Source of the DNA: an uncultured Lachnospiraceae bacterium
Lineage (GTDB): Bacteria; Bacillota; Clostridia; Lachnospirales; Lachnospiraceae
DNA length: 57,189 nucleotides
Reading direction: 5' to 3'
NCBI GenBank assembly: GCA_900316165.1
Contig: ONBW01000012.1
Span: 1-57,189 of the forward strand
Part shown: positions 1-57,189 of the stretch, piece by piece
How positions within the stretch are numbered: the stretch's first letter is position 1
Layout: each line of letters opens with the position of its first letter
Position numbers and translations under genes: made by a program
The notes under the pieces: generated by a model
Database searches by the model: none
What the model saw: the letters and a program-made list of their open reading frames with translations, nothing else
What the model was told of the DNA's origin: nothing

Positions 1-65
1 GGTGAGTTTGACTTCTTCTCAGATGTCTGTCTGCCCTTTCTCACTAACTGGTTAAATGTTGGCAT
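1..65 (-). CDS. rpsL: Ribosomal protein S12, N-terminal part (runs off the left edge)
   Basis: Small-subunit ribosomal protein uS12, which acts in the decoding centre. Only the first 21 codons are in the window. Read on the minus strand from the ATG at 63-65 they give MPTFNQLVRKGRQTSEKKSN, the highly conserved start of bacterial S12. The start is fixed by an AGGAGGTG ribosome site 6-8 nt upstream. The family normally continues for about 120 further codons and is followed by rpsG, fusA and tuf, which would lie to the left. Transcription comes from the consensus promoter at 141-169. Confidence 0.93.
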   Translation of the reverse strand, partial: MPTFNQLVRKGRQTSEKKSNS

Positions 66-94
66 TTATTTCACCTCCTGTAAAAAATACTGTA

Positions 95-130
95 CGTTTT
101 TACGCGCAAAAAACACCCGCGTTTTTACGC
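95..130 (-). repeat. Two 11-bp direct repeats in the rpsL leader
   Basis: CGTTTTTACGC occurs at 95-105 and again at 120-130 (plus-strand reading), inside the stretch transcribed as the untranslated leader of rpsL. On the minus strand each copy reads GCGTAAAAACG and can form a small hairpin with a GCG/CGC stem. A role in leader regulation is possible but is inference only. Confidence 0.5.
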
Positions 131-140
131 ACGCTATGTT

Positions 141-169
141 ATTATAGCGCGGAAAAACATGGGTGTCAA
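141..169 (-). promoter_or_regulatory. Consensus sigma-A promoter of rpsL
   Basis: On the minus strand TTGACA (164-169) is followed by a 17-bp spacer and TATAAT (141-146), a perfect match to the housekeeping consensus. The expected start of transcription is near 134, giving a leader of about 70 nt. The -35 box lies only 21 bp beyond the stop codon of the ABC transporter gene at 190. Confidence 0.92.
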
Positions 170-189
170 GTAAAAATTCAGAGTTTCGG

Positions 190-1260
190 TCAGTCATCAG
201 AGTCACCGGTTGCCTGCTGCTCTTCTTCGGATGGGAAGGTCGCCTCACGGTCGATTTCAGCCTCTTCTGCAGCGGCCTGTTTCATGGCCTCCTGCTTGGT
301 AAGCATGCCCTCATTCTCTTCGATCTCTTTAATCACATCACGGTAGATCTGGAATTTATCCTCAGGGATATCGAGAGCAGCCATAGCCTCCTCCGGTGTA
401 AGTGAGAGATTATTCGTCATGCGGATGATGTCGCGGCCCTTGGTCTTTCTAGAAGCGCGGAGCTTCTTCGCACGTGCTTCTCTGGCCTTTGCCTCACGCT
501 TAGCTATCTCTTCCGGATCCTCCTGAGTCATCTGCTCATAGATAGGAGCGATATCATTAATATCGCCAAAGCACTTCAGGTGGCCGTGGTCGAGGATCAT
601 CGCTTTATTGCAGATACGGCGGACCTGATCCAGCGAATGTGAGACAAAAAGCACGGTGACATTTCCGTCAAACATGCTCATGATTTTATCCTCTGATTTT
701 CTGCGGAATTTTTTATCACCGACAGAGAGAACCTCATCCAGGATCAGGATATCCGGATTTACGGCCGTGCAGATAGCGAAACCCAGACGGCTCTTCATAC
801 CTGACGAGTAATTTTTAACAGGAACCTCTATGAAATCACGGAGCTCAGCAAAGTCGATTATCTCATCGAACTTCGACTGGATGAATTCCTTCTTATATCC
901 AAGGATTGAACCATAGAGGAAGATATTCTCTCTTGCCGAATACTGTGGCTCAAAGCCTGCACCGAGCTCGAGCAGTGGAGCAAGCTTTCCTTTTTTCTTT
1001 ACATAACCTGTTGTCGGATGATAGACACCGGCGATAGCCTTAAGAATAGTAGACTTTCCGGCACCGTTAAGGCCAAGGATGCCGAGCCTGTCTCCCGGAT
1101 AGAGCTTAAAGCTCACATCTGAAAGAGCCCAGAACTCATCCTTCTTCATTTTCTGATGATGGGCAAACAGATTTATGAAATAATCTTTAAGAGTGTCATG
1201 CATCTCCTGACTCAGGTTGAACTTCATTCCGAGGTGTGACACTTCAACTGTTGGCTGCAT
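190..1260 (-). CDS. ABC transporter ATP-binding protein for polysaccharide/teichoic acid export (Wzt/TagH type)
   Basis: ATPase subunit that drives export of an undecaprenyl-linked glycan across the membrane together with the permease encoded just upstream. Visible motifs are Walker A GLNGAGKST (about residue 66), signature NYSSGMKSRLGFA, and Walker B ILILDEVLSVGD with the H-loop in FVSHS. The N-terminal VSHLGMKF and the LYPGDRLGILG region are typical of the Wzt/TagH/RfbE branch. After the nucleotide-binding domain comes a roughly 110-residue tail that is charged and Ala/Glu rich. It does not look like the beta-sandwich carbohydrate-binding domain of some Wzt proteins. The gene is last in the polysaccharide cluster, 13 bp after the permease gene. 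Confidence 0.9.
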   Translation of the reverse strand: MQPTVEVSHLGMKFNLSQEMHDTLKDYFINLFAHHQKMKKDEFWALSDVSFKLYPGDRLGILGLNGAGKSTILKAIAGVYHPTTGYVKKKGKLAPLLELGAGFEPQYSARENIFLYGSILGYKKEFIQSKFDEIIDFAELRDFIEVPVKNYSSGMKSRLGFAICTAVNPDILILDEVLSVGDKKFRRKSEDKIMSMFDGNVTVLFVSHSLDQVRRICNKAMILDHGHLKCFGDINDIAPIYEQMTQEDPEEIAKREAKAREARAKKLRASRKTKGRDIIRMTNNLSLTPEEAMAALDIPEDKFQIYRDVIKEIEENEGMLTKQEAMKQAAAEEAEIDREATFPSEEEQQATGDSDD

Positions 1261-1273
1261 ATAAATACCTCAA

Positions 1274-2053
1274 TTACAGATGTAAAATAAACTCGTCCTG
1301 TTTCTTCTTCATAGCTATGAATCCGATAACAAAGCAGATAAGTCCAAAAATAAACGGATATCCATATTCCCAGAGCGAATTGCTGTAATGCATCAAGCCT
1401 CCACGGAACAGATTGATGATGCAGTAGAGCGGATTCAGGTGAAGAAGCCACATCAGATGATGCTTCTCTATTCTCTCTATCGGGTAGAAAATAGCTGATA
1501 AATACATGATTATCATCAAAAGCACGTTCCAGAGATACTCGATATCACGGAAAAATACGTCGAGCACCGAAAGAATCATACCGACACCGATAGTCAGGAT
1601 AAGAAGCATAACTATAGCCGGAATAAGCTTCCACATACGAAGCGAAGGTGCCAGATGTGAAATGATAAGTACCGGAACGAGAACTACAAGCGAAATCAGG
1701 TAGATGATAAAGTTGTAGAGCACATTCGACAATGGGTACAGATATTTGGGAACGTATACTTTTTTAATCATGCTGGCATTGCCACGAATAGCTTTGCTCG
1801 CGCCTTTTGTACCATTCTGGAAAAAAGTATACGTCAAACGTCCACACATGATGTATGTCGCGAAAGTCTGATCCTTTAGCCTGTCGAATAAGGCACCGAA
1901 TACTACTACAAGTACGGCTGTCGTCATCAGAGGCTCTATAAGAGACCAGACGATACCAAGGTAACTTTTTCTGTACTTTAATCTGATACCGCGCTTTACG
2001 AGCTCGCTTAGAAGAAAGCGGTAATCAAAAAAGCCTTTAATGTATTTTTTCAT
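1274..2053 (-). CDS. ABC-2 type polysaccharide export permease (Wzm/TagG type)
   Basis: Integral membrane subunit of the glycan exporter, 259 residues and about six hydrophobic segments, the usual size for Wzm/TagG. The N-terminal sequence LVKRGIRLKYRKSYLGIVWSL is the amphipathic start found in this family before the first membrane helix. It overlaps the upstream sugar transferase gene by 4 bp (ATGA), and its ATPase partner follows 13 bp later, so the pair is clearly co-expressed. With glf and the sugar transferase it defines an ABC-dependent export route, as opposed to Wzx/Wzy. Confidence 0.9.
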   Translation of the reverse strand: MKKYIKGFFDYRFLLSELVKRGIRLKYRKSYLGIVWSLIEPLMTTAVLVVVFGALFDRLKDQTFATYIMCGRLTYTFFQNGTKGASKAIRGNASMIKKVYVPKYLYPLSNVLYNFIIYLISLVVLVPVLIISHLAPSLRMWKLIPAIVMLLILTIGVGMILSVLDVFFRDIEYLWNVLLMIIMYLSAIFYPIERIEKHHLMWLLHLNPLYCIINLFRGGLMHYSNSLWEYGYPFIFGLICFVIGFIAMKKKQDEFILHL

Positions 2054-3414
2054 TTTGCTGTTTTTTCTCCTTCTTCCACACCCTCTGTACTTTCCTTCTG
2101 GAAAACAACCCTGAGTGTAAGAAGTATTAGCTGCATGTCGAGAAGGATTGATGCCTTCTGTACATAGATCATATCGAATTTCAGCTTATCATAGGTGGTC
2201 GTATTGTATTTGCCGAATACCTGAGCGTAGCCTGTGAGACCCGCTTTTACAGAAAGTCTGAAGTCGAACTCAGGAACCTTCTCACAGTACTCCTCGTGAA
2301 TCTCCGGTCTTTCCGGACGCGGCCCGACGAATGACATATCGCCTTTAAGTATGTTAAAGAACTGCGGTATCTCATCAATACGTGTCGACCTGATAAAATG
2401 ACCGACAGGCGTTATCCTGTCGTCATTCTCGGAAGCGAGGCGGGCGCCGGAATTTTTCTCAGCGTCCACTATCATACTACGAAACTTTATGACTTTAAAT
2501 ACCTTCTTATGAATCGTGTAGCGCTCCTGCTTATAGAACACCGGTCCTTTGTCATAAGAATGAATCAGTATAGCGACCACAAGCATTATAGGCGATGTGA
2601 GTATGATGCCGATAAGTGAAAGGATAATGTCTCCTGTACGCTTCACAGCTCTCTGCCACAACGAAAAGCCAACGTTCCTTGACAGATACAGTGGCGAATC
2701 GAAAAGATTAAGCTCATCAGACTCACGTACGATAATATCCGAAATCTTCGGAGTAAAATATACTCTCTTCTGCCTGTCAAAGCAATACTTTAATATCTTG
2801 TTTTTTAATTCGGACGGAACATCATTTATTAGAACTGCGTCGTACTTGTCAATCTTTTCCCAGATCTCAGATAACGGTGCAGTGCCCATTATCGTCTCCG
2901 CAATAACATATCTGTCGCGGCGCTGACTCATCTTATGATCAAGATTGTTCACATGCTCACCGTGGATCTGGAGCATCTGATACGGTGGAAAAATCTTTCT
3001 ATACAGCCAGGTTCCAAAGTACGTGATGATAAAAAGAATGATCACATCAACCAGGAAAAGCTGTAAATACACGAAAACGATAGTTGGTGCCAGCCTTCTG
3101 TATCCTACCATCATTATAGTCATGACAGCCATGATCAGGTCTACTATAAGCGAAGCCAGTGCACAGCCAATCGAGCCATGTGAAATCCTGCTCACCCCGA
3201 CCTCATAGCCGCCAAAGCTGTATATGAAAAAAATAGCCAGGACCATGTAAATGACTATCATTGTCAGCTGACCAAGCCCCAGGAAAGGCCTGTCGAGAAG
3301 GATATTCAGCCAGTTGATCCAGTCATAGGCAAAAAGCACCGTGACTACTGCAGTAATTATTAGATTTGTTAGAAAGCGGTATAGGTGTTTTGCGCCTTCC
3401 ATTTTTTCTGACAT
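2050..3414 (-). CDS. Polyprenyl-phosphate sugar-1-phosphate transferase (WcaJ/RfbP family)
   Basis: Probably starts glycan assembly by moving a sugar-1-phosphate from a nucleotide sugar to undecaprenyl phosphate at the inner face of the membrane. Residues 1-130 hold four to five hydrophobic segments and are followed by a cytosolic region. The C-terminal half is the bacterial sugar transferase domain: a membrane-associated segment (DIILSLIGIILTSPIMLVVA), then GPVFYKQER, FKVIKFRSM, the basic/acidic RSTRIDEIPQFFNILKGDMSFVGPRPERP block and a YAQVFGKY end. At 454 residues it is normal for the family. The sugar specificity cannot be read from the sequence. Confidence 0.9.
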   Translation of the reverse strand: MSEKMEGAKHLYRFLTNLIITAVVTVLFAYDWINWLNILLDRPFLGLGQLTMIVIYMVLAIFFIYSFGGYEVGVSRISHGSIGCALASLIVDLIMAVMTIMMVGYRRLAPTIVFVYLQLFLVDVIILFIITYFGTWLYRKIFPPYQMLQIHGEHVNNLDHKMSQRRDRYVIAETIMGTAPLSEIWEKIDKYDAVLINDVPSELKNKILKYCFDRQKRVYFTPKISDIIVRESDELNLFDSPLYLSRNVGFSLWQRAVKRTGDIILSLIGIILTSPIMLVVAILIHSYDKGPVFYKQERYTIHKKVFKVIKFRSMIVDAEKNSGARLASENDDRITPVGHFIRSTRIDEIPQFFNILKGDMSFVGPRPERPEIHEEYCEKVPEFDFRLSVKAGLTGYAQVFGKYNTTTYDKLKFDMIYVQKASILLDMQLILLTLRVVFQKESTEGVEEGEKTAK

Positions 3415-3417
3415 CTG

Positions 3418-3894
3418 TTAATCCCTTTTGAATACAAAAATCTTTGAAAAAACGTAGTTAAGCGTTATCACAACAAACTGCGCTATAAATTTTATCAGCA
3501 TGTTCGGAAAATGGCAGATACCGATGAGAATACCAAGCATCAGCTCCTCTATAGCCAGTGTAATGAGCCTTCCTACGCAGAAGGTGCCAAGCTGATAGAA
3601 GAATGCGAACACTCCTGAGGTGTGGTTATAGAACACGAACCTCCTGTTTGTGATAAAAGCAAACGCGGTGGCAAAAACCCACGACAGCGCATTTCCGATT
3701 AGTATATTCCAATGAAACGGTTCTGTAAAGAGCCAATATGTAAAAATAGATACTATAAATGTTCCGAGTCCGAACATCCCATACAGCATCAGCTCTTTGT
3801 ACTTTTTGTATAAAGGTTCTACTTTCCGGCTCTTCGGGTACTTATTAAAGAAATAATTAAACACCGAATCCAGCCAGTCTGCCGGTTTCTTCAT
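3418..3894 (-). CDS. GtrA-family membrane protein
   Basis: A small membrane protein (158 residues) with four hydrophobic segments. The motifs LFGLGTFIVSIFTYW-like near the first helix, the IGNALSWVFATAFAFITNRRFVF block, and the closing VVITLNYVFSKIFVFKRD are typical of GtrA. Members of the family are thought to help move polyprenyl-linked sugars across the membrane. It sits 3 bp from the sugar transferase gene and 9 bp from glf, which fits a role in decorating or building the same surface glycan. Confidence 0.85.
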   Translation of the reverse strand: MKKPADWLDSVFNYFFNKYPKSRKVEPLYKKYKELMLYGMFGLGTFIVSIFTYWLFTEPFHWNILIGNALSWVFATAFAFITNRRFVFYNHTSGVFAFFYQLGTFCVGRLITLAIEELMLGILIGICHFPNMLIKFIAQFVVITLNYVFSKIFVFKRD

Positions 3895-3903
3895 TAATTA
3901 ACC

Positions 3904-5025
3904 TCACAGTATCTCTTCAGAGAGCTTAAGGGCCTCTGCGATTACCTGATCCATGTTATAGTATTTATACTGTCCCAGTCTTCCCCCGAAGTAGACTTCG
4001 TTTTTCTTCTCTTTTTCAGCAAGCTCACTGTAACGCTCGAAAAGTGCAGTATTAGCCTCATCATTTACCGGATAGTAAGGCTCCTCACCTGGCTTCCACT
4101 CATGTGAGTACTCACGTGAAATGATAGTCACAGGCTGCTTTCCGAAATTAAAATGCTTGTGCTCTATGATTCTTGTATAAGGTACATCTGCCGAAGTGTA
4201 GTTTACAACGGCATTTCCCTGATAGTTATCGGTGTCGAGCTCCTCTGTCTCGAAGCGGACACTTCTCCATGAAAGAGGACCATAGGTAAATCCGAAATAC
4301 TCATCTATCTGGCCTGTGTAGATCAACCTGTCATACTCTATCTCAGTGCCATCCTTTAAGGTATTGTTCTTTCTGAAGTCCTTGAAATCCTCGTTTAAAA
4401 ATACTTCAGCACCTTTTAACAGCTTCTCTACAATCGCGGTATAGCCATCCACAGGAATTCCCTGGTAGCGGTCAGTGAAATAATTGTTATCATAGGTAAA
4501 TCGAAGTGGCAGTCTCTTTATGATAAAGGCAGGAAGCTCCGTGCACGGACGGCCCCACTGCTTCTGGGTATAGCCCTTGATAAGCTTCTCATATACATCT
4601 CTTCCGACCAGTGAAAGCGCCTGCTCCTCCAGATTCTGAGGATTCCTGATATCCAGGTCCTTTATCTGCTCAGCGATCTTTGCCTTTGCCTCAGCCGGGG
4701 TCTTGATGCCCCACATCTTCGAGAAGGTGTTCATATTAAATGGGAGGTTGTAGAGCTCGTCTCCATAAATCGCAATCGGCGAATTGATGTAGTTGTTGAA
4801 TTCTGCAAACCTGTTCACATACTCCCAGACCTCCCGGTTCGATGTATGAAAAATATGAGCTCCGTAGACATGCACATCTATATCCGAAATCTTCTTCGTG
4901 TAGACGTTCCCGCCGATATGGTCTCTCTTGTCGATCACGGCCACGCTGCGGCCAGAATCCAATGCTTCTCTAGCATATACGGCTCCGAAGAGACCGCTTC
5001 CTACTACCAGGTCATTAACCTTCAT
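3904..5025 (-). CDS. glf: UDP-galactopyranose mutase
   Basis: FAD-dependent enzyme that converts UDP-galactopyranose to UDP-galactofuranose, the donor for Galf residues in surface polysaccharides. The dinucleotide-binding motif VVGSGLFGAVYARE is at the N-terminus, followed by IDKRDHIGGNVYT. Family blocks YGAHIFHTSNREVWEYVNRF, LIKGYTQKQWGRP and the C-terminal VYFGGRLGQYKYYNMDQVI are all present. The length of 373 residues is standard. It overlaps the upstream glycosyltransferase gene by 11 bp. Together with rmlD it points to a glycan containing galactofuranose and rhamnose. Confidence 0.96.
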   Translation of the reverse strand: MKVNDLVVGSGLFGAVYAREALDSGRSVAVIDKRDHIGGNVYTKKISDIDVHVYGAHIFHTSNREVWEYVNRFAEFNNYINSPIAIYGDELYNLPFNMNTFSKMWGIKTPAEAKAKIAEQIKDLDIRNPQNLEEQALSLVGRDVYEKLIKGYTQKQWGRPCTELPAFIIKRLPLRFTYDNNYFTDRYQGIPVDGYTAIVEKLLKGAEVFLNEDFKDFRKNNTLKDGTEIEYDRLIYTGQIDEYFGFTYGPLSWRSVRFETEELDTDNYQGNAVVNYTSADVPYTRIIEHKHFNFGKQPVTIISREYSHEWKPGEEPYYPVNDEANTALFERYSELAEKEKKNEVYFGGRLGQYKYYNMDQVIAEALKLSEEIL

Positions 5026-6040
5026 CTTTGTTTTCCTCTGTTATTCCGGTTTGTTCGTATTTTTTCAAGGAGTCAAGCTGCTCCTTCTCCCAGTCATCGA
5101 GCGGGTAATACTCGATGCTTAAAATCTCTTTCGCAATATCTCTGAAATAGCTGTCCTTAAAGTATTCGTGGTCTTCTACAAGCCTCATCCGATAGAACGT
5201 CTCAAGCGCGTAGAATACGTACTCCTGCTCCAAAAACCACTGCGGGTCCTCGTGTTCTTTTAAAAGTGAACGCATCTTTGAAAAAGCAATGCACTGCGTC
5301 ATTTCCCTCTCGAGCGTCTTAATATCCAAGACTCCGTCCTCAGGCATAAGTGCTGCAGTCGCGGAATCACTTCTCTGTACATAGTGGTACATCCGCGCAG
5401 GATTGTATCTGATTGCGTCACAGTGGAGCGCATACTCACAGACAAAGAGCTGGTCCTCACGATAATAGACTCTCTCGTCAAATCGCAGATTGAACTTATC
5501 GATTATACTCTTTTTGAAGATTTTATTCCATACATATCCCTGATAATTTTCCTGGAAAAATAACCGACAGAGAAAATCCTCCTGATTCATCACACGGATT
5601 CCGGACTCTTCAGTCTGATCAATAACCCTGTCATCCTCTATGACATCGTAGCCGATAAGTCCCATCTGTGCACTGATTCTTGGGAATCCCTTGGACAAAG
5701 GCTTCTTTTCCGAATCCGCAATAGTCCCAAGAAGTGTACCGAGATACCCCTTCGTCACTCTGTCGTCCCCATCCGGAAAAACGAGATACTCGCCCTGGGC
5801 AGCCTCAATTCCGGCATTTCTTCCAGATGAGACTCCAGGCTGCTTCCGGCAGATCACCCTGACCCTGTCATCACTTTTCGCCAGTTCCTCTGCCACAGCG
5901 GCAGTGTCCGGGTCATCCGCTCTGATAACTATCAGAATCTCAAAAAATTTAAATGGCTGCCCGAGCAGGTCCTTGACCATTCCGGGCAGCAGTCCGGCTA
6001 TGTGATAAGCCGGTATGATTATGCTAATAAGTGGTTTCAT
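5015..6040 (-). CDS. Family 2 glycosyltransferase
   Basis: Cytosolic GT-A fold transferase of 341 residues. It starts with MKPLISIIIPAYHIAG and has the nucleotide-sugar binding segment QPGVSSGRNAGIEAAQGEYLVFPDGDD, where DGDD takes the place of the more common DSDD metal-binding motif. A later acidic region (YREDQLFVCEYAL) matches the usual catalytic-base area of the family. The gene overlaps rmlD upstream (ATGA) and glf downstream. Its donor and acceptor are unknown; a Galf or rhamnosyl transfer would fit the cluster but is inference. Confidence 0.88.
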   Translation of the reverse strand: MKPLISIIIPAYHIAGLLPGMVKDLLGQPFKFFEILIVIRADDPDTAAVAEELAKSDDRVRVICRKQPGVSSGRNAGIEAAQGEYLVFPDGDDRVTKGYLGTLLGTIADSEKKPLSKGFPRISAQMGLIGYDVIEDDRVIDQTEESGIRVMNQEDFLCRLFFQENYQGYVWNKIFKKSIIDKFNLRFDERVYYREDQLFVCEYALHCDAIRYNPARMYHYVQRSDSATAALMPEDGVLDIKTLEREMTQCIAFSKMRSLLKEHEDPQWFLEQEYVFYALETFYRMRLVEDHEYFKDSYFRDIAKEILSIEYYPLDDWEKEQLDSLKKYEQTGITEENKDEG

Positions 6041-6900
6041 TTCTTTAAGTATTCTTTTAAAGCGTCGTGCCAGTCAGCCATCTGAAATCCATCTCCATCG
6101 TCAGAGATAAGAGAGAGCATCTGGTCTTCAAGCACGGAGTAGTGAGGTCTTGTGGCAGCAGCCGGATTCATTCTGGCGTACTCCTCAGATGAGATGTGGT
6201 TTACTTTTACATCTAATCCTGAAAGCTTAAAAATTTCTTCAGCAAAATCAGCCCATGAAGTCTGTCCGCGGCAGACTCCGTGATACAGTCCGTACTGCTC
6301 TGTCTGCTCGAGATAGTGGATCATTCTGGCAAGCTCTTTGGTACTGGTAGGACAGCCGACCTGATCGTCAACTACCGATACCTCATCATGAGTCTCTGCG
6401 AGACGGAGCATTGTCTTTACGAAATTCTTACCATCTCCATAGAGCCAGGCAGTCCTGATGACGAAATGCTTGTTGCAGAACTCGCTTACGTACTTTTCTC
6501 CCATAAGCTTCGAACGGCCATAGGCACTGACAGGACCAGGGGCATCAGACTCGAGATATGGTCTGGTGCCGCAGCCGTTAAACACATAGTCTGTAGAGAT
6601 ATGGATAATCTTTGCATCTGCCTTCTGTGCAGCTATCGCAAGGTTTCTTGGGCCTAAGGCATTTATCCTTCCAGCCAGATGAGTGTTCTTCTCACAGCCA
6701 TCCACATCGGTATAGGCTGCACAATTTATGATCACGTCAGGCTTCTCTGATTCTATCCCCTTAAGAACTGCGTCAAGACTCTCTATCGGCATATCCTGAT
6801 GAGTAAGTGCTATGACCTCCGCCTGCGTGTCATTAGCGTACTCCTCGATTACTGCTTTCCCCAACTGACCATTTGCCCCTGTCACTGCTATTTTTCTCAT
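6037..6900 (-). CDS. rmlD: dTDP-4-dehydrorhamnose reductase
   Basis: Last step of dTDP-L-rhamnose synthesis: NAD(P)H-dependent reduction of dTDP-4-keto-L-rhamnose. The protein (287 residues) has the nucleotide-binding motif ITGANGQLG-like (VTGANGQLGKAV) at the N-terminus, the ISTDYVFNG block, the catalytic YGRSKLMGE (Tyr-x-x-x-Lys) and RTAWLYG, all typical of RmlD. I place the start at the ATG at 6898-6900, preceded by a GTAGGATA ribosome site. A longer reading would run back into leuA. No rmlA, rmlB or rmlC is present here, so those must lie elsewhere. Confidence 0.93.
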   Translation of the reverse strand: MRKIAVTGANGQLGKAVIEEYANDTQAEVIALTHQDMPIESLDAVLKGIESEKPDVIINCAAYTDVDGCEKNTHLAGRINALGPRNLAIAAQKADAKIIHISTDYVFNGCGTRPYLESDAPGPVSAYGRSKLMGEKYVSEFCNKHFVIRTAWLYGDGKNFVKTMLRLAETHDEVSVVDDQVGCPTSTKELARMIHYLEQTEQYGLYHGVCRGQTSWADFAEEIFKLSGLDVKVNHISSEEYARMNPAAATRPHYSVLEDQMLSLISDDGDGFQMADWHDALKEYLKK

Positions 6901-6934
6901 TATCCTACTCACTGCTTTAAAGCAAAAATTAAAC

Positions 6935-8614
6935 TCAAAGGTCCTTTTCCTTCTCAACCATTCTGTTTAAGGCTGAGAAAATTCCTCTGATCGAGGCTCT
7001 CGTGATATTTGAAGAAAGGCCGACACCAAAGCTGATATTCTCAGTGCGTGGGTCCTGAAGCTCGATATATGCTGCAGCCTTTGCATGTGAACCTACGCCT
7101 AATGCATGCTCTGAGTAATCTGTAAGTACGAAATCGACTTCTGGAACGCACTGTCTTATTGCAGTCTTTACAGCATCGACAGGTCCGTTTCCGTCAGCCT
7201 CCGAGTGGAAGGCCTCTCCATTATACTTGAAGTCAAGTGATACATGTGTATCCTCATTCTCAGTGTTATCATCGATATCTACGAAGTCCAGCGTAAATGG
7301 AGATTTCTTGTCGAGATACTCTCTCTTGAACTCCTTCATGATACGCTCTGGCTTTACCTCGCCGCCTTCTTTTTCACTGATAGCCTGAATGACATCTGCA
7401 AACTCACGCTGCATGACCTTCGGCAGCTTGTAGCCATAGACCTTGTCCATGACAAAGGCAACTCCGCCACGTCCAGACTGGCTGTTGATACGAACGACTG
7501 GCTCGTACTCTCTTCCGATATCTGAAGGGTCGATCGGCAGATAAGGAACCTGCCAGATGTCTGACTTTCTCTCCTTCATAGCCTGCTCGCCCTTGTTAAT
7601 AGCATCCTGATGTGAGCCTGAGAATGCTGTAAATACAAGGCTTCCAGCATAAGGATGTCTAGGGTCTACATTCATCTTTGTGCATCTCTCGCAGACCTCT
7701 GTGATCTCCTTGATATCTGAGATCTCAAGACCCGGATCAATGCCCTGTGAGAACATGTTATATGCGACATTAAGGATGTCGACATTTCCAGTTCTCTCAC
7801 CGTTTCCAAGGAGAGTTCCCTCGATTCGGTCAGCTCCTGCTAAGAGTCCAAGCTCTGCACAGGCGATTCCTGTTCCGCGGTCATTGTGTGGATGAAGAGA
7901 AAGGATTACGTTCTCCCTTTCATCAAGATGGTTGTTCATCCACTCTATCTGGTCGGCATAGACATTTGGTGTATTCATCTCTACAGTAGCAGGCAGATTG
8001 AAGATGATCGGAGCATCTGTGGCATGATTCCACTCTTTTGCTACTGCGTTGCAGACCTCTGCCGCATACTCTACCTCAGTTCCGGTGAAGCTCTCCGGTG
8101 AGTACTCCAGCTGAAGATTGCCGTCGTACTTCTTAAGGCCGTCTTTTACCATTTTGGTTCCATCTATAGCGATCTGCTTGATGCCTTCCTTATCCTTGTG
8201 GAAAACAACGTCACGCTGCAGAGTAGAGGTAGAATTATATATATGAAAAATAACATTTGGAATGCCCTGGATAGCTTCAAATGTCCTGTCTATCAGGTTC
8301 TGTCTGCACTGGCAGAGTACCTGTACCTTTACATCATCTGGGATCTTATGCTCTTTTACAAGCTTTCTTAAGAAATCATACTCGATCTGAGATGCTGCCG
8401 GGAAGCCGATCTCTATTTCCTTAAAGCCAAGCTTTAACAAAAGTTCGAACATCTCCATTTTTTCATCGACATCCATCGGTTCCACAAGCGCCTGGTTACC
8501 ATCACGCAGATCGACTGAGCACCAGATAGGATGCTTTGTGATCTCTTTATCAGGCCAGGTTCTCTCCGGGAATTTCAATACAGGATTCTTGACATAGTGC
8601 TTATAATTCATCAT
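6935..8614 (-). CDS. leuA: 2-isopropylmalate synthase, long form
   Basis: First committed enzyme of leucine synthesis: condenses acetyl-CoA with 2-ketoisovalerate. Motifs are the N-terminal CSVDLRDGNQALVEPMD (metal-binding Asp), the LSLHPHNDRGTGIA block (metal-binding histidines) and NGERTGNVDI. The last ~130 residues form the LeuA regulatory dimer domain that normally binds leucine. At 559 residues with an N-terminal HYVKNPVLKFPERTWPDKEI extension it is the long form known from actinobacteria and yeast. It begins with tandem ATGs after AAAGGAAATAGAAGA; I use the first. It follows the HPr gene after 31 bp and I saw no T-box or attenuator there. Confidence 0.95.
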   Translation of the reverse strand: MMNYKHYVKNPVLKFPERTWPDKEITKHPIWCSVDLRDGNQALVEPMDVDEKMEMFELLLKLGFKEIEIGFPAASQIEYDFLRKLVKEHKIPDDVKVQVLCQCRQNLIDRTFEAIQGIPNVIFHIYNSTSTLQRDVVFHKDKEGIKQIAIDGTKMVKDGLKKYDGNLQLEYSPESFTGTEVEYAAEVCNAVAKEWNHATDAPIIFNLPATVEMNTPNVYADQIEWMNNHLDERENVILSLHPHNDRGTGIACAELGLLAGADRIEGTLLGNGERTGNVDILNVAYNMFSQGIDPGLEISDIKEITEVCERCTKMNVDPRHPYAGSLVFTAFSGSHQDAINKGEQAMKERKSDIWQVPYLPIDPSDIGREYEPVVRINSQSGRGGVAFVMDKVYGYKLPKVMQREFADVIQAISEKEGGEVKPERIMKEFKREYLDKKSPFTLDFVDIDDNTENEDTHVSLDFKYNGEAFHSEADGNGPVDAVKTAIRQCVPEVDFVLTDYSEHALGVGSHAKAAAYIELQDPRTENISFGVGLSSNITRASIRGIFSALNRMVEKEKDL

Positions 8615-8645
8615 TTCTTCTATTTCCTTTCCAAACTTCTATAAG

Positions 8646-8924
8646 TCAAAATTCGTCGCCTAATCCATCAACAATTATCGGCACCAGGCGGTGCATGGCC
8701 TCTATCTCGTCCTCGCCATCGCAAATCAGAGTAATCTCGTCGCCTTTCCTGATGCAGGCTCCTAGGACCGAGAGTATACTCTTGGCATTTGCCTCGCCCA
8801 TGTCATTTGGGCCATACTTGAATGTAATCTTTGACTTGTATTTCATAGCCTCCTGGCAAAGTATTCCTGCAGGTCGGAGGTGTAAACCTGCTGGATTTTT
8901 TATCGTAAGCTTATGACTTACCAT
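8646..8924 (-). CDS. HPr-family phosphocarrier protein
   Basis: Small phosphocarrier (92 residues) of the PTS type. His15 lies in the classic active-site motif NPAGLHLRPAG. The usual regulatory serine region is present but shifted: Ser49 in AKSILSVLGA takes the place of Ser46, because the segment before it (YGPNDMGEANAK) is longer than in Bacillus HPr. This could be the main HPr of the cell or a specialised paralogue. The setting between cdaR (18 bp) and leuA (31 bp), with no ptsI nearby, leaves that open. Confidence 0.88.
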   Translation of the reverse strand: MVSHKLTIKNPAGLHLRPAGILCQEAMKYKSKITFKYGPNDMGEANAKSILSVLGACIRKGDEITLICDGEDEIEAMHRLVPIIVDGLGDEF

Positions 8925-8942
8925 AAACCAATTTATCCTCCA

Positions 8943-10208
8943 TTAATTACTGTCCCCGTCAGAACGCTTGGTAATAGTGATTTTAGTCGAAACGTTCTGA
9001 GCTTTCACCCCGTCTGGCAGGGTAAGTTCAACTGAAACTTTGTGTTCTCCCTCAGATAATCCACTTGCATCAACCGAACCAGTTAGTTCTGAATCCGACA
9101 CAGATGCCAGATCATCTTCATAACCCGTCAGCACGATGCTCACGGTCGAATCCTCAAAAGCGGCCTCATAGCCATCTGGGAGATTTTTGACAGTTAAGTT
9201 ATCAGTCGGAACCTCAACTGTCTTTTCAGTCTCTGTCTTGTAGTTTACCTTCACGGTTACATTTGACTTGGTGTCATCGCTCAAGTTCACTCCATCTGGA
9301 AGATAACTCGTTATATCTATCGTAGTTGAAAAACTCTCATCATTTGAGGCTGCATCAAGCACTGAGAAAGGAATCTCAATCTTACTTATCTGGTTCAGAT
9401 TCTCTGCAGTTCCGACCAGACTCGCCTCATCCGGGTCCACAGTGACACTGTCTATAGTAACGCCGTCCGGCAGCTGGCTGCTGGCAGGATCTGATACTTC
9501 TATAGGAACCGTCTTTACTGATTCCATAGTTACAGAGACATTTACAGTAGTAGTGCTTAGTGTAAGTCTTGTAGTATTTATCTCATTATTATCCGAATCA
9601 TATAGGATCGGAACGACCTTCTCAGTAACGTCCTCAGAAATACCATCGACATCAGCCACAGCGCTCACATGGTCAATAGTCTTTACTATGCTTGCAGGGC
9701 CTTCAACTGTCACAACATTTGGAGTAACCGTAGTATCCTTTACTGCAAAGCCATCAGCAGGAGTACCCTTTGTAGTCGCATTTATCATGAACTTCTTCGA
9801 CTGCTTCTTTCCGACTTCTACCTCCAGGTAATGAGTAGCACCGATGATTTTGACCTGGGCCTGGGAATATGCAGAGCATGTAATCTGAATCGGAACTTTG
9901 CCATCTTCATCAAGATAGTCCAGATCAGCTGTTGCAATAAAATCGGAATTGCTCAGTCTGTCCATTACAGACCTGTGCGCGCTCACACGGAAAGTAACCG
10001 AAAGCGAAGAATCAGCAACCGAGACGTACTTTCCCTGCTCGCTTATAGTCTCCTGGTTCTCAAGCGAAACCTTCGCGGTAAAATTTCTTTTCTCAATAGG
10101 ATCATTTACACTCACCACAACGATCCAAAGGATGATCGACAGGATAACTGCCAGAATCTTCAGTCCCCAATTTCTGGTCAGGAAGTCATGAATCTTTTTT
10201 CTGCTCAT
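8943..10208 (-). CDS. cdaR: YbbR-domain regulator of the diadenylate cyclase (CdaR)
   Basis: Membrane-anchored protein that binds and modulates CdaA. After a short cytosolic start there is one membrane helix (LKILAVILSIILWIVVVSV, about residues 16-34), preceded by NWGLK as in YbbR proteins. The rest, outside the membrane, is a series of YbbR beta repeats marked by recurring LPDGV/LPDGY turns and xVSVTLTGxxxxL patterns, and ends in a short basic tail. The length of 421 residues fits three to four repeats. It overlaps cdaA by 23 bp, the normal gene order in Firmicutes. GlmM, often the third partner, is not in this window. Confidence 0.93.
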   Translation of the reverse strand: MSRKKIHDFLTRNWGLKILAVILSIILWIVVVSVNDPIEKRNFTAKVSLENQETISEQGKYVSVADSSLSVTFRVSAHRSVMDRLSNSDFIATADLDYLDEDGKVPIQITCSAYSQAQVKIIGATHYLEVEVGKKQSKKFMINATTKGTPADGFAVKDTTVTPNVVTVEGPASIVKTIDHVSAVADVDGISEDVTEKVVPILYDSDNNEINTTRLTLSTTTVNVSVTMESVKTVPIEVSDPASSQLPDGVTIDSVTVDPDEASLVGTAENLNQISKIEIPFSVLDAASNDESFSTTIDITSYLPDGVNLSDDTKSNVTVKVNYKTETEKTVEVPTDNLTVKNLPDGYEAAFEDSTVSIVLTGYEDDLASVSDSELTGSVDASGLSEGEHKVSVELTLPDGVKAQNVSTKITITKRSDGDSN

Positions 10209-11061
10209 CAGCCGATCCTCCTTCCTGTTTTCCGCTCTCCTTCTTATTTTGGATACTTCTTAGAAGCTTTGTCAGCTGCTCGGAAGTAATTCCATGTCTC
10301 AGCTTTCCTCCCTGCGTTACAGAAACCTGACCGGTCTCCTCTGAAACAACGATAGTTACTGCATCAGATACCTCTGATATACCAAGTGCCGCCCTGTGAC
10401 GGGTACCTAAATCCTTTGATATCTCCAGATTATCTGATAAAGGCAGATAACAGGTTGCCGAAACAACCCTGTCTCCTCTGACCAAAACTGCTCCATCGTG
10501 GAGCGGTGTATTTTTTTCAAAGATATTTATAAGCAGCTGTCTCGAAAGTATAGCATCAATCGGTATTCCGGTACGCTCATACTCTGAAAGTCCTGTTTCC
10601 ATCTCAATAACTATAAGTGCACCTGTCTTTACAGCACCCATATCATAGCATGCCTTCACCAGGTCATTTAGGGTGTGGTCGCTGAACCGTTCACCCACAT
10701 TTCTGGAAAATCCTTTTGCAAGTGCCTGGAACAGATTCCTTCGTCCAAGCTGTTCAAGGGCAGACCTGAGCTCAGGCTGAAACACGACAACCAGCGCCAC
10801 AATACCAACACTCAAGAGTTTCTCGCCCAGCCAGAGTATAGTATTCATCTGCAGAAGGCCTGCAACTACGAAAAACAATATAATGACTACTATACCACGC
10901 AGGAGCATGTAAGCGCGGCTGTTTTTTATCCAGAGCAGTATCTCATAAATAAAGAATGCAATAATGATAATCTCTATAACATCTATGACATGGGGAGTCG
11001 GTATAGTCAGTGTAAAATTATCATAGAGAAATGCATTGATATTATCTAATACATCAGTCAC
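10186..11061 (-). CDS. cdaA: Diadenylate cyclase CdaA (DacA)
   Basis: Makes the second messenger c-di-AMP from two ATP. Three hydrophobic segments cover about residues 25-95, followed by the DAC domain. The two hallmark motifs are intact: DGA at 189-191 (LHDGAVLV) and RHR at 221-223 (LGTRHRAALG). The length of 291 residues is typical, with a short charged C-terminal tail. It overlaps the upstream membrane protein gene by 4 bp (ATGA) and cdaR by 23 bp, so the genes are translated together. In the family CdaA is usually essential and controls potassium and osmolyte balance and cell-wall homeostasis. Confidence 0.96.
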   Translation of the reverse strand: MTDVLDNINAFLYDNFTLTIPTPHVIDVIEIIIIAFFIYEILLWIKNSRAYMLLRGIVVIILFFVVAGLLQMNTILWLGEKLLSVGIVALVVVFQPELRSALEQLGRRNLFQALAKGFSRNVGERFSDHTLNDLVKACYDMGAVKTGALIVIEMETGLSEYERTGIPIDAILSRQLLINIFEKNTPLHDGAVLVRGDRVVSATCYLPLSDNLEISKDLGTRHRAALGISEVSDAVTIVVSEETGQVSVTQGGKLRHGITSEQLTKLLRSIQNKKESGKQEGGSADEQKKDS

Positions 11062-12017
11062 GCTTTCACCTCCTTCTCTTCAGTGTCAGTTTTCTCCCTT
11101 TTATCCGGAGTTATTCTCTTTATTTCCTTGTCTTCCTCAGAGATACGGATCTTCGGTACAGCAGTCACATAATAGTAGTATTCATCGTCTTCAAACTGCA
11201 CTCTCTCAACCCTCGTATAGTCAAGATTTTGAAAAAGAAATGCTGCGGCAAAGCCTGCGGCTGCCGTCACTACATTCCCAAAAAACAGAGCGGCCACGCT
11301 TGGACCCTGTCCAAAAAATATCTCGCCACCTGACATGATAAGAGCCTCTGACAGAATGCCAAGCATTACTGCAAATATCCACGAATGCGGTGAACGGATA
11401 TTTCTGACCAGAGTCACTACAATGAACATCGTGACCATAGCAGCCATAAAAAAATAAAAACCGCTGTTTCCTATCATAGCTGAAAGGATATCAAGTCCGC
11501 TCGTGGCATTTCCAGACTCTGAGAGCGTTGGAACAGCATCGTGGATACTTTTCATAAAGTAAGCTATTGCACTTCCGCTGATGACTGAGGTAACCTCGTG
11601 ATAATCTCCGAAAAGGCCTGCCAGCATAGGTGCCAGAGATGGCATAGATGTCCTGTACAGGACAGCCATACCCGGAAGCAGATTCATATGCTTTGCCTTA
11701 TACGCGTAACAAAATGCATAAAAAAACAGATACATCAGTACCAGAATTACACCAGCCGACTGTGAAAGGCTTAAAATCTGAAGTACTGAATAGAGCACAA
11801 GCATAAGAGCTATGCCAGAAGCCGGAATAAAAACTCCGGCTGCTGTAAGGATAAGTATAATAACAGGTGACGAGAGAAGTGGTGAAAAGCCAAACGAATC
11901 AGCTAAGACACTTACCCCAAAAAATGTCCACAATCCTCCTGCTATACGTCTTATAGTGTTCTCATGGGTCGATATGAAATTATTGATGCGGCTGCGAGTC
12001 GCTAAATCTATCTTCAT
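11058..12017 (-). CDS. Multi-spanning membrane protein of unknown function
   Basis: I do not recognise this family. The 319-residue protein has a basic N-terminus (ATRSRINNFISTHENTIRRIAGG), then about eight hydrophobic segments between residues 25 and 270, and a soluble, highly charged tail (EEDKEIKRITPDKREKTDTEEKEVKA). The segment FEDDEYYYYVTAVPKIRI before the tail is conspicuous. It overlaps cdaA downstream by 4 bp and the preceding small membrane protein gene by 38 bp, so it is locked into the cda transcript. A role in envelope or c-di-AMP physiology is suggested only by position. Confidence 0.6.
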   Translation of the reverse strand: MKIDLATRSRINNFISTHENTIRRIAGGLWTFFGVSVLADSFGFSPLLSSPVIILILTAAGVFIPASGIALMLVLYSVLQILSLSQSAGVILVLMYLFFYAFCYAYKAKHMNLLPGMAVLYRTSMPSLAPMLAGLFGDYHEVTSVISGSAIAYFMKSIHDAVPTLSESGNATSGLDILSAMIGNSGFYFFMAAMVTMFIVVTLVRNIRSPHSWIFAVMLGILSEALIMSGGEIFFGQGPSVAALFFGNVVTAAAGFAAAFLFQNLDYTRVERVQFEDDEYYYYVTAVPKIRISEEDKEIKRITPDKREKTDTEEKEVKA

Positions 12018-12453
12018 CCCATTCGTTCCTGTCTGTCTTCACCTGCTGACCGTGACTCTCCCTCTCCTCTTTCTCGTATATCTCCTCTAGAATCTTCAGA
12101 TCGTTTCTCTGTTCCTTTACGATATTCTGGTATGTCTCAAACCGCTTTATGGTCTTCTTTCTCGAAACCCCGGAATAAAACAATAGAAAGAACAGATAAC
12201 CTATAATAGCTGCAAAAAGCGTGATCATGATATAGAGCCTGCTCACCTGAACTGTGACTGTCGAAAAAACAAACACCAGAATCAGGAAAAGTGCGACTAT
12301 ATATATGATAGTCGCACGAAAAAATGAACGCACTCCATAGAATGAAATAAAGTCCTTTCTATCAGGATCATCGAAACTATCAAGTCTGATTCCACTTTTT
12401 TTCTCACGTAAAGCCATCTGAGTCATTTTTTTGACGCGCTCAGTATCAATCAT
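11980..12453 (-). CDS. Small two-helix membrane protein of unknown function
   Basis: 157 residues. A charged cytosolic N-terminus of about 45 residues is followed by two hydrophobic segments (about 48-68 and 76-95), then a coiled-coil-like region (KRFETYQNIVKEQRNDLKILEEIYEKEER) and an acidic, Gln/His-rich tail. I do not recognise a family. The last 38 bp overlap the next gene in a different frame. It lies 3 bp after yvyF, so it could be an unrecognised envelope or flagellum-linked factor; that is inference from position. Confidence 0.55.
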   Translation of the reverse strand: MIDTERVKKMTQMALREKKSGIRLDSFDDPDRKDFISFYGVRSFFRATIIYIVALFLILVFVFSTVTVQVSRLYIMITLFAAIIGYLFFLLFYSGVSRKKTIKRFETYQNIVKEQRNDLKILEEIYEKEERESHGQQVKTDRNEWDEDRFSDSQPHQ

Positions 12454-12456
12454 AGA

Positions 12457-12876
12457 TCATTTTTTCTTTCCCATGAACCTCATGCGGTCTTCTTCGTGTC
12501 CAATCTTAAGTGGTGCCGTATTCTTTGGCTTTGGTTTCTCATACATATTCCCAAGTTCATTTGCCATCTGGTTCTTGCAGTTCTCACAAAACCTTCCTGA
12601 TCTGATAGGAGCGCCGCAATTCTCACAATGAAAAACTACACCTGATTCCTTAGAGAATTCAAGCCGCTCTTCTCTGACCCACTGTTTTATCTGCTGAACT
12701 GTAACCTCACATTCCTCTGCCACATCATTAATAGATGTAGCCGGATTATCACGAATAAAGTCCTTAACCTTTTGAAAACGCTCCTCTGCCTCTTTCTTGC
12801 AGTTCTCGCATATAACAGGACCAACACCACTGTATCCGAAAATTCTACCACATTTCCTACAGTTTCTAAGATCCAT
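12457..12876 (-). CDS. yvyF: YvyF-like flagellar-operon zinc-ribbon protein
   Basis: 139 residues. An N-terminal zinc ribbon (CRKCGRIF ... CENCKKE) is followed by a helix-turn-helix-like segment (TSINDVAEECEVTVQQIKQWVREERLEF) and a second ribbon (CENCGAP ... CENCKNQ). This layout and the start MDLRNCRKCGRIF match the YvyF family, known from Firmicutes flagellar loci next to comF. I choose the ATG at 12874-12876 because it has an AGGTGG site 7 nt upstream; a longer frame to 12927 would overlap comF. The function is unknown; the layout suggests nucleic-acid or protein binding. Confidence 0.85.
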   Translation of the reverse strand: MDLRNCRKCGRIFGYSGVGPVICENCKKEAEERFQKVKDFIRDNPATSINDVAEECEVTVQQIKQWVREERLEFSKESGVVFHCENCGAPIRSGRFCENCKNQMANELGNMYEKPKPKNTAPLKIGHEEDRMRFMGKKK

Positions 12877-12898
12877 CGAAAACCACCTTTCCTTTCTG

Positions 12899-13618
12899 TC
12901 ACCCTCCGATACTAATATATATACCATTCACTTCGGATGCCCCATTTGCCAGAAGGACTCTGGCACATTCATCAAGGGTAGACCCCGTAGTATATATGTC
13001 ATCGACCAAAAGTATTCTTTTTAATTTTACATCAAAATCTCTTACTTGAAAAGCGTTTTTAAGATTATTCTGTCTCTCGCCCCTGGAAAGTGCTTTCATC
13101 GGAACTGTTTTTCTGACGCGGTCTAAAAGATGCATGTATGGAATACCGCTCTCGGCACTAATGGCACGAGCTAAAACATCAGCCTGGTCATAGCCCCTCT
13201 GTCTCAGTTTTTTAGCATTCATAGGCACAGGAACTATTAATTCTGCCGATGCCTTTATCCACTCTCCCCAGAGTTCCATCGCATCATAGGCAAACGCGTC
13301 TGCATAGGACTTTCTACCCTTGTATTTAAACCTGTAGACAGCCTCCCTTACAGGTCCTTCATACTCGTAGAGTGGTCTCCCTTCTGTAAAAATATGATGA
13401 TACCTGCTGCAGTCTGAGCAGGTAATCTCTCCCCTGTTTTTTAATAGCTTTCCGCAGGTTTTGCAGAAATTACCCCGAACTTTTACAACGAGCTTTTCGC
13501 ATTCCCTGCAGATACTGTTCTCATCAGGGGCAAGAAGCCCATCACACGACGGACATCTGGGAGGAAAAAGAAGCCTTCTTGCCTCTCTCGAAAGTTTCTC
13601 CTTTGTAATCATCTTCAT
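12899..13618 (-). CDS. comF: ComF-family protein (phosphoribosyltransferase-like)
   Basis: 239 residues with an N-terminal double zinc-ribbon (CPSC ... CREC, then CKTCGKLL ... CSDC) and a C-terminal PRTase fold with the PRPP-binding loop ILLVDDIYTTGSTLDEC. Other family marks are YEYEGPVREAVYRFKYKGR and QRGYDQADVLARAIS. ComFC homologues take part in DNA uptake during natural transformation; many non-competent bacteria keep the gene. It lies 15 bp after recD2 and 22 bp before yvyF. The first ATG follows AAAGGAG at 10 nt. Confidence 0.92.
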   Translation of the reverse strand: MKMITKEKLSREARRLLFPPRCPSCDGLLAPDENSICRECEKLVVKVRGNFCKTCGKLLKNRGEITCSDCSRYHHIFTEGRPLYEYEGPVREAVYRFKYKGRKSYADAFAYDAMELWGEWIKASAELIVPVPMNAKKLRQRGYDQADVLARAISAESGIPYMHLLDRVRKTVPMKALSRGERQNNLKNAFQVRDFDVKLKRILLVDDIYTTGSTLDECARVLLANGASEVNGIYISIGG

Positions 13619-13633
13619 AATCCTGTCTCTCCT

Positions 13634-15898
13634 TTATAATCCCTGTTCAGCTCCCTTCAGCTCAACAATTCTGTCCTTAAGCCCCGAAAGACGAAGTCTC
13701 TGTCTGTCATTTCTCTCCATACCAAAAAAAACTTTCTCGTCTCCCACCAGGATAACGCACTTTTTTGCGCGTGTTACCGCCGTATATAGAAGGTTTCTGT
13801 TGTAGAGGACCTCCGGCCCAGCTATAAGTGGAATAATCACTGCCGGATACTCGCTTCCCTGTGACTTATGGATGGTCACAGCATAAGCAAGGCTCAGATT
13901 CTCGAGGCTCGAGAACGGATACTCAACAAAGTGTCCCTCATCGAATTCAATAAGCATATCTGAAGAGAACTCGTTCACCTCTCTGATGATCCCACAGTCA
14001 CCGTTAAAAATACCTGTGCCTTCATCTAAAAGCACCTTATTTTCTCCGTATTTTCTCCAGGTCACGTCATAGTCATTCTTAGTCTGCATGACCTTGTCGC
14101 CTTCACGGAATACGATATCACCGAATTTCTTCTCCTCCTTATACTCACCTGGTGGATTCAGCTGGCGCTGGAGAATGCTGTTCAGTCTTTCTACTCCTGC
14201 TGCTCCCTTTCTCATAGGTGAGAGTACCTGGATGTCAAGTACATCAGCATCCACATATTTCGGCAGATTCGTCTTCAGCAGAGTAAGAATCGTAGTAATA
14301 ATGCTGTCGGCGTCGTATCTCTTCAGGAAGAAAAAATCTCTGCTTTTATTATCCAGCCTGACGTCTTCTCCATTTTTTATATGGTGGGCATTCAGGACTA
14401 TGTCACTTGTCTCCGCCTGTCTGAAGATATTCGTAAGACGAACTACCGGAAAAGCTTCTGAGGCGATCAGGTCCTTAAGTACATTTCCAGGACCGACTGA
14501 TGGGAGCTGGTCCACATCTCCTACGAGAACGAGCTTTGTTCCAACAGGTATAGCCCGAAGCAGTGAATACATAAGTGTGATGTCGACCATTGACATCTCA
14601 TCTATTATCACGACATCTGCTTCAATCGGATTCTCTTCATTTCTTTCAAAAATACCCGGATTCGAGCCAGGCTCGCTGTCATCTGTAGTTCCACCCTTTG
14701 AGACTTCCAGAAGTCTGTGAATAGTCTGGGCATCCTGTCCAACCGCCTGAGTCATCCTCTTGGCAGCACGTCCTGTAGGAGCCGCCAGTCTAACCATAAG
14801 TCCCTCAGACTCAAAATAGCTGATGATAGTCCTGATAGTCGTGGTCTTTCCTGTGCCCGGACCTCCTGTGAGAATAAGCACTCCATTGCAGGCAGCCTCT
14901 GCTACTGCTTTTCTCTGATTCTCATCTAAAGTCATCCCCTCCTCTTTTTCGAGACGTTTTATTTTTTCAAGGACTTTCTTCTCATTTACTTCGATCCGGC
15001 CTGTGAGCGCAAGCATCATGTCGGCCGTTCTCTCCTCCATCCTGTAATAAGGGAACAGATAGACAGCTTCGCCGACTGTTTTTATTTTTCTGTTCATCGT
15101 CAGGTCAAAGATCATGCTCTCGACCTGTTCTTCCGATACGCCAAGGATTTCTGTAGAACGTTCTACCAGATCAGGCCGTCTCATATAGGTATTGCCTTCG
15201 GACGAAGCAGAGCCAAGCACATAGAGGATGCCGCACTTTATCCTCTCATTACTTTCGCGCGAATAACCAATCGAAAGTGCTATGTCGTCAGCTGTCTTAA
15301 AGCCTATTCCATCAATCTCCTCTGCGAGTCTGTATGGATTTTTCTTTATGACAGTCATTGCCGTCTGGCCGTATTTGTTGTAGATTTTTAGAGAAGTACC
15401 TGCGGTAATATTAAGCTTTGAAAGTTCAAGCATCACCTGGCGTTGATCGTGTTTTCTGCGCAGGTCCCCGGCTATCTGGATTGCCTTCCTCTCACTGATG
15501 CCCTTTACCTCAGCAAGCCTCTCAGGTTCTATCTCCATTATCTCAAAGGTCTTCTCACCGAACTTATCAATGATGCGCTTTGCTAATCCCTCTCCGACTC
15601 CCTTTACCGCACCGGAGCTTAAGTAACGGTAAAGCGCCTGGGTATCCTTCGGGGCGATCTCCTCATATGAGCTGACTTTAAGCTGTTTGCCGAAGTTTTC
15701 ATGCACTGTAAAAATACCCGTAACCCGGAGATTTTCTCCCTGCGTTACAGATGGAAAAACGCCTACACAGGTGATTTCCCGCGGGTCGTCCAAGCCCTCT
15801 TCCTTCACCGGTTCATCCGGTGAGAGTACCAGCACTGTGTAAGCGTTTGTTTCGTTTCTGAAAATAATATGATCTACGTATCCCTCTATCGTCGTCAT
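13634..15898 (-). CDS. recD2: RecD2-type ATP-dependent DNA helicase
   Basis: 5'-3' superfamily 1B helicase that works without RecBC, linked to DNA repair and fork maintenance. It is 754 residues. The N-terminal domain has an OB-like part (GYVDHIIFRNETNAYTVL) and helix-hairpin-helix segments (about 100-220). The motor has Walker A LTGGPGTGKTTT (about 350), Walker B VVIIDEMSMVD, the GDVDQLPSVGPG motif, and the C-terminal TIHKSQGSEYP and YTAVTRAK motifs. The start overlaps the stop of the flgJ-like gene (ATGA), so a repair helicase is translationally coupled to a flagellar gene. Confidence 0.95.
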   Translation of the reverse strand: MTTIEGYVDHIIFRNETNAYTVLVLSPDEPVKEEGLDDPREITCVGVFPSVTQGENLRVTGIFTVHENFGKQLKVSSYEEIAPKDTQALYRYLSSGAVKGVGEGLAKRIIDKFGEKTFEIMEIEPERLAEVKGISERKAIQIAGDLRRKHDQRQVMLELSKLNITAGTSLKIYNKYGQTAMTVIKKNPYRLAEEIDGIGFKTADDIALSIGYSRESNERIKCGILYVLGSASSEGNTYMRRPDLVERSTEILGVSEEQVESMIFDLTMNRKIKTVGEAVYLFPYYRMEERTADMMLALTGRIEVNEKKVLEKIKRLEKEEGMTLDENQRKAVAEAACNGVLILTGGPGTGKTTTIRTIISYFESEGLMVRLAAPTGRAAKRMTQAVGQDAQTIHRLLEVSKGGTTDDSEPGSNPGIFERNEENPIEADVVIIDEMSMVDITLMYSLLRAIPVGTKLVLVGDVDQLPSVGPGNVLKDLIASEAFPVVRLTNIFRQAETSDIVLNAHHIKNGEDVRLDNKSRDFFFLKRYDADSIITTILTLLKTNLPKYVDADVLDIQVLSPMRKGAAGVERLNSILQRQLNPPGEYKEEKKFGDIVFREGDKVMQTKNDYDVTWRKYGENKVLLDEGTGIFNGDCGIIREVNEFSSDMLIEFDEGHFVEYPFSSLENLSLAYAVTIHKSQGSEYPAVIIPLIAGPEVLYNRNLLYTAVTRAKKCVILVGDEKVFFGMERNDRQRLRLSGLKDRIVELKGAEQGL

Positions 15899-16299
15899 GA
15901 TTCTGCTGTTTCTGATGTGTCAGTGATTCCGTACTGGGCCTGCATATTTGAGACCATTTCCTCTGTGAATCTGTCTCCATATTTATCCACTATCTCGGAG
16001 GCGATCGTCTGGATCGTATAATCCATATTCATATCCGATACCTGCTTTGCGTAGGTATCCGAGTCATCATCACCATTCAGGTCATCAGTTGATTTTTTTA
16101 TCTCCTTCATTACCTGCTCGACAAAATAAGACTCAAATGTCTTTGCCGCATTCGTAAGCTCTTCCTTGGAGGAATTCTTTGAGATACCAGAAGCTGCCTT
16201 CTCTACATCTGATGCCTGCTGCGAATTCTGTAGATTCGTGGCCTGGCTTGTCAGACTGTTTAAGTATGAGGTAGTAAAATCTGTACCAATACTGCTCAT
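15895..16299 (-). CDS. FlgJ-like rod-binding protein, without muramidase domain
   Basis: 134 residues matching the N-terminal rod-binding domain of FlgJ: the core AAKTFESYFVEQVMKEIKKS and the closing MDYTIQTIASEIVDKYGDRFTEEM. The peptidoglycan hydrolase half of proteobacterial FlgJ is absent, as in most Firmicutes forms. It is predicted to help assemble the flagellar rod at the membrane and wall. The first 45 residues are Ser/Thr/Asn/Gln rich and probably disordered. It lies 3 bp after flgG. Confidence 0.85.
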   Translation of the reverse strand: MSSIGTDFTTSYLNSLTSQATNLQNSQQASDVEKAASGISKNSSKEELTNAAKTFESYFVEQVMKEIKKSTDDLNGDDDSDTYAKQVSDMNMDYTIQTIASEIVDKYGDRFTEEMVSNMQAQYGITDTSETAES

Positions 16300-16302
16300 C
16301 TA

Positions 16303-17124
16303 TTACCTCCTAAGGTTATTGGCTGTCTCAAGCATACTGTCTGATGTAGTGATAGCCTTTGAGTTCATCTCATAGGCTCTCTGCGCGATGATAAGGTCTA
16401 CCATCTGGTCTGCCATGCTGACATTAGAGCCCTCGATATAGCCCTGCTTTATCTGGCTTCTTACGATATTCAGGTTCGTTGTGGCCTCATTAATAGGTGC
16501 ACCACTGGCTGCTGTTTCAGCGTAGAGATTTCCTCCGCGTTCCTCAAGTCCATCCATATTTGAGAACTGGAAAATACCAATCTGCTGACCGGTCGTCAAT
16601 GCATTTCCATTAGCATCCGTATACCCTATGACTCCGTCAGAATCTATAGATACCTGATCGGCACTTGCTCCCTCTGGTAAGGTTATCCTTCTGCCACGGG
16701 AATCTAATACTCTTAATCCACTGTTATTTGTAAGAACCCTCTCTCCGTCATTATCTACAGACCAGGTAAAATCACCGTCTCTTGTGTAATAGGTATTTCC
16801 GTCCAATCCCTGAACTGAAAAAAATCCATTTCCTGCGATAAAGCAGGCTGCCGGATTGTCGCTTGACTCCTGAATACCTGTAGTAAAGCTTGTATTCGTA
16901 GCAGCCACTCTGACTCCAAGTCCAACCTGTGCCTGAGTTGGCTTTGTATCACCATTTGCTGAGGTTGTTCTCGTCTGAAGTGTCTGGTACAGAAGTGACT
17001 TGAACTCAGTGTCCTTCTGCTTAAATCCTACTGTATTAACATTTGCCAGATTGTTTGAGATCGTATCCACGGCGGTCTGCTGACTCTTCATACCCGTGGC
17101 AGCGGTCCATAATGAACGCATCAT
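16303..17124 (-). CDS. flgG: Flagellar distal rod protein FlgG (hook-basal body family)
   Basis: 273 residues. The N-terminus MRSLWTAATGMKSQQTAVDTI followed by NNLANVNTVGFK is the family signature, and the C-terminus ends in VDLIIAQRAYEMNSKAITTSDSMLETANNLRR, the coiled segment that packs in the rod. In the middle is the FlgG-type GNGFFSVQ and DGDFTW. It is exported by the flagellar type III system and polymerises into the distal rod. It lies 16 bp downstream of its paralogue flgF and 3 bp before the flgJ-like gene. The GGAGG site 9 nt before the first of two ATGs sets the start. Confidence 0.93.
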   Translation of the reverse strand: MMRSLWTAATGMKSQQTAVDTISNNLANVNTVGFKQKDTEFKSLLYQTLQTRTTSANGDTKPTQAQVGLGVRVAATNTSFTTGIQESSDNPAACFIAGNGFFSVQGLDGNTYYTRDGDFTWSVDNDGERVLTNNSGLRVLDSRGRRITLPEGASADQVSIDSDGVIGYTDANGNALTTGQQIGIFQFSNMDGLEERGGNLYAETAASGAPINEATTNLNIVRSQIKQGYIEGSNVSMADQMVDLIIAQRAYEMNSKAITTSDSMLETANNLRR

Positions 17125-17140
17125 AATCTATTTCCTCCTA

Positions 17141-17944
17141 TCAGACCTTGCCTACCTGACTCGTAGCCATCTCAAGTGTTTCGTCCTCTGCCTGGATAAC
17201 CTTCTGTCCGGCCTCATACGCCCTCTGAATTGTGATCATCGATACCATCTCATCGACAACGTTGACATTCGAGGTCTCGAGGGTTCCCTGCTCTATCTGG
17301 AAGTTCGTGCCTCTGGTGACTGTCCCGCCATTTACGAGGTCATAGAGATTCTCACCATACTTGGAGAGGTAGTCTGTATCATTTACATCTACGACTCCGA
17401 CTGTGTCAACAATTGTGTTATTCTGCCAGATATTTCCAAGCTCATCTACTGTATAGGTCTGAAGAGGATCAACTCTGACGTAATTCGCCTCGCTGATCTG
17501 ACCGGAAGTAGCGCCATTCATATCAAGCAGATAGTCGCCGTTTCCGTTTCTGAAATATCCCTGATTGTCTACTGTGAACTCTCCGTCTCTGGTGTACTTG
17601 ACAGAAGTGTTACCCTGCTTGTCTGTATAGGCGATCGCAAAAAATCCGTCGCCTCCGATAGCGAGGTTGCTCTTTTCATCTGTGATATGAAAGCTTCCCT
17701 GACTCCAGTCGGTATAGGTCTCCCCGACCTTAACTCCCTGCTGTATGTCACCTAAGCCTCTTGAAAATCCAAAATCTCCTGAATCTCTGATACGGAGTGC
17801 CAGCTGTCTGTCAAAGGCCGCGTTCGTCGTGCCCTCCTTCTTATAGCCTGTGGTATTTGAATTCGCCAGGTTATTACTCAGGACATCGAGTCTTCGCTGC
17901 TCCTCGATCATTCCGGTCCAGCCGGTATATAATCCTTTTACCAT
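17141..17944 (-). CDS. flgF: Flagellar rod protein FlgF/FlhO-like
   Basis: 267 residues, a paralogue of the next gene. The N-terminus VKGLYTGWTGMIEEQRRLDVLSNNLANSNTTGYKKEG and the C-terminus VDEMVSMITIQRAYEAGQKVIQAEDETLEMA are the usual FlgF/FlgG end motifs, and GGDGFFAIAY lies between them. In Firmicutes the two such genes are called flhO and flhP or flgF and flgG; which one builds which rod segment cannot be read from sequence. It is the first gene of the flagellar group here; upstream is a 153-bp gap without a clear promoter. Confidence 0.87.
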   Translation of the reverse strand: MVKGLYTGWTGMIEEQRRLDVLSNNLANSNTTGYKKEGTTNAAFDRQLALRIRDSGDFGFSRGLGDIQQGVKVGETYTDWSQGSFHITDEKSNLAIGGDGFFAIAYTDKQGNTSVKYTRDGEFTVDNQGYFRNGNGDYLLDMNGATSGQISEANYVRVDPLQTYTVDELGNIWQNNTIVDTVGVVDVNDTDYLSKYGENLYDLVNGGTVTRGTNFQIEQGTLETSNVNVVDEMVSMITIQRAYEAGQKVIQAEDETLEMATSQVGKV

Positions 17945-18097
17945 TACTTATATCATCTTTCCCGGCATTCTCCGGACATCCGTATCCGGACAAGCCGCCG
18001 TTCTGATAGAATTCCGTTTCTATATAGTCTATCCAATCTTTATATCGGACAGTCTGGTGAATATATTAACACAAAATTCATGATTTTTACAGGAACC

Positions 18098-19276
18098 TCA
18101 CACGGACCGCACTGAGTAGTCCGTGTCGACATGAATGCAGACTTCATATGTGCCGATTCTTTTGTTTATTAGTTTCATGATTTCATTTTTCAATTGGTCT
18201 GCATCCATTCCAAATCCATATGGAACCAACACATCGAAAACCATTCTGTCAGTATCATGTCTTTTTACAATGCGAAAGTCGTGGAGTGAAAGTGACGGAT
18301 TTATTTCCTCTACAATCGAGAGGACCTTATTTTTCACAGAGAGGACCTCCGGATCATCGGTAACTATCGGATCCATATGAATCACTGCCTCACAGCCCAG
18401 CTTTTCCTCAAGGGCCTCCTCTGCGGAATCTATTATCTCATGAAGCTCGATCAGATTTCCATCTGCCGGAACCTCAGCGTGGAGCGATACCATCCGTCTG
18501 CCTGGGCCATAGTCGTGGACTATCAGGTCGTGGATTCCAGAAATCCGCGGATCCTGTTCAAGCATTATCTCCCGCACTTTCTCTACAAAATGTGGATCAG
18601 GCGCCTGCCCCAAAAGCGGATTTAAAGTATCCTTTGCCGATTCAAATCCCTCGTATGCTACAAAAAGTCCTACCAGAATACCGCAGATTCCATCGAGGTA
18701 GATGAATCCTGTTCTTGCAGATACGATCTGCGCGATTGTTACGATGGAAGTCGACACACAGTCGCTCATCGAGTCCTTCGCTGCGGCCATAAGTGGGAGC
18801 GAGTCGATTTTCTTACCGACCGAGCGGTTGTAGTAGAGCATGTAAAGCTTCACGCCTATCGACGCAAGAAGTATGATTATAGCAGCTATAGAAAATGACG
18901 TTTTCTCCGGGTGCACAAGACGCAGCACCGAGTCTCTTATCAGCTCATATGCCATGATTATAATAAGAGCTGAAACCACGAATCCAGAGACATACTCTAT
19001 CCTGCCGTGGCCATATGGGTGCTCCGGATCTGCCTTCTGTGATGACAGCTTAAAGCCTGCTATCGTAACAAATGATGACAGCGCATCTGAGAAGTTGTTC
19101 ATCGCGTCAGCAACGATTGATATAGAATGCGTGAAAAGTCCTGCAAAAATTTTCGCTGCTGACAGCAGCAGGTTTAAAATAATACCGCAGGTTCCGCAGA
19201 GTCTGCCCCAGGCACTTCTCTGCTTCTCCTCCGACTGATTTTTATCTATGAAAAATCTACTAAGTAATGTAATCAT
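18098..19276 (-). CDS. Cation diffusion facilitator (CDF) family metal transporter
   Basis: 392 residues. Six hydrophobic segments cover about residues 28-220. The metal-site motif of helix II is HSISIVADAMNNFSDALSS (Asp and Asn), and helix V has MAAAKDSMSDC (D-x-x-x-D). A cytosolic ferredoxin-like domain follows (HDLIVHDYGPGRRMVSLHAEV) and, unusually, about 100 more residues that include a second similar fold (LHDFRIVKRHDTDRMVFDVLVPYG). Members export Mn, Fe or Zn. It lies 26 bp after feoAB, so iron or manganese efflux is a fair inference. A perfect 8-bp inverted repeat (18100-18107 / 18119-18126) sits at the very 3' end but has no U-tract. Confidence 0.9.
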   Translation of the reverse strand: MITLLSRFFIDKNQSEEKQRSAWGRLCGTCGIILNLLLSAAKIFAGLFTHSISIVADAMNNFSDALSSFVTIAGFKLSSQKADPEHPYGHGRIEYVSGFVVSALIIIMAYELIRDSVLRLVHPEKTSFSIAAIIILLASIGVKLYMLYYNRSVGKKIDSLPLMAAAKDSMSDCVSTSIVTIAQIVSARTGFIYLDGICGILVGLFVAYEGFESAKDTLNPLLGQAPDPHFVEKVREIMLEQDPRISGIHDLIVHDYGPGRRMVSLHAEVPADGNLIELHEIIDSAEEALEEKLGCEAVIHMDPIVTDDPEVLSVKNKVLSIVEEINPSLSLHDFRIVKRHDTDRMVFDVLVPYGFGMDADQLKNEIMKLINKRIGTYEVCIHVDTDYSVRSV

Positions 19277-19302
19277 ATTTTCCTCTTTTTACGATACACC
19301 CA

Positions 19303-21681
19303 TCACGCAAACAGCAGTGTCACGAGATGTACGATAAATGCGCACACCCAGGCGACTACGCACTGGAAGATTACTATCTGGAACGCCCATCTGCGGCCGA
19401 GCTCACGCCTGATTGAGGCGATTGCTGCTACACATGGAGTGTAGAGCAGGCAGAAAACAAGGAAGGAAGCGGCAGTAGCCGGCGTAAGTGTCTTCTGAAG
19501 AGCTGCAACGCTTCCGAACAGTATTCCAAGTGTCGAAACCACACTCTCCTTTGCAAGGAAGCCGGAAATCAGCGCTGTGACCATTCTCCAGTCCCCGAAT
19601 CCAAGCGGTGCAAAAATAGGAGCCAAGAAACCTGCGAGTATCGCAAGCATACTCTGCGACGAGTCGCTTACCATAGCAAATGACGGTGAGAAGGTCTGGA
19701 AGAACCAGATCACCATCGACGCAAGAAAAATAACCGTAAACGCTCTCTGGATGAAGTCCTTTGATTTTTCCCAGAGAAGCTGACCTACGTTCTTCGGACG
19801 AGGCATTCTGTAGGTCGGAAGCTCCATTACGAACGGGACCGCCTCACCCTTGTATCTGGTGTTTTTTGAAATAACCGCTGTAAGAATTCCGACTGCGATT
19901 CCCGTGAAATACAGAAGCAGCATAACTATCGCCCCATGCCCCGGGAAAAATGCCGAGATAAAGAATGAGTAGATAGGGAGCTTTGCCGAGCAGCTCATGA
20001 ACGGAATCATAATTACCGTAAGCTTTCGGTCGCGCTCAGAAGGCAGCGTCCTCGAAGACATTACCGCCGGAACCGAGCAGCCAAAGCCGATAAGCATAGG
20101 CACTATGCTACGCCCGGAAAGTCCCAGTTTTCTAAGGATCTTATCCATTACAAACGCGATTCTTGCCATATATCCCGAGTCCTCTAACAGTGAGAGGAAG
20201 AAGAAAAGCGTTACGATTATTGGCAAAAATGAAAGCACCGAACCTACGCCGTTAAACACTCCATTTATGACAAGGGAGACAAGCACAGAGTTTACGCCTG
20301 CTGCATTCATCGCATTTTCTGCGGCATTGCTTAATGCTGTGATACCGGTGTCTAAAAGATTCTGAAGAGTTCCACCTATGACGTTGAAGGTCAGGTAAAA
20401 AATCAACGCCATTATCAGGATAAACATCGGAATCGCAGTGTACTTGCCAGTCAGGATTTTATCTATCTGGCTGCTTCTGGTCTGCTCCTTGCTCTTTTTA
20501 GGCTTTATTACTGAAGAAGAAACTACTTTTTCAATGAAGTTAAAGCGCATATCGGCAATTGCGGCCGAGCGGTCGAGTCCGCTCTCCTTCTCCATCTGCT
20601 TTACGATATGCTCGACGGTCTCCTGCTCGTTTTGATCGAGCTTTAAGGCGTCTATAACACTCTTGTCGCCCTCGATAAGCTTTGTCGCCGCGAAGCGGAT
20701 CGGGATACCCGACTCTTCAGAGTGGTCCTCAATCAGATGCATCACCGCATGGATTGACCTGTGGACAGCTCCGTTCTTCTCGCCCGGATCACAGAAATCC
20801 TGTCTCAACGGTTTTTCCTGATATTTTGCAACATGGAGAGCATGGCTTACGAGCTCATCAATTCCCTCGTTCTTTGCGGCGGAAATCGGAATGACAGGTA
20901 CACCCAAGAGCTGTTCCATCCTGTTGACATTTACAGAGCCGCCGTTTGACTGGACCTCATCCATCATATTCAGCGCTACTACCATCGGTATATTTAGAGT
21001 CAGAAGCTGAAGTGTCAGGTAGAGATTTCTCTCGATATTAGTCGCGTCGACGATATTTATAATGCCCTTTGGCTTTTCATCGAGGATGAACTGACGCGAC
21101 ACTACCTCCTCACTCGTGTACGGCGACATCGAATAAATGCCCGGCAGATCAGTCACGAGCGTGTCCTTGTGTCCGCGAATCACACCGTCTTTTCTGTCAA
21201 CTGTGACTCCCGGGAAATTCCCGACATGCTGATTCGAGCCTGTCAGCTGGTTGAAAAGTGTCGTCTTTCCGGAATTCTGATTTCCTGCCAGCGCAAAGGT
21301 AAGCACTGTCCCCTCAGGTAGCGGATGCTCTGTCTTTTTATCATGATAACGGCCACCCTCACCAAGTCCAGGGTGATCGATGAATTTATCCCTGTTAGTA
21401 TCCGATGGCATCGAGGCGATTCCTGAAAGTGATCTCTCAGCCTCCTGCGGATCCCTGACATTTACGACATCAATTTTTGCCGCATCTGCCAGCCGAAGCG
21501 TAAGCTCATAGCTCTGCACCTTGAGCTCAATCGGGTCGCCCATCGGTGCGTACTTTATCAGTTCCACTGTAACCCCAGGTATTACACCCATGTCGAGGAA
21601 GTGCTGTCTCAGTGCTCCCTCTCCGCCAACTGCCGATACCGTGGCAGCCTGTCCGATTTTTAAATCCTTTATAGTAGGCAT
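19303..21681 (-). CDS. feoB: Ferrous iron transporter, FeoA-FeoB fusion
   Basis: 792 residues. An SH3-like FeoA domain forms residues 1-75 (IKDLKIGQAATVSAVGG, FLDMGVIPGVTVEL). A linker of about 50 residues follows, then the FeoB GTPase domain: G1 GNQNSGKTTLFNQLTG, G3 DLPGIYS, G4 NMMDE. Next is a helical GDI-like region and the membrane domain with the two Gate motifs, including GFGCSVPAVMSSRTL and a late LLYTPCVAAI. It imports Fe(II). I choose the ATG at 21679-21681, which has GGAG 5 nt upstream and begins at the FeoA fold; the frame is open to 21732. The promoter is at 21721-21749. Confidence 0.94.
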   Translation of the reverse strand: MPTIKDLKIGQAATVSAVGGEGALRQHFLDMGVIPGVTVELIKYAPMGDPIELKVQSYELTLRLADAAKIDVVNVRDPQEAERSLSGIASMPSDTNRDKFIDHPGLGEGGRYHDKKTEHPLPEGTVLTFALAGNQNSGKTTLFNQLTGSNQHVGNFPGVTVDRKDGVIRGHKDTLVTDLPGIYSMSPYTSEEVVSRQFILDEKPKGIINIVDATNIERNLYLTLQLLTLNIPMVVALNMMDEVQSNGGSVNVNRMEQLLGVPVIPISAAKNEGIDELVSHALHVAKYQEKPLRQDFCDPGEKNGAVHRSIHAVMHLIEDHSEESGIPIRFAATKLIEGDKSVIDALKLDQNEQETVEHIVKQMEKESGLDRSAAIADMRFNFIEKVVSSSVIKPKKSKEQTRSSQIDKILTGKYTAIPMFILIMALIFYLTFNVIGGTLQNLLDTGITALSNAAENAMNAAGVNSVLVSLVINGVFNGVGSVLSFLPIIVTLFFFLSLLEDSGYMARIAFVMDKILRKLGLSGRSIVPMLIGFGCSVPAVMSSRTLPSERDRKLTVIMIPFMSCSAKLPIYSFFISAFFPGHGAIVMLLLYFTGIAVGILTAVISKNTRYKGEAVPFVMELPTYRMPRPKNVGQLLWEKSKDFIQRAFTVIFLASMVIWFFQTFSPSFAMVSDSSQSMLAILAGFLAPIFAPLGFGDWRMVTALISGFLAKESVVSTLGILFGSVAALQKTLTPATAASFLVFCLLYTPCVAAIASIRRELGRRWAFQIVIFQCVVAWVCAFIVHLVTLLFA

Positions 21682-21693
21682 TTGTACTCCATC

Positions 21694-21707
21694 TTTTTTC
21701 GAAAAAA
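21694..21707. repeat. Perfect 14-bp palindrome in the feoAB leader
   Basis: TTTTTTCGAAAAAA lies between the -10 box and the ribosome site of feoAB, next to a second small palindrome CGTTAACG (21708-21715). It is not a Fur or DtxR box that I recognise. It could be an operator, or chance in an A/T-rich leader. Confidence 0.35.
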
Positions 21708-21720
21708 CGTTAACGAGTCT

Positions 21721-21749
21721 ATTATAAAGCAATTAATCCGTAAAAACAA
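21721..21749 (-). promoter_or_regulatory. Promoter of feoAB
   Basis: On the minus strand TTGTTT (21744-21749), a 17-bp spacer and TATAAT (21721-21726). Transcription should start near 21714, about 33 nt before the chosen start codon. Confidence 0.75.
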
Positions 21750-21767
21750 ACACAGCCTGCATGGCAG

Positions 21768-22001
21768 TTACACTGTCCCGACGTTAATCTCCCCAGCCAG
21801 CTCGAAGCCCTTCTTCGCTGCAAATACGGCGATAAATTCGTTGATGATTGCAGCTGCTGCTATCGTGCCCTGGACGATACGGACGAGGGATGGTTCGGAG
21901 GCAAGAGTCGCGCAGACCGCATTTAAAGAGCCGCCGCTGTACCCGTTTTTCCCGAATTCAGCGATGGCGGTACCAGTGTCTTTACAATGCGCGAATGGCA
22001 A
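21768..22001 (-). pseudogene. Truncated 3' end of a membrane transporter gene (cation:proton antiporter-like)
   Basis: An open frame of 77 codons ends in TAA at 21768 and uses G/C-rich third positions like the real genes nearby, so it looks like true coding sequence. It contains one clear membrane helix (IVQGTIAAAAIINEFIAVFAA) followed by KKGFELAGEI. This resembles the last helix and tail of CPA-type cation:proton antiporters, but I cannot confirm the family. The 5' part is missing: the frame breaks near 22002, exactly where the plus-strand fragment at 22003 begins. I read this as an old junction where accessory DNA replaced the rest of the gene. Confidence 0.45.
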
Positions 22002-22002
22002 T

Positions 22003-22077
22003 AAAATTGACGTTTTGACTGAAAGAGTTCATAATGAAGTCAGTGACTCTAAGAAAACAAAATTATGGCAGAGGTGA
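22003..22077 (+). pseudogene. 3' fragment of a small gene, copy A
   Basis: The frame reads KIDVLTERVHNEVSDSKK and stops at 22075-22077. The same segment recurs at 24550-24609 as QIDVSAKRVHNENIPDWKS, with DNA similarity through ATTGACGTTT ... GTTCATAATGAA. It is the last part of an unrecognised gene, cut at its 5' side near 22002. It precedes the 138-codon gene by 8 bp, as an upstream operon partner would. Confidence 0.5.
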
Positions 22078-22085
22078 TTATTATT

Positions 22086-22502
22086 ATGAGTGCATACCCA
22101 GAGGTTTATCTGGATGATGTAGTTGAAAATCAGGGAAAGCTTTTTGATATGATCGCGCAGGACTATCCTGATAAAGATACAAAGGCTTTCATTAATTCTT
22201 ACATGCAGAGCAAAACCAGAAAAAGTATTGATGAAGGTCAGGCATATGTAAATACAATGGATGCCTCTGATCTCTGGAGATATTTTTCTGAAACAGAGAA
22301 TTATAGACTGAAGGATGGTTCAGCTATGCTTGGATTTGTGCCAGACTGGATTGGAGAATTTTATGCATATTACCAGTGGTACTATAACCTGCCTAGTGCT
22401 GTCCTTGCAAAAAAAATACCGGTTGATTTTTTAATAAAAGCATATCCGGGGCTTCATGACCTCGACTTGGAGCTGGCTGTTAAAAAAGTCGGTGAGGTCT
22501 GA
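22086..22502 (+). CDS. Small acidic protein of unknown function
   Basis: 138 residues, no signal peptide or membrane helix, rich in acidic and aromatic residues (WRYFSETENYR, WIGEFYAYYQWYYNLPS). The start ATG at 22086 has AGAGGTGA about 8 nt upstream; an earlier in-frame ATG at 22065 lacks such a site. The protein looks intact, but I cannot assign a domain. It is boxed in by two gene fragments: the copy A fragment upstream, and the 3' end of an ogt-type gene that begins at its stop codon. It may be a stable remnant of a mobile gene cluster. Confidence 0.65.
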   Translation: MSAYPEVYLDDVVENQGKLFDMIAQDYPDKDTKAFINSYMQSKTRKSIDEGQAYVNTMDASDLWRYFSETENYRLKDGSAMLGFVPDWIGEFYAYYQWYYNLPSAVLAKKIPVDFLIKAYPGLHDLDLELAVKKVGEV

Positions 22503-22617
22503 AGGTGGCCTGTCCGGCAATTTTGCATTTGGAGAAGGTGTCCAGGAAAGACTTCTTCTAGCAGACGGGATTGAAGTGAAAGACGGGAAGGTCGATTTGT
22601 CTAAGTATGGTATATAA
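22501..22617 (+). pseudogene. Orphan 3' end of an ogt-type methyltransferase gene
   Basis: Reads EGGLSGNFAFGEGVQERLLL then ADGIEVKDGKVDLSKYGI and stops at 22615-22617. It matches the C-terminus of the intact YjbR-MGMT fusion at 24661-25329 almost residue for residue, and its DNA is nearly identical over about 110 bp. The catalytic part is missing, so it cannot work. Unlike the intact gene it ends directly after KYG-Ile, which probably shows the ancestral end of the protein. It starts exactly at the stop codon of the upstream gene, a recombination-type join. Confidence 0.85.
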
Positions 22618-22710
22618 AGATTTGATGTTAAAATTGATGGAAGGTCACCTGTCTTTATCACAGTGCCATCAAAAAGTTTCTTGTATTTATCATTTGTAAA
22701 AGATAATAGT

Positions 22711-22768
22711 AATGTTCAAACAATGTTAAGCAATGTCGAGCAATGTTATTGCAATGTTGAGCAATGTC
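22711..22768. repeat. Helically phased AATGT array (six copies)
   Basis: AATGT begins at 22711, 22722, 22732, 22742, 22753 and 22763; five of the six read CAATGT. Successive distances are 11, 10, 10, 11 and 10 bp, a mean of 10.4 bp, equal to one turn of B-DNA. All copies therefore face the same side of the helix. The array lies about 115-170 bp upstream of the hemerythrin promoter. Confidence 0.8.
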
Positions 22769-22880
22769 TGGTATTTTTATGGAAAAGATTTTTTATTAGA
22801 CTCTTGGTAAAATAATATGTAGTATTACCGTGCATGCCTGAAAGCTGTTGCCGCTGGCACGCTTTCTTCTGCTTATTTTC

Positions 22881-22889
22881 TGCTATAAT
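22881..22889 (+). promoter_or_regulatory. Extended -10 promoter of the hemerythrin gene
   Basis: TGCTATAAT is an extended -10 element (TG-n-TATAAT). No good -35 box is seen at the right distance. The expected start of transcription near 22896 gives a leader of about 24 nt before the GGAGGATATTA ribosome site. An inverted repeat GGTAA ... TTACC lies just upstream at about 22806-22829. Confidence 0.7.
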
Positions 22890-22919
22890 ATGGATGAAGT
22901 CTTTTTTTGGAGGATATTA

Positions 22920-23717
22920 ATGATACAGTTTACAGAAGATTTTTTGATTGGAATTCCCGAGATTGACCGCGAGCATAAAAAACTGTTTGTGATGATTGAA
23001 CAGGCAAGCGAGCATATCAAATCTGATGATGACATAAGAGCCACAGCGATGGAACTGTTCAGAGGACTGCAGGACTACGCAGCGACGCATTTTGCTCATG
23101 AAGAGGCATATATGGAAAGCATTGACGATCCAGAGCTTCCGAGGCAGAGAAAGGCACACAAGGCATTCATAGACAGGATAGAACATACGAATTTCGTAGG
23201 TATGTCTGATGACAAAATGCGTGAAGCCTTAAATGACCTTTTGTATTACCTGTCGCAGTGGCTGATGCACCATATTCTTGGCTCTGATACGCTTATTGGG
23301 AAGACAAAATCCCCTTTTGCTTTTACAGATGAGTATAAGACGGGTATAGAACTGATTGATTCAGAGCATAAAAAACTTTTTGAGATTATGGGCCAAGTGG
23401 ATGCTCTAATTCATAATGATGACCTCTACGACAGATTCGATGAAATCCTGAATCTTATCGATGAGTTGAAAGACTATACGGTTTTCCATTTCTCTGACGA
23501 GGAGAAGCTTATGGAAGAGAACAGCTACCCGGGGCTTGAGGCACAAAAGAAAGCGCATAAGGGCTTTGTGGATAAACTCGAGGAGATAAATCTCGATGAG
23601 GTTGACGAGAACCAGGAAGCATATTTGAGCGATCTGCTTGAGTATCTGCTCCACTGGCTCACTGCCCATATCCTTGGCATGGATAAAAAAATAGGCGAAT
23701 TCCTTGGGGTGTACTGA
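22920..23717 (+). CDS. Two-domain bacteriohemerythrin
   Basis: 265 residues made of two complete hemerythrin domains (about 8-128 and 135-262). Such proteins bind O2 or NO at a non-haem di-iron centre. Iron-ligand positions in domain 1 are H19, H57, E61, H80, H118 and D123; in domain 2 they are H150, H190, E194, H213, H250 and D255. In both domains the histidine expected four residues before H80 or H213 is a glutamine (Q76, Q209). No membrane or signalling domain is present, so it is a soluble oxygen binder or scavenger. The start at 22920 is set by GGAGG; the upstream open frame is not coding-like. Confidence 0.92.
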   Translation: MIQFTEDFLIGIPEIDREHKKLFVMIEQASEHIKSDDDIRATAMELFRGLQDYAATHFAHEEAYMESIDDPELPRQRKAHKAFIDRIEHTNFVGMSDDKMREALNDLLYYLSQWLMHHILGSDTLIGKTKSPFAFTDEYKTGIELIDSEHKKLFEIMGQVDALIHNDDLYDRFDEILNLIDELKDYTVFHFSDEEKLMEENSYPGLEAQKKAHKGFVDKLEEINLDEVDENQEAYLSDLLEYLLHWLTAHILGMDKKIGEFLGVY

Positions 23718-23727
23718 ACTATTATTT

Positions 23728-23746
23728 CAAGCAGACGGGATTGAAG
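23728..23746. repeat. Third copy of the ogt 3'-end repeat (19 bp)
   Basis: CAAGCAGACGGGATTGAAG is identical to 25219-25237 inside the intact YjbR-MGMT gene; 17 of its bases also occur at 22560-22576 in the orphan fragment. Here it stands alone, 11 bp after the hemerythrin stop codon. It can form a weak TTTCAA/TTGAAG stem before a T-rich stretch. Confidence 0.75.
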
Positions 23747-23853
23747 AAGTCTTTCCTTTTATTTTTTATGCCTTTATTGATTTCTTATGAGAATGACGAG
23801 AAAAAGAATTCATAATACTGTGGAAAAAGACAGTTACCAGTAATAAGATTTAC

Positions 23854-24150
23854 TCAAGCATACTGAATAGGCTTGATCTGTGATAATTCATCTCCAATCT
23901 CATGCTCAGCATCTCGAATATCTATATCATTCTGCAAATCTAAAAAATACCCCTCTGATAAGCCGAAATACCGGCCAAGGCGCACAGATGTATCAGCAGT
24001 AATTTTTCTTCGATTATGTAAAATATCCTGTATTCGCGATGTAGGAACATGGATATCCTTTGCTAATTTATACGCTGTAATCCCTAATGGCTTCATGAAT
24101 TCTTCCGAAAGAATTTCTCCGATTTTTGGCGTTTCGATATAATCATTCAT
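23854..24150 (-). CDS. higA: HigA-type antitoxin (XRE family)
   Basis: 98 residues. A helix-turn-helix of the VapI/HigA type covers about residues 24-70 (ITAYKLAKDIHVPTSRIQDILHNRRKITADTSVRLGRYFGLSEGYFLDLQ). It neutralises the HigB toxin encoded just upstream and represses the shared promoter. The toxin-first order and 15-bp gap are typical of higBA. The start has AAGGAGA upstream. The gene is read against the flanking plus-strand genes. Confidence 0.93.
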   Translation of the reverse strand: MNDYIETPKIGEILSEEFMKPLGITAYKLAKDIHVPTSRIQDILHNRRKITADTSVRLGRYFGLSEGYFLDLQNDIDIRDAEHEIGDELSQIKPIQYA

Positions 24151-24165
24151 TTTCCGTCTCCTTCA

Positions 24166-24447
24166 TCAATGATAATCCGTTATTTCTACATCAAAGATAT
24201 CGGCTCCATCAATTTTGAAGCAAATACGATATTGACTGTTGATTCTAATACTGTATTGCCCTTCTCGATTCCCTTGTAATAGCTCCAGGTGATTGGCCGG
24301 AGGTACTCTAAGATCATCCAAGGATTTTGCAGCATTTATCATCATAAGCTTTCGCAACGCAATTTTTTGAATTGACTGCGGAAGTTTCCTGGAAAACTGC
24401 TGATTATATATCTTTTCAGTCTCTTTATCTGCAAATCCTTTAATCAT
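24166..24447 (-). CDS. higB: HigB-type toxin (RelE/ParE fold, mRNA interferase)
   Basis: 93 residues. The start MIKGFADKETEKIYN and the segments LRVPPANHLELLQGNREGQYSIRINSQYRICF and VEITDYH are family hallmarks; HigB cleaves mRNA on the ribosome. I place the start at the ATG at 24445-24447. An in-frame ATG at 24460-24462 lies inside the promoter's -10 region and cannot be used by a transcript from it. The chosen ATG sits at the expected +1, so the mRNA is probably leaderless. Confidence 0.92.
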   Translation of the reverse strand: MIKGFADKETEKIYNQQFSRKLPQSIQKIALRKLMMINAAKSLDDLRVPPANHLELLQGNREGQYSIRINSQYRICFKIDGADIFDVEITDYH

Positions 24448-24453
24448 ATTTTG

Positions 24454-24482
24454 ATTATACATGCATCGCGTGTATATGTCAA
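24454..24482 (-). promoter_or_regulatory. Consensus promoter of higBA with built-in operator
   Basis: On the minus strand TTGACA (24477-24482), a 17-bp spacer and TATAAT (24454-24459). An inverted repeat ATACATGC-atc-GCGTGTAT (24457-24475; arms differ at one position) fills the spacer and overlaps the -10 box, well placed for repression by HigA. Confidence 0.85.
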
Positions 24483-24489
24483 CGAGTAA

Positions 24490-24609
24490 CTGGTGTCAGA
24501 TTTGGAAATATCAAGTTGCGAAGCAGCTCAAAATTCGACACTTCTTGCACAGATTGACGTTTCTGCTAAAAGGGTTCATAATGAAAATATTCCTGATTGG
24601 AAATCATGA
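24490..24609 (+). pseudogene. 3' fragment of a small gene, copy B
   Basis: An open frame of 39 codons, bounded by a stop codon at 24487, ends LLAQIDVSAKRVHNENIPDW followed by KS and stop (24607-24609). It is related to the fragment at 22003-22077. No start or ribosome site is seen and the 5' side abuts the higBA promoter, so this is a decayed end of an unrecognised gene. The YjbR-MGMT gene follows after 51 bp. Confidence 0.45.
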
Positions 24610-24660
24610 CAGTTGTCAGAAATGCCATGGTTTGAAACTAGAATATTCATAGGAGTAAAA

Positions 24661-25329
24661 TTGAAGACCAGAAAAGAAGCTTTGGATTTCGGGCTGTCAT
24701 TCCCGAATACATATAAAGATACACCATTTAAAGAGACCAACTGGCAGCTTGTAAGAGTTAAAGAAAGCAAAAAGGCCTTCTTATGGACATATGAGAAGGA
24801 TGGATTAATAAATCTGAACGTCAAGGTTGATCCGGATTCCAGGGATTTATGGAGACAGGTATATCCTTCAGTGATTCCTGCGTATCATCAGAATAAGGAC
24901 CACTGGAACACCATAATTCTCGACGGCTCTATCCCTGATGATGAGATTAAAAATATGATAGCGCTTAGCTATTACTTAGTTACTGACTCTCCGACCAAAA
25001 GGATTTATGAGGCCGTAAAAAAAATACCTAAAGGCCATGTCGCTACCTATGCTCAGGTGGCTGCGATGGCTGGCAATCCGAGGATGTCGCGAGCAGTTGG
25101 CAATGCACTTCATAGAAATCCAGATCCTGATCACATCCCGTGTTTTCGTGTCGTAAACTCGAAAGGTGGTCTGTCTGGAAATTTTGCATTCGGAGAAGGA
25201 GTGCAGGAAAGACTTCTCCAAGCAGACGGGATTGAAGTGAAAGACGGGAAAGTTGATTTGTCTAAGTATGGGATGAAATCAGCGTGCAAAAATCCTTCTG
25301 AAGCAGAACCTCACAAATGGGCCGATTAA
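24661..25329 (+). CDS. YjbR (MmcQ-like) domain fused to an O6-alkylguanine-DNA alkyltransferase-like domain
   Basis: 222 residues. Residues 1-105 are a YjbR/MmcQ domain (ALDFGLSFPNTYKDTPF, WQLVRVKESKKAFLWTYEKD). Residues 110-204 are an MGMT DNA-binding/active-site domain (RIYEAVKKIPKGHVATYAQVA, RAVGNALHRNP). The active site reads IPCFRVV: Cys161 is kept, but the usual histidine after it is Phe162. The start is probably the TTG at 24661, with AGGAG 5 nt upstream and the normal family beginning (KTRKEALDFG); ATG 24622 has no ribosome site. The last 18 residues (MKSACKNPSEAEPHKWAD) are read from the 3' end of the opposing gene and look like a lost stop codon. Confidence 0.82.
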   Translation: MKTRKEALDFGLSFPNTYKDTPFKETNWQLVRVKESKKAFLWTYEKDGLINLNVKVDPDSRDLWRQVYPSVIPAYHQNKDHWNTIILDGSIPDDEIKNMIALSYYLVTDSPTKRIYEAVKKIPKGHVATYAQVAAMAGNPRMSRAVGNALHRNPDPDHIPCFRVVNSKGGLSGNFAFGEGVQERLLQADGIEVKDGKVDLSKYGMKSACKNPSEAEPHKWAD

Positions 25330-25593
25330 GGCAATCTGCAGACACAGTGCCATAGGGAAACATTCCACTGCAAGAGTAATCCACTGAACGAACCAGTTGT
25401 AAGTAAATCCATTATGGAAGAATGTCGCAAAAAGCGTGATTGATTGAACGACAAGGCATACGGTAAAGAACTGTATGCTCAGCATCATAAAAATCGGATT
25501 GGAGCCGTCATTGATCCGTCTTGCCAGATATAGCGCGACATGTGTGACAACAAAAAATACGAGGCAGAAAACGACACCAAACAGCTCGGCCAT
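25279..25593 (-). CDS. Small membrane protein, DUF2798-like
   Basis: 104 residues with three to four hydrophobic segments. The pattern FFTVCLVVQSITLFATFFHNGFTYNWFVQWITLAVECFPMALCLQIALIGPFVRF is like DUF2798 proteins, whose function is unknown. Its last 51 bp overlap, on the other strand, the 3' end of the YjbR-MGMT gene. Confidence in the family is moderate. Confidence 0.6.
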   Translation of the reverse strand: MAELFGVVFCLVFFVVTHVALYLARRINDGSNPIFMMLSIQFFTVCLVVQSITLFATFFHNGFTYNWFVQWITLAVECFPMALCLQIALIGPFVRFCFRRIFAR

Positions 25594-25702
25594 CAGACAT
25601 AAGCCTTGCGATATTCAGTGTCGTTTATTTTTCTATGTATTCAATTTGCTGGAAATTATCATAGCACATTTGAGTGCGGAATGTAAATATAAATATTCTA
25701 AA

Positions 25703-25720
25703 TTGGAATGATTGGAATGA
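25703..25720. repeat. Two tandem copies of TTGGAATGA
   Basis: A perfect 9-bp tandem pair followed by a weaker third copy (TTTGAAATC), in the A/T-rich gap between the DUF2798-like and ATPase genes. No function is evident. Confidence 0.4.
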
Positions 25721-25752
25721 TTTGAAATCATACCGACAGGCAGATAATGTTC

Positions 25753-27024
25753 CTAGAAGATAGACTCTTTGCCCAGAAGGAAATCCAGTACATTGATATG
25801 GCGGATTCCATTTTCATCCGTAAAGGAGGCCGGTATATCACGACGCATGATTATTTTTCCAAAGAAATCATTAGTCAGGCGGAGAGAATCCAATTCACTT
25901 GCTGCCTTCTCTGTATTAGTCATTTCATATGCAGACTGGATGTATACCTTTTTATCTCCCTGATTGACAACAAAATCAATCTCTTTCTGCACCTTCTGTC
26001 CCCTCCTGCGGTCATATACGACACCAACGTCAACGGAATATCCTCGCTCGATCAACTCATTATACAGGATGTTTTCCATTATATGCCCAGAATCGAATTG
26101 CCTGAAATTAACTCGGGCATTGCGAAGGCCAATATCTGTGTAATAATATTTATTGGGATATTGAAAATACCGTTTTCCTTTTACATCCCAGCGCTTTGCC
26201 TCATTAATAAGAAATGCATTTTTTAAATACCCCAGATAACTTGAGACAGTATTTGCGCTAATGTTTGCTTTTTTTGTGCTGTTAAGTGTATTGGCGATAT
26301 TTGTTGGATTTGTCAGTGAACTCACAGACGATGCCAGGTAATCCAAAATATCTGATAAAACATCAGGACGCTCGATGCCTTCACGTTCCACGATGTCTTT
26401 TATATATACTTCGTCAAAAAGCTGCTTCAGATAGTCTTTTTTCTGACGGTCTTCCTTTAAATTCAGGAGATATGGCATCCCTCCATACAGCATATACCTG
26501 TCAAATGCGTCTCTTTTATCCCCTCCAACTGCCATGAAAAATTCCTTGAAGGAAAACGGAAATACATGGATCTGTGAAGAACGGCCTCGAAATTCTGTCA
26601 TAATGTCGCTGGAAAGCATTTTTGAATTGCTGCCAGTAACATATATGTCAAGGTTTTTATATCCTCGTAATTCGTTCAGCATCTCATAAATAGTTACCTT
26701 TTCCCCTGGAAAATCTGGATCTGGGACGGAAATAGAAAGCTGGATTTCATCAATAAAAAGATAGTACTGCTGAGTGCTTTCCTGAATTTTTTCTTCAACC
26801 ATATCACAAAGAGCAATCGGATTGCGGTATTTAATATCTTTACGTTTATCCAATTCTATCGTTATGATATGATCAGCATTTGTCCCCTGTGATAGCAGAT
26901 AGTCACGAAATAGTTCAAATAAAAGGACAGATTTTCCACAGCGACGTATACCGGTAATAACCTTGATCTGACCATCCCACATGTAAGAAATAAGCTGCTG
27001 TATATAGAGATTACGTTGTATCAT
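25753..27024 (-). CDS. AAA-type ATPase with DUF4143 domain
   Basis: 423 residues. The N-terminal P-loop is VITGIRRCGKSVLL (about 22-35), followed by a Walker B-like YYLFIDEIQLS and a sensor VTGSNSKMLSSDI. The C-terminal half is the DUF4143 type with a PD-(D/E)XK-like core (IMENILYNELIERGYSVDVGVV, KEIDFVVNQGDKKVYIQ). These ATPases are common in Clostridia and Bacteroidetes and move horizontally; the cellular role is unknown. The start at 27024 is set by AAGGAGG; the upstream frame to 27147 has no coding character. A 46-bp inverted repeat stands directly upstream. Confidence 0.88.
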   Translation of the reverse strand: MIQRNLYIQQLISYMWDGQIKVITGIRRCGKSVLLFELFRDYLLSQGTNADHIITIELDKRKDIKYRNPIALCDMVEEKIQESTQQYYLFIDEIQLSISVPDPDFPGEKVTIYEMLNELRGYKNLDIYVTGSNSKMLSSDIMTEFRGRSSQIHVFPFSFKEFFMAVGGDKRDAFDRYMLYGGMPYLLNLKEDRQKKDYLKQLFDEVYIKDIVEREGIERPDVLSDILDYLASSVSSLTNPTNIANTLNSTKKANISANTVSSYLGYLKNAFLINEAKRWDVKGKRYFQYPNKYYYTDIGLRNARVNFRQFDSGHIMENILYNELIERGYSVDVGVVYDRRRGQKVQKEIDFVVNQGDKKVYIQSAYEMTNTEKAASELDSLRLTNDFFGKIIMRRDIPASFTDENGIRHINVLDFLLGKESIF

Positions 27025-27034
27025 AGATGCCTCC

Positions 27035-27080
27035 TTATATTGAGTATTTTGGACACTTCCGTCCAAAGTGCTCAATATAA
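27035..27080. repeat. 20-bp inverted repeat upstream of the DUF4143 ATPase
   Basis: The left arm TTATATTGAGTATTTTGGAC (27035-27054) pairs with 27061-27080 around the loop ACTTCC. The two mismatches become U-G pairs in a plus-strand RNA and A-C mismatches in the minus-strand transcript. The inner edge abuts the AAGGAGG ribosome site of the ATPase gene. It could be an operator, a leader hairpin or a remnant of a small mobile element. Confidence 0.75.
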
Positions 27081-27295
27081 GTATAAAGCAACCAGACATT
27101 TGTTTCAATAAAAAATTGAGCGCTAAGATCAATTGGGGCACTTCCATTTAAGGATGTACGCCCGACTTTTCTTATCATGATTTATGTCGATAATTTAAAA
27201 AAATAAACGACTCCAACGGTCATGAGGCCAGAAACAGCGTTCTACCATGTGAAGCAGAATTACAAGTCTGTGACATATGTGTTATCATAGCTCCT

Positions 27296-29086
27296 TTAGT
27301 CCCCGGCTCCGGCCATTATCATCTCCTGGAATGCGCCATTTTGTTTTCTCAATTCGTCAAAGGTGCCACTTTCTATTACTTTTCCATCCTTCATTACAAT
27401 GATACGGTCGGCTCTGCGTACAGTAGAAAGTCTATGAGCCACGATAAATGTCGTGCAGCTGTTTCCCAAGCTGTCGAGAGTCTCGGAAACCTCTTTTTCT
27501 GAAACAGCATCGAGAGCACTGGTCGCCTCATCGAGAATTAATACCTTAGGATCTCTGATCAGAGCCCTTGCTATCGAAATCCTCTGCTTCTGACCGCCGG
27601 AAAGCTTGTCGCCATGCTCACCAACCATAGTGTCCGCACCGTTCGGTAGATTTTTGATAACGCTCTCAAGGCCTGATTTTTTCAGTACGTCCTCAAACTT
27701 CTCTTCTGTAACCCCGGTTGTACCATAGAGGATATTTTCTCTTACGCTTCCTGAAAAAAGTATCGTATTCTGCGGTACAACTGCTAAGAATTTTCTGTAA
27801 GACCTGAGCGAAACCTCTGAAAGCGGCTGGCCGTCGATATAAATCTCACCCTCTGACGGCTGTCCGAAGCCAACCAGGAGATTTAGGATCGTGGACTTTC
27901 CCGCTCCGCTCTCGCCGACAAACGCGACAGTCTCACCTGCATTTACATGAAGATTCAGGTTCAGAACGGCCGGATCGGTATTGTCTGGATATCGGTAGGT
28001 CACATCCTTAAAATCGTAATCTCCGTTCATGCTGGTAAGTATCCTCTTACCGTTGTCCTCTTCTATATCATCCGCCGTAAGAATCTCACCTATACTCGTG
28101 ACAGACTCAAGGCCCTTCGTAAGTATCGGAATCAGGTTCAGAAGCTGGTTCATCTGCCCGACTATCTGCGTGAAAAAGCTCTGATACATAACCACATCAC
28201 CAGCTGGGATAAGGCCCTTTAACGCCATTCTCGCAGTAAAAATAAGACAGATGACCTGAAACAGCTGGAAGCAGATCCACGATACGGCGCCAAAGTTAGT
28301 CTGCACCATATCCAGCTGATAGCCGCTTTCGGCTATTTTTTCAATCTGCTCACCCATAACACGGGACTCCTCGTCCTCAAGGGCGTGAGCTCTGGTCACC
28401 GGAACCAGCTCAACCATCTCGGCTACCTTTCCACTCGCTGACTCCATCTCTTTCCTGAATGTCCTGTTTCTTCTGAAAATCTGCTTCCTAAAGGAGTAGA
28501 CCACAACAGCTCCGACAGGTCCCATCAGCAGGAAAAATACTAGCACAGTCAGACTTTTAACAGCAGTTACAGCGAACGCAGCAACAGAGACTGTGATGAT
28601 ACTCATCATATTGTTAAAGACCTGATCCGATAAGGTCTCCACAGCCTCGACATCACGGATCATTTTTGACTGCATACGACCTGTTTCGATGTCCTTCTGA
28701 TACGGAATCGAAAGCTGTTGAATCTTATACACCAGGCTTTTTCGAAGTCCCGCCTCGACCGACCTCTGCGCGATACTCCTGAAATGCATCTGAAGGTCAG
28801 CCATCGGAAGGTTCAGAATAAGAAGCGCCGTGATCACGATGGCATTTATTATGATGCTGTGCAGGGAACCAGGCTTATTTTCGATGATAAGGTTTATGAT
28901 ATTTGCTGTGACTATTGGAAAAACCAGCACCGGGCTGTGCTTTATAAAGAAAAAAATGCCCGCTAGTATCAGGTTATGATAATACCCCTTGAAAAGAGCC
29001 ATGAAGGTCTTCAGAGGATGGCCCTTGTTCTCCTCAAAATCCTTGATATATTCTTCTGGAGCTTTTCCGTTTTTAACAGAACTCAT
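27296..29086 (-). CDS. ABC exporter, fused membrane and ATPase domains
   Basis: 596 residues, the normal size of a half-transporter of the MdlB/MsbA/LmrA kind. Six membrane helices lie in about residues 30-320. The nucleotide-binding domain has Walker A GESGAGKST (about 395), Q-loop VPQNTILFSGSVRENILYG, signature KLSGGQKQRISIARAL, Walker B VLILDEATSALD and H-loop VAHRLSTV. It probably works as a homodimer. The substrate is unknown; no peptide or lipid partner gene stands next to it. The ribosome site is AGGAGAAAGAGT before the ATG. Confidence 0.92.
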   Translation of the reverse strand: MSSVKNGKAPEEYIKDFEENKGHPLKTFMALFKGYYHNLILAGIFFFIKHSPVLVFPIVTANIINLIIENKPGSLHSIIINAIVITALLILNLPMADLQMHFRSIAQRSVEAGLRKSLVYKIQQLSIPYQKDIETGRMQSKMIRDVEAVETLSDQVFNNMMSIITVSVAAFAVTAVKSLTVLVFFLLMGPVGAVVVYSFRKQIFRRNRTFRKEMESASGKVAEMVELVPVTRAHALEDEESRVMGEQIEKIAESGYQLDMVQTNFGAVSWICFQLFQVICLIFTARMALKGLIPAGDVVMYQSFFTQIVGQMNQLLNLIPILTKGLESVTSIGEILTADDIEEDNGKRILTSMNGDYDFKDVTYRYPDNTDPAVLNLNLHVNAGETVAFVGESGAGKSTILNLLVGFGQPSEGEIYIDGQPLSEVSLRSYRKFLAVVPQNTILFSGSVRENILYGTTGVTEEKFEDVLKKSGLESVIKNLPNGADTMVGEHGDKLSGGQKQRISIARALIRDPKVLILDEATSALDAVSEKEVSETLDSLGNSCTTFIVAHRLSTVRRADRIIVMKDGKVIESGTFDELRKQNGAFQEMIMAGAGD

Positions 29087-29240
29087 AGACTCTTTCTCCT
29101 ATAACTATCTAAAACTCTTGGAACGATTATAGTATAACCACGTATTTTAGAAATATCTACATAAAAAATTCGTTAAAAATGCTGTCACATGGCTTGCTCG
29201 GATAAAACTGTCAATTCTTCTGTACAGGCTGGAGAGACTA

Positions 29241-30329
29241 TTATTTTGAGATATATGTCGAGCCCTTACCGCCCTGCTTTACATGGTATAACGCCTGGTC
29301 AGCACACTCGAGGTCTCCCTTGAAATCTCCGGTGTATGCTGCAATGCCGGCTGAAAAAGAAAAATCATATGGTTTTTTCTTGTCTGCGTTCATTTTTTCA
29401 CGAATGATTTGAATTCGTTTATAGGCGACAGAAGTTTTGCAGTTATACATAATAACAAGAAATTCGTCACCGCCATATCTGATTACATGATCTCCGCTTC
29501 TGACATTGCGATGAAAAAAATCACCGACAAAATGAAGGACAGTATCGCCGGCTTCATGACCATTGTTATCATTTATACCCTTGAAATTATCGACATCAAT
29601 CATGACAATTGATGTAGGTATTATATCCTTAACCAGCTTGTTTCCAGAGAGAAGACTTTGCAGACGTTCTCTGTTGCCTACTCCAGTAAGGGCATCGTAC
29701 ATCAGTGATTTTTCCAGCCTTGTGCTTGTGAGGTAATTATCATACGCACCAAGGGACAAAATAACCTGTGCGGCAGTGACTGCAATGGCTGTAGGGATAT
29801 TAAGCGACAGGATTATATCAAAATTCGGATAACAGTTGAATGTATTTGATATGATAAGTCCCGCAAAAAAAGCCGCATAATTAATAAGCCCAGATACAGG
29901 AGATGTTCCCAGCCCAAGAATAATAAATATAAGGTTCATGGAAAATGAGCCTTCAGCGAAATGAAGCTTATTGGTCAAATGATAAACTGACCATATAGTC
30001 GCCCAGACTATGCATTCTGCCAGAAAATAATCTGCAAATGTCTTCGTTCGCCGGCCTTTTATCCTTGGCTCAACAATAAGATAAAGTGCCAGCGGTACCA
30101 TAACAGAGAACCGCGGAATCACTGTAGGCCCAAGAACTCCATTCAGCTGTACATCAGAAACAAGAAATAAAATAGACACAATACAGGTGACTATCAGAGA
30201 AACCTTAATAAAAAACTGGTAATAGTTCAGTTTAAAGTCAAGAAATTTCTCCCTCTCCTGTTTGGACAGTTCCTTGTATGAATTTATAAGATTTATTAAA
30301 AATTTCAGGTCAAGAGTTTTATTGCTCAT
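29241..30329 (-). CDS. Membrane-bound diguanylate cyclase
   Basis: 362 residues. Six hydrophobic segments (about 35-195) form an unnamed membrane sensor and are followed by a GGDEF domain. The active site is intact (YGGDEF, 286-290) and an inhibitory I-site RSGD (277-280) stands five residues before it. The protein should therefore make c-di-GMP and be feedback-inhibited. I choose the ATG at 30327-30329, preceded by GGGTGA, rather than a TTG five codons earlier. In a flagellated cell a link to motility is likely, but the input signal is not visible. Confidence 0.93.
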   Translation of the reverse strand: MSNKTLDLKFLINLINSYKELSKQEREKFLDFKLNYYQFFIKVSLIVTCIVSILFLVSDVQLNGVLGPTVIPRFSVMVPLALYLIVEPRIKGRRTKTFADYFLAECIVWATIWSVYHLTNKLHFAEGSFSMNLIFIILGLGTSPVSGLINYAAFFAGLIISNTFNCYPNFDIILSLNIPTAIAVTAAQVILSLGAYDNYLTSTRLEKSLMYDALTGVGNRERLQSLLSGNKLVKDIIPTSIVMIDVDNFKGINDNNGHEAGDTVLHFVGDFFHRNVRSGDHVIRYGGDEFLVIMYNCKTSVAYKRIQIIREKMNADKKKPYDFSFSAGIAAYTGDFKGDLECADQALYHVKQGGKGSTYISK

Positions 30330-30570
30330 AACGGCGTCACCCAATTCTGCTCTTCATTTTACTATTTGGCTTGATTGATATAAATATCGTAACAAACTAC
30401 TACGATCATTATATGATATGATAAAGTGAATTATAAGCGGAAAAAGGGAACAATTCAATATTTTTCCGTAATCTTAATAGACTCTTAATACTCTTGAATA
30501 ATTTGTTGTCTTTAAAAAATAAACGATTTTGAAATATGGTTTTATCTCAAATCACACCGTATTGCAAATG

Positions 30571-31305
30571 TCACATGAACCGGTTTTTTGACACTCTGTA
30601 TTGCATAGGTGTCATGCCTGTGTGCTTTCTAAAAATTTCTGTGAAGTAGCTTTGGCTGGAGAAAGCCAGAGTTGCAGAGATTTCAGAAATCGAATAATCC
30701 GAATAGGCAAGCATATTTTTGGCGGTATCTATTTTTTTCGTGAGTATATACTGGCTGATGCTGACCTTCATCTCTTTTTTGAACAGCCTCGACAGGTAGT
30801 TCTCTGATAAGCCTACCTGTTTTGCCAGGATGGGAACGGTTATTTTTTGATGAAGATGATCATAGATGTAGTCGACGCAGAGTGCGATTGGTTTGGAGCA
30901 GATGCTGTTCTTTATCAGCTGGCGCATTCGCTTTGTGTAATCGAGGCACATGACCTGATGCAGTGCTGAGACATCCTCGATTCGTTTCATGCCATCCGCC
31001 TTCTGGATATAAAAATCGCTGAGTCCATACGCCTGCGGAAGCTCCATTCCACCCTCGATGCAGTATCGCGCGACAAGTGCCGTAGTTATCACAAAGTGGT
31101 ATTTCAGATTTTGCAGCGGGTTGTCCGACAATTTTCCCAATCCTTTTTTATCCTTCAAATGTTCCCTGCAAAGCTCTTTAACAAGTTCCTCGTTACCTTC
31201 TTTTATTGCCGTGTAAAATCTGAATTCCGGGTCATACGGCGCGTGCAGAATCTCATTTTCACGCTGTACATATTCCTGGTAGATTAATTCCTTCTCGTAA
31301 CTCAT
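30571..31305 (-). CDS. AraC-family transcription regulator
   Basis: 244 residues. The C-terminal ~100 residues are a double helix-turn-helix AraC domain (KQVGLSENYLSRLFKKEMKVSISQYILTKKI ... ATLAFSSQSYFTEIFRKHTGMTPMQYR). The N-terminal part is the helical sensor seen in many Lachnospiraceae AraC proteins. I choose the ATG at 31303-31305, which has AAGGTGA 7 nt upstream; the ATG at 31320 has no ribosome site. It is divergent from the GH5 gene, which it may regulate. Its own leader carries two matching hairpins. Confidence 0.9.
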   Translation of the reverse strand: MSYEKELIYQEYVQRENEILHAPYDPEFRFYTAIKEGNEELVKELCREHLKDKKGLGKLSDNPLQNLKYHFVITTALVARYCIEGGMELPQAYGLSDFYIQKADGMKRIEDVSALHQVMCLDYTKRMRQLIKNSICSKPIALCVDYIYDHLHQKITVPILAKQVGLSENYLSRLFKKEMKVSISQYILTKKIDTAKNMLAYSDYSISEISATLAFSSQSYFTEIFRKHTGMTPMQYRVSKNRFM

Positions 31306-31325
31306 CGCAGTCACCTTCATGTTTT

Positions 31326-31414
31326 TACATACAGATTCAGCCCGATCCCTCTTCTGTACGTATTTTTCTTCAAGCCCTTACATACAGATTTGGCAGACTT
31401 CTCTTTCTGTATGT
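31326..31414 (-). promoter_or_regulatory. Tandem hairpins in the AraC gene leader
   Basis: Two inverted repeats of the same geometry: 31380-31388/31406-31414 (ACATACAGA and TCTGTATGT, perfect 9-bp arms, 17-nt loop) and 31326-31335/31353-31362 (TACATACAGA and TCTGTACGTA, 10-bp arms, one mismatch, 17-nt loop). Arms are nearly the same in both, loops differ. They fill the leader between the promoter and the ribosome site. They may be regulator sites in DNA or structured RNA. Confidence 0.75.
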
Positions 31415-31426
31415 CATCCGAATTCA

Positions 31427-31435
31427 AGTATAGCA
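31427..31435 (-). promoter_or_regulatory. Extended -10 promoter of the AraC gene
   Basis: TGCTATACT on the minus strand, with an A/T-rich region upstream and no clear -35. Transcription would start near 31420, placing the first hairpin almost at the 5' end of the mRNA. Confidence 0.65.
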
Positions 31436-31473
31436 TAAAAATAATAAAAGCAGCATGAAAATGGCATAAATTA

Positions 31474-31489
31474 TCTCGTGTACGTGAGA
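31474..31489. promoter_or_regulatory. Imperfect palindrome between the AraC and GH5 genes
   Basis: TCTCGTGTACGTGAGA, with six of eight positions symmetric. It lies about 50 bp upstream of the GH5 start in the divergent control region and is a possible operator. The regulator is not known. Confidence 0.4.
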
Positions 31490-31539
31490 GAATAGCCTTA
31501 TCATAAAACAACGTAATCAAAAATTAGCGGAGGACAAAA

Positions 31540-32562
31540 ATGAAGCTTAATAGAGGAGTAAATCTGGGCGGTTATTTTTCACAGTGTGAGCATTCTATCC
31601 CGCACTATGAGTCTTTTATCGGTGAGGAAGATATCAAAAAGATTGCTGACATTGGGTTCGACCATGTGCGGCTGCCAATTGATTATGAGGTATTTGAACA
31701 GGAGAACGGAGAGCCGTTTGAAAAGGGATATGAGCTGGTGAAGCGGGTTGTCGAATGGTGCAGAAAGGCTGGTCTCGATGTCGTTTTGGACCTTCACAAG
31801 GCGTATGGATATGATTTTAACGACGCGGGCAACGCTGAGAAAAACAATCTGTTCACAGATGAAAGGCTGAAGCAGCGCTTTGTTGATCTATGGAAACGGA
31901 TCGCCACGAATTTTAAAGATTATGATAATGTGGCATTCGAGCTGCTAAACGAAGTCGTGGAAAAAGAAAACGCCCTTCTCTGGAACGACCTGATTGAGCG
32001 GGCAATGAGTGCAATCCGCTCTTTAACGAAGGAAACTCCTGTCATCTACGGCGGAATTCAGTGGAACAGCGTGAAGACTTTGAAGCTTTTGGAACCACCG
32101 AAGTACGAGAACGTCATCTATACCTTTCATTTTTACGAGCCACTTCTGTTCACGCACCAGAAGGCTCACTGGGTTGCCGCGATGGATCCGAATGAGACCA
32201 TCTCCTACCCTGAATCGATGCAGTATTACTGCGAGAAGTCGAAGAAGCTCGGCTATCAGGGTGAGGTCGTAACCCAAGCGAAGTCAAAGACTATGGGGCC
32301 TGAGTTCATTCGTGAGATGGTTGAAGAGGCAGTTTCTGCTGCGAAAAATGCACGCGTTCCGCTCTACTGTGGCGAATTCGGAGTTATCGACCAGGCTCCG
32401 GTTCAGGATACCTTAAACTGGTTTAAGGATGTAGACCAGGTGTTCAGGGAGTACAACATCGGCTGCGCCGTCTGGAGCTACAAAGAGATGGACTTTGGTC
32501 TGATTGGCAGCCACTATGACCCGATTCGCAAGGACCTGCTTGCACTCTGGAGTCATGCGTAA
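31540..32562 (+). CDS. Cytoplasmic family 5 glycoside hydrolase (CelC-like beta-glucanase)
   Basis: 340 residues, a (beta/alpha)8 hydrolase. The N-terminus RGVNLGGYFSQC and the segments DHVRLPIDYEVF, LDLHKAYGYDF, YTFHFYEPLLFTHQKAHW match Clostridium thermocellum CelC. Catalytic acid/base Glu138 lies in FELLNEV and nucleophile Glu279 in YCGEFGV. There is no signal peptide and no carbohydrate-binding module, so it probably cleaves imported beta-glucan oligosaccharides in the cytosol. The ribosome site is GGAGG. It is divergent from the AraC gene and followed by a hairpin terminator. Confidence 0.94.
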   Translation: MKLNRGVNLGGYFSQCEHSIPHYESFIGEEDIKKIADIGFDHVRLPIDYEVFEQENGEPFEKGYELVKRVVEWCRKAGLDVVLDLHKAYGYDFNDAGNAEKNNLFTDERLKQRFVDLWKRIATNFKDYDNVAFELLNEVVEKENALLWNDLIERAMSAIRSLTKETPVIYGGIQWNSVKTLKLLEPPKYENVIYTFHFYEPLLFTHQKAHWVAAMDPNETISYPESMQYYCEKSKKLGYQGEVVTQAKSKTMGPEFIREMVEEAVSAAKNARVPLYCGEFGVIDQAPVQDTLNWFKDVDQVFREYNIGCAVWSYKEMDFGLIGSHYDPIRKDLLALWSHA

Positions 32563-32607
32563 AGAATTTTGCTATCTGAAATAAGCGACCAGTAAGAAAT
32601 CAAGTTT

Positions 32608-32654
32608 TCCGGATGCTGCCAGGCAAATCTGCCTTGACAGACACCCGGATTTTT
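32608..32654 (+). terminator. Rho-independent terminator after the GH5 gene
   Basis: An imperfect long stem from TCCGG (32608-32612) to CCGGA (32645-32649) with the inner arms CAGGCA/TGCCTTG around AATC, followed by TTTTT. It lies between convergent genes and may also serve the MATE gene on the other strand. Confidence 0.7.
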
Positions 32655-32669
32655 GAAAAAAGAAAATCT

Positions 32670-34025
32670 TCACTTCGCCATTTTCTTAAAAATCCTCGGC
32701 TGGCGCCAGCAGAAATAGATAAAGACGATGGTCGAGGTGATGACGTAGCTGACCGGATAACAGTAGAGCAGGTGCGCAATTCCGCTCGAGGCCATGAAGT
32801 AGACCCAGATGATGCGGAAAACGCAGATTCCAAGCAGATTCGTAATCGTGCTTATCATCACGTAATTCTCTGCGCGTAATGCCGACGATAGAATCTCTGA
32901 AATGATAAACGTCCAGTAGAACGGCGCGATTTCAAGGGAAATTTGTCGGCCGATTTCAATTACTGTCTTTGATTTTGTAAAAAATGAAAGCAGCACCGGC
33001 GCGGCAGTCACTACAAAAAATCCAATTACGACAGCCAGTACAGTCTCCATTATTATAACTTCTGTGATTCCCTTTTTGATTCGCTCCGGCTTTCCAGCAC
33101 CATAATTCTGCCCGACAAAGGTAGTTATCGAGATACAGAAGGCCTGGTCTATCATCCACCAGAAGGCGTCGATTCTGCCGTAAGCAGTCCAGGCTGCGAC
33201 AGTATCCGAGCCCATATGATTTATGGCAGCCTGAAGGATCATATTCGAAATCGAGAACATCGAGCCGCTGATTGCAGTAGGAAGGCCGATTTGAAGAATT
33301 TTTTCAAGGATGGTACCGTTCATATGCAGTCTTCTAAGCGAGAGCTCCATTCCCGGCGTCTTTTTCATCAGAAGCCAGGTGATAAGAACTGCCGAAAAGG
33401 CCTGTGAAATCACCGTGGCAATGCCTGCTCCGAAAACTCCCTGATGGAGAACTGCTACAAAAATAAGGTCAAGAACGATATTTATTCCACAGCAGGCCAT
33501 AAGGATATAGAGCGGCCGCCTCGAATCCCCGATTGCACGAAGAATGGCAGAGCCGACATTGTAGATAAGCGTAAAAACCAGGCCACCCATAAGGAGCCTT
33601 ACGTAAGTTATCGACTCAGCAAAGAGGTCAGCCGGGGTCTGGAGCAGTTCCAGCATCGGTCTTGCAAAAATAACCCCTATCACACCAAGTACCACTCCGC
33701 CCGAAAGTGCAAAGGTATAGGCGGTATGCAGTGCCTCATCAACTCTCTTGTGGTCCTCAGCACCGTAGGCCTGCGCGATGATAACAGTCGCACCTGTCGA
33801 GAGTCCCATAAAGAATGAAAAAATAAAATTTACTATCTGTCCCGAGGATCCGCCCACACTCGCAAGGGCCGTTTTTCCTGAAAAACGGCCCACTACGACT
33901 GCGTCTACGGTGTTATAGAGCGTCTGAAATACAGCGCCCACCAGAATCGGGAAGAAAAAAATAAGGATCTGTTTCCAGATCACCCCGTTTACGATACCAT
34001 TTTCCCTTTTATATGATTTTTCCAT
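32670..34025 (-). CDS. MATE-family efflux transporter
   Basis: 451 residues with twelve hydrophobic segments in two homologous halves, typical of the NorM/DinF-like MATE family. Marks include FFFPILVGAVFQTLYNTVDAVVVGRF, GASTGATVIIAQAYGA-like (LSTGATVIIAQAYGAED) and GLPTAISGSMFSISNMILQ in the second half. It exports cationic compounds or drugs with Na+ or H+. The start at 34025 has AGAGG 4 nt upstream; the open frame further upstream crosses a leader hairpin and is not used. Confidence 0.92.
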   Translation of the reverse strand: MEKSYKRENGIVNGVIWKQILIFFFPILVGAVFQTLYNTVDAVVVGRFSGKTALASVGGSSGQIVNFIFSFFMGLSTGATVIIAQAYGAEDHKRVDEALHTAYTFALSGGVVLGVIGVIFARPMLELLQTPADLFAESITYVRLLMGGLVFTLIYNVGSAILRAIGDSRRPLYILMACCGINIVLDLIFVAVLHQGVFGAGIATVISQAFSAVLITWLLMKKTPGMELSLRRLHMNGTILEKILQIGLPTAISGSMFSISNMILQAAINHMGSDTVAAWTAYGRIDAFWWMIDQAFCISITTFVGQNYGAGKPERIKKGITEVIIMETVLAVVIGFFVVTAAPVLLSFFTKSKTVIEIGRQISLEIAPFYWTFIISEILSSALRAENYVMISTITNLLGICVFRIIWVYFMASSGIAHLLYCYPVSYVITSTIVFIYFCWRQPRIFKKMAK

Positions 34026-34044
34026 AAAACCTCTATCGTCTAAA

Positions 34045-34075
34045 ACTTCCCACACCACAAGGTGGCATGGGAAGT
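34045..34075 (-). promoter_or_regulatory. Hairpin in the MATE gene leader
   Basis: ACTTCCCA (34045-34052) pairs with TGGGAAGT (34068-34075), and CACC with GGTG inside, around an ACAA loop. On the minus strand it is followed by TTTT and, 11 nt further, by the ribosome site of the MATE gene. It can be the terminator of the mur group upstream, an attenuator of the MATE gene, or both. Confidence 0.6.
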
Positions 34076-34157
34076 CCGAATTTCAAAAAAACAATTTGTG
34101 TCAGTAAAAAAAATATATCCCGTCAATTCAAAGTCACAGAAGACAAGCAGAATAGAA

Positions 34158-34805
34158 TCACGAAAATAAAATATCCCCAATTTCAGCCGCATTAGCGGCC
34201 TTGTATGTCGGGTGGACCATCTGCATCTCGACCGGATTGCCGTAGCCATATGTCACAGCGATTGAATCAACACCCGCCTTTACAGCGCCTTCGATATCAA
34301 AACGGGTATCGCCGACCATAACACATTCGCTCTTTTCAAGTGAGTAGTCCTTGACTGCGCGGTTGATAAGCCTTGATTTATCTGAAGAAAAGTCCTGTGG
34401 ATCCGGTCCGATGATTCCAGTGAAGTAGTCGAGAAGGCCCACTTTTTCCATGATACGGCCAGCATATTCCTGAACCTTAGATGTCACGACGAAGGTCTTA
34501 AGTCCTGCATCGCGGCACTTTGAAAGAAGCTCATGGATACCCGGATAAACAGTGACATCGTACATCTTGTTATCGACATAGAGTGAACGAAAAATACGGG
34601 TTGCCTCGGCAGCATGCTCCTCGCTCATCCCATACAGATGCTCGAAGGAATCCATCAGAGAAGGTCCGACAAATCTTCTGAGCTTCTCCTCAGGCTCATT
34701 CGCGAAGCCCATTTTATCCAGGGCGTACTTCGCGCAGGTCATTATAGCATTTCCGGAATCGGTGATCGTCCCGTCCAGGTCCAAAAAAATATTTTTATAT
34801 CTCAT
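34158..34805 (-). CDS. HAD-superfamily phosphatase (phosphoglycolate phosphatase-like)
   Basis: 215 residues. Motif I is FLDLDGTITDSG (nucleophile Asp), motif II VVTSK, motif III a Lys in SSDKSRL, and motif IV VMVGDTRFDIEGA. A helical cap lies after motif I. The sequence resembles the Gph/PpaX group; the actual substrate is unknown. It follows murI by 3 bp and ends the peptidoglycan-precursor group, so a housekeeping or cell-wall phosphate role is possible. Confidence 0.88.
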   Translation of the reverse strand: MRYKNIFLDLDGTITDSGNAIMTCAKYALDKMGFANEPEEKLRRFVGPSLMDSFEHLYGMSEEHAAEATRIFRSLYVDNKMYDVTVYPGIHELLSKCRDAGLKTFVVTSKVQEYAGRIMEKVGLLDYFTGIIGPDPQDFSSDKSRLINRAVKDYSLEKSECVMVGDTRFDIEGAVKAGVDSIAVTYGYGNPVEMQMVHPTYKAANAAEIGDILFS

Positions 34806-34808
34806 AGG

Positions 34809-35660
34809 TTATTTAGCCAGCAGCAACTTCTTGCACAGTTCAATCTTCGCCTCTCTGTCCGGGGCGGAGTTTTCGAATGTCACGCGTGAGAGAATCTGCT
34901 CGTCAGAAAGAGCCTCTGTATTGCGCTCCTCAGGAATCAGACAGCCTGCGGCAAAAAGTCTGCGGCGCATCTCGCGGGCAGTGCCATTTGCGCCGTCAAA
35001 AACACGGGTGCCACCGCCGAGTGCGATCTCAATCTGGTCCTTTACGAAAGGATAGTGAGTACAGCCTGTTACAACAGCATCCATAGGGCCGTATTTACCA
35101 CCTGGCGCATAGTCCTTCAGCAAATCATTTAAAAAGTCCTGAACTTCTTTAGAGCCTGCTTTTCCAGCCTCCACATACTCCATAAGTCCCGGACAGGCGA
35201 GAGGATAAACCTCAGCCTCTTCACCATACTTATTCATAAGAGTCTGAAACTTTTCCTGACTTATAGTCATAGGAGTAGCCATCACGAGGACCTTCGGATG
35301 GTCCATAAATGACACCGCAGGCTTAAGAGCCGGCTCAATCCCCACGATAGGAAAATCCGGATATTCAAGACGCAGCTTTCTTACAGCGGCAGAAGTCGCG
35401 GTATTGCAGGCGATGCAGACGCCCTTCGCTCCATTATCAATAAAATGCTCCACGTGGTCGCGGGTCAGCTGAAGCACCTCGTATTTGGACTTGGTCCCAT
35501 AAGGCGCATTTGCAGAATCCCCGTAGAAATAGAAATGCTCCTTAGGCATAACACGGACAAGCTCACGAAGCACAGAAACTCCGCCAACGCCAGAATCAAA
35601 CACAGCAACCGGTCTGTTCAGACGGCTGCCAGACTCAATCGGTTCAAATATCTCAGCCAT
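34809..35660 (-). CDS. murI: Glutamate racemase
   Basis: Makes D-glutamate for peptidoglycan. 283 residues. Both catalytic cysteines are present: Cys in VCIACNTATSA and in VVTGCTHYPF. The N-terminal VAVFDSGVGGVSVLRELVR and YGDSANAPYGTKS are classic. The start ATG directly follows the stop of ddl, so the two are coupled. D-Glu is the residue that MurD adds; MurF and Ddl from the same group act later in the pathway. Confidence 0.96.
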   Translation of the reverse strand: MAEIFEPIESGSRLNRPVAVFDSGVGGVSVLRELVRVMPKEHFYFYGDSANAPYGTKSKYEVLQLTRDHVEHFIDNGAKGVCIACNTATSAAVRKLRLEYPDFPIVGIEPALKPAVSFMDHPKVLVMATPMTISQEKFQTLMNKYGEEAEVYPLACPGLMEYVEAGKAGSKEVQDFLNDLLKDYAPGGKYGPMDAVVTGCTHYPFVKDQIEIALGGGTRVFDGANGTAREMRRRLFAAGCLIPEERNTEALSDEQILSRVTFENSAPDREAKIELCKKLLLAK

Positions 35661-36842
35661 TTATTTTACGCCCTTGGCGCCTCCAAAAGATGCAGAGTTA
35701 AGGATATTTGTGTCAAAAGTAAACGTCAGATTCTGGAACTTTCTGGCTCTCTTAAGTGCTAGCTGGATCAGCTGGTCAAGAAGTTCCTTATAAGGAATTC
35801 CCGATGGCTCCCAGAGATAGAATGAAAGAGAACCCGGAATAGTATTAATCTCGTTGAAATACAGCTTCCCGTCGGACTCGTCGATCATGAAGTCGATACG
35901 AACGACACCGTTGCAGCCTAAGGCCTTGAAAGCGCGGACAGCGTATTCCTGAATCTGCTTTGTTGTCTCCTCTGGAAGGTCAGCGGGTATTTTTCTCTGA
36001 ACAGAAGCCATACCCTTGGAGCCGCCTGACTTCGCACCATTGCTCTCATACTTATCCTTGTATGAAAGGATATCCTTAGTGTGGAACGGCTCCTCAAGAA
36101 TAGAGGCCTTTGCGCCACTGTCATCACCAAGGACAGAGCAGTTGATCTCTTTTAATTTTTCAATACCGTGCTCTACGAGTACGATTGAAGCATATGTGAA
36201 AGCGTCATCGATTGACTTCGTAAGCTCCTGCCTGTTACGTGCCATAGAGATGCCGACTGAAGAACCTGAGTTTACAGGCTTAATGATGGCCGGATAGCCT
36301 ACCTTTGCCTCTGCAGTATCAAGGAGCTTCTCGATATCGGCATAGTCATCCTCATGGAAGCAGACGCAGTCAAGAACCGGGATATCGACATCCTTTAAGA
36401 CGCACTTCTGAATGTACTTGTCCATTCCGACAGCTGCAGAGGTCACGTCACAGCCTACGAACGGCACACCAAGTGTCTTTAAGAAGCCGACTAAGGTTCC
36501 GTCCTCCTCGTTAGTTCCGTGAACTACAGGGAAAGCGACATCGACCTCAATATCCTTCATGCCGCCGAACATCTTCTTAGGGTAAGGGGAAAGTACGACC
36601 TTGTCGCCCTCGTTTACCCAAACGACCTTCTGTGAACGTGACAGAAGTCCGTCAATATCCTTGTAAGCCTCGATTTTACCGATGTCGTCGCCTACATAAA
36701 ACTCGTTCTGCTTTGTGATATAGACAGGTATCGTCTCATACTTGTCCGTGTCGATATTCATCAGAGCCTGAATACCAGAAATAACAGAAACCTCATGCTC
36801 TACGCTTTTTCCGCCATACATTACAGCAACTCTAGTCTTCAT
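35661..36842 (-). CDS. ddl: D-alanine--D-alanine ligase
   Basis: ATP-grasp ligase, 393 residues, somewhat longer than the usual 300-370. Motifs are VAVMYGGKSVEHEVSVISG at the start, PVVHGTNEEDGTLVG, KPVNSGSSVGISMA, and the catalytic RIDFMIDES ... YFNEINTIPGSLSFYLW. The omega loop (ILSYKDKYESNGAKSGGSKG) keeps the tyrosine found in D-Ala-D-Ala enzymes, where VanA-type D-lactate ligases differ, but carries an insertion. It lies 33 bp after murF and abuts murI. Confidence 0.95.
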   Translation of the reverse strand: MKTRVAVMYGGKSVEHEVSVISGIQALMNIDTDKYETIPVYITKQNEFYVGDDIGKIEAYKDIDGLLSRSQKVVWVNEGDKVVLSPYPKKMFGGMKDIEVDVAFPVVHGTNEEDGTLVGFLKTLGVPFVGCDVTSAAVGMDKYIQKCVLKDVDIPVLDCVCFHEDDYADIEKLLDTAEAKVGYPAIIKPVNSGSSVGISMARNRQELTKSIDDAFTYASIVLVEHGIEKLKEINCSVLGDDSGAKASILEEPFHTKDILSYKDKYESNGAKSGGSKGMASVQRKIPADLPEETTKQIQEYAVRAFKALGCNGVVRIDFMIDESDGKLYFNEINTIPGSLSFYLWEPSGIPYKELLDQLIQLALKRARKFQNLTFTFDTNILNSASFGGAKGVK

Positions 36843-36875
36843 TTTTGTCCTTTCAAAAATAAACGCAGTTTTTCA

Positions 36876-38459
36876 TCAATAAGCATCCGGCAGGTCATTT
36901 TCCAGCAATATATACTTATGGCCTTCGCCAGAAATTCCATACGCACAGTTCATCGCATCTTCGAGGTCCTCAAAGGAGCGGACTTTCGACTCAGGGAATC
37001 CTGAATCGAGCGCACCCTTCTTTATAGGATCAGTATGTGAAAGTCTCCCGACAAGCAGGATATAGTCGCAGTTTGCCGCTGCGTAAGTACCGAATTTGTA
37101 GTTGTAGTCGACCTCTTTATCACCAAGCTCGACCATTCCAGGAGTCACAAGGATCCTCGTACCGTCAAACATATGAAGTGTCTCGACCGCAGCTTTTGAT
37201 CCAGCCGGGTTCGAGTTATACGCATCGTCGATGATCGTAACCTCTCCACGCTGAATCATCTGCAGACGGTGTGGCACCGGTTCAATTCTTCTGACCGGAA
37301 CTCTTAATTTTTCAAGAGGAATGCCCTGCTCGACAGCCACCGCGATAGCTCCGCAGACATTGATGACGTTGTGCTCACCTATAAGTCTCATAGTAAAGCG
37401 GGCGGTCTCACCATTCGGTGTCGTAAGCGTAAACTCTGTGCCCAGCGTCGTAAGCCTTACCTCAGAGGCATGGTAGCCCTTGTTTGTTTTATATGAGTAA
37501 AAGACGATCTTTCTCTTACCCGTGTACTCGCTGGCTCTCTTCAGCTCGAATTCGTTGTCAGCGTTCAGGTAAATGCGGCCGCCGTACGGAACAGCGTCAG
37601 CCAGCTCAAACTTGGTGTTTACGATATTCTCCTGAGTATGGAATGTCTCAAGGTGCTGAGGCCCGATACTTGTGATAATGCCCTCCTGCGGCGGGAACAG
37701 GTCACAGATCTCCTTGATATCATGCACGTGTCTTGCTCCCATCTCACAGAGAAAAATCTGATTCGATGGCTTTAAGTGCTCGCGGATCGTGCGCACGACT
37801 CCAAGTGTTGTATTAAAATTCCCGGGAGTGATCAGCACATCGTAATAATCCTTGAGAAGCGTATTCAGGTAATACTTCATAGAAGTCTTGCCGTAGCTTC
37901 CGGTGATACCGATAATTTTGATCTGAGGGTTCGCGCGGATAATCCGCTGCGCATCGTGGATATAGTGCTTATTGATTCCGGCCTCAATCGGGTGGTTTAT
38001 CACGTTGCAGAAAATAATAATCTCCTGCATCGCGAACAGATAGAACCCTGTCCAGAACCACGGATCTCTGTACAAAATCACAAGGAACACTACGTAGATG
38101 ATCACGAGAGTTGTGATAAGTCTCTTGACTCTCGCTGTAACTACGAGCTTCTTTTTAGTCTCAGTTTTCCAATAGAGACTGTAAGCCATGATCATCGCAA
38201 TCGACCAGATGATCATAACAATTGCCAGAATAAGCTGTACGACTGGCACCTTCACCCAGTACTGCAGCAGAAAAATAACCGCTGTCGGCATAAGAAACCG
38301 CTGTCTGTCAAAATTCTTAGTGCCCCAGCTGAAATACTCGCCGTTTTTATAGCCGTTTTGCTGGAACATCTGCAGGTTGTAATGGAGTCCGAGAAAAAGC
38401 GTAACCATCAGAAAGCCTGTCTCGATCCATTCAAGCACCTGATATATAGTAATCAGCAT
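36876..38459 (-). CDS. murF: UDP-MurNAc-tripeptide--D-Ala-D-Ala ligase with N-terminal membrane domain
   Basis: Adds D-Ala-D-Ala to the UDP-MurNAc tripeptide. 527 residues. The first ~145 residues hold four or so hydrophobic segments (LEWIETGFLMVTLFLGL, FLMPTAVIFLLQYWV, LVIIYVVFLVILY, FYLFAMQEIIIFC), an extension not found in classical MurF. The Mur ligase core follows: P-loop GITGSYGKTSMK, ILLxxxGARH-like FLCEMGARHVHDI, and DDAYNSNPAGSKAAVE typical of MurF. The membrane anchor would place late precursor synthesis at the membrane. It overlaps the alpha/beta hydrolase gene by 7 bp. Confidence 0.9.
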   Translation of the reverse strand: MLITIYQVLEWIETGFLMVTLFLGLHYNLQMFQQNGYKNGEYFSWGTKNFDRQRFLMPTAVIFLLQYWVKVPVVQLILAIVMIIWSIAMIMAYSLYWKTETKKKLVVTARVKRLITTLVIIYVVFLVILYRDPWFWTGFYLFAMQEIIIFCNVINHPIEAGINKHYIHDAQRIIRANPQIKIIGITGSYGKTSMKYYLNTLLKDYYDVLITPGNFNTTLGVVRTIREHLKPSNQIFLCEMGARHVHDIKEICDLFPPQEGIITSIGPQHLETFHTQENIVNTKFELADAVPYGGRIYLNADNEFELKRASEYTGKRKIVFYSYKTNKGYHASEVRLTTLGTEFTLTTPNGETARFTMRLIGEHNVINVCGAIAVAVEQGIPLEKLRVPVRRIEPVPHRLQMIQRGEVTIIDDAYNSNPAGSKAAVETLHMFDGTRILVTPGMVELGDKEVDYNYKFGTYAAANCDYILLVGRLSHTDPIKKGALDSGFPESKVRSFEDLEDAMNCAYGISGEGHKYILLENDLPDAY

Positions 38460-39226
38460 AGGAAACTCCTTAATATCTCTTTGAATTCGCCCGGCTTTCT
38501 CAGATACGAAAAATGGTCAGTCCCTGTCAGCACATGAAGCTCTGAATTCGGGATAAGCCTGTCCATATCCTTTGCATCTGCAAGAGGAGTCGCCGTATCG
38601 AGGTCGCCCCAGATAAGGCAGGTCTTATACGGGATATCCGGCAGCCTGTAGGTCAGGTCATTATTTACCGCACGTACCATACACTGCTTCATCATCGGAG
38701 ATGAATTCCTGTAATCAGCTGAACCCTGCTGACTCTGCCAGATATCAACTGCATCCTTGAAAAAATAGTAGATCACCGGAAAATGAAACAGAGCCCTCTT
38801 AAAATGGTATCTCTTTATGCTTCTCTTCTGCTTCGGTGTCTTCTCTCTCTGGATGCCTGCTGCGTCTACGAGCACAAGCTTTTCTATCTGAAATGGCAGC
38901 TCGTCCTTTGACAGGGAACCAAGCCAGATCATGATCCTGCCACCGAAACTGTGTCCGATCAGCGTAGCTTTCTTGATGTCAAGAGCCTGCATAAAATGGC
39001 AGAACCATGCAGTGAACTCTTCAATGCCCCACGGCTCCGAAGGCTCATCGCTGTCAGAAAATCCTGGAAGGTTGAACTGAACCACTCTGTATTGATCACT
39101 TATATCAGCCGCGATAGAGTCGTAGAGCTTCATATCGGTGCCCCAGCCCTGAAGGATAACGGCAGTTTTTTCACCGCTTCCGGTTATTTTATATCTGATA
39201 TTTTTTTCATCAACAATTATTTCCAT
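38453..39226 (-). CDS. Alpha/beta hydrolase
   Basis: 257 residues of alpha/beta-hydrolase fold. The oxyanion region is LQGWGTDMKLYD, the nucleophile elbow GHSFGG (Ser), the acid is probably in IWGDLDTATP (Asp), and the histidine in GTDHFSYLRKPGE. The substrate is unknown. It is the first gene of the mur group and overlaps murF by 7 bp, which is unusual for this enzyme class. The start ATG lies only about 3 nt beyond the predicted transcription start and has no Shine-Dalgarno site, so translation is nearly leaderless. Confidence 0.85.
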   Translation of the reverse strand: MEIIVDEKNIRYKITGSGEKTAVILQGWGTDMKLYDSIAADISDQYRVVQFNLPGFSDSDEPSEPWGIEEFTAWFCHFMQALDIKKATLIGHSFGGRIMIWLGSLSKDELPFQIEKLVLVDAAGIQREKTPKQKRSIKRYHFKRALFHFPVIYYFFKDAVDIWQSQQGSADYRNSSPMMKQCMVRAVNNDLTYRLPDIPYKTCLIWGDLDTATPLADAKDMDRLIPNSELHVLTGTDHFSYLRKPGEFKEILRSFLC

Positions 39227-39235
39227 AGCAGATGT

Positions 39236-39264
39236 ATTCTACCACAAATAATTCCTGGTGTCAC
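39236..39264 (-). promoter_or_regulatory. Promoter of the hydrolase-murF-ddl-murI group
   Basis: On the minus strand GTGACA (39259-39264), a 17-bp spacer and TAGAAT (39236-39241) with a TGG extended -10. The start of transcription falls at about 39229, almost at the ATG (39226). Confidence 0.7.
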
Positions 39265-39334
39265 CAATCTTTATAAGTACTTTCGCGATACGGTGCAATT
39301 CGCATTCCGCTTCGCTCCATGCTCATTCGCGCGT

Positions 39335-39426
39335 AAAAAAAAGGACTGTGAGAAATCTCACAGTCCTAAAAGAGGGGGAGTATGAAAAACGAAAACAATT
39401 TCCATCAAAGGTATTTCCCTTTGACA
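39335..39426 (-). ncRNA. Candidate C-rich small RNA, copy 1
   Basis: On the minus strand a TATATT -10 box (39433-39438) lies 8 nt before a hairpin TCAAAGG/CCTTTGA (39405-39424, 6-nt loop). Then comes an unpaired 37-nt segment (39367-39403) with the core CATACTCCCCCTCTTTTA. A perfect 10-bp GGACTGTGAG/CTCACAGTCC terminator stem with an AAAT-type loop (39343-39366) and eight Us (39335-39342) close it. The 37-nt segment is identical in copy 2 at 55777-55813. The C-rich core is complementary to Shine-Dalgarno sequences. It may be made from its own promoter or also by processing of the glycosyltransferase transcript, whose terminator it also is. Confidence 0.75.
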
Positions 39427-39507
39427 ATTATTAATATACTCTCCGTCTGTGAAAAAATTGTGGACGTTCTTTTAAAAATTTATATAGAATAGACCATTTT
39501 TTATAAA

Positions 39508-40977
39508 CTACACCGTCATCCTAAGGAACTGGTCCACTCTCGCGTCCCAGGTGTGATTTTTCAGTGCGTTCTGATACCCATTCCATGCTATATGCAGGAG
39601 TCTGTCCTTATCAGAAAGCAGTGCTTTAATCCTCGCCGGAAAATCTGCAATACCATGCTCAGTCGGATCAAACAGAATAATATCTTCACCGTCTGTGTAA
39701 TTCTCCCGCAGATACTCAGTGCTGTCTGAGACGACAAGTGAACCGTGCAGCTGTGGCTCAGCTATCCTCTCAGTAAATCCCGCCTTATGCCAGCTCATAA
39801 CATTAAGAGAAATCCAGGATTTGTCATAAATCTCCTTTGCCTGCTGGTACGGAATATTATCGTGAACCCGAAAACCAGGGAAATCACCCAAATCCTTCCA
39901 TCCTTCGCCAAACACATGAAAGTCGAAACCCGATTTCGCCAGTTCATTTACAACACGTTTTCTTACATCCTTCGAAGCATTTTTCTCCATACCTGCCCAT
40001 TCATAGAAGAGCTTTGCGAAGTCCTGACTGCTTAGCTGTCCGTCGTCATTCAGATGCATATCATCAAGTGCCCTGGCAAATGCCTTATCACTCGGCTCAT
40101 CAGAATGCTCCATCAGCTCACGGGAATAGTTATAAACCAAAGGAAAGATTTCCTGGTTATGCTCACGGGTGTAGTCGATATTCTCCTTGAGGCCAACACC
40201 AGAAGTGCCTAAAAACGAGATATCCATCGTATTCCCGTTCATTTTTGCCGCTCTAAACTCGTCAAAGTCCCTCCAGGCTTTTGATGGACCTTCACCACCT
40301 GGTGGAAAGAAAAGAGCTCTCCTGCACAGAAACCGCTTCGAATACTCCACATAATACTTATCGAGAGTCAGGATAATCAGATCATCTGGAGTATTATGTA
40401 TAGTATCATAAAACCCGGCAGGATGGTCGAATGACCAGAAATACCGAGGAGCACTGACTTCACCCAGCAGATATGAGCCGTCCTGAACCCTCATAGCCAT
40501 CAGCGGATCCTGAAGTCCGAAAATACCCCTGTAGGAATTGCCATGAAACCGCTTTTCATACACCTGCGGTATCTGAGTGCGTTCCTGGAACACCACTTTG
40601 TATCCGGCTCTCTCGAAGGCCTCGCCAAGCTTCCTCGCGAAATCCTCCAGAACCCCGAAACAGATATTATCCCCTGTAAAAAATAAATACGGCGAAGCCT
40701 TCTGCACAAAGCGCTGGTAATCAGCATCATGAGTCAGCATTTTCTTAAGGAAAGGCATCCGTCCAGCGATATCTGACCCGAGGGCAGCAAGGACAGCCTC
40801 GTCAAAAAGGCCTGCTGCCGAAAGCTCCTCCTGAAGCCAGGCGACAAGAAAACAGTCAGTTTTCCAAGGCAGTTCTTTACCGCCATATTTTAAATCATTC
40901 CTTAACTGAGAAACACCGGCCGCTTTCTCATCAGAAAGGGCCAGTGTCTCTATAATCTCATCAACCTTTGTTGCCAT
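39508..40977 (-). CDS. CgeB-like glycosyltransferase
   Basis: 489 residues. The C-terminal ~200 residues are a GT-B type nucleotide-sugar domain ([55 protein letters not shown]), as in the CgeB/spore-maturation-type glycosyltransferases. The N-terminal half has no clear motif. The target is unknown; protein or surface glycosylation is a guess. The start is the ATG at 40975-40977, inside the last codons of secA (17-bp overlap), so it is translationally coupled to secA. A longer frame to 41130 would lie wholly inside secA and is not real. Confidence 0.8.
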
Positions 40978-43555
40978 AAATCTTCTTGCCGTGGCAGTTC
41001 TTATACTTAAGACCTGATCCACATGGACACGGATCGTTAGGGTAGATCTTTGGGGCTTTACGGCGCTTTGGACCAGACTGTGAAGGACCATCCTCCTTAT
41101 TCGTTCCGGTAGCCTTTGCGACTTCCTCACGCTCGACCTTCTTCTCGACTCTGAGACGGAACATCATCTGAACAGTATCATGCTGGATAGCAGCGTTCAT
41201 CGCATCCATCATCTCGTAGGACTGAGCCTTGTACTCATCGATAGGGTTTCTCTGACCATAGGCCTGAAGACCGATACCCTGACGGAGCTGCTCCATGTTA
41301 TCGATCTCTTCCATCCAGTGCTGGTCGATAACACGAAGAAGAATAGTACGCTCAACCTCTCTGAAATCAATCTCCTCAGGGAATTCCTTTTCCTTCGCAT
41401 CATATAGAGCGAAGGCATCCTCTGTAAGTTTCTCTTCGAGATCCTTTACACTCTTGATATCATGCTGCTCGAGATAATCCTCTGTAACAGGCTTCAACGG
41501 AACCACATCTAAAAGGACACGGTTCAGCTCATTTAAATCCCAGTCATCTCTGTTGATTCCATCATTAATAACAGTCTCAACAGAATCCTTTACCTGGCCC
41601 TCGATCATATGCTTGATCTGGTCATGCATATCCTCGCCGTCAAGAACTCTGCGTCTCTGCTTGTATACGAGCTCACGCTGATCGTTTGTGACTTCATCGT
41701 ACTCGAGGAGGTTCTTTCTGATGCTGAAGTTGTTCGACTCAATCTTCTCCTGAGCATGCTCAATAGCACTTGAGAGCAGCTTATGGTGGATCTGCTCACC
41801 TTCAGGAATACCGAGTGAATTAAAGATATTTATAAGTCTCTCAGAACCGAACAGCCTCATCAGGTTATCCTCGAGAGAAATGAAGAACTGCGACTCACCA
41901 GGGTCACCCTGACGACCGGCACGACCACGCAGCTGGTTATCGATACGTCTTGATTCGTGTCTCTCTGTTCCGATAATCTTCAGACCACCGGCAGCACGAG
42001 CCTCGTCATCGATTTTGATATCGGTACCACGGCCGGCCATATTTGTGGCGATAGTTACATGACCATGGATTCCGGCCTGAGCTACGATCTCAGCCTCACG
42101 CTCATGGTTCTTCGCATTCAGGACTTCATGCTGGATACCCTCTTTTGAGAGCATTCTTGAAACACGTTCTGATACATCGATAGTGATAGTACCAACGAGT
42201 ACAGGCTGTCCCTTTGCATGAGATTTCTTTACTTCCTCAACAACTGCGTTGAATTTCTCATCCTCAGTCTTGTAAACTGCGTCATCATGATCGATTCTTA
42301 TTACAGGCTTGTTGGTAGGGATCTCGATAACATCCATTCCGTAGATGTCACGGAATTCCTCCTCCTCAGTAAGAGCAGTACCTGTCATACCAGCCTTCTT
42401 CTCGTACTTGTTGAAAAAGTTTTGGAAGGTGATATCAGCAAGAGTCATACTCTCGCGCTTTACATGTACATGCTCCTTAGCCTCGATAGCCTGATGCAGA
42501 CCATCTGAATAACGACGGCCCGGCATAATACGTCCTGTAAAATCGTCGACGATAAGGACTTCATCATCCTTTACGACATAGTCCTGATCCCTGTGCATCA
42601 GCTCGTGAGCTCTGATAGCCAGAATGACGTTGTGCTGAATCTCAAGATTCTCAGGATCAGCGAGGTTATCGATATGGAAGAAATCCTCAACCTTCTTGAT
42701 ACCACGCTGGGTGAGGTTTACAACCTTATCCTTCTCACCAACGATGTAGTCACCTGTCTCCTCCTGCTCTATACCCATTATGGCATCCATCTTCGAATAC
42801 TCAGGAAGATCAGCACCTCTCTCCATCTGACGTACGAGTACATCGCACATCTCGTAGAGCTTTGTGGACTTACCGCTCTGACCAGAAATAATAAGAGGTG
42901 TTCTCGCCTCATCGATAAGAACTGAGTCGACCTCATCGATTATCGCATAGTGAAGTCCACGCTGAACCATGTCTTCCTTGCGGACAACCATGTTATCTCT
43001 TAAGTAGTCGAAACCGAGCTCGTTATTTGTGATATAAGTGATATCACAGTTATATGCAGCCTGTCTGTCGGCCTTATCCATATCGTTAAGGACACAGCCT
43101 ACAGTAAGACCAAGGAATTCATGAACCTTACCCATCCACTCAGCATCACGCTTTGCCAGGTAGTCGTTTACTGTTACGACATGTACACCTTTTCCTTCAA
43201 GTGCGTTTAAATACGCCGGCAGAGTACATACGAGAGTTTTTCCTTCACCGGTCTTCATCTCAGCTATACGACCCTGGTGCAGGATAACACCACCGATGAG
43301 CTGTACTCTGAAGTGCTCCATACCGAGGACTCTCTTAGCTGCCTCACGGACTACAGCGTAAGCTTCAGGGAGAATATCATCAAGAGTCTTTCCATCAGCC
43401 AGCTGCTCCTTAAAATAAGGAGTCTTCGCTTTCAGCTCTTCATCTGAGAGCTTGCCCATCTCTTCGCGGTAGGACTCGATTTTATCCACGATCGGCTTAA
43501 TGCGCCTCAGCTCATGCTGACTGTGGGTGCCAAAAATCTTACTTACTATACTCAT
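40961..43555 (-). CDS. secA: Preprotein translocase ATPase SecA
   Basis: Motor that drives proteins through SecYEG. 864 residues. Walker [13 protein letters not shown], the [10 protein letters not shown] and [19 protein letters not shown] (Walker B) segments, the preprotein cross-linking domain, [16 protein letters not shown], and the second motor part [11 protein letters not shown] ... [17 protein letters not shown]. The C-terminus is the zinc-binding SEC-C motif [16 protein letters not shown], used for SecB/ribosome contacts. It lies alone with a glycosyltransferase gene coupled to its 3' end. The start ATG has AAAGGAGAC upstream. Confidence 0.97.
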
Positions 43556-43630
43556 TAAAAAATTAGTCTCCTTTTTAAAATGCCAATTGGCTCATATTAT
43601 AACACGTCCGTCCAGATAGTGCAAATACAT

Positions 43631-43655
43631 AAAAAAGCACCCCGTAAAGGGTGCT
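43631..43655 (-). terminator. Terminator of the Rrf2-family gene
   Basis: Stem AGCACCC/GGGTGCT (43636-43642 / 43649-43655) followed on the minus strand by six Us (43631-43636). It starts 4 bp past the stop codon at 43659 and separates this gene from secA. Confidence 0.88.
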
Positions 43656-43658
43656 CGC

Positions 43659-44090
43659 TTAAATAACAAAATCGTATTGTCCGCCGTCCTCTCCAGCCAG
43701 GTCTGCAATCGTAACAGAATCCAGGTATTTGAGAATCGCATCGTAAAGGCCCTTCCACATCTCTGCTGTGCGGAAAGCTGAAGCATGAGGATTTCCAACA
43801 GAAGTCATCTCCTCGTCTGCAACCGGTGCAAGTGAACCCTCTGTAGCTTCAAGTACCTCCCTGACCGTGTACTCTTCAGGCTTGCGGTTCAGCTTATACC
43901 CGCCGCCTTTTCCTCGAAGTGACTGTAAAAATCCTGCTTTCGAAAGAGTAGAAACTATCGCCTCGAGATATTTCTCTGAAATTTCCTGTCTCTTGGCGAT
44001 GTCTGATAAGGGTATAAACTCGCCATAATCATGCTCAGCGAGATCTATCATGACTTTAATAGCATATCTGCCTCTTGTGCTGACCTTCAT
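43659..44090 (-). CDS. Rrf2-family transcription regulator, CymR-like
   Basis: 143 residues. N-terminal winged helix (VSTRGRYAIKVMIDLAEHDYGEFIPLSDIAKRQEISEKYLEAIVSTLSKAGFLQSLRGKGGGY) followed by the Rrf2 dimer helix. There is no cysteine anywhere, so it cannot hold an Fe-S cluster like IscR or NsrR. The end LDSVTIADLAGEDGG is similar to CymR (LDSTTLEDLA in Bacillus), the cysteine-metabolism repressor. It has its own promoter and an inverted-repeat operator upstream, and a terminator directly after, so it is a single-gene unit. Confidence 0.9.
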   Translation of the reverse strand: MKVSTRGRYAIKVMIDLAEHDYGEFIPLSDIAKRQEISEKYLEAIVSTLSKAGFLQSLRGKGGGYKLNRKPEEYTVREVLEATEGSLAPVADEEMTSVGNPHASAFRTAEMWKGLYDAILKYLDSVTIADLAGEDGGQYDFVI

Positions 44091-44108
44091 TAAATCGCCC
44101 TCCTGTAT

Positions 44109-44138
44109 ATCCTATCAATTTAGTCTGTTTAATAGGAT
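44109..44138 (-). promoter_or_regulatory. Inverted-repeat operator upstream of the Rrf2-family gene
   Basis: ATCCTAT (44109-44115) and ATAGGAT (44132-44138) form perfect 7-bp arms 16 bp apart, centres two helical turns apart. The distal arm falls on the expected transcription start. Confidence 0.6.
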
Positions 44139-44141
44139 TTC

Positions 44142-44170
44142 ATTTTGGCACGAAATCGAAGATTTGTCAA
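44142..44170 (-). promoter_or_regulatory. Promoter of the Rrf2-family gene
   Basis: TTGACA (44165-44170), 17 bp, CAAAAT (44142-44147) on the minus strand. The -10 box is weak, and the adjoining inverted repeat suggests autorepression. Confidence 0.55.
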
Positions 44171-44174
44171 GTAC

Positions 44175-46082
44175 TTAATGCCCGTGCTTTGATTTTTCCT
44201 CGTACATAGCATCATTTGCTCTTTTTACAACGTGCTCGAGGCTCTCATTATCTGAAGCATTCACAACACTGCTTCCGATACTTACAGACAGCTTAAACGG
44301 CAGATGTCTTGCTTTTTCAATCGCAATGGTTTTTGTATTGATTGAATCCTTTATATCATCTAAATCATCATCTGACAAAAATGTGCCGAGTCCCAGGAAC
44401 TCACCACCTCCCATTCTCGCACACACTGCGTCACGGCTGAAGAGCTCGTTCATGACATGAGCCATATCACAGATCACACGGTCACCGGTCTTGTGGCCGT
44501 AATCATCATTTATCTGCTTGAGCGAATCTATTTTTACAAAGACAACAAACATCTGCTTTCCACGTCTGTGATTTGTTTCAAAAAATGCTTCGCCCTTTTC
44601 TATGAATCCGGACCTGTTTATCATACCCGTAAGCGAATCGGTCTTATAGAGAAGCGAGAGTCTCTTGGTAGTGCTCTCAAAAGTCTGCTCACGATACATC
44701 TCCTGAATCCTGTTCTGAATAATTACAGCAGTCTGGAAATACATCTGCTTATCGAGAAATGACGTGACATTTTTGAAAGCGATATAGCCAATGGACGACT
44801 CCCTGAAGTGAATAGGAAGAAACAGGTAGTCCTCAGCTGGATTGTCGAGTGAGAGCAGTGGAAAAATATCCGATATCATCTGACCCTCGAACTCACGCTC
44901 ACGTTTATTACCCTCACGGGCATAAACTATCTCCATCTGAAGAGGATAGCGGCCTCTGCAGAAATTACTGGTCAGATTCTCCCTCGATCCCGGTTTACCG
45001 CTCGTCTGGTCTATGGAATAAACCTTTGGATCTACCATCATGAAAAATGCATCACCATGCAGGAGTGTAAGCTTTTCATCTACAGCCTCTGCCACTTCCT
45101 TAATAGTTCTGCATTTCGGCATTTCTGCTTCAAGGTCCAAAAGCTCGGTGCCGTACTTGTTTATATCGATATTCTCTATGACCTGGGTCTTAAGTCTTTC
45201 TCTAAGGTCAGGCATATCAGTATGGCAGCCACAGCTTTCAAACTGTAAAAAATCAACCGGATTATAAATCTCATCTGGCAGCGTTTTACCATTCCAGGCG
45301 TCGACAAGGCAGTCACAGGCGATGGCGCTCATTTTTTCACGGACATTTGACATAGTCGTGATGCGAGGCATATAGAAGCTGGCCTTGTCGAAATTATCAA
45401 AGCCGGTGACCGCAAAGTCATCAGGAACCTTTAGTCCCTCCTTTTCAGCCTCTTCGCAGACTGCGATAGCCTGGTTGTCATTTACACAGATAATGGCCTC
45501 AGGCAGCTCCTGGTGAGTACTTCTGAGCATATGGTATCCCCTGACACCTGCCTGATAATCGAAATCGACGTGTACTACATCATCCTTCGCGAGATAGAGA
45601 TCATTCTCCTTCAGATAATCGCGGATTCCCTTTTCACGGACGTTACTCTCGTAATTGTCCTCAGGGCCCATCATCAGCCAGAACCTGTCCAGGTGGTGAA
45701 CCTCATGCAGATGAGCAGTCATCAGTTTCATAGCATGATAATTGTCTGCTCCGATGTATGTAAAGCCATCAATCTGCCGTTGAAGTGAGACTGCAGGAAT
45801 ACCGCTGATTTTGATCTGCTCTATAAGAGTCTGCAGGGTCTGTGATGAATGCATATTACTGAAGTCGACAATTACACCGTCGAATTCAGTAAAATTCGGC
45901 AGTGATAAAATGCCGTGTTCACCCTCATTATAAGCCTCGTCTGTGCTCCAGTTCCCTGCACAGCAGAAAATATAAAGTGAAGCGTCAATCTTTTTTTTCT
46001 TAAGTTCGTTTATGATGCCGATCGGCCAGGCCGCTATCATGAAGCGATGCCAGCTGTCCATCAGTAATGCTATTTTCTTCAT
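44175..46082 (-). CDS. LacI-type sensor domain fused to a degenerate GGDEF domain
   Basis: 635 residues. Residues 1-290 are a periplasmic-binding-protein-like LacI/GalR sensor (IALLMDSWHRFMIAAWPIGI, YIGADNYHAMKLMTAHL, PDDFAVTGFDNFDKASFYMPRITTM). No DNA-binding domain precedes it and there is no signal peptide, so it reads a cytosolic ligand. A helical/GAF-like middle (about 300-470) follows, then a GGDEF domain with TDSLTGMINRSGF and KTGDRVICDM. The signature is RMGGGEFLG (558-562), so the catalytic acidic residue is Gly. It probably does not make c-di-GMP and may act as a binder or partner. This fusion type is common in Lachnospiraceae. Confidence 0.88.
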   Translation of the reverse strand: MKKIALLMDSWHRFMIAAWPIGIINELKKKKIDASLYIFCCAGNWSTDEAYNEGEHGILSLPNFTEFDGVIVDFSNMHSSQTLQTLIEQIKISGIPAVSLQRQIDGFTYIGADNYHAMKLMTAHLHEVHHLDRFWLMMGPEDNYESNVREKGIRDYLKENDLYLAKDDVVHVDFDYQAGVRGYHMLRSTHQELPEAIICVNDNQAIAVCEEAEKEGLKVPDDFAVTGFDNFDKASFYMPRITTMSNVREKMSAIACDCLVDAWNGKTLPDEIYNPVDFLQFESCGCHTDMPDLRERLKTQVIENIDINKYGTELLDLEAEMPKCRTIKEVAEAVDEKLTLLHGDAFFMMVDPKVYSIDQTSGKPGSRENLTSNFCRGRYPLQMEIVYAREGNKREREFEGQMISDIFPLLSLDNPAEDYLFLPIHFRESSIGYIAFKNVTSFLDKQMYFQTAVIIQNRIQEMYREQTFESTTKRLSLLYKTDSLTGMINRSGFIEKGEAFFETNHRRGKQMFVVFVKIDSLKQINDDYGHKTGDRVICDMAHVMNELFSRDAVCARMGGGEFLGLGTFLSDDDLDDIKDSINTKTIAIEKARHLPFKLSVSIGSSVVNASDNESLEHVVKRANDAMYEEKSKHGH

Positions 46083-46098
46083 AAAGATATTATATCAT

Positions 46099-49000
46099 CT
46101 ATTTGATCACAATAGTAGACAGTTTTTTACAAATATTTAACAAATAATTCAGAATGTCGCCCTTCGGGAAACGATTGTCGAGTGCCGTATTTACGATAAG
46201 CTCCGGCGCATCTCCAGTCAGGCTGAAAGACACATATGGCAAGAATTCATTCAACACCTCCGGTATCCGTCCTCCATCTATCCTTGCCTTTTCCCAGAAG
46301 GTCAGAGTGACCTTAGCCCCGGTCTGTTTTATTTTTGTCAGATAAACAGAATGTGCAAATGCACGGAGTCTCGCGACAAGCAGCAGGTTAAGCACAGACT
46401 TTTTTGGCTCACCAAATCTATCGATAAGCTCATCTAAGATCTCGCTTTCCTCTTCCTCAGTCTCAATCGAGCTGATCCTCTTATACATATCGAGCTTCGT
46501 CTCTTCGTCGGCTATGTATGAAGGCGGGATAAATGCATTAATCGGTATATCAACAGTCGTCTCATACTCGTCTCCCGTGCTTATACCCTTTTCCTTTGCG
46601 ACTGCGGTGTTAAGCATCTTGCAGTAGAGCTCGTATCCGACTGACTCCATGTGTCCGGACTGCTCTTCTCCTAAGAGGTTTCCTGCTCCGCGAATCTCAA
46701 GATCTCTCATAGCGATTTTGTAGCCGCTGCCTAAATCAGTAAACTCCTTTATGGCAGCTAGCCTCTTCTCCGCGACCTCTTTTAAAACCTTGTCCCGCTT
46801 ATACATAAGAAAAGCATACGCTGTCCTTGAGCCTCTCCCGACACGACCCCTGAGCTGATAGAGCTGTGAGAGTCCGAATTTATCGGCATCATGGATGATT
46901 ATCGTGTTTACATTTGAGATGTCGAGGCCTATCTCAATAATAGTCGTGGCGACTAGCACATCAATATCGTGGTTGACAAAATCTGTCATGATCTCCTCAA
47001 GCCTGTTCTTCGACATCTGACCATGAGCATAGGCTACATTCGCCTCTGGAACCATCTCTTCGATCTTAGCCGCGACATCAGCTATCTGGTTGACCCGGTT
47101 TATTACGTAATAGACCTGACCGCCTCTGTCGAGCTCACGCTCAATGGCTTCACGTACCATCTCATCATTTTCCTCGAAGACAAAGGTCTGTATCGGTGTC
47201 CTGTCCATCGGGGCATCCTCGAGAAGGCTCATATCCCTGATGCCTGTCATGCTCATGTGAAGCGTCCTTGGAATAGGTGTCGCAGAGAGAGACATGACGT
47301 CGACATTTTTCTTCATCTCTTTTATTTTTTCTTTATGGGTTACACCAAAGCGCTGCTCCTCGTCGATGATAAGAAGCCCCAGATCCTTGAATCCCACATC
47401 CTTGGAGAGCACACGGTGAGTACCGATAACGATATCGACAGTGCCGTTTTTAAGTCCCTTTATTGTCTCTCTGTTCTGTGCCGCAGTGTGGAAACGTGAG
47501 AGCATTCCTATAGAGACCGGATAATTCTTCATGCGTTCCCTGAAATTATTGTAGTGCTGCTGCGCAAGGATAGTCGTTGGGACTAAGTAGACGACCTGCT
47601 TATTCTCCTGAACTGCCTTAAATGCCGCGCGCATCGCGATCTCAGTCTTTCCAAAGCCCACATCTCCGCAGATCAGGCGGTCCATGATTTTCGGGCTCTC
47701 CATATCATTTTTAACGTCCTCGATTGCCGCCAGCTGGCTGTCAGTCTCGTCGTAAGGAAACGACTCCTCAAACTCCCTCTGCCACTCGGTATCAGGGCCG
47801 TACACATAGCCCTGATTCTGCTGGCGCAGGGCATAGAGCTCGACCAGATCCTTGGCCACCTCACCAACGGCGCTTTTTACTTTTGCCTTGGTCTTTTTCC
47901 ACTGCCCGTCTCCAAGGGAATTAAGCTTTGGCTTTTTATCGCCGATACTTCCGTATTTCGAGAGCGTATCGAGCTGGGTCGCGAGGATGTAAAGAGTCGA
48001 GCCGCCGGCATAGGAAATCTCTATGTAATCGCGGGTCACGTGATCATGCTCTATTTTTTTCACACCCTCATAGATACCGAGGCCGTGATCCTCATGCACG
48101 ACATAGTCGCCAGGTGTAAGCTCCGAAAAGCTGGTGATCGCGTCTCCACCGCCGTAGCGTTTTTTCTTCTTTTTCTTCTTTTTTACAGCACCGAAAATAT
48201 CACTTTCGCTTATGTATACGACCTTGATATCCGGATACTCAAAGCCCCTGCGGATAAATCCTAAGGTGATAAGCGTCTGCCCTGGGAGAACTTCAGCATT
48301 CTCGTCTTCTGAGAAAAATACCGACAGCCCATCTTCCCGCAGATCATCTGCAAGCCTGCTGCCTCTGGTACGTGATGCCGTCAGCAGATAGACACGGTAT
48401 TTCTGCTTTTGGTAAGCAGAAAGCTCTTTTTTAAGGGTATCAAGTGAATTCTGGTAACTGTTGATTGAGATCTGGTGCAGATAAAATCGGTCTACCGGCT
48501 TAAGTCCACCGTTATTTCCTGAAATCTGTGGCAGCATGACACCGGTCAGATTCATGCAGCGGGCAAGAACCTCCTTTGAGGAGGCGAGCATCTGAAGCTG
48601 ACCCGAAAGAGCAGAACCGTTCTCCACTCTTCTGGCCATGCTGTCTACGAACTCTTTCTCAAGAACCTCGCCTCTTTCGACAAGCCGCGCCGGCTCATCT
48701 AGAAAAAGCAGAGTATCCTTTGGAAAATAGTCGAGAAGGCTCTTCGTATCCGACTCAAAATAAGTCAGATATCCATCAGCCTGCGAATAGTCTCCGCTTA
48801 AAAGTCTGTCTCTCAGGTCCTCATACGAGGTTTTAAGCCGAAACGACTCCTCTGTCTTCATATCAGTCCGAAGCTCTTTATATCTCTTATCAAAGTCAGC
48901 TTTCAGACGTTTAAGACCTGCATCGAGCTTACTTTTAGTAAGGACCATCTCCATAGCCGGGTCGATGCGGACCTCATCAATCGTCTCGTCCGACTTCTGG

Positions 49001-49629
49001 CTTACTGCATCAAAGATCCTTATAGAGTCGACCTCATCACCAAAGAATTCAATTCTTACAGGAACGTCGTCTGTAAGCGGAAAGACATCGAGAATTCCGC
49101 CCCTTACAGCGAACTGTCCTGGTGCGTCAACCTGGGACACATTCTCGTATCCTAGGTCAACAATCTTTCTCTGCAGAGCCGTAAAATCATACTCTTCACC
49201 GCTTTTTAAGGTAATGATCGCATCAGAAAGCTCCTCCGGCTCGGGAAGTCTGTTCATAAGTGCGTCAATAGTCGTTACGACAGTGACATCGTCCTCGGTG
49301 CTTAAAGCCCGAAGAGCCATAAGTCTCTGCCTCGTAAGCGTGTTGCCCTTTACATCGGACTGGTAGAAGAGCACATCCTTTGCTGGAAAAAATACCGTCT
49401 CCTGCTCTATATGCCTGTATTCGTCAGCAAACTCCTCCGCCGTTTTTTCGGACGCAAAAACAACGAGCTTTCGCCCGCCATCAGACTGCTTTGAGAGCGC
49501 GTCGATGATCTGGCCCTTTGCCACATCCAGCACTCCCGAGAGCTCATACATACCGCCTTTTTTCAGTGCGTCGGACAGCTCCGCAAACTCGCCGAGTTCC
49601 GACAGGTGTGATGTAAATCCTCTGTTCAT
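46099..49629 (-). CDS. mfd: Transcription-repair coupling factor
   Basis: Removes RNA polymerase stalled at DNA damage and recruits UvrA. 1176 residues. The UvrB-like N-terminal domain has SEKTAEEFADEY ... VRGGILDVFPLT. The RNA polymerase-interacting (CarD-like) domain is GDYVVHEDHGLGIYEGV. The RecG-like motor has LICGDVGFGKTEIAMRAAFKA, IIDEEQRFGV, LSATPIPRTL and the TRG motif. The C-terminal D7 domain follows. A run of eight lysines stands just before the CarD-like domain. I choose the ATG at 49627-49629 (AGGG upstream; the family starts near HLSELGEFAEL); an ATG 12 codons earlier has no ribosome site. Confidence 0.95.
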   Translation of the reverse strand: MNRGFTSHLSELGEFAELSDALKKGGMYELSGVLDVAKGQIIDALSKQSDGGRKLVVFASEKTAEEFADEYRHIEQETVFFPAKDVLFYQSDVKGNTLTRQRLMALRALSTEDDVTVVTTIDALMNRLPEPEELSDAIITLKSGEEYDFTALQRKIVDLGYENVSQVDAPGQFAVRGGILDVFPLTDDVPVRIEFFGDEVDSIRIFDAVSQKSDETIDEVRIDPAMEMVLTKSKLDAGLKRLKADFDKRYKELRTDMKTEESFRLKTSYEDLRDRLLSGDYSQADGYLTYFESDTKSLLDYFPKDTLLFLDEPARLVERGEVLEKEFVDSMARRVENGSALSGQLQMLASSKEVLARCMNLTGVMLPQISGNNGGLKPVDRFYLHQISINSYQNSLDTLKKELSAYQKQKYRVYLLTASRTRGSRLADDLREDGLSVFFSEDENAEVLPGQTLITLGFIRRGFEYPDIKVVYISESDIFGAVKKKKKKKKRYGGGDAITSFSELTPGDYVVHEDHGLGIYEGVKKIEHDHVTRDYIEISYAGGSTLYILATQLDTLSKYGSIGDKKPKLNSLGDGQWKKTKAKVKSAVGEVAKDLVELYALRQQNQGYVYGPDTEWQREFEESFPYDETDSQLAAIEDVKNDMESPKIMDRLICGDVGFGKTEIAMRAAFKAVQENKQVVYLVPTTILAQQHYNNFRERMKNYPVSIGMLSRFHTAAQNRETIKGLKNGTVDIVIGTHRVLSKDVGFKDLGLLIIDEEQRFGVTHKEKIKEMKKNVDVMSLSATPIPRTLHMSMTGIRDMSLLEDAPMDRTPIQTFVFEENDEMVREAIERELDRGGQVYYVINRVNQIADVAAKIEEMVPEANVAYAHGQMSKNRLEEIMTDFVNHDIDVLVATTIIEIGLDISNVNTIIIHDADKFGLSQLYQLRGRVGRGSRTAYAFLMYKRDKVLKEVAEKRLAAIKEFTDLGSGYKIAMRDLEIRGAGNLLGEEQSGHMESVGYELYCKMLNTAVAKEKGISTGDEYETTVDIPINAFIPPSYIADEETKLDMYKRISSIETEEEESEILDELIDRFGEPKKSVLNLLLVARLRAFAHSVYLTKIKQTGAKVTLTFWEKARIDGGRIPEVLNEFLPYVSFSLTGDAPELIVNTALDNRFPKGDILNYLLNICKKLSTIVIK

Positions 49630-49721
49630 TTTATTTTTCCCTGAAATCAGAAGAACTCCGGCCATGAAGGTCGAAGCTCAACTGGAAAAGTATGTATGAA
49701 AAGTATGTAGTGGAGGCAACT

Positions 49722-49757
49722 ATGTTAGTTCTCACTAACGTTAGTTGGTTCTAACAT
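49722..49757 (-). promoter_or_regulatory. Tandem palindromic operators at the mfd promoter
   Basis: GTTAG-N6-CTAAC occurs twice back to back (49724-49739 and 49740-49755), and the whole 36 bp is itself a palindrome (ATGTTAG ... CTAACAT). It starts at the -10 box and covers the transcription start, the usual place for a repressor. The regulator is not identifiable here. Confidence 0.8.
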
Positions 49758-49786
49758 AATATACTACACCGCAATCACAATTGCAA
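49758..49786 (-). promoter_or_regulatory. Promoter of mfd
   Basis: TTGCAA (49781-49786), a 17-bp spacer and TATATT (49758-49763) on the minus strand. Transcription would start near 49751, in the tandem operator, and give a leader of about 120 nt. Confidence 0.75.
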
Positions 49787-49919
49787 GTACTTTTTTATTT
49801 TTTTGAAAAATTATACCGACCAGGATATAATTCTCCACTTCATACCTTTCCATTATCTACATACAGACTTGTAAAAATCAGCCTAACAAGATATCCGCTT
49901 TCTTTCGGCCTCTCCAAAA

Positions 49920-50831
49920 TCAGTGCGAAATCACCTCGTGGCCGTCCTCTGTAACGAGAACCTGATACTCCCACTGAGCTGAAGGCATACCATCAAGAGT
50001 GTAGACCTCCCAGTTGTTCTCTTTGTCTGTAAAAATATCCGATGAACCCATATTTACCATAGGCTCTATTGTAAAAATCATGCCCGGAACCATCAGCATA
50101 TCCTCTCCATGGTTGGATAAATAGCCGACCCATGGGTCCTCATGGAATTCTATTCCACAGCCATGTCCACCGATCTCGCGGACTATGCTGTAACCGTTCT
50201 CCTCTGCATGAGTGTGTACTGCCTCGGCCATATCTCCTAAGAAGCCCCACGGCTTTACCTGCTCAAGTCCAAGGTCGCAGCACTCCTTCGTAACCTCTAC
50301 GAGCTTTCTCTTCTCATCAGAGACATTTCCGATCATATACATTCTTGAAGAATCTGAATAATAGCCGTCGAGTATCGTAGAGCAGTCGACATTTACGATA
50401 TCACCGTCCTGGAGCACTACATCCTCTGAAGGAATACCGTGGCAGACCTGATCATTCACTGAAGTGCAGACACTCTTTGGGAATCCCTCGTAGTTAAGAG
50501 GTGCCGGAATTCCGCCCATTCCGTAGGTGACTTCATTAATAATATCGTCTATCTCTTTAGTGGTCATACCTTCATGAATCCGCTTGCCGACCTCATCGAG
50601 GCATGCCATATTGATAACGGCGCTCTTTTTTATTTTTTCAATCTGCTCAGGAGTCTTTATCATGTCCCTGGTAGGAACGTCATGTCCCATCAGCTTGATT
50701 CTCTCGATCTTTCTGTCGAACGCCTCGTGGCACTGCTTGTACTTCTTTCCGCTTCCGCACCAGCATGGATCGTTTCTGCCTACTTTTTCAAACTTTTTCT
50801 TCTTTGCTCCGTTCTTAGCTATTGAAATCAT
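49920..50831 (-). CDS. map: Methionine aminopeptidase (type I) with N-terminal SEC-C zinc motif
   Basis: Removes the N-terminal methionine from new proteins. 303 residues. The extension of about 55 residues contains DPCWCGSGKKYKQCHE, a SEC-C zinc motif like the one at the end of SecA, which may bind ribosomes. The catalytic domain has all five metal ligands in VNVDCSTILDGYYSDSSRM (two Asp), GHGCGIEFHEDP (His), FTIEPM (Glu) and the late Glu of WEYQVLVTEDG. Its stop side is free and it overlaps the upstream SurA-like gene by 4 bp. Confidence 0.94.
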   Translation of the reverse strand: MISIAKNGAKKKKFEKVGRNDPCWCGSGKKYKQCHEAFDRKIERIKLMGHDVPTRDMIKTPEQIEKIKKSAVINMACLDEVGKRIHEGMTTKEIDDIINEVTYGMGGIPAPLNYEGFPKSVCTSVNDQVCHGIPSEDVVLQDGDIVNVDCSTILDGYYSDSSRMYMIGNVSDEKRKLVEVTKECCDLGLEQVKPWGFLGDMAEAVHTHAEENGYSIVREIGGHGCGIEFHEDPWVGYLSNHGEDMLMVPGMIFTIEPMVNMGSSDIFTDKENNWEVYTLDGMPSAQWEYQVLVTEDGHEVISH

Positions 50832-51592
50832 TTGTACTTATCTGTTCCTTCTCTAATATAATTCTGTTTTCCTTTGGCTGCCTGATAATCAGGCTCATTA
50901 TTAAGAGTCACCCGGCCCATCGGCACCTTGGACCAGAGCTCCTTATTTACTTCTACCGAATGCTTTTTTAAGAGTTCTCTGTAATTCTTGCCCTCGTAGC
51001 CGAAGCTCGCATAGGTGTCGTTCTTTTCATCGGCAAGTTTTCTCTGATACTTCTCGACGACCGCGATATCCTCCATCGTGCTGTTTAAGGTGCTGTATGA
51101 CACCGGGAGCCTTTCAGTCTGGTCATCATACAGATCCTCGTAAAAATCAGTTCTCCGCGTTTCGAGCTCGTCCCTCTCATCTGATGAAAGCACAACTCCA
51201 TCTGACTGCGCCATCAAAAGAAGAATCCTGTCGTGGACAGCCATATCCATCGCAGTGTTCCTGGCTTCAATCGTGATGAACTTGCCATTCACATGCGAAT
51301 TCCAGTAATTTGCGGGCTTGTCCTGGTCGTATACACAGGCACTTTTCTGGACCTGATACTCTTCATATACCACATAAAAAGCCAGGTCCCTAAAGGTCAT
51401 GGGCTTTCCATCAACTGTTACAGCTGTATCGTTCAGATGATCCTTATAGACAAAAACCGATCTCCGCTCCATGCCGTTTTTGACTCCGAGCCAGATAATG
51501 ACTAAGAAAACTGCTGCTGCGATGATCCACGGCAGAGCTTTCCGGAGTTTTCCCAATGCCCGCCTGAATCGGCTCTTTATGGTGTTTGTCAT
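50828..51592 (-). CDS. Membrane-anchored SurA-like protein, no PPIase domain
   Basis: 254 residues. A basic N-terminus, one membrane helix (about residues 19-37, ALPWIIAAAVFLVIIWLGV) and an extracytoplasmic part that resembles the SurA/PrsA N-terminal chaperone fold (VTVDGKPMTFRDLAFYVVYEEYQVQKSA ... MDMAVHDRILLLMAQSDGVVLSSDE). No parvulin domain follows. I choose the ATG at 51590-51592, which overlaps the stop of the NlpC/P60 gene (ATGA) and has AAGGG upstream. The role is probably in folding or assembly of secreted proteins, but this is inferred. Confidence 0.65.
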   Translation of the reverse strand: MTNTIKSRFRRALGKLRKALPWIIAAAVFLVIIWLGVKNGMERRSVFVYKDHLNDTAVTVDGKPMTFRDLAFYVVYEEYQVQKSACVYDQDKPANYWNSHVNGKFITIEARNTAMDMAVHDRILLLMAQSDGVVLSSDERDELETRRTDFYEDLYDDQTERLPVSYSTLNSTMEDIAVVEKYQRKLADEKNDTYASFGYEGKNYRELLKKHSVEVNKELWSKVPMGRVTLNNEPDYQAAKGKQNYIREGTDKYK

Positions 51593-52752
51593 ATAACCCT
51601 TCTTATAGCAAGAACTGTTCCATGGTTCCAGGCACGGTTTGCCGTAATACCCGCTCTGGAGCTCTGTGCCTCTACTATACATCCGTTACCGGCATAGATC
51701 GCGACATGGCCAGGATAGCAGACTATGTCTCCTGCCTGAATATTATCAGGGCTTACCGCCTGACCCACATAACGCAGAGCTGCAGAATTTCTCGAACCAG
51801 AAAGGTCAATTCCGAAATGCCTGTAGACCTGAACGACAAATCCCGAGCAGTCACAGCCATTCGTAAGTGAATTGCCTCCCCAGACATATCTGTTTCCCAC
51901 GAACTGCATGGCGTAGCTTACTACTGCGCCGCCGCTTACATTTGTCGCCGGTGATGGATCAGCATCCTGTACATAGGCTGAACTGTTATTACCTGAATTA
52001 GAGCTTGAGTTCTGGCTTGACGCTCTTGATCTGCTGGCAGCTCTTTCAGCGGCTGCAGCTGCGGCTGCGGCATTTCTTGCCTGCCGCTCTCTTTCAAGCT
52101 TTGCCGCTTTTTCAGCCGCTGCCTTTGCAGCCGCCTTTTTAGCCTTGGCAACCTGCGCACCGATATCTGCGATCTCGCCCTTTTTCGAATCGATAAGATC
52201 ATTCAAGCTGGACTTGTTTGCCTTCAGCTGCTTTTTCTCTTTTTTAAGGTCTAACTGCTTGTCCTCGAGGTCTTCTTCCATTCCCTCGATTTCAACCCTC
52301 GTAGCCTCATAGGCGTCGAGCAGATCACGGTCATAGCTGTAGACCGAATTCATATAAGAGACCTTGTTGATGAAATCTGTCAGGCTCTTCGATTCTACAA
52401 GGATATTAAACACACTGTTGTCAGTATCATTCTCGTAAAAATACCTGATACGGGACTTCATTGCCTCATACTGCTTTTTCTCAGCCTTTTTGGCTTCCTT
52501 GACCTCTGCCTTTGTATCCTTGATATCCTGTGCATTCGACTTGATATCGCTCTCTAGGGCATCTATCTGTGAAATAATATCAACAAGCTTCGACTGCAGG
52601 TCATTAAGCTCTGCCTGCTTTTCCTTCTTCTTTTTTTGAAGCTTTTTAACCTTTGAGCTGGTTGCATGCGCAGTGACCTGTGGTACAGAGACCGGAACTG
52701 TAACGATCATCACCGCCGCAAGTATCATTGCTATATATCTTTTCATTTGCAC
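51589..52752 (-). CDS. Secreted coiled-coil NlpC/P60 peptidoglycan hydrolase (PcsB/CwlO-like)
   Basis: 387 residues. A signal peptide covers about residues 1-31 (MKRYIAMILAAVMIVTV ... TAHA). A long coiled coil follows (about 33-245, Lys/Glu/Ala rich), then a Ser/Asn linker and a C-terminal NlpC/P60 domain with Cys in GCDCSGFVVQVY, His in YPGHVAIYAG and a third polar residue at AWNHG. This layout matches PcsB/CwlO enzymes that are controlled by FtsEX and cut peptide cross-links during growth or division. It is co-transcribed with the SurA-like protein and map. Confidence 0.92.
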   Translation of the reverse strand: MQMKRYIAMILAAVMIVTVPVSVPQVTAHATSSKVKKLQKKKKEKQAELNDLQSKLVDIISQIDALESDIKSNAQDIKDTKAEVKEAKKAEKKQYEAMKSRIRYFYENDTDNSVFNILVESKSLTDFINKVSYMNSVYSYDRDLLDAYEATRVEIEGMEEDLEDKQLDLKKEKKQLKANKSSLNDLIDSKKGEIADIGAQVAKAKKAAAKAAAEKAAKLERERQARNAAAAAAAAERAASRSRASSQNSSSNSGNNSSAYVQDADPSPATNVSGGAVVSYAMQFVGNRYVWGGNSLTNGCDCSGFVVQVYRHFGIDLSGSRNSAALRYVGQAVSPDNIQAGDIVCYPGHVAIYAGNGCIVEAQSSRAGITANRAWNHGTVLAIRRVI

Positions 52753-52800
52753 CTCATTATAAGAAAACGCATTTGGAAATATTATAGCACGGAAAGTGTC

Positions 52801-52829
52801 AAAAAAAAAGAGGGCGGCTGACCGTCCTC
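52801..52829 (-). terminator. Terminator after veg
   Basis: Stem GAGGGCGG/CCGTCCTC (52810-52817 / 52822-52829, one mismatch on the minus strand) followed on that strand by nine Us (52801-52809). Confidence 0.8.
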
Positions 52830-52845
52830 CACTTTTCTATGAAGT

Positions 52846-53088
52846 TTATACGAGTTCCATACGGATTTCTTTAGTGATCACATCGGTATAACTGAATGAC
52901 AGAAGCTGATCAGGATGCTCCTCATCTTCGTCAGAAACAAGAACCGTAAATACGCTTGGATAAGCCTGCTGTATCACTCCCTCCTGAACATCGACTTTAT
53001 TCCTTCCTCTGTCCAGCTGAATCTTTACTCTGTTACCACACTGCTGCTGGATTGAATAGCGGATCTTGTTATACTCTGCCTGTTCCAT
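52846..53088 (-). CDS. veg: Veg-family protein
   Basis: 80 residues. The block NKVDVQEGVIQQAYPSVFTVLV and the closing SFSYTDVITKEIRMEL match Veg, a small conserved Firmicutes protein tied to biofilm and sporulation-linked control in Bacillus. The fold is SH3/Sm-like and the biochemical role is unknown. It has a consensus promoter (53160-53188) and its own terminator, so it is a single-gene unit. Confidence 0.9.
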   Translation of the reverse strand: MEQAEYNKIRYSIQQQCGNRVKIQLDRGRNKVDVQEGVIQQAYPSVFTVLVSDEDEEHPDQLLSFSYTDVITKEIRMELV

Positions 53089-53159
53089 TTATATAAATAC
53101 CTCCAGTCTATGCCGATTTCTTTAATATCGAGATATCGACAACATAAAACACAAGATGT

Positions 53160-53188
53160 AGTATACCATTTCTTTTTTATTTTGTCAA
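53160..53188 (-). promoter_or_regulatory. Promoter of veg
   Basis: TTGACA (53183-53188), 17-bp spacer and TATACT (53160-53165) with a TGG extended -10 on the minus strand. A strong promoter upstream of veg is also known in Bacillus. Confidence 0.9.
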
Positions 53189-53305
53189 AAGCTAAAAAGA
53201 TTTCGGCTGTTCTACTTTCATACTCTCAAAGCACAGCTTTGGGAAAAGTGATAAAATTCTGGATGTCACTTTTCACTTGTAGATGTTTGTAAACGAGGCT
53301 GGTGT

Positions 53306-54265
53306 ATGGGGAAAATTTATTATTCTGGAGCTATCCCGGAAAATCCAGGACTTATGCTCCGTGAAAACCGTCTGCGTCTTGGGCTCACGCAGGAGGACAT
53401 ATCATATGGTTTCTGTTCTGTATCCAGATATTCACGCATTGAGTCGGGAAAAGAGCTTCCAAGTACTGAAGAATTCACCTATTTCATGAATCTTCTGCGT
53501 GAAAAATGTATTGCCCGTGGTGAATCCTGCGATTATCCGGAAGAGGAAAACGACGAACTGAATAAACGTCACTCTATTATAGTAAAACTTTGGAATGAGT
53601 CCAGGCTTGATCACTGGGAGAAAGCCGGAGAACTGGTATCCTTGTATCAGCACCACTTTCTCTCCAGACTATCAGCTGAGGTCCAGCTGATCTCATTTTT
53701 TGAACTGATGCATAACTACCATACTTATGATTCATTTAACGGGCTTTCCCTCTCGAAGGCTGCTGTTGATGTGCTGCAGATCACAAGACCGCAGTTTGCG
53801 CCCGACAGCTGTCATGTGAATTTTATCCCGAGTTCAGTTGAATTTCTGCTTCTAAACGCTATAGCCTGCGGAATGTTTGAATCAAAGCAGGAGATACTTT
53901 ACAGGCGTGCCTTGCTGCTCCTCAGTAATCTGATACGCATCGCATCAAAAAAGAAAGACTGCCTTCAGCCAAATGATCTGATGACTGCTCTTATGATAAA
54001 TCTCTGCTTTTTCGAGGCAGATCATGATGACCTCGGTGAGGCGGGCCGCCATCTGGAGATGATACCAGCATTTTTCAGCACCTCCGGAGGAATCTACCTG
54101 TACTGCAAGTCTCTGCGCTGCGGTTATTTTTTCTATAAAAAGTGTGGAATGCGCGAGAAATGCGAGGAAACACTGTCTACTATCAGTATCATGCTTGGAA
54201 AAATACCCGCTCCTCCGTCAGTTTCTTCTTTCATGAAAAATTCACCAAAAATTATGGTGTTTTAG
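53306..54265 (+). CDS. XRE-family regulator with helical C-terminal domain
   Basis: 319 residues. The N-terminal helix-turn-helix lies in about residues 17-50 (LRENRLRLGLTQEDISYGFCSVSRYSRIESGKELPS). The rest is alpha-helical and TPR-like, an organisation that recalls Rgg/PlcR-type peptide-sensing regulators; no short peptide gene is seen next to it. The start is an ATG with a weak site; a slightly upstream ATG at 53283 is in another frame. It is divergent from veg and read into the hpf promoter region, which overlaps its 3' end. Confidence 0.8.
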   Translation: MGKIYYSGAIPENPGLMLRENRLRLGLTQEDISYGFCSVSRYSRIESGKELPSTEEFTYFMNLLREKCIARGESCDYPEEENDELNKRHSIIVKLWNESRLDHWEKAGELVSLYQHHFLSRLSAEVQLISFFELMHNYHTYDSFNGLSLSKAAVDVLQITRPQFAPDSCHVNFIPSSVEFLLLNAIACGMFESKQEILYRRALLLLSNLIRIASKKKDCLQPNDLMTALMINLCFFEADHDDLGEAGRHLEMIPAFFSTSGGIYLYCKSLRCGYFFYKKCGMREKCEETLSTISIMLGKIPAPPSVSSFMKNSPKIMVF

Positions 54266-54276
54266 TAAGACAAATG

Positions 54277-54285
54277 TGTTATACT
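54277..54285 (+). promoter_or_regulatory. Extended -10 promoter of hpf
   Basis: TGTTATACT (54277-54285) is an extended -10 box. No strong -35 is seen. Transcription would start near 54292, about 68 nt before the hpf ATG. Confidence 0.6.
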
Positions 54286-54359
54286 ATTTTCAAGACAACC
54301 CATCAATGCGAAGGTATTTTTTCCACTTCGCAAATATTTTAGCAAAGGGGGTTTTCGCC

Positions 54360-54896
54360 ATGAGAATCAATATCACAGGAAAAAACATTGAGCTGACAGA
54401 GGGCCTCAAGACCGCTGTCACAGACAAGCTTTCAAAGCTTGACAAGTACTTTGCCGATGACACCATCGCAAATGTTACTCTCTCGGTTGAAAAGGACAGA
54501 CAGAAGATTGAGGTTACTATCCCTATGAAGGGATCGATCATCAGATCTGAGCAGGTATCAAACGATATGTATGTATCTATCGACCTGGTCGAGGAAGTTA
54601 TCGAGAGACAGTTGCAGAAATACCGTCATAAACTGATCACGAAGCAGCAGGAGCCTGGCGAGTTCTTCCAGGACGACTACATCGATGATGACAGCGATGA
54701 CGATGACTCTTCACAGATCAAGATCCAGCGTACGAAGCATTTCGGCATCAAGCCTATGTATCCAGAGGACGCCTGCGTTCAGATGGAGCTCTTAGGTCAT
54801 GACTTCTTCGTATTCAGAAACGCTGAGACAGACGAGGTAAATGTCGTTTATAAGCGCCGCGGTAATACCTACGGCCTTATCGAGCCTGAGTTCTGA
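54360..54896 (+). CDS. hpf: Ribosome hibernation promoting factor, long form
   Basis: 178 residues. The N-terminal domain (INITGKNIELTEGLKTAVTDKLSKLDKYF) binds the ribosome between the subunits, and the C-terminal domain (KHFGIKPMYPEDACVQMELLGHDFFVFRNAETDEVNVVYKRRGNTYGLIEP) dimerises and forms 100S ribosomes. An acidic linker (DDYIDDDSDDDDSS) joins them. The start is set by AAGGGGG about 9 nt upstream, an unusually G-rich site. It has its own promoter. Confidence 0.95.
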   Translation: MRINITGKNIELTEGLKTAVTDKLSKLDKYFADDTIANVTLSVEKDRQKIEVTIPMKGSIIRSEQVSNDMYVSIDLVEEVIERQLQKYRHKLITKQQEPGEFFQDDYIDDDSDDDDSSQIKIQRTKHFGIKPMYPEDACVQMELLGHDFFVFRNAETDEVNVVYKRRGNTYGLIEPEF

Positions 54897-54975
54897 TCTC
54901 TATTTTGTCTCCGTAGAATCGGGCGGCAGGAGCACTAGTTCCTGCCGCTTTTATTTTTACCGTTGGAGCGGTTTT

Positions 54976-55689
54976 ATGCGCACAGTAATCACACTTATTT
55001 ATGTAGTAGTTTTTCTAATCATGTCTTACCCTGTCTCAGGAATCCAGTGGCTTATACACCCTAAGGACGAGCGCAGGCGCAAGCTTATGCTGCTTTCGTA
55101 CGTGCACTGGGGCTTCCGCTGTGTTGAGAAGCTATCAGGTTCCAAGGTTACAGTAAAGGGTCTGGAGAATATTCCAAAGGACAGGCCAGCAGTCTACATC
55201 AGCAACCACCAGAGTATCTTTGACATCGTAGTGACTTACAGCAGAATTCCAGGATTCTGCGGCTTTATCGCAAAGAAATCCCTTCTCCAGATTCCGATCT
55301 TAGGCTGGCTTATGAAGAGGCTTTACAGTCTTGGCATCGACAGGAGTAACCTCAAGGACGGTCTCAAGGTCATCCTCAAAGCCATAGACGAGGCCAAAAA
55401 CGGCATCAGTATCTGTATCTACCCTGAAGGCACCCGTTCAAAGGACGGTGAAGTCCACGAATTCCACGCAGGTTCCTTCAAGGTCGCTACCAAGTCCGGC
55501 TGTCCTGTAATCCCGGTCGCTGTAAACGGTACCAGAGATATCCTTGAATACCACTTCCCGAATATCAAAAAGTCAAACGTTACTCTTTCCTTTGGAAAGC
55601 CGATAGAGACAAAGGGCATGAGCCGTGACGAGCAGAAAGAGCTGCCGAATCGCGTCAGGAACGAGATCATAGAGATGATGAAGAACTAA
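54976..55689 (+). CDS. plsC: 1-acyl-sn-glycerol-3-phosphate acyltransferase
   Basis: 237 residues. It makes phosphatidic acid from lysophosphatidic acid and acyl-ACP or acyl-CoA. One N-terminal membrane helix (VITLIYVVVFLIMSYPV), then the four acyltransferase motifs: NHQSIFD (H-x4-D), FIAKKSL ... GIDRS, IYPEGTRS and VIPVAVNGT. The start is the ATG at 54976 with TTGGAG upstream. It lies 79 bp after hpf and probably shares its transcript. Confidence 0.93.
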   Translation: MRTVITLIYVVVFLIMSYPVSGIQWLIHPKDERRRKLMLLSYVHWGFRCVEKLSGSKVTVKGLENIPKDRPAVYISNHQSIFDIVVTYSRIPGFCGFIAKKSLLQIPILGWLMKRLYSLGIDRSNLKDGLKVILKAIDEAKNGISICIYPEGTRSKDGEVHEFHAGSFKVATKSGCPVIPVAVNGTRDILEYHFPNIKKSNVTLSFGKPIETKGMSRDEQKELPNRVRNEIIEMMKN

Positions 55690-55744
55690 GATGATGATAC
55701 CTGGACAGTCAATTATCGCAAATTGCGATTATTGATTTCTGGGC

Positions 55745-55840
55745 AAAAAAGGAGGACCGCCTCGCGGCGGCCCTTGTAAAAGAGGGGGAGTATGAAAAAC
55801 GAAAACAATTTCCGTCTCAAAGGATTTATTTCCTTTGATG
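55745..55840 (-). ncRNA. Candidate C-rich small RNA, copy 2
   Basis: Same build as copy 1. A TAATAT -10 box (55847-55852) lies 8 nt before a hairpin with the same arms TCAAAGG/CCTTTGA (55817-55838) but a different 8-nt loop. The 37-nt segment at 55777-55813 is identical to copy 1. A different terminator stem (55754-55773, G/C rich, TCGC-type loop) is followed by UCC and six Us (55745-55750). The one imperfect stem pair (55756/55771) is G-U in minus-strand RNA but A-C in plus-strand RNA, which supports the minus strand. It lies between plsC and the SDR gene, antisense to both. Confidence 0.75.
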
Positions 55841-55958
55841 CTATATATATTACAGGGGGATTGTGATTTATTTGTGAACGAGAAATGAAACGTTTATTAA
55901 GTAAACCGTTTCCACAATCTTAAATCACGATATTAAAATAATCTCAGGAGGTCCTTTA

Positions 55959-56690
55959 ATGAACTCGAAATATGGGATTGTCACCGGAGCAAGCCGCGGC
56001 ATCGGCAGCGCCATCGCTGAAAAAATGGCCAGCGAACACGTAAACCTTGCTCTCTGCTGTGAAAAGAATATTGAAAAATTAAACGCACTTGCCGAAGATC
56101 TAAAGAACAGCTTTCAAATCGAAGTGCTTACATATCAGACAGATGTGGGTAACCCCGATTCCATCAGTGAGATGGCAGACGACATAAAAAACCACTTTCC
56201 GCGCATTGACTACCTCGTAAACAACGCCGGGATTTCATACGTAGGCCTTCTTACCGACATGAGCAGGGAACAGTGGGACAGAATGATCTCCGTAAATCTG
56301 TCGTCTATTTTTTATATGATGAAAGAATTCGTTCCGGGAATGGTTCACGAGAAGAATGGATCGATCCTGAATATCTCTTCTATGTGGGGCACAGCTGGTG
56401 CTTCATGTGAGGCTGCCTACTCTGCCACAAAGGGCGGCGTAAACCTGCTGACCCGCGCTATGGCCAAAGAGCTCGCCCCATCAGGTATCAGAGTAAATGC
56501 CGTAGCTCCAGGCTGCGTAGACACAGATATGAACGCTGTCTTTTCTGAGGACGAAAAAAAAGACCTCTGTGAAGAGATCCCTTTAGGCAGATTTGCCACA
56601 ACTGATGAAATAGCTGATGCCGCATGGGCACTTATGAATCTGTCCTATGTAACAGGGCAGATTCTCGGCGCCGACGGCGGATTTTTATAA
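55959..56690 (+). CDS. Short-chain dehydrogenase/reductase, FabG-like
   Basis: 243 residues of SDR fold: NAD(P)-binding TGASRGIGSA (about 7-16), NNAG, catalytic Ser in ILNISSMWG, Tyr-x-x-x-Lys in AYSATKGG, and the C-terminal GQILGADGG. It is close to 3-oxoacyl-ACP reductases (FabG), but many SDRs of this length reduce other substrates and it is not in a fab operon. The ribosome site is AGGAGG. An A/T-rich imperfect palindrome (about 55889-55912) lies upstream and could be an operator. Confidence 0.88.
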   Translation: MNSKYGIVTGASRGIGSAIAEKMASEHVNLALCCEKNIEKLNALAEDLKNSFQIEVLTYQTDVGNPDSISEMADDIKNHFPRIDYLVNNAGISYVGLLTDMSREQWDRMISVNLSSIFYMMKEFVPGMVHEKNGSILNISSMWGTAGASCEAAYSATKGGVNLLTRAMAKELAPSGIRVNAVAPGCVDTDMNAVFSEDEKKDLCEEIPLGRFATTDEIADAAWALMNLSYVTGQILGADGGFL

Positions 56691-56758
56691 AGCTTAATTC
56701 AGTGGAAAATCAAATCATCTGATCTGGTTTCCTACCAGTTTTCAAAAAGCGCTTACAA

Positions 56759-56956
56759 TTACTTATCCAGATATTCAACCAGAGCATTAGCGATCAGAGC
56801 TGAAAATGAGATTCCTCTCCTGTCAGCCTCTTCGCGTGCCTGAATATACATATCAGGTCTCATGGTAAGTGTGTACTGCTTCTTCTTATTCGCAACTCTA
56901 GGACGTCCTCTTCTCTTTGAAGCTGAGTCCTGATTATCAGCCGTGTAATTCTCCAT
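56759..56956 (-). CDS. Ribbon-helix-helix (CopG/Arc-like) small protein
   Basis: 65 residues. A basic AT-hook-like segment KRRGRPRVANKKKQ is followed by a beta strand and two helices typical of RHH DNA-binding proteins (YTLTMRPDMYIQAREEADRRGISFSALIANALVEYLDK). I choose the ATG at 56954-56956, which has AAGGAGG 8 nt upstream, rather than the ATGs further upstream. It has a consensus promoter at 57011-57039. No toxin gene is seen on its downstream side in the window, so it may be a solitary regulator or an antitoxin with a distant partner. Confidence 0.8.
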   Translation of the reverse strand: MENYTADNQDSASKRRGRPRVANKKKQYTLTMRPDMYIQAREEADRRGISFSALIANALVEYLDK

Positions 56957-57010
56957 GATAGCAACCTCCTTCATAGAATTTTCTTTTTCCAAGCTTTCTT
57001 TCCTTCTCTA

Positions 57011-57039
57011 ATATTAGCTTAATAAAAATAATCTGTCAA
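57011..57039 (-). promoter_or_regulatory. Promoter of the ribbon-helix-helix gene
   Basis: TTGACA (57034-57039), 17-bp spacer and TAATAT (57011-57016) on the minus strand. Beyond it, up to the right edge (57040-57189), I see no gene, only a small GTCGC/GCGAC hairpin near 57104-57118. Confidence 0.85.
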
Positions 57040-57189
57040 TAATTTTTGAATGTTTTTATATTATTTTCATAGACTGAACGCAAAATAAATAAAATTGTAC
57101 CAAGTCGCTTGCGCGACGGCAAACGTTAGTCTCATAATCTAGTTCTCAAATAAATATGGCAGTCTGCCTGCCGTTGTGATATTGTTGAG

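Follow-up and report, generated by a model that had tools for sequence, protein, structure and literature searches.

The window, the 57,189-nucleotide stretch of DNA analyzed here, carries on its minus strand two members of a multi-copy small-RNA (sRNA) family of a Lachnospiraceae genus. It is likely that these genes have their own promoters with direct repeats, probably driven by an OmpR-family regulator, and that their RNAs block translation initiation in the manner of the Cia-dependent small RNAs (csRNAs) of streptococci. The earlier note on this DNA had described two copies of a C-rich sRNA. That observation is correct, and the family is wider than described: 38 such genes occur in 10 of the 13 genomes of the genus, comprising 19 close and 9 divergent copies (class A) and 10 copies of a sister class (class B). 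The note had left the promoter repeats unmentioned, and the sister class, like the wider sharing of the promoter, is found only beyond the window. All 38 share the sequence UUUUCAUACUCYCCC, which is complementary to a Shine–Dalgarno (SD) site, a start codon and a Lys codon. The observation goes beyond chance, because the units recur in other genomes with hairpin covariation.

In the proposed mechanism, each sibling would have its own promoter, with direct repeats of the TTCACA-N5-TTCACA type at the position of the −35 box, a placement that would match the layout of OmpR-family-activated promoters. The resulting RNA of ~90 nt would run from a 5′ hairpin through a mostly open UUUUUCAUACUCCCCCUCUUUU stretch to a terminator. 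The open stretch would pair with the SD site, the start codon and the first codons of several mRNAs, so that ribosome binding to these mRNAs would be blocked. If this is true, the family can serve to probe how Lachnospiraceae control gene expression after transcription: its core is defined, its hairpin covaries, and the regulator of its shared promoter can be looked for.

Architecture of the two genes in the window

The elements reported for copy 1, namely a −10 element, an 8-nt gap, a 5′ hairpin, a 37-nt segment and an eight-T terminator, are all present in the minus-strand reading (Table 1), and the terminator was recovered in a separate analysis as well. The identical 37-nt segment does recur 16.4 kb away in copy 2, and a repeat finder returns a direct repeat of 40 nt between the two copies, with one difference and a spacing of 16,410. 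Copy 1 folds at −31.6 kcal/mol (z −5.4; 0 of 200 shuffles equally good) and copy 2 at −29.9 kcal/mol (z −2.9; 2 of 200). The segment had been described as unpaired throughout, which does not hold: its 5′ part can form a weak hairpin in the minimum-energy fold, leaving the AUACUCCCCCUCUUUU end as the open part. When 3 mismatches are allowed, a 30-nt core has two matches in the window's own genome, both inside the window, and its reversed control has none. Elsewhere in the window, positions 22502-22613 and 25163-25274 form a 112-nt direct repeat, 90% identical and 2.66 kb apart.

Table 1. Positions of the sRNA genes, their elements and a candidate target site in the window
Feature	Position	Strand	Remark
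sRNA gene copy 1	39335..39426	-	start placed from the −10 element; ~92 nt
Copy 1 promoter direct repeat TCCACA-N5-TTCACA	39448..39464	-	half-sites 11 bp apart
Copy 1 −10 element TATATT	39433..39438	-	
Copy 1 5′ hairpin TCAAAGG..CCTTTGA	39405..39424	-	covarying across copies
Copy 1 37-nt core	39367..39403	-	with anti-SD/anti-AUG motif UUUUUCAUACUCCCCCUCUUUU
Copy 1 intrinsic terminator	39335..39366	-	stem-loop and eight Ts, ending at 39335
sRNA gene copy 2	55745..55840	-	between plsC-like and fabG-like genes
Copy 2 promoter half-sites TTCATT-N5-TTCACA-N5-ATCACA	55862..55889	-	
Copy 2 −10 element TAATAT	55847..55852	-	
Copy 2 5′ hairpin	55817..55838	-	related to the copy 1 hairpin
Copy 2 37-nt core	55777..55813	-	identical to the copy 1 core
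Copy 2 terminator	55745..55776	-	stem sequence unlike that of copy 1
hpf ribosome site AAAGGGGG	54344..54351	+	candidate target only; hpf gene 54360-54896

Spread and classes within the genus

A 31-nt core pattern (up to 3 mismatches) is found in 7 of 145 genomes including the window's own, all of them from its genus, and the reversed pattern in none. A covariance model of hairpin and core, R1, was built from 19 copies and run on the 13 genus genomes. It recovers the 19 close copies at 72–91 bits in 7 genomes and adds 9 divergent copies at 34–42 bits in 3 further genomes, three of them in G005; a covariance search from the copies, suggested earlier as a check, thereby places 28 class A copies in 10 of the 13. 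The close copies (n = 19, 7 of 13 genomes) have 28 invariant nucleotides. Divergent copies keep the hairpin, CAUACUCCCCC / UUUUCAUACUCCCCCUC, the terminator and the promoter, and differ in the linker. Class B, found through weak R1 matches, has other hairpins, UUUUUCAUACUCUCCCCUUU, a different terminator and the same promoter, and numbers 10 copies in 6 of 13 genomes.

These class counts leave out other weak R1 matches (E 0.048 and above, belonging to neither class A nor class B). Matches that looked coding or unlike the family were dropped: G004:C23, G005:C20 and G001:C3, which are one conserved sequence, and G000:C111, C37 and C23, G001:C2 and G005:C21. The three genus genomes without any copy (G003, G006, G008) are drafts, 80–82% complete. 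The window's own genome has at least four siblings, the two class A copies in the window and two class B copies elsewhere.

The core is constant although the copies occupy different genomic places. The arrangement hpf-plsC-sRNA-fabG is found in seven genomes (G000, G002, G007, G009, G010, G011, G012), and secA-glycosyltransferase-sRNA-hydrolase in two (G000, G012); the remaining class A loci tested (at least 6 kb) showed neither. Neighbor names come from Pfam and NCBIfam, and the gene near copy 1 is one that we take to be secA. At one locus, L149 (G010:C112), an sRNA of class B and one of class A (4620 and 4761) lie ~140 bp apart in convergent transcription.

Hairpin covariation and the case for an RNA gene

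Among all 28 class A copies, 93.8% of hairpin cells are paired, and four of eight pairs have changed on both sides. In an alignment that was fitted to the structure and that includes L043, a class A copy fitting the hairpin poorly, covariation reaches 20 cells against 6.0 in shuffles, with a score of 0.295 versus 0.146 (0 of 500 shuffles), while slid controls give 0–1 cells. The count of pair types in this test is not above the shuffles (8 versus 8.0).

In complement, the core reads as a complete SD-spacer-ATG, and the plus strand could be read as coding a short peptide, MKNENNF..., behind a strong SD (AGAGGGGGAGT ATG), with the terminator-like hairpins incidental. MKNENNF is readable in 17 of the 18 distinct close copies. 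Right past the core, however, the frame diverges: it runs to 6 to 42 aa in 17 of the 18, and the remaining one has no stop within reach. Of this peptide, the 9 divergent and 10 class B copies have only MK in common, and they stop after 5–29 codons. Hairpin covariation, the U-run and the promoter repeats are, moreover, all minus-strand features, and a peptide gene is highly improbable. The earlier note had named plus-strand translation of homologues as one point where the sRNA reading could fail. In the copies the opposite-strand frame is not kept beyond the core, and plus-strand coding was rejected on that ground. There is somewhat more, but still little, to be said for the view that the RNA is no gene of its own and belongs to an upstream operon (secA-glycosyltransferase at copy 1), either as its terminator or as a fragment processed from its 3′ UTR. 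Copy 1 closely follows a minus-strand gene ending at 39508 and could terminate it; copy 2, however, stands on the strand opposite to both of its neighbors, plsC-like and fabG-like, and the promoter repeats upstream of 38 of 38 copies argue against a UTR fragment. Independent minus-strand sRNA genes are the preferred reading.

Promoter pattern and candidate regulators

CACA-N7-CACA occurs within 110 nt upstream of the motif in all 38 copies, and the second half-site is TCACA in 33 of them. A stricter pattern, CACA-N6-TCACA-N9-TANNNT, has 47 places in 12 of the 13 genus genomes, and its reversed form has none. These sRNA genes account for 33 places. Five precede an HlyD-like (MacAB-type) efflux adaptor gene (G000, G002, G007, G009, G012), four share one string that is coding where read (at places other than G009:C59) and whose product is presumably EF-Tu-like, and four are others. 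The adaptor gene is followed by an ABC ATPase and a MacB-like permease in G000, G007, G009 and G012, with G002 read at its start only; the domains of the operon were assigned for G000. The sRNA genes thus share their promoter pattern with a MacAB-type efflux operon. The remaining one of the 47 places, G010:C7, has a promoter that resembles that of macA, and the 158 bases from there to the end of the locus show no adaptor gene.

Three individual places carry the pattern or a relative of it. In the window's own genome, the MacAB-type operon has the sRNA promoter pattern at G000:C43:8176-8205 (L095). At G012:C19:13680-13709 (L136), in G012 only, the pattern lies just upstream of a gene that we assume to be chain-length-determinant-like. 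TCACA-N6-TCACA at G000:C54:28834-28864 (L082), upstream of a presumably alcohol-dehydrogenase-like gene, could be a site of the Rex type.

Four half-sites at 11-bp steps, TTAATA, TTCATA, TTCACA and TTCACA, emerge from 29 of 37 distinct promoters, on which the position table rests, as the pattern missed the other 8. Tandem half-sites at 11-bp steps that end near the −10 element, as seen in these promoters, are a feature of OmpR-family-activated promoters; CiaR, which belongs to the OmpR family, is known to have tandem promoter repeats of this kind (PMC3091779). By this analogy, the sRNA set is probably driven by an OmpR-family response regulator.

Seven OmpR-type regulators are encoded in the window's own genome. 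When 95 of the 98 domain hits are grouped at 55% identity, three groups, L161, L163 and L164, turn up in all 10 sRNA-bearing genomes, and all three are represented among those seven; the best model for L161 is YycF, at a score under the model cut-off. The L165 group, whose recognition helix looks CiaR-like by eye, is present in 9 of 10 sRNA-bearing genomes and in 0 of the 3 others, and is missing from G012, which has four sRNAs. A PhoB-type group, L162, is found in 7 of 10 sRNA-bearing genomes. The promoter repeats were found in 0 of 95 regions upstream of regulator genes, and a motif scan, which would miss the L163 type, found no regulator beside the sRNAs; where an OmpR-type domain shares a contig with an sRNA, the two are more than 11 kb apart at the closest. 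CssR may also be considered as the regulator of the promoter repeats.

Predicted pairing with translation starts and candidate targets

The core complement, AAAAGAGGGGGAGUAUGAAAAA, gives an SD site, a start codon and Lys codons in order. Over 336 starts sampled by our own start calling, the core pairs at a mean of −15.10 kcal/mol versus −14.73 for 30 shuffled cores, with −16.27 for the best shuffled core and −13.67 for the reversed core. The genome-wide sign of an anti-initiation design is therefore not clear over these 336 starts, core pairing being hardly above that of shuffled cores. The motif has 81 complementary sites when up to 3 mismatches are allowed, and the reversed control has 81 as well. 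From 77 non-sRNA complementary sites, 20 were inspected, of which two look like gene starts (L293 and L302, weak leads whose products we take to be ABC transporters). The best single start is G000:C48:112133, on the minus strand of L326 (−32.1 kcal/mol, SD AAAGGGGGAG). The macA gene was set aside as a target, with ordinary pairing energies that would rank 103–169 if set among the 336.

The earlier note had proposed a trans-acting regulator of translation with hpf as one candidate target. The conserved anti-SD and anti-start-codon part fits such a regulator, and the near-shuffled pairing over the 336 starts speaks against it. For hpf, the G-rich site AAAGGGGGTTTTC is identical in seven of seven genomes (the window's and six relatives), which counts in its favor, although this may be SD conservation alone; GGGGG occurs at 6 of the 336 sampled starts. 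Pairing at the hpf start reaches −19.4 kcal/mol and ranks 30 of 336, which leaves hpf a plausible target with the standing of a candidate.

Two alternatives concern the regulator and the mode of action. The repeats could be Pho boxes, and the sRNAs part of a phosphate regulon under PhoB/PhoP. The four half-sites agree with the PhoP consensus of Bacillus, TT[ACT]A[CT]A. Against this, the pst- or phoB-linked sites in L162, L281 and L282 (seven loci scanned) have the sequence TTTACA or TTAACA; a further match in L281 is TTAATA..TTAATA, and the only TTCATA..TTCACA match (L282) lies inside a kinase-like coding frame. The PhoB type of the window's own genome is also absent from three of the ten sRNA-bearing genomes, two of which have another PhoB-like regulator by eye, and PstS was not found in these three. 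The differing sites and the missing PhoB type disfavor PhoB as general regulator, and the phosphate reading is unlikely. Slightly less probable again is that the RNA acts through protein or ribosome binding rather than mRNA pairing. The core of the close copies (28 nt, 19 copies) is more invariant than loose pairing requires, and the near-shuffled mean pairing counts in the same direction; divergent genomes, however, keep CAUACUCCCCC, the anti-start part, while losing the remainder of the core. Pairing of the RNA with translation starts is retained as the likely mode of action.

Occurrence outside the genus

When the genome collection was scanned for exact 20-mer matches, 79 stretches with 80 matches came up. 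Few non-genus matches have promoter-like repeats or a good terminator by eye (L210, L233, L202, L257, L207, L229), and further rows flagged by the terminator script were judged unconvincing by eye. The Lachnospiraceae genome RUG13495 has two copies (L210, L233), while L202, L257 and L207 are single ones. Neobacillus piezotolerans has one locus (L229); its repeats read TTCATA-N5-TTCATT, and it is crossed by no open frame of more than 60 codons. R1 scores these six at 16.6–25.9 bits, against chance matches of up to 11.7; four of them match over 21–30 nt only, so that the match is mostly the searched motif itself. The Neobacillus genome has one more place at 3 mismatches, within a coding frame, and the Neobacillus case may thus be a coincidence.

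A family-wide pattern search found 52 places in 41 of 397 genomes, including the window's genus, versus 5 in the reversed control. The 30 non-genus loci inspected were mostly coding-looking or unrelated, and among rows L217-L226 only L224, a genus copy, fits. L181, from another genus, has an R1 score of 34.8 bits and looks like a family member; L184 does so less surely. The latter (G351:C47), also from another genus, has two C-rich motifs 225 nt apart, perhaps tandem sRNAs. L180 (G316:C6:103452), in a genome placed in another genus, has the same sequence as the G002 copy L016 throughout the stretch compared, which may reflect transfer or contamination.

Comparison with known systems

No Rfam family reaches its gathering score in the window, in keeping with the earlier description of the family as apparently new, and the weak matches differ between the copies. 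The top weak match to copy 1 is Bacillus ncr1241 (RF02451, 27.4 bits versus 60), which is not among the matches listed for copy 2. In the open-licence literature, no described counterpart in Lachnospiraceae was found. RsaE/RoxS, in which C-rich open segments pair with SD sites, had been offered as an example. It is not the best comparison, because neither window copy has a cmscan match to it up to E 10 and because csRNAs and LhrC are closer in design.

Like the csRNAs (RF02379), the present genes occur as several siblings per genome at scattered loci, combine a stem-loop, a linker with anti-SD and CAU, and a terminator, and have promoters of their own, where 11-bp direct repeats precede the −10 element. 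Two stem-loops and an anti-SD/anti-AUG linker are present in the window copies as folded and in the others by sequence. According to PMC3091779, csRNAs have anti-SD and anti-AUG sequences in unpaired regions, 2–6 genes per genome and direct-repeat promoters, and blocking of initiation by such pairing is their proposed mechanism. Their action on comC was tested by compensatory mutations (PMC4507080). The differences are equally clear. The repeats here have the consensus TTCACA-N5-TTCACA, whereas the CiaR repeats of csRNAs read NTTAAG-N5-TTTAAG; the first eight positions of the csRNA nonamer [A/C]UCCUAAA[A/C] are absent in 38 of 38 copies; and the csRNA model scores 21.9 (copy 1) and 16.4 bits (copy 2) versus a gathering score of 57. 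Identity with csRNAs was rejected, since repeats, nonamer and Rfam score all fail. CiaRH is reported as apparently absent outside streptococci (PMC3091779).

Listeria LhrC1-5 (RF00616) is likewise multicopy, and is two-component controlled. One LhrC pairing site is CUCCC in the terminator loop (PMC4132741). A parallel here is a class B subtype (L056, L059, L061 and L062) whose terminator loop contains CUCUCCCCC / CUCUCCCCCUAA, which may be a second anti-SD site comparable to that of LhrC. In contrast, the LhrC model gives copy 1 only 20.1 bits versus a gathering score of 110 and copy 2 no match among those listed, and LhrC is under LisRK, with a responsive element upstream of −53.

By analogy, then, the sRNA set would function like csRNAs and LhrC, yet it is without the tested identity features of each. 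A bolder and more doubtful reading is a complete sibling-sRNA regulon in Lachnospiraceae, apart from Cia and Lis, in which one regulator, acting through four TTCACA-type half-sites, would drive two anti-initiation RNA classes and a MacAB-type efflux pump. The scattered relatives, two copies in another Lachnospiraceae genome and one locus in Neobacillus, could then point to a module that is old and Bacillota-wide, with csRNAs and LhrC as its sister or parallel versions. If the family works as proposed, the csRNA/LhrC design of many siblings, one switch and an anti-start motif would exist outside Bacilli, which bears on whether this design is of convergent or ancient origin.
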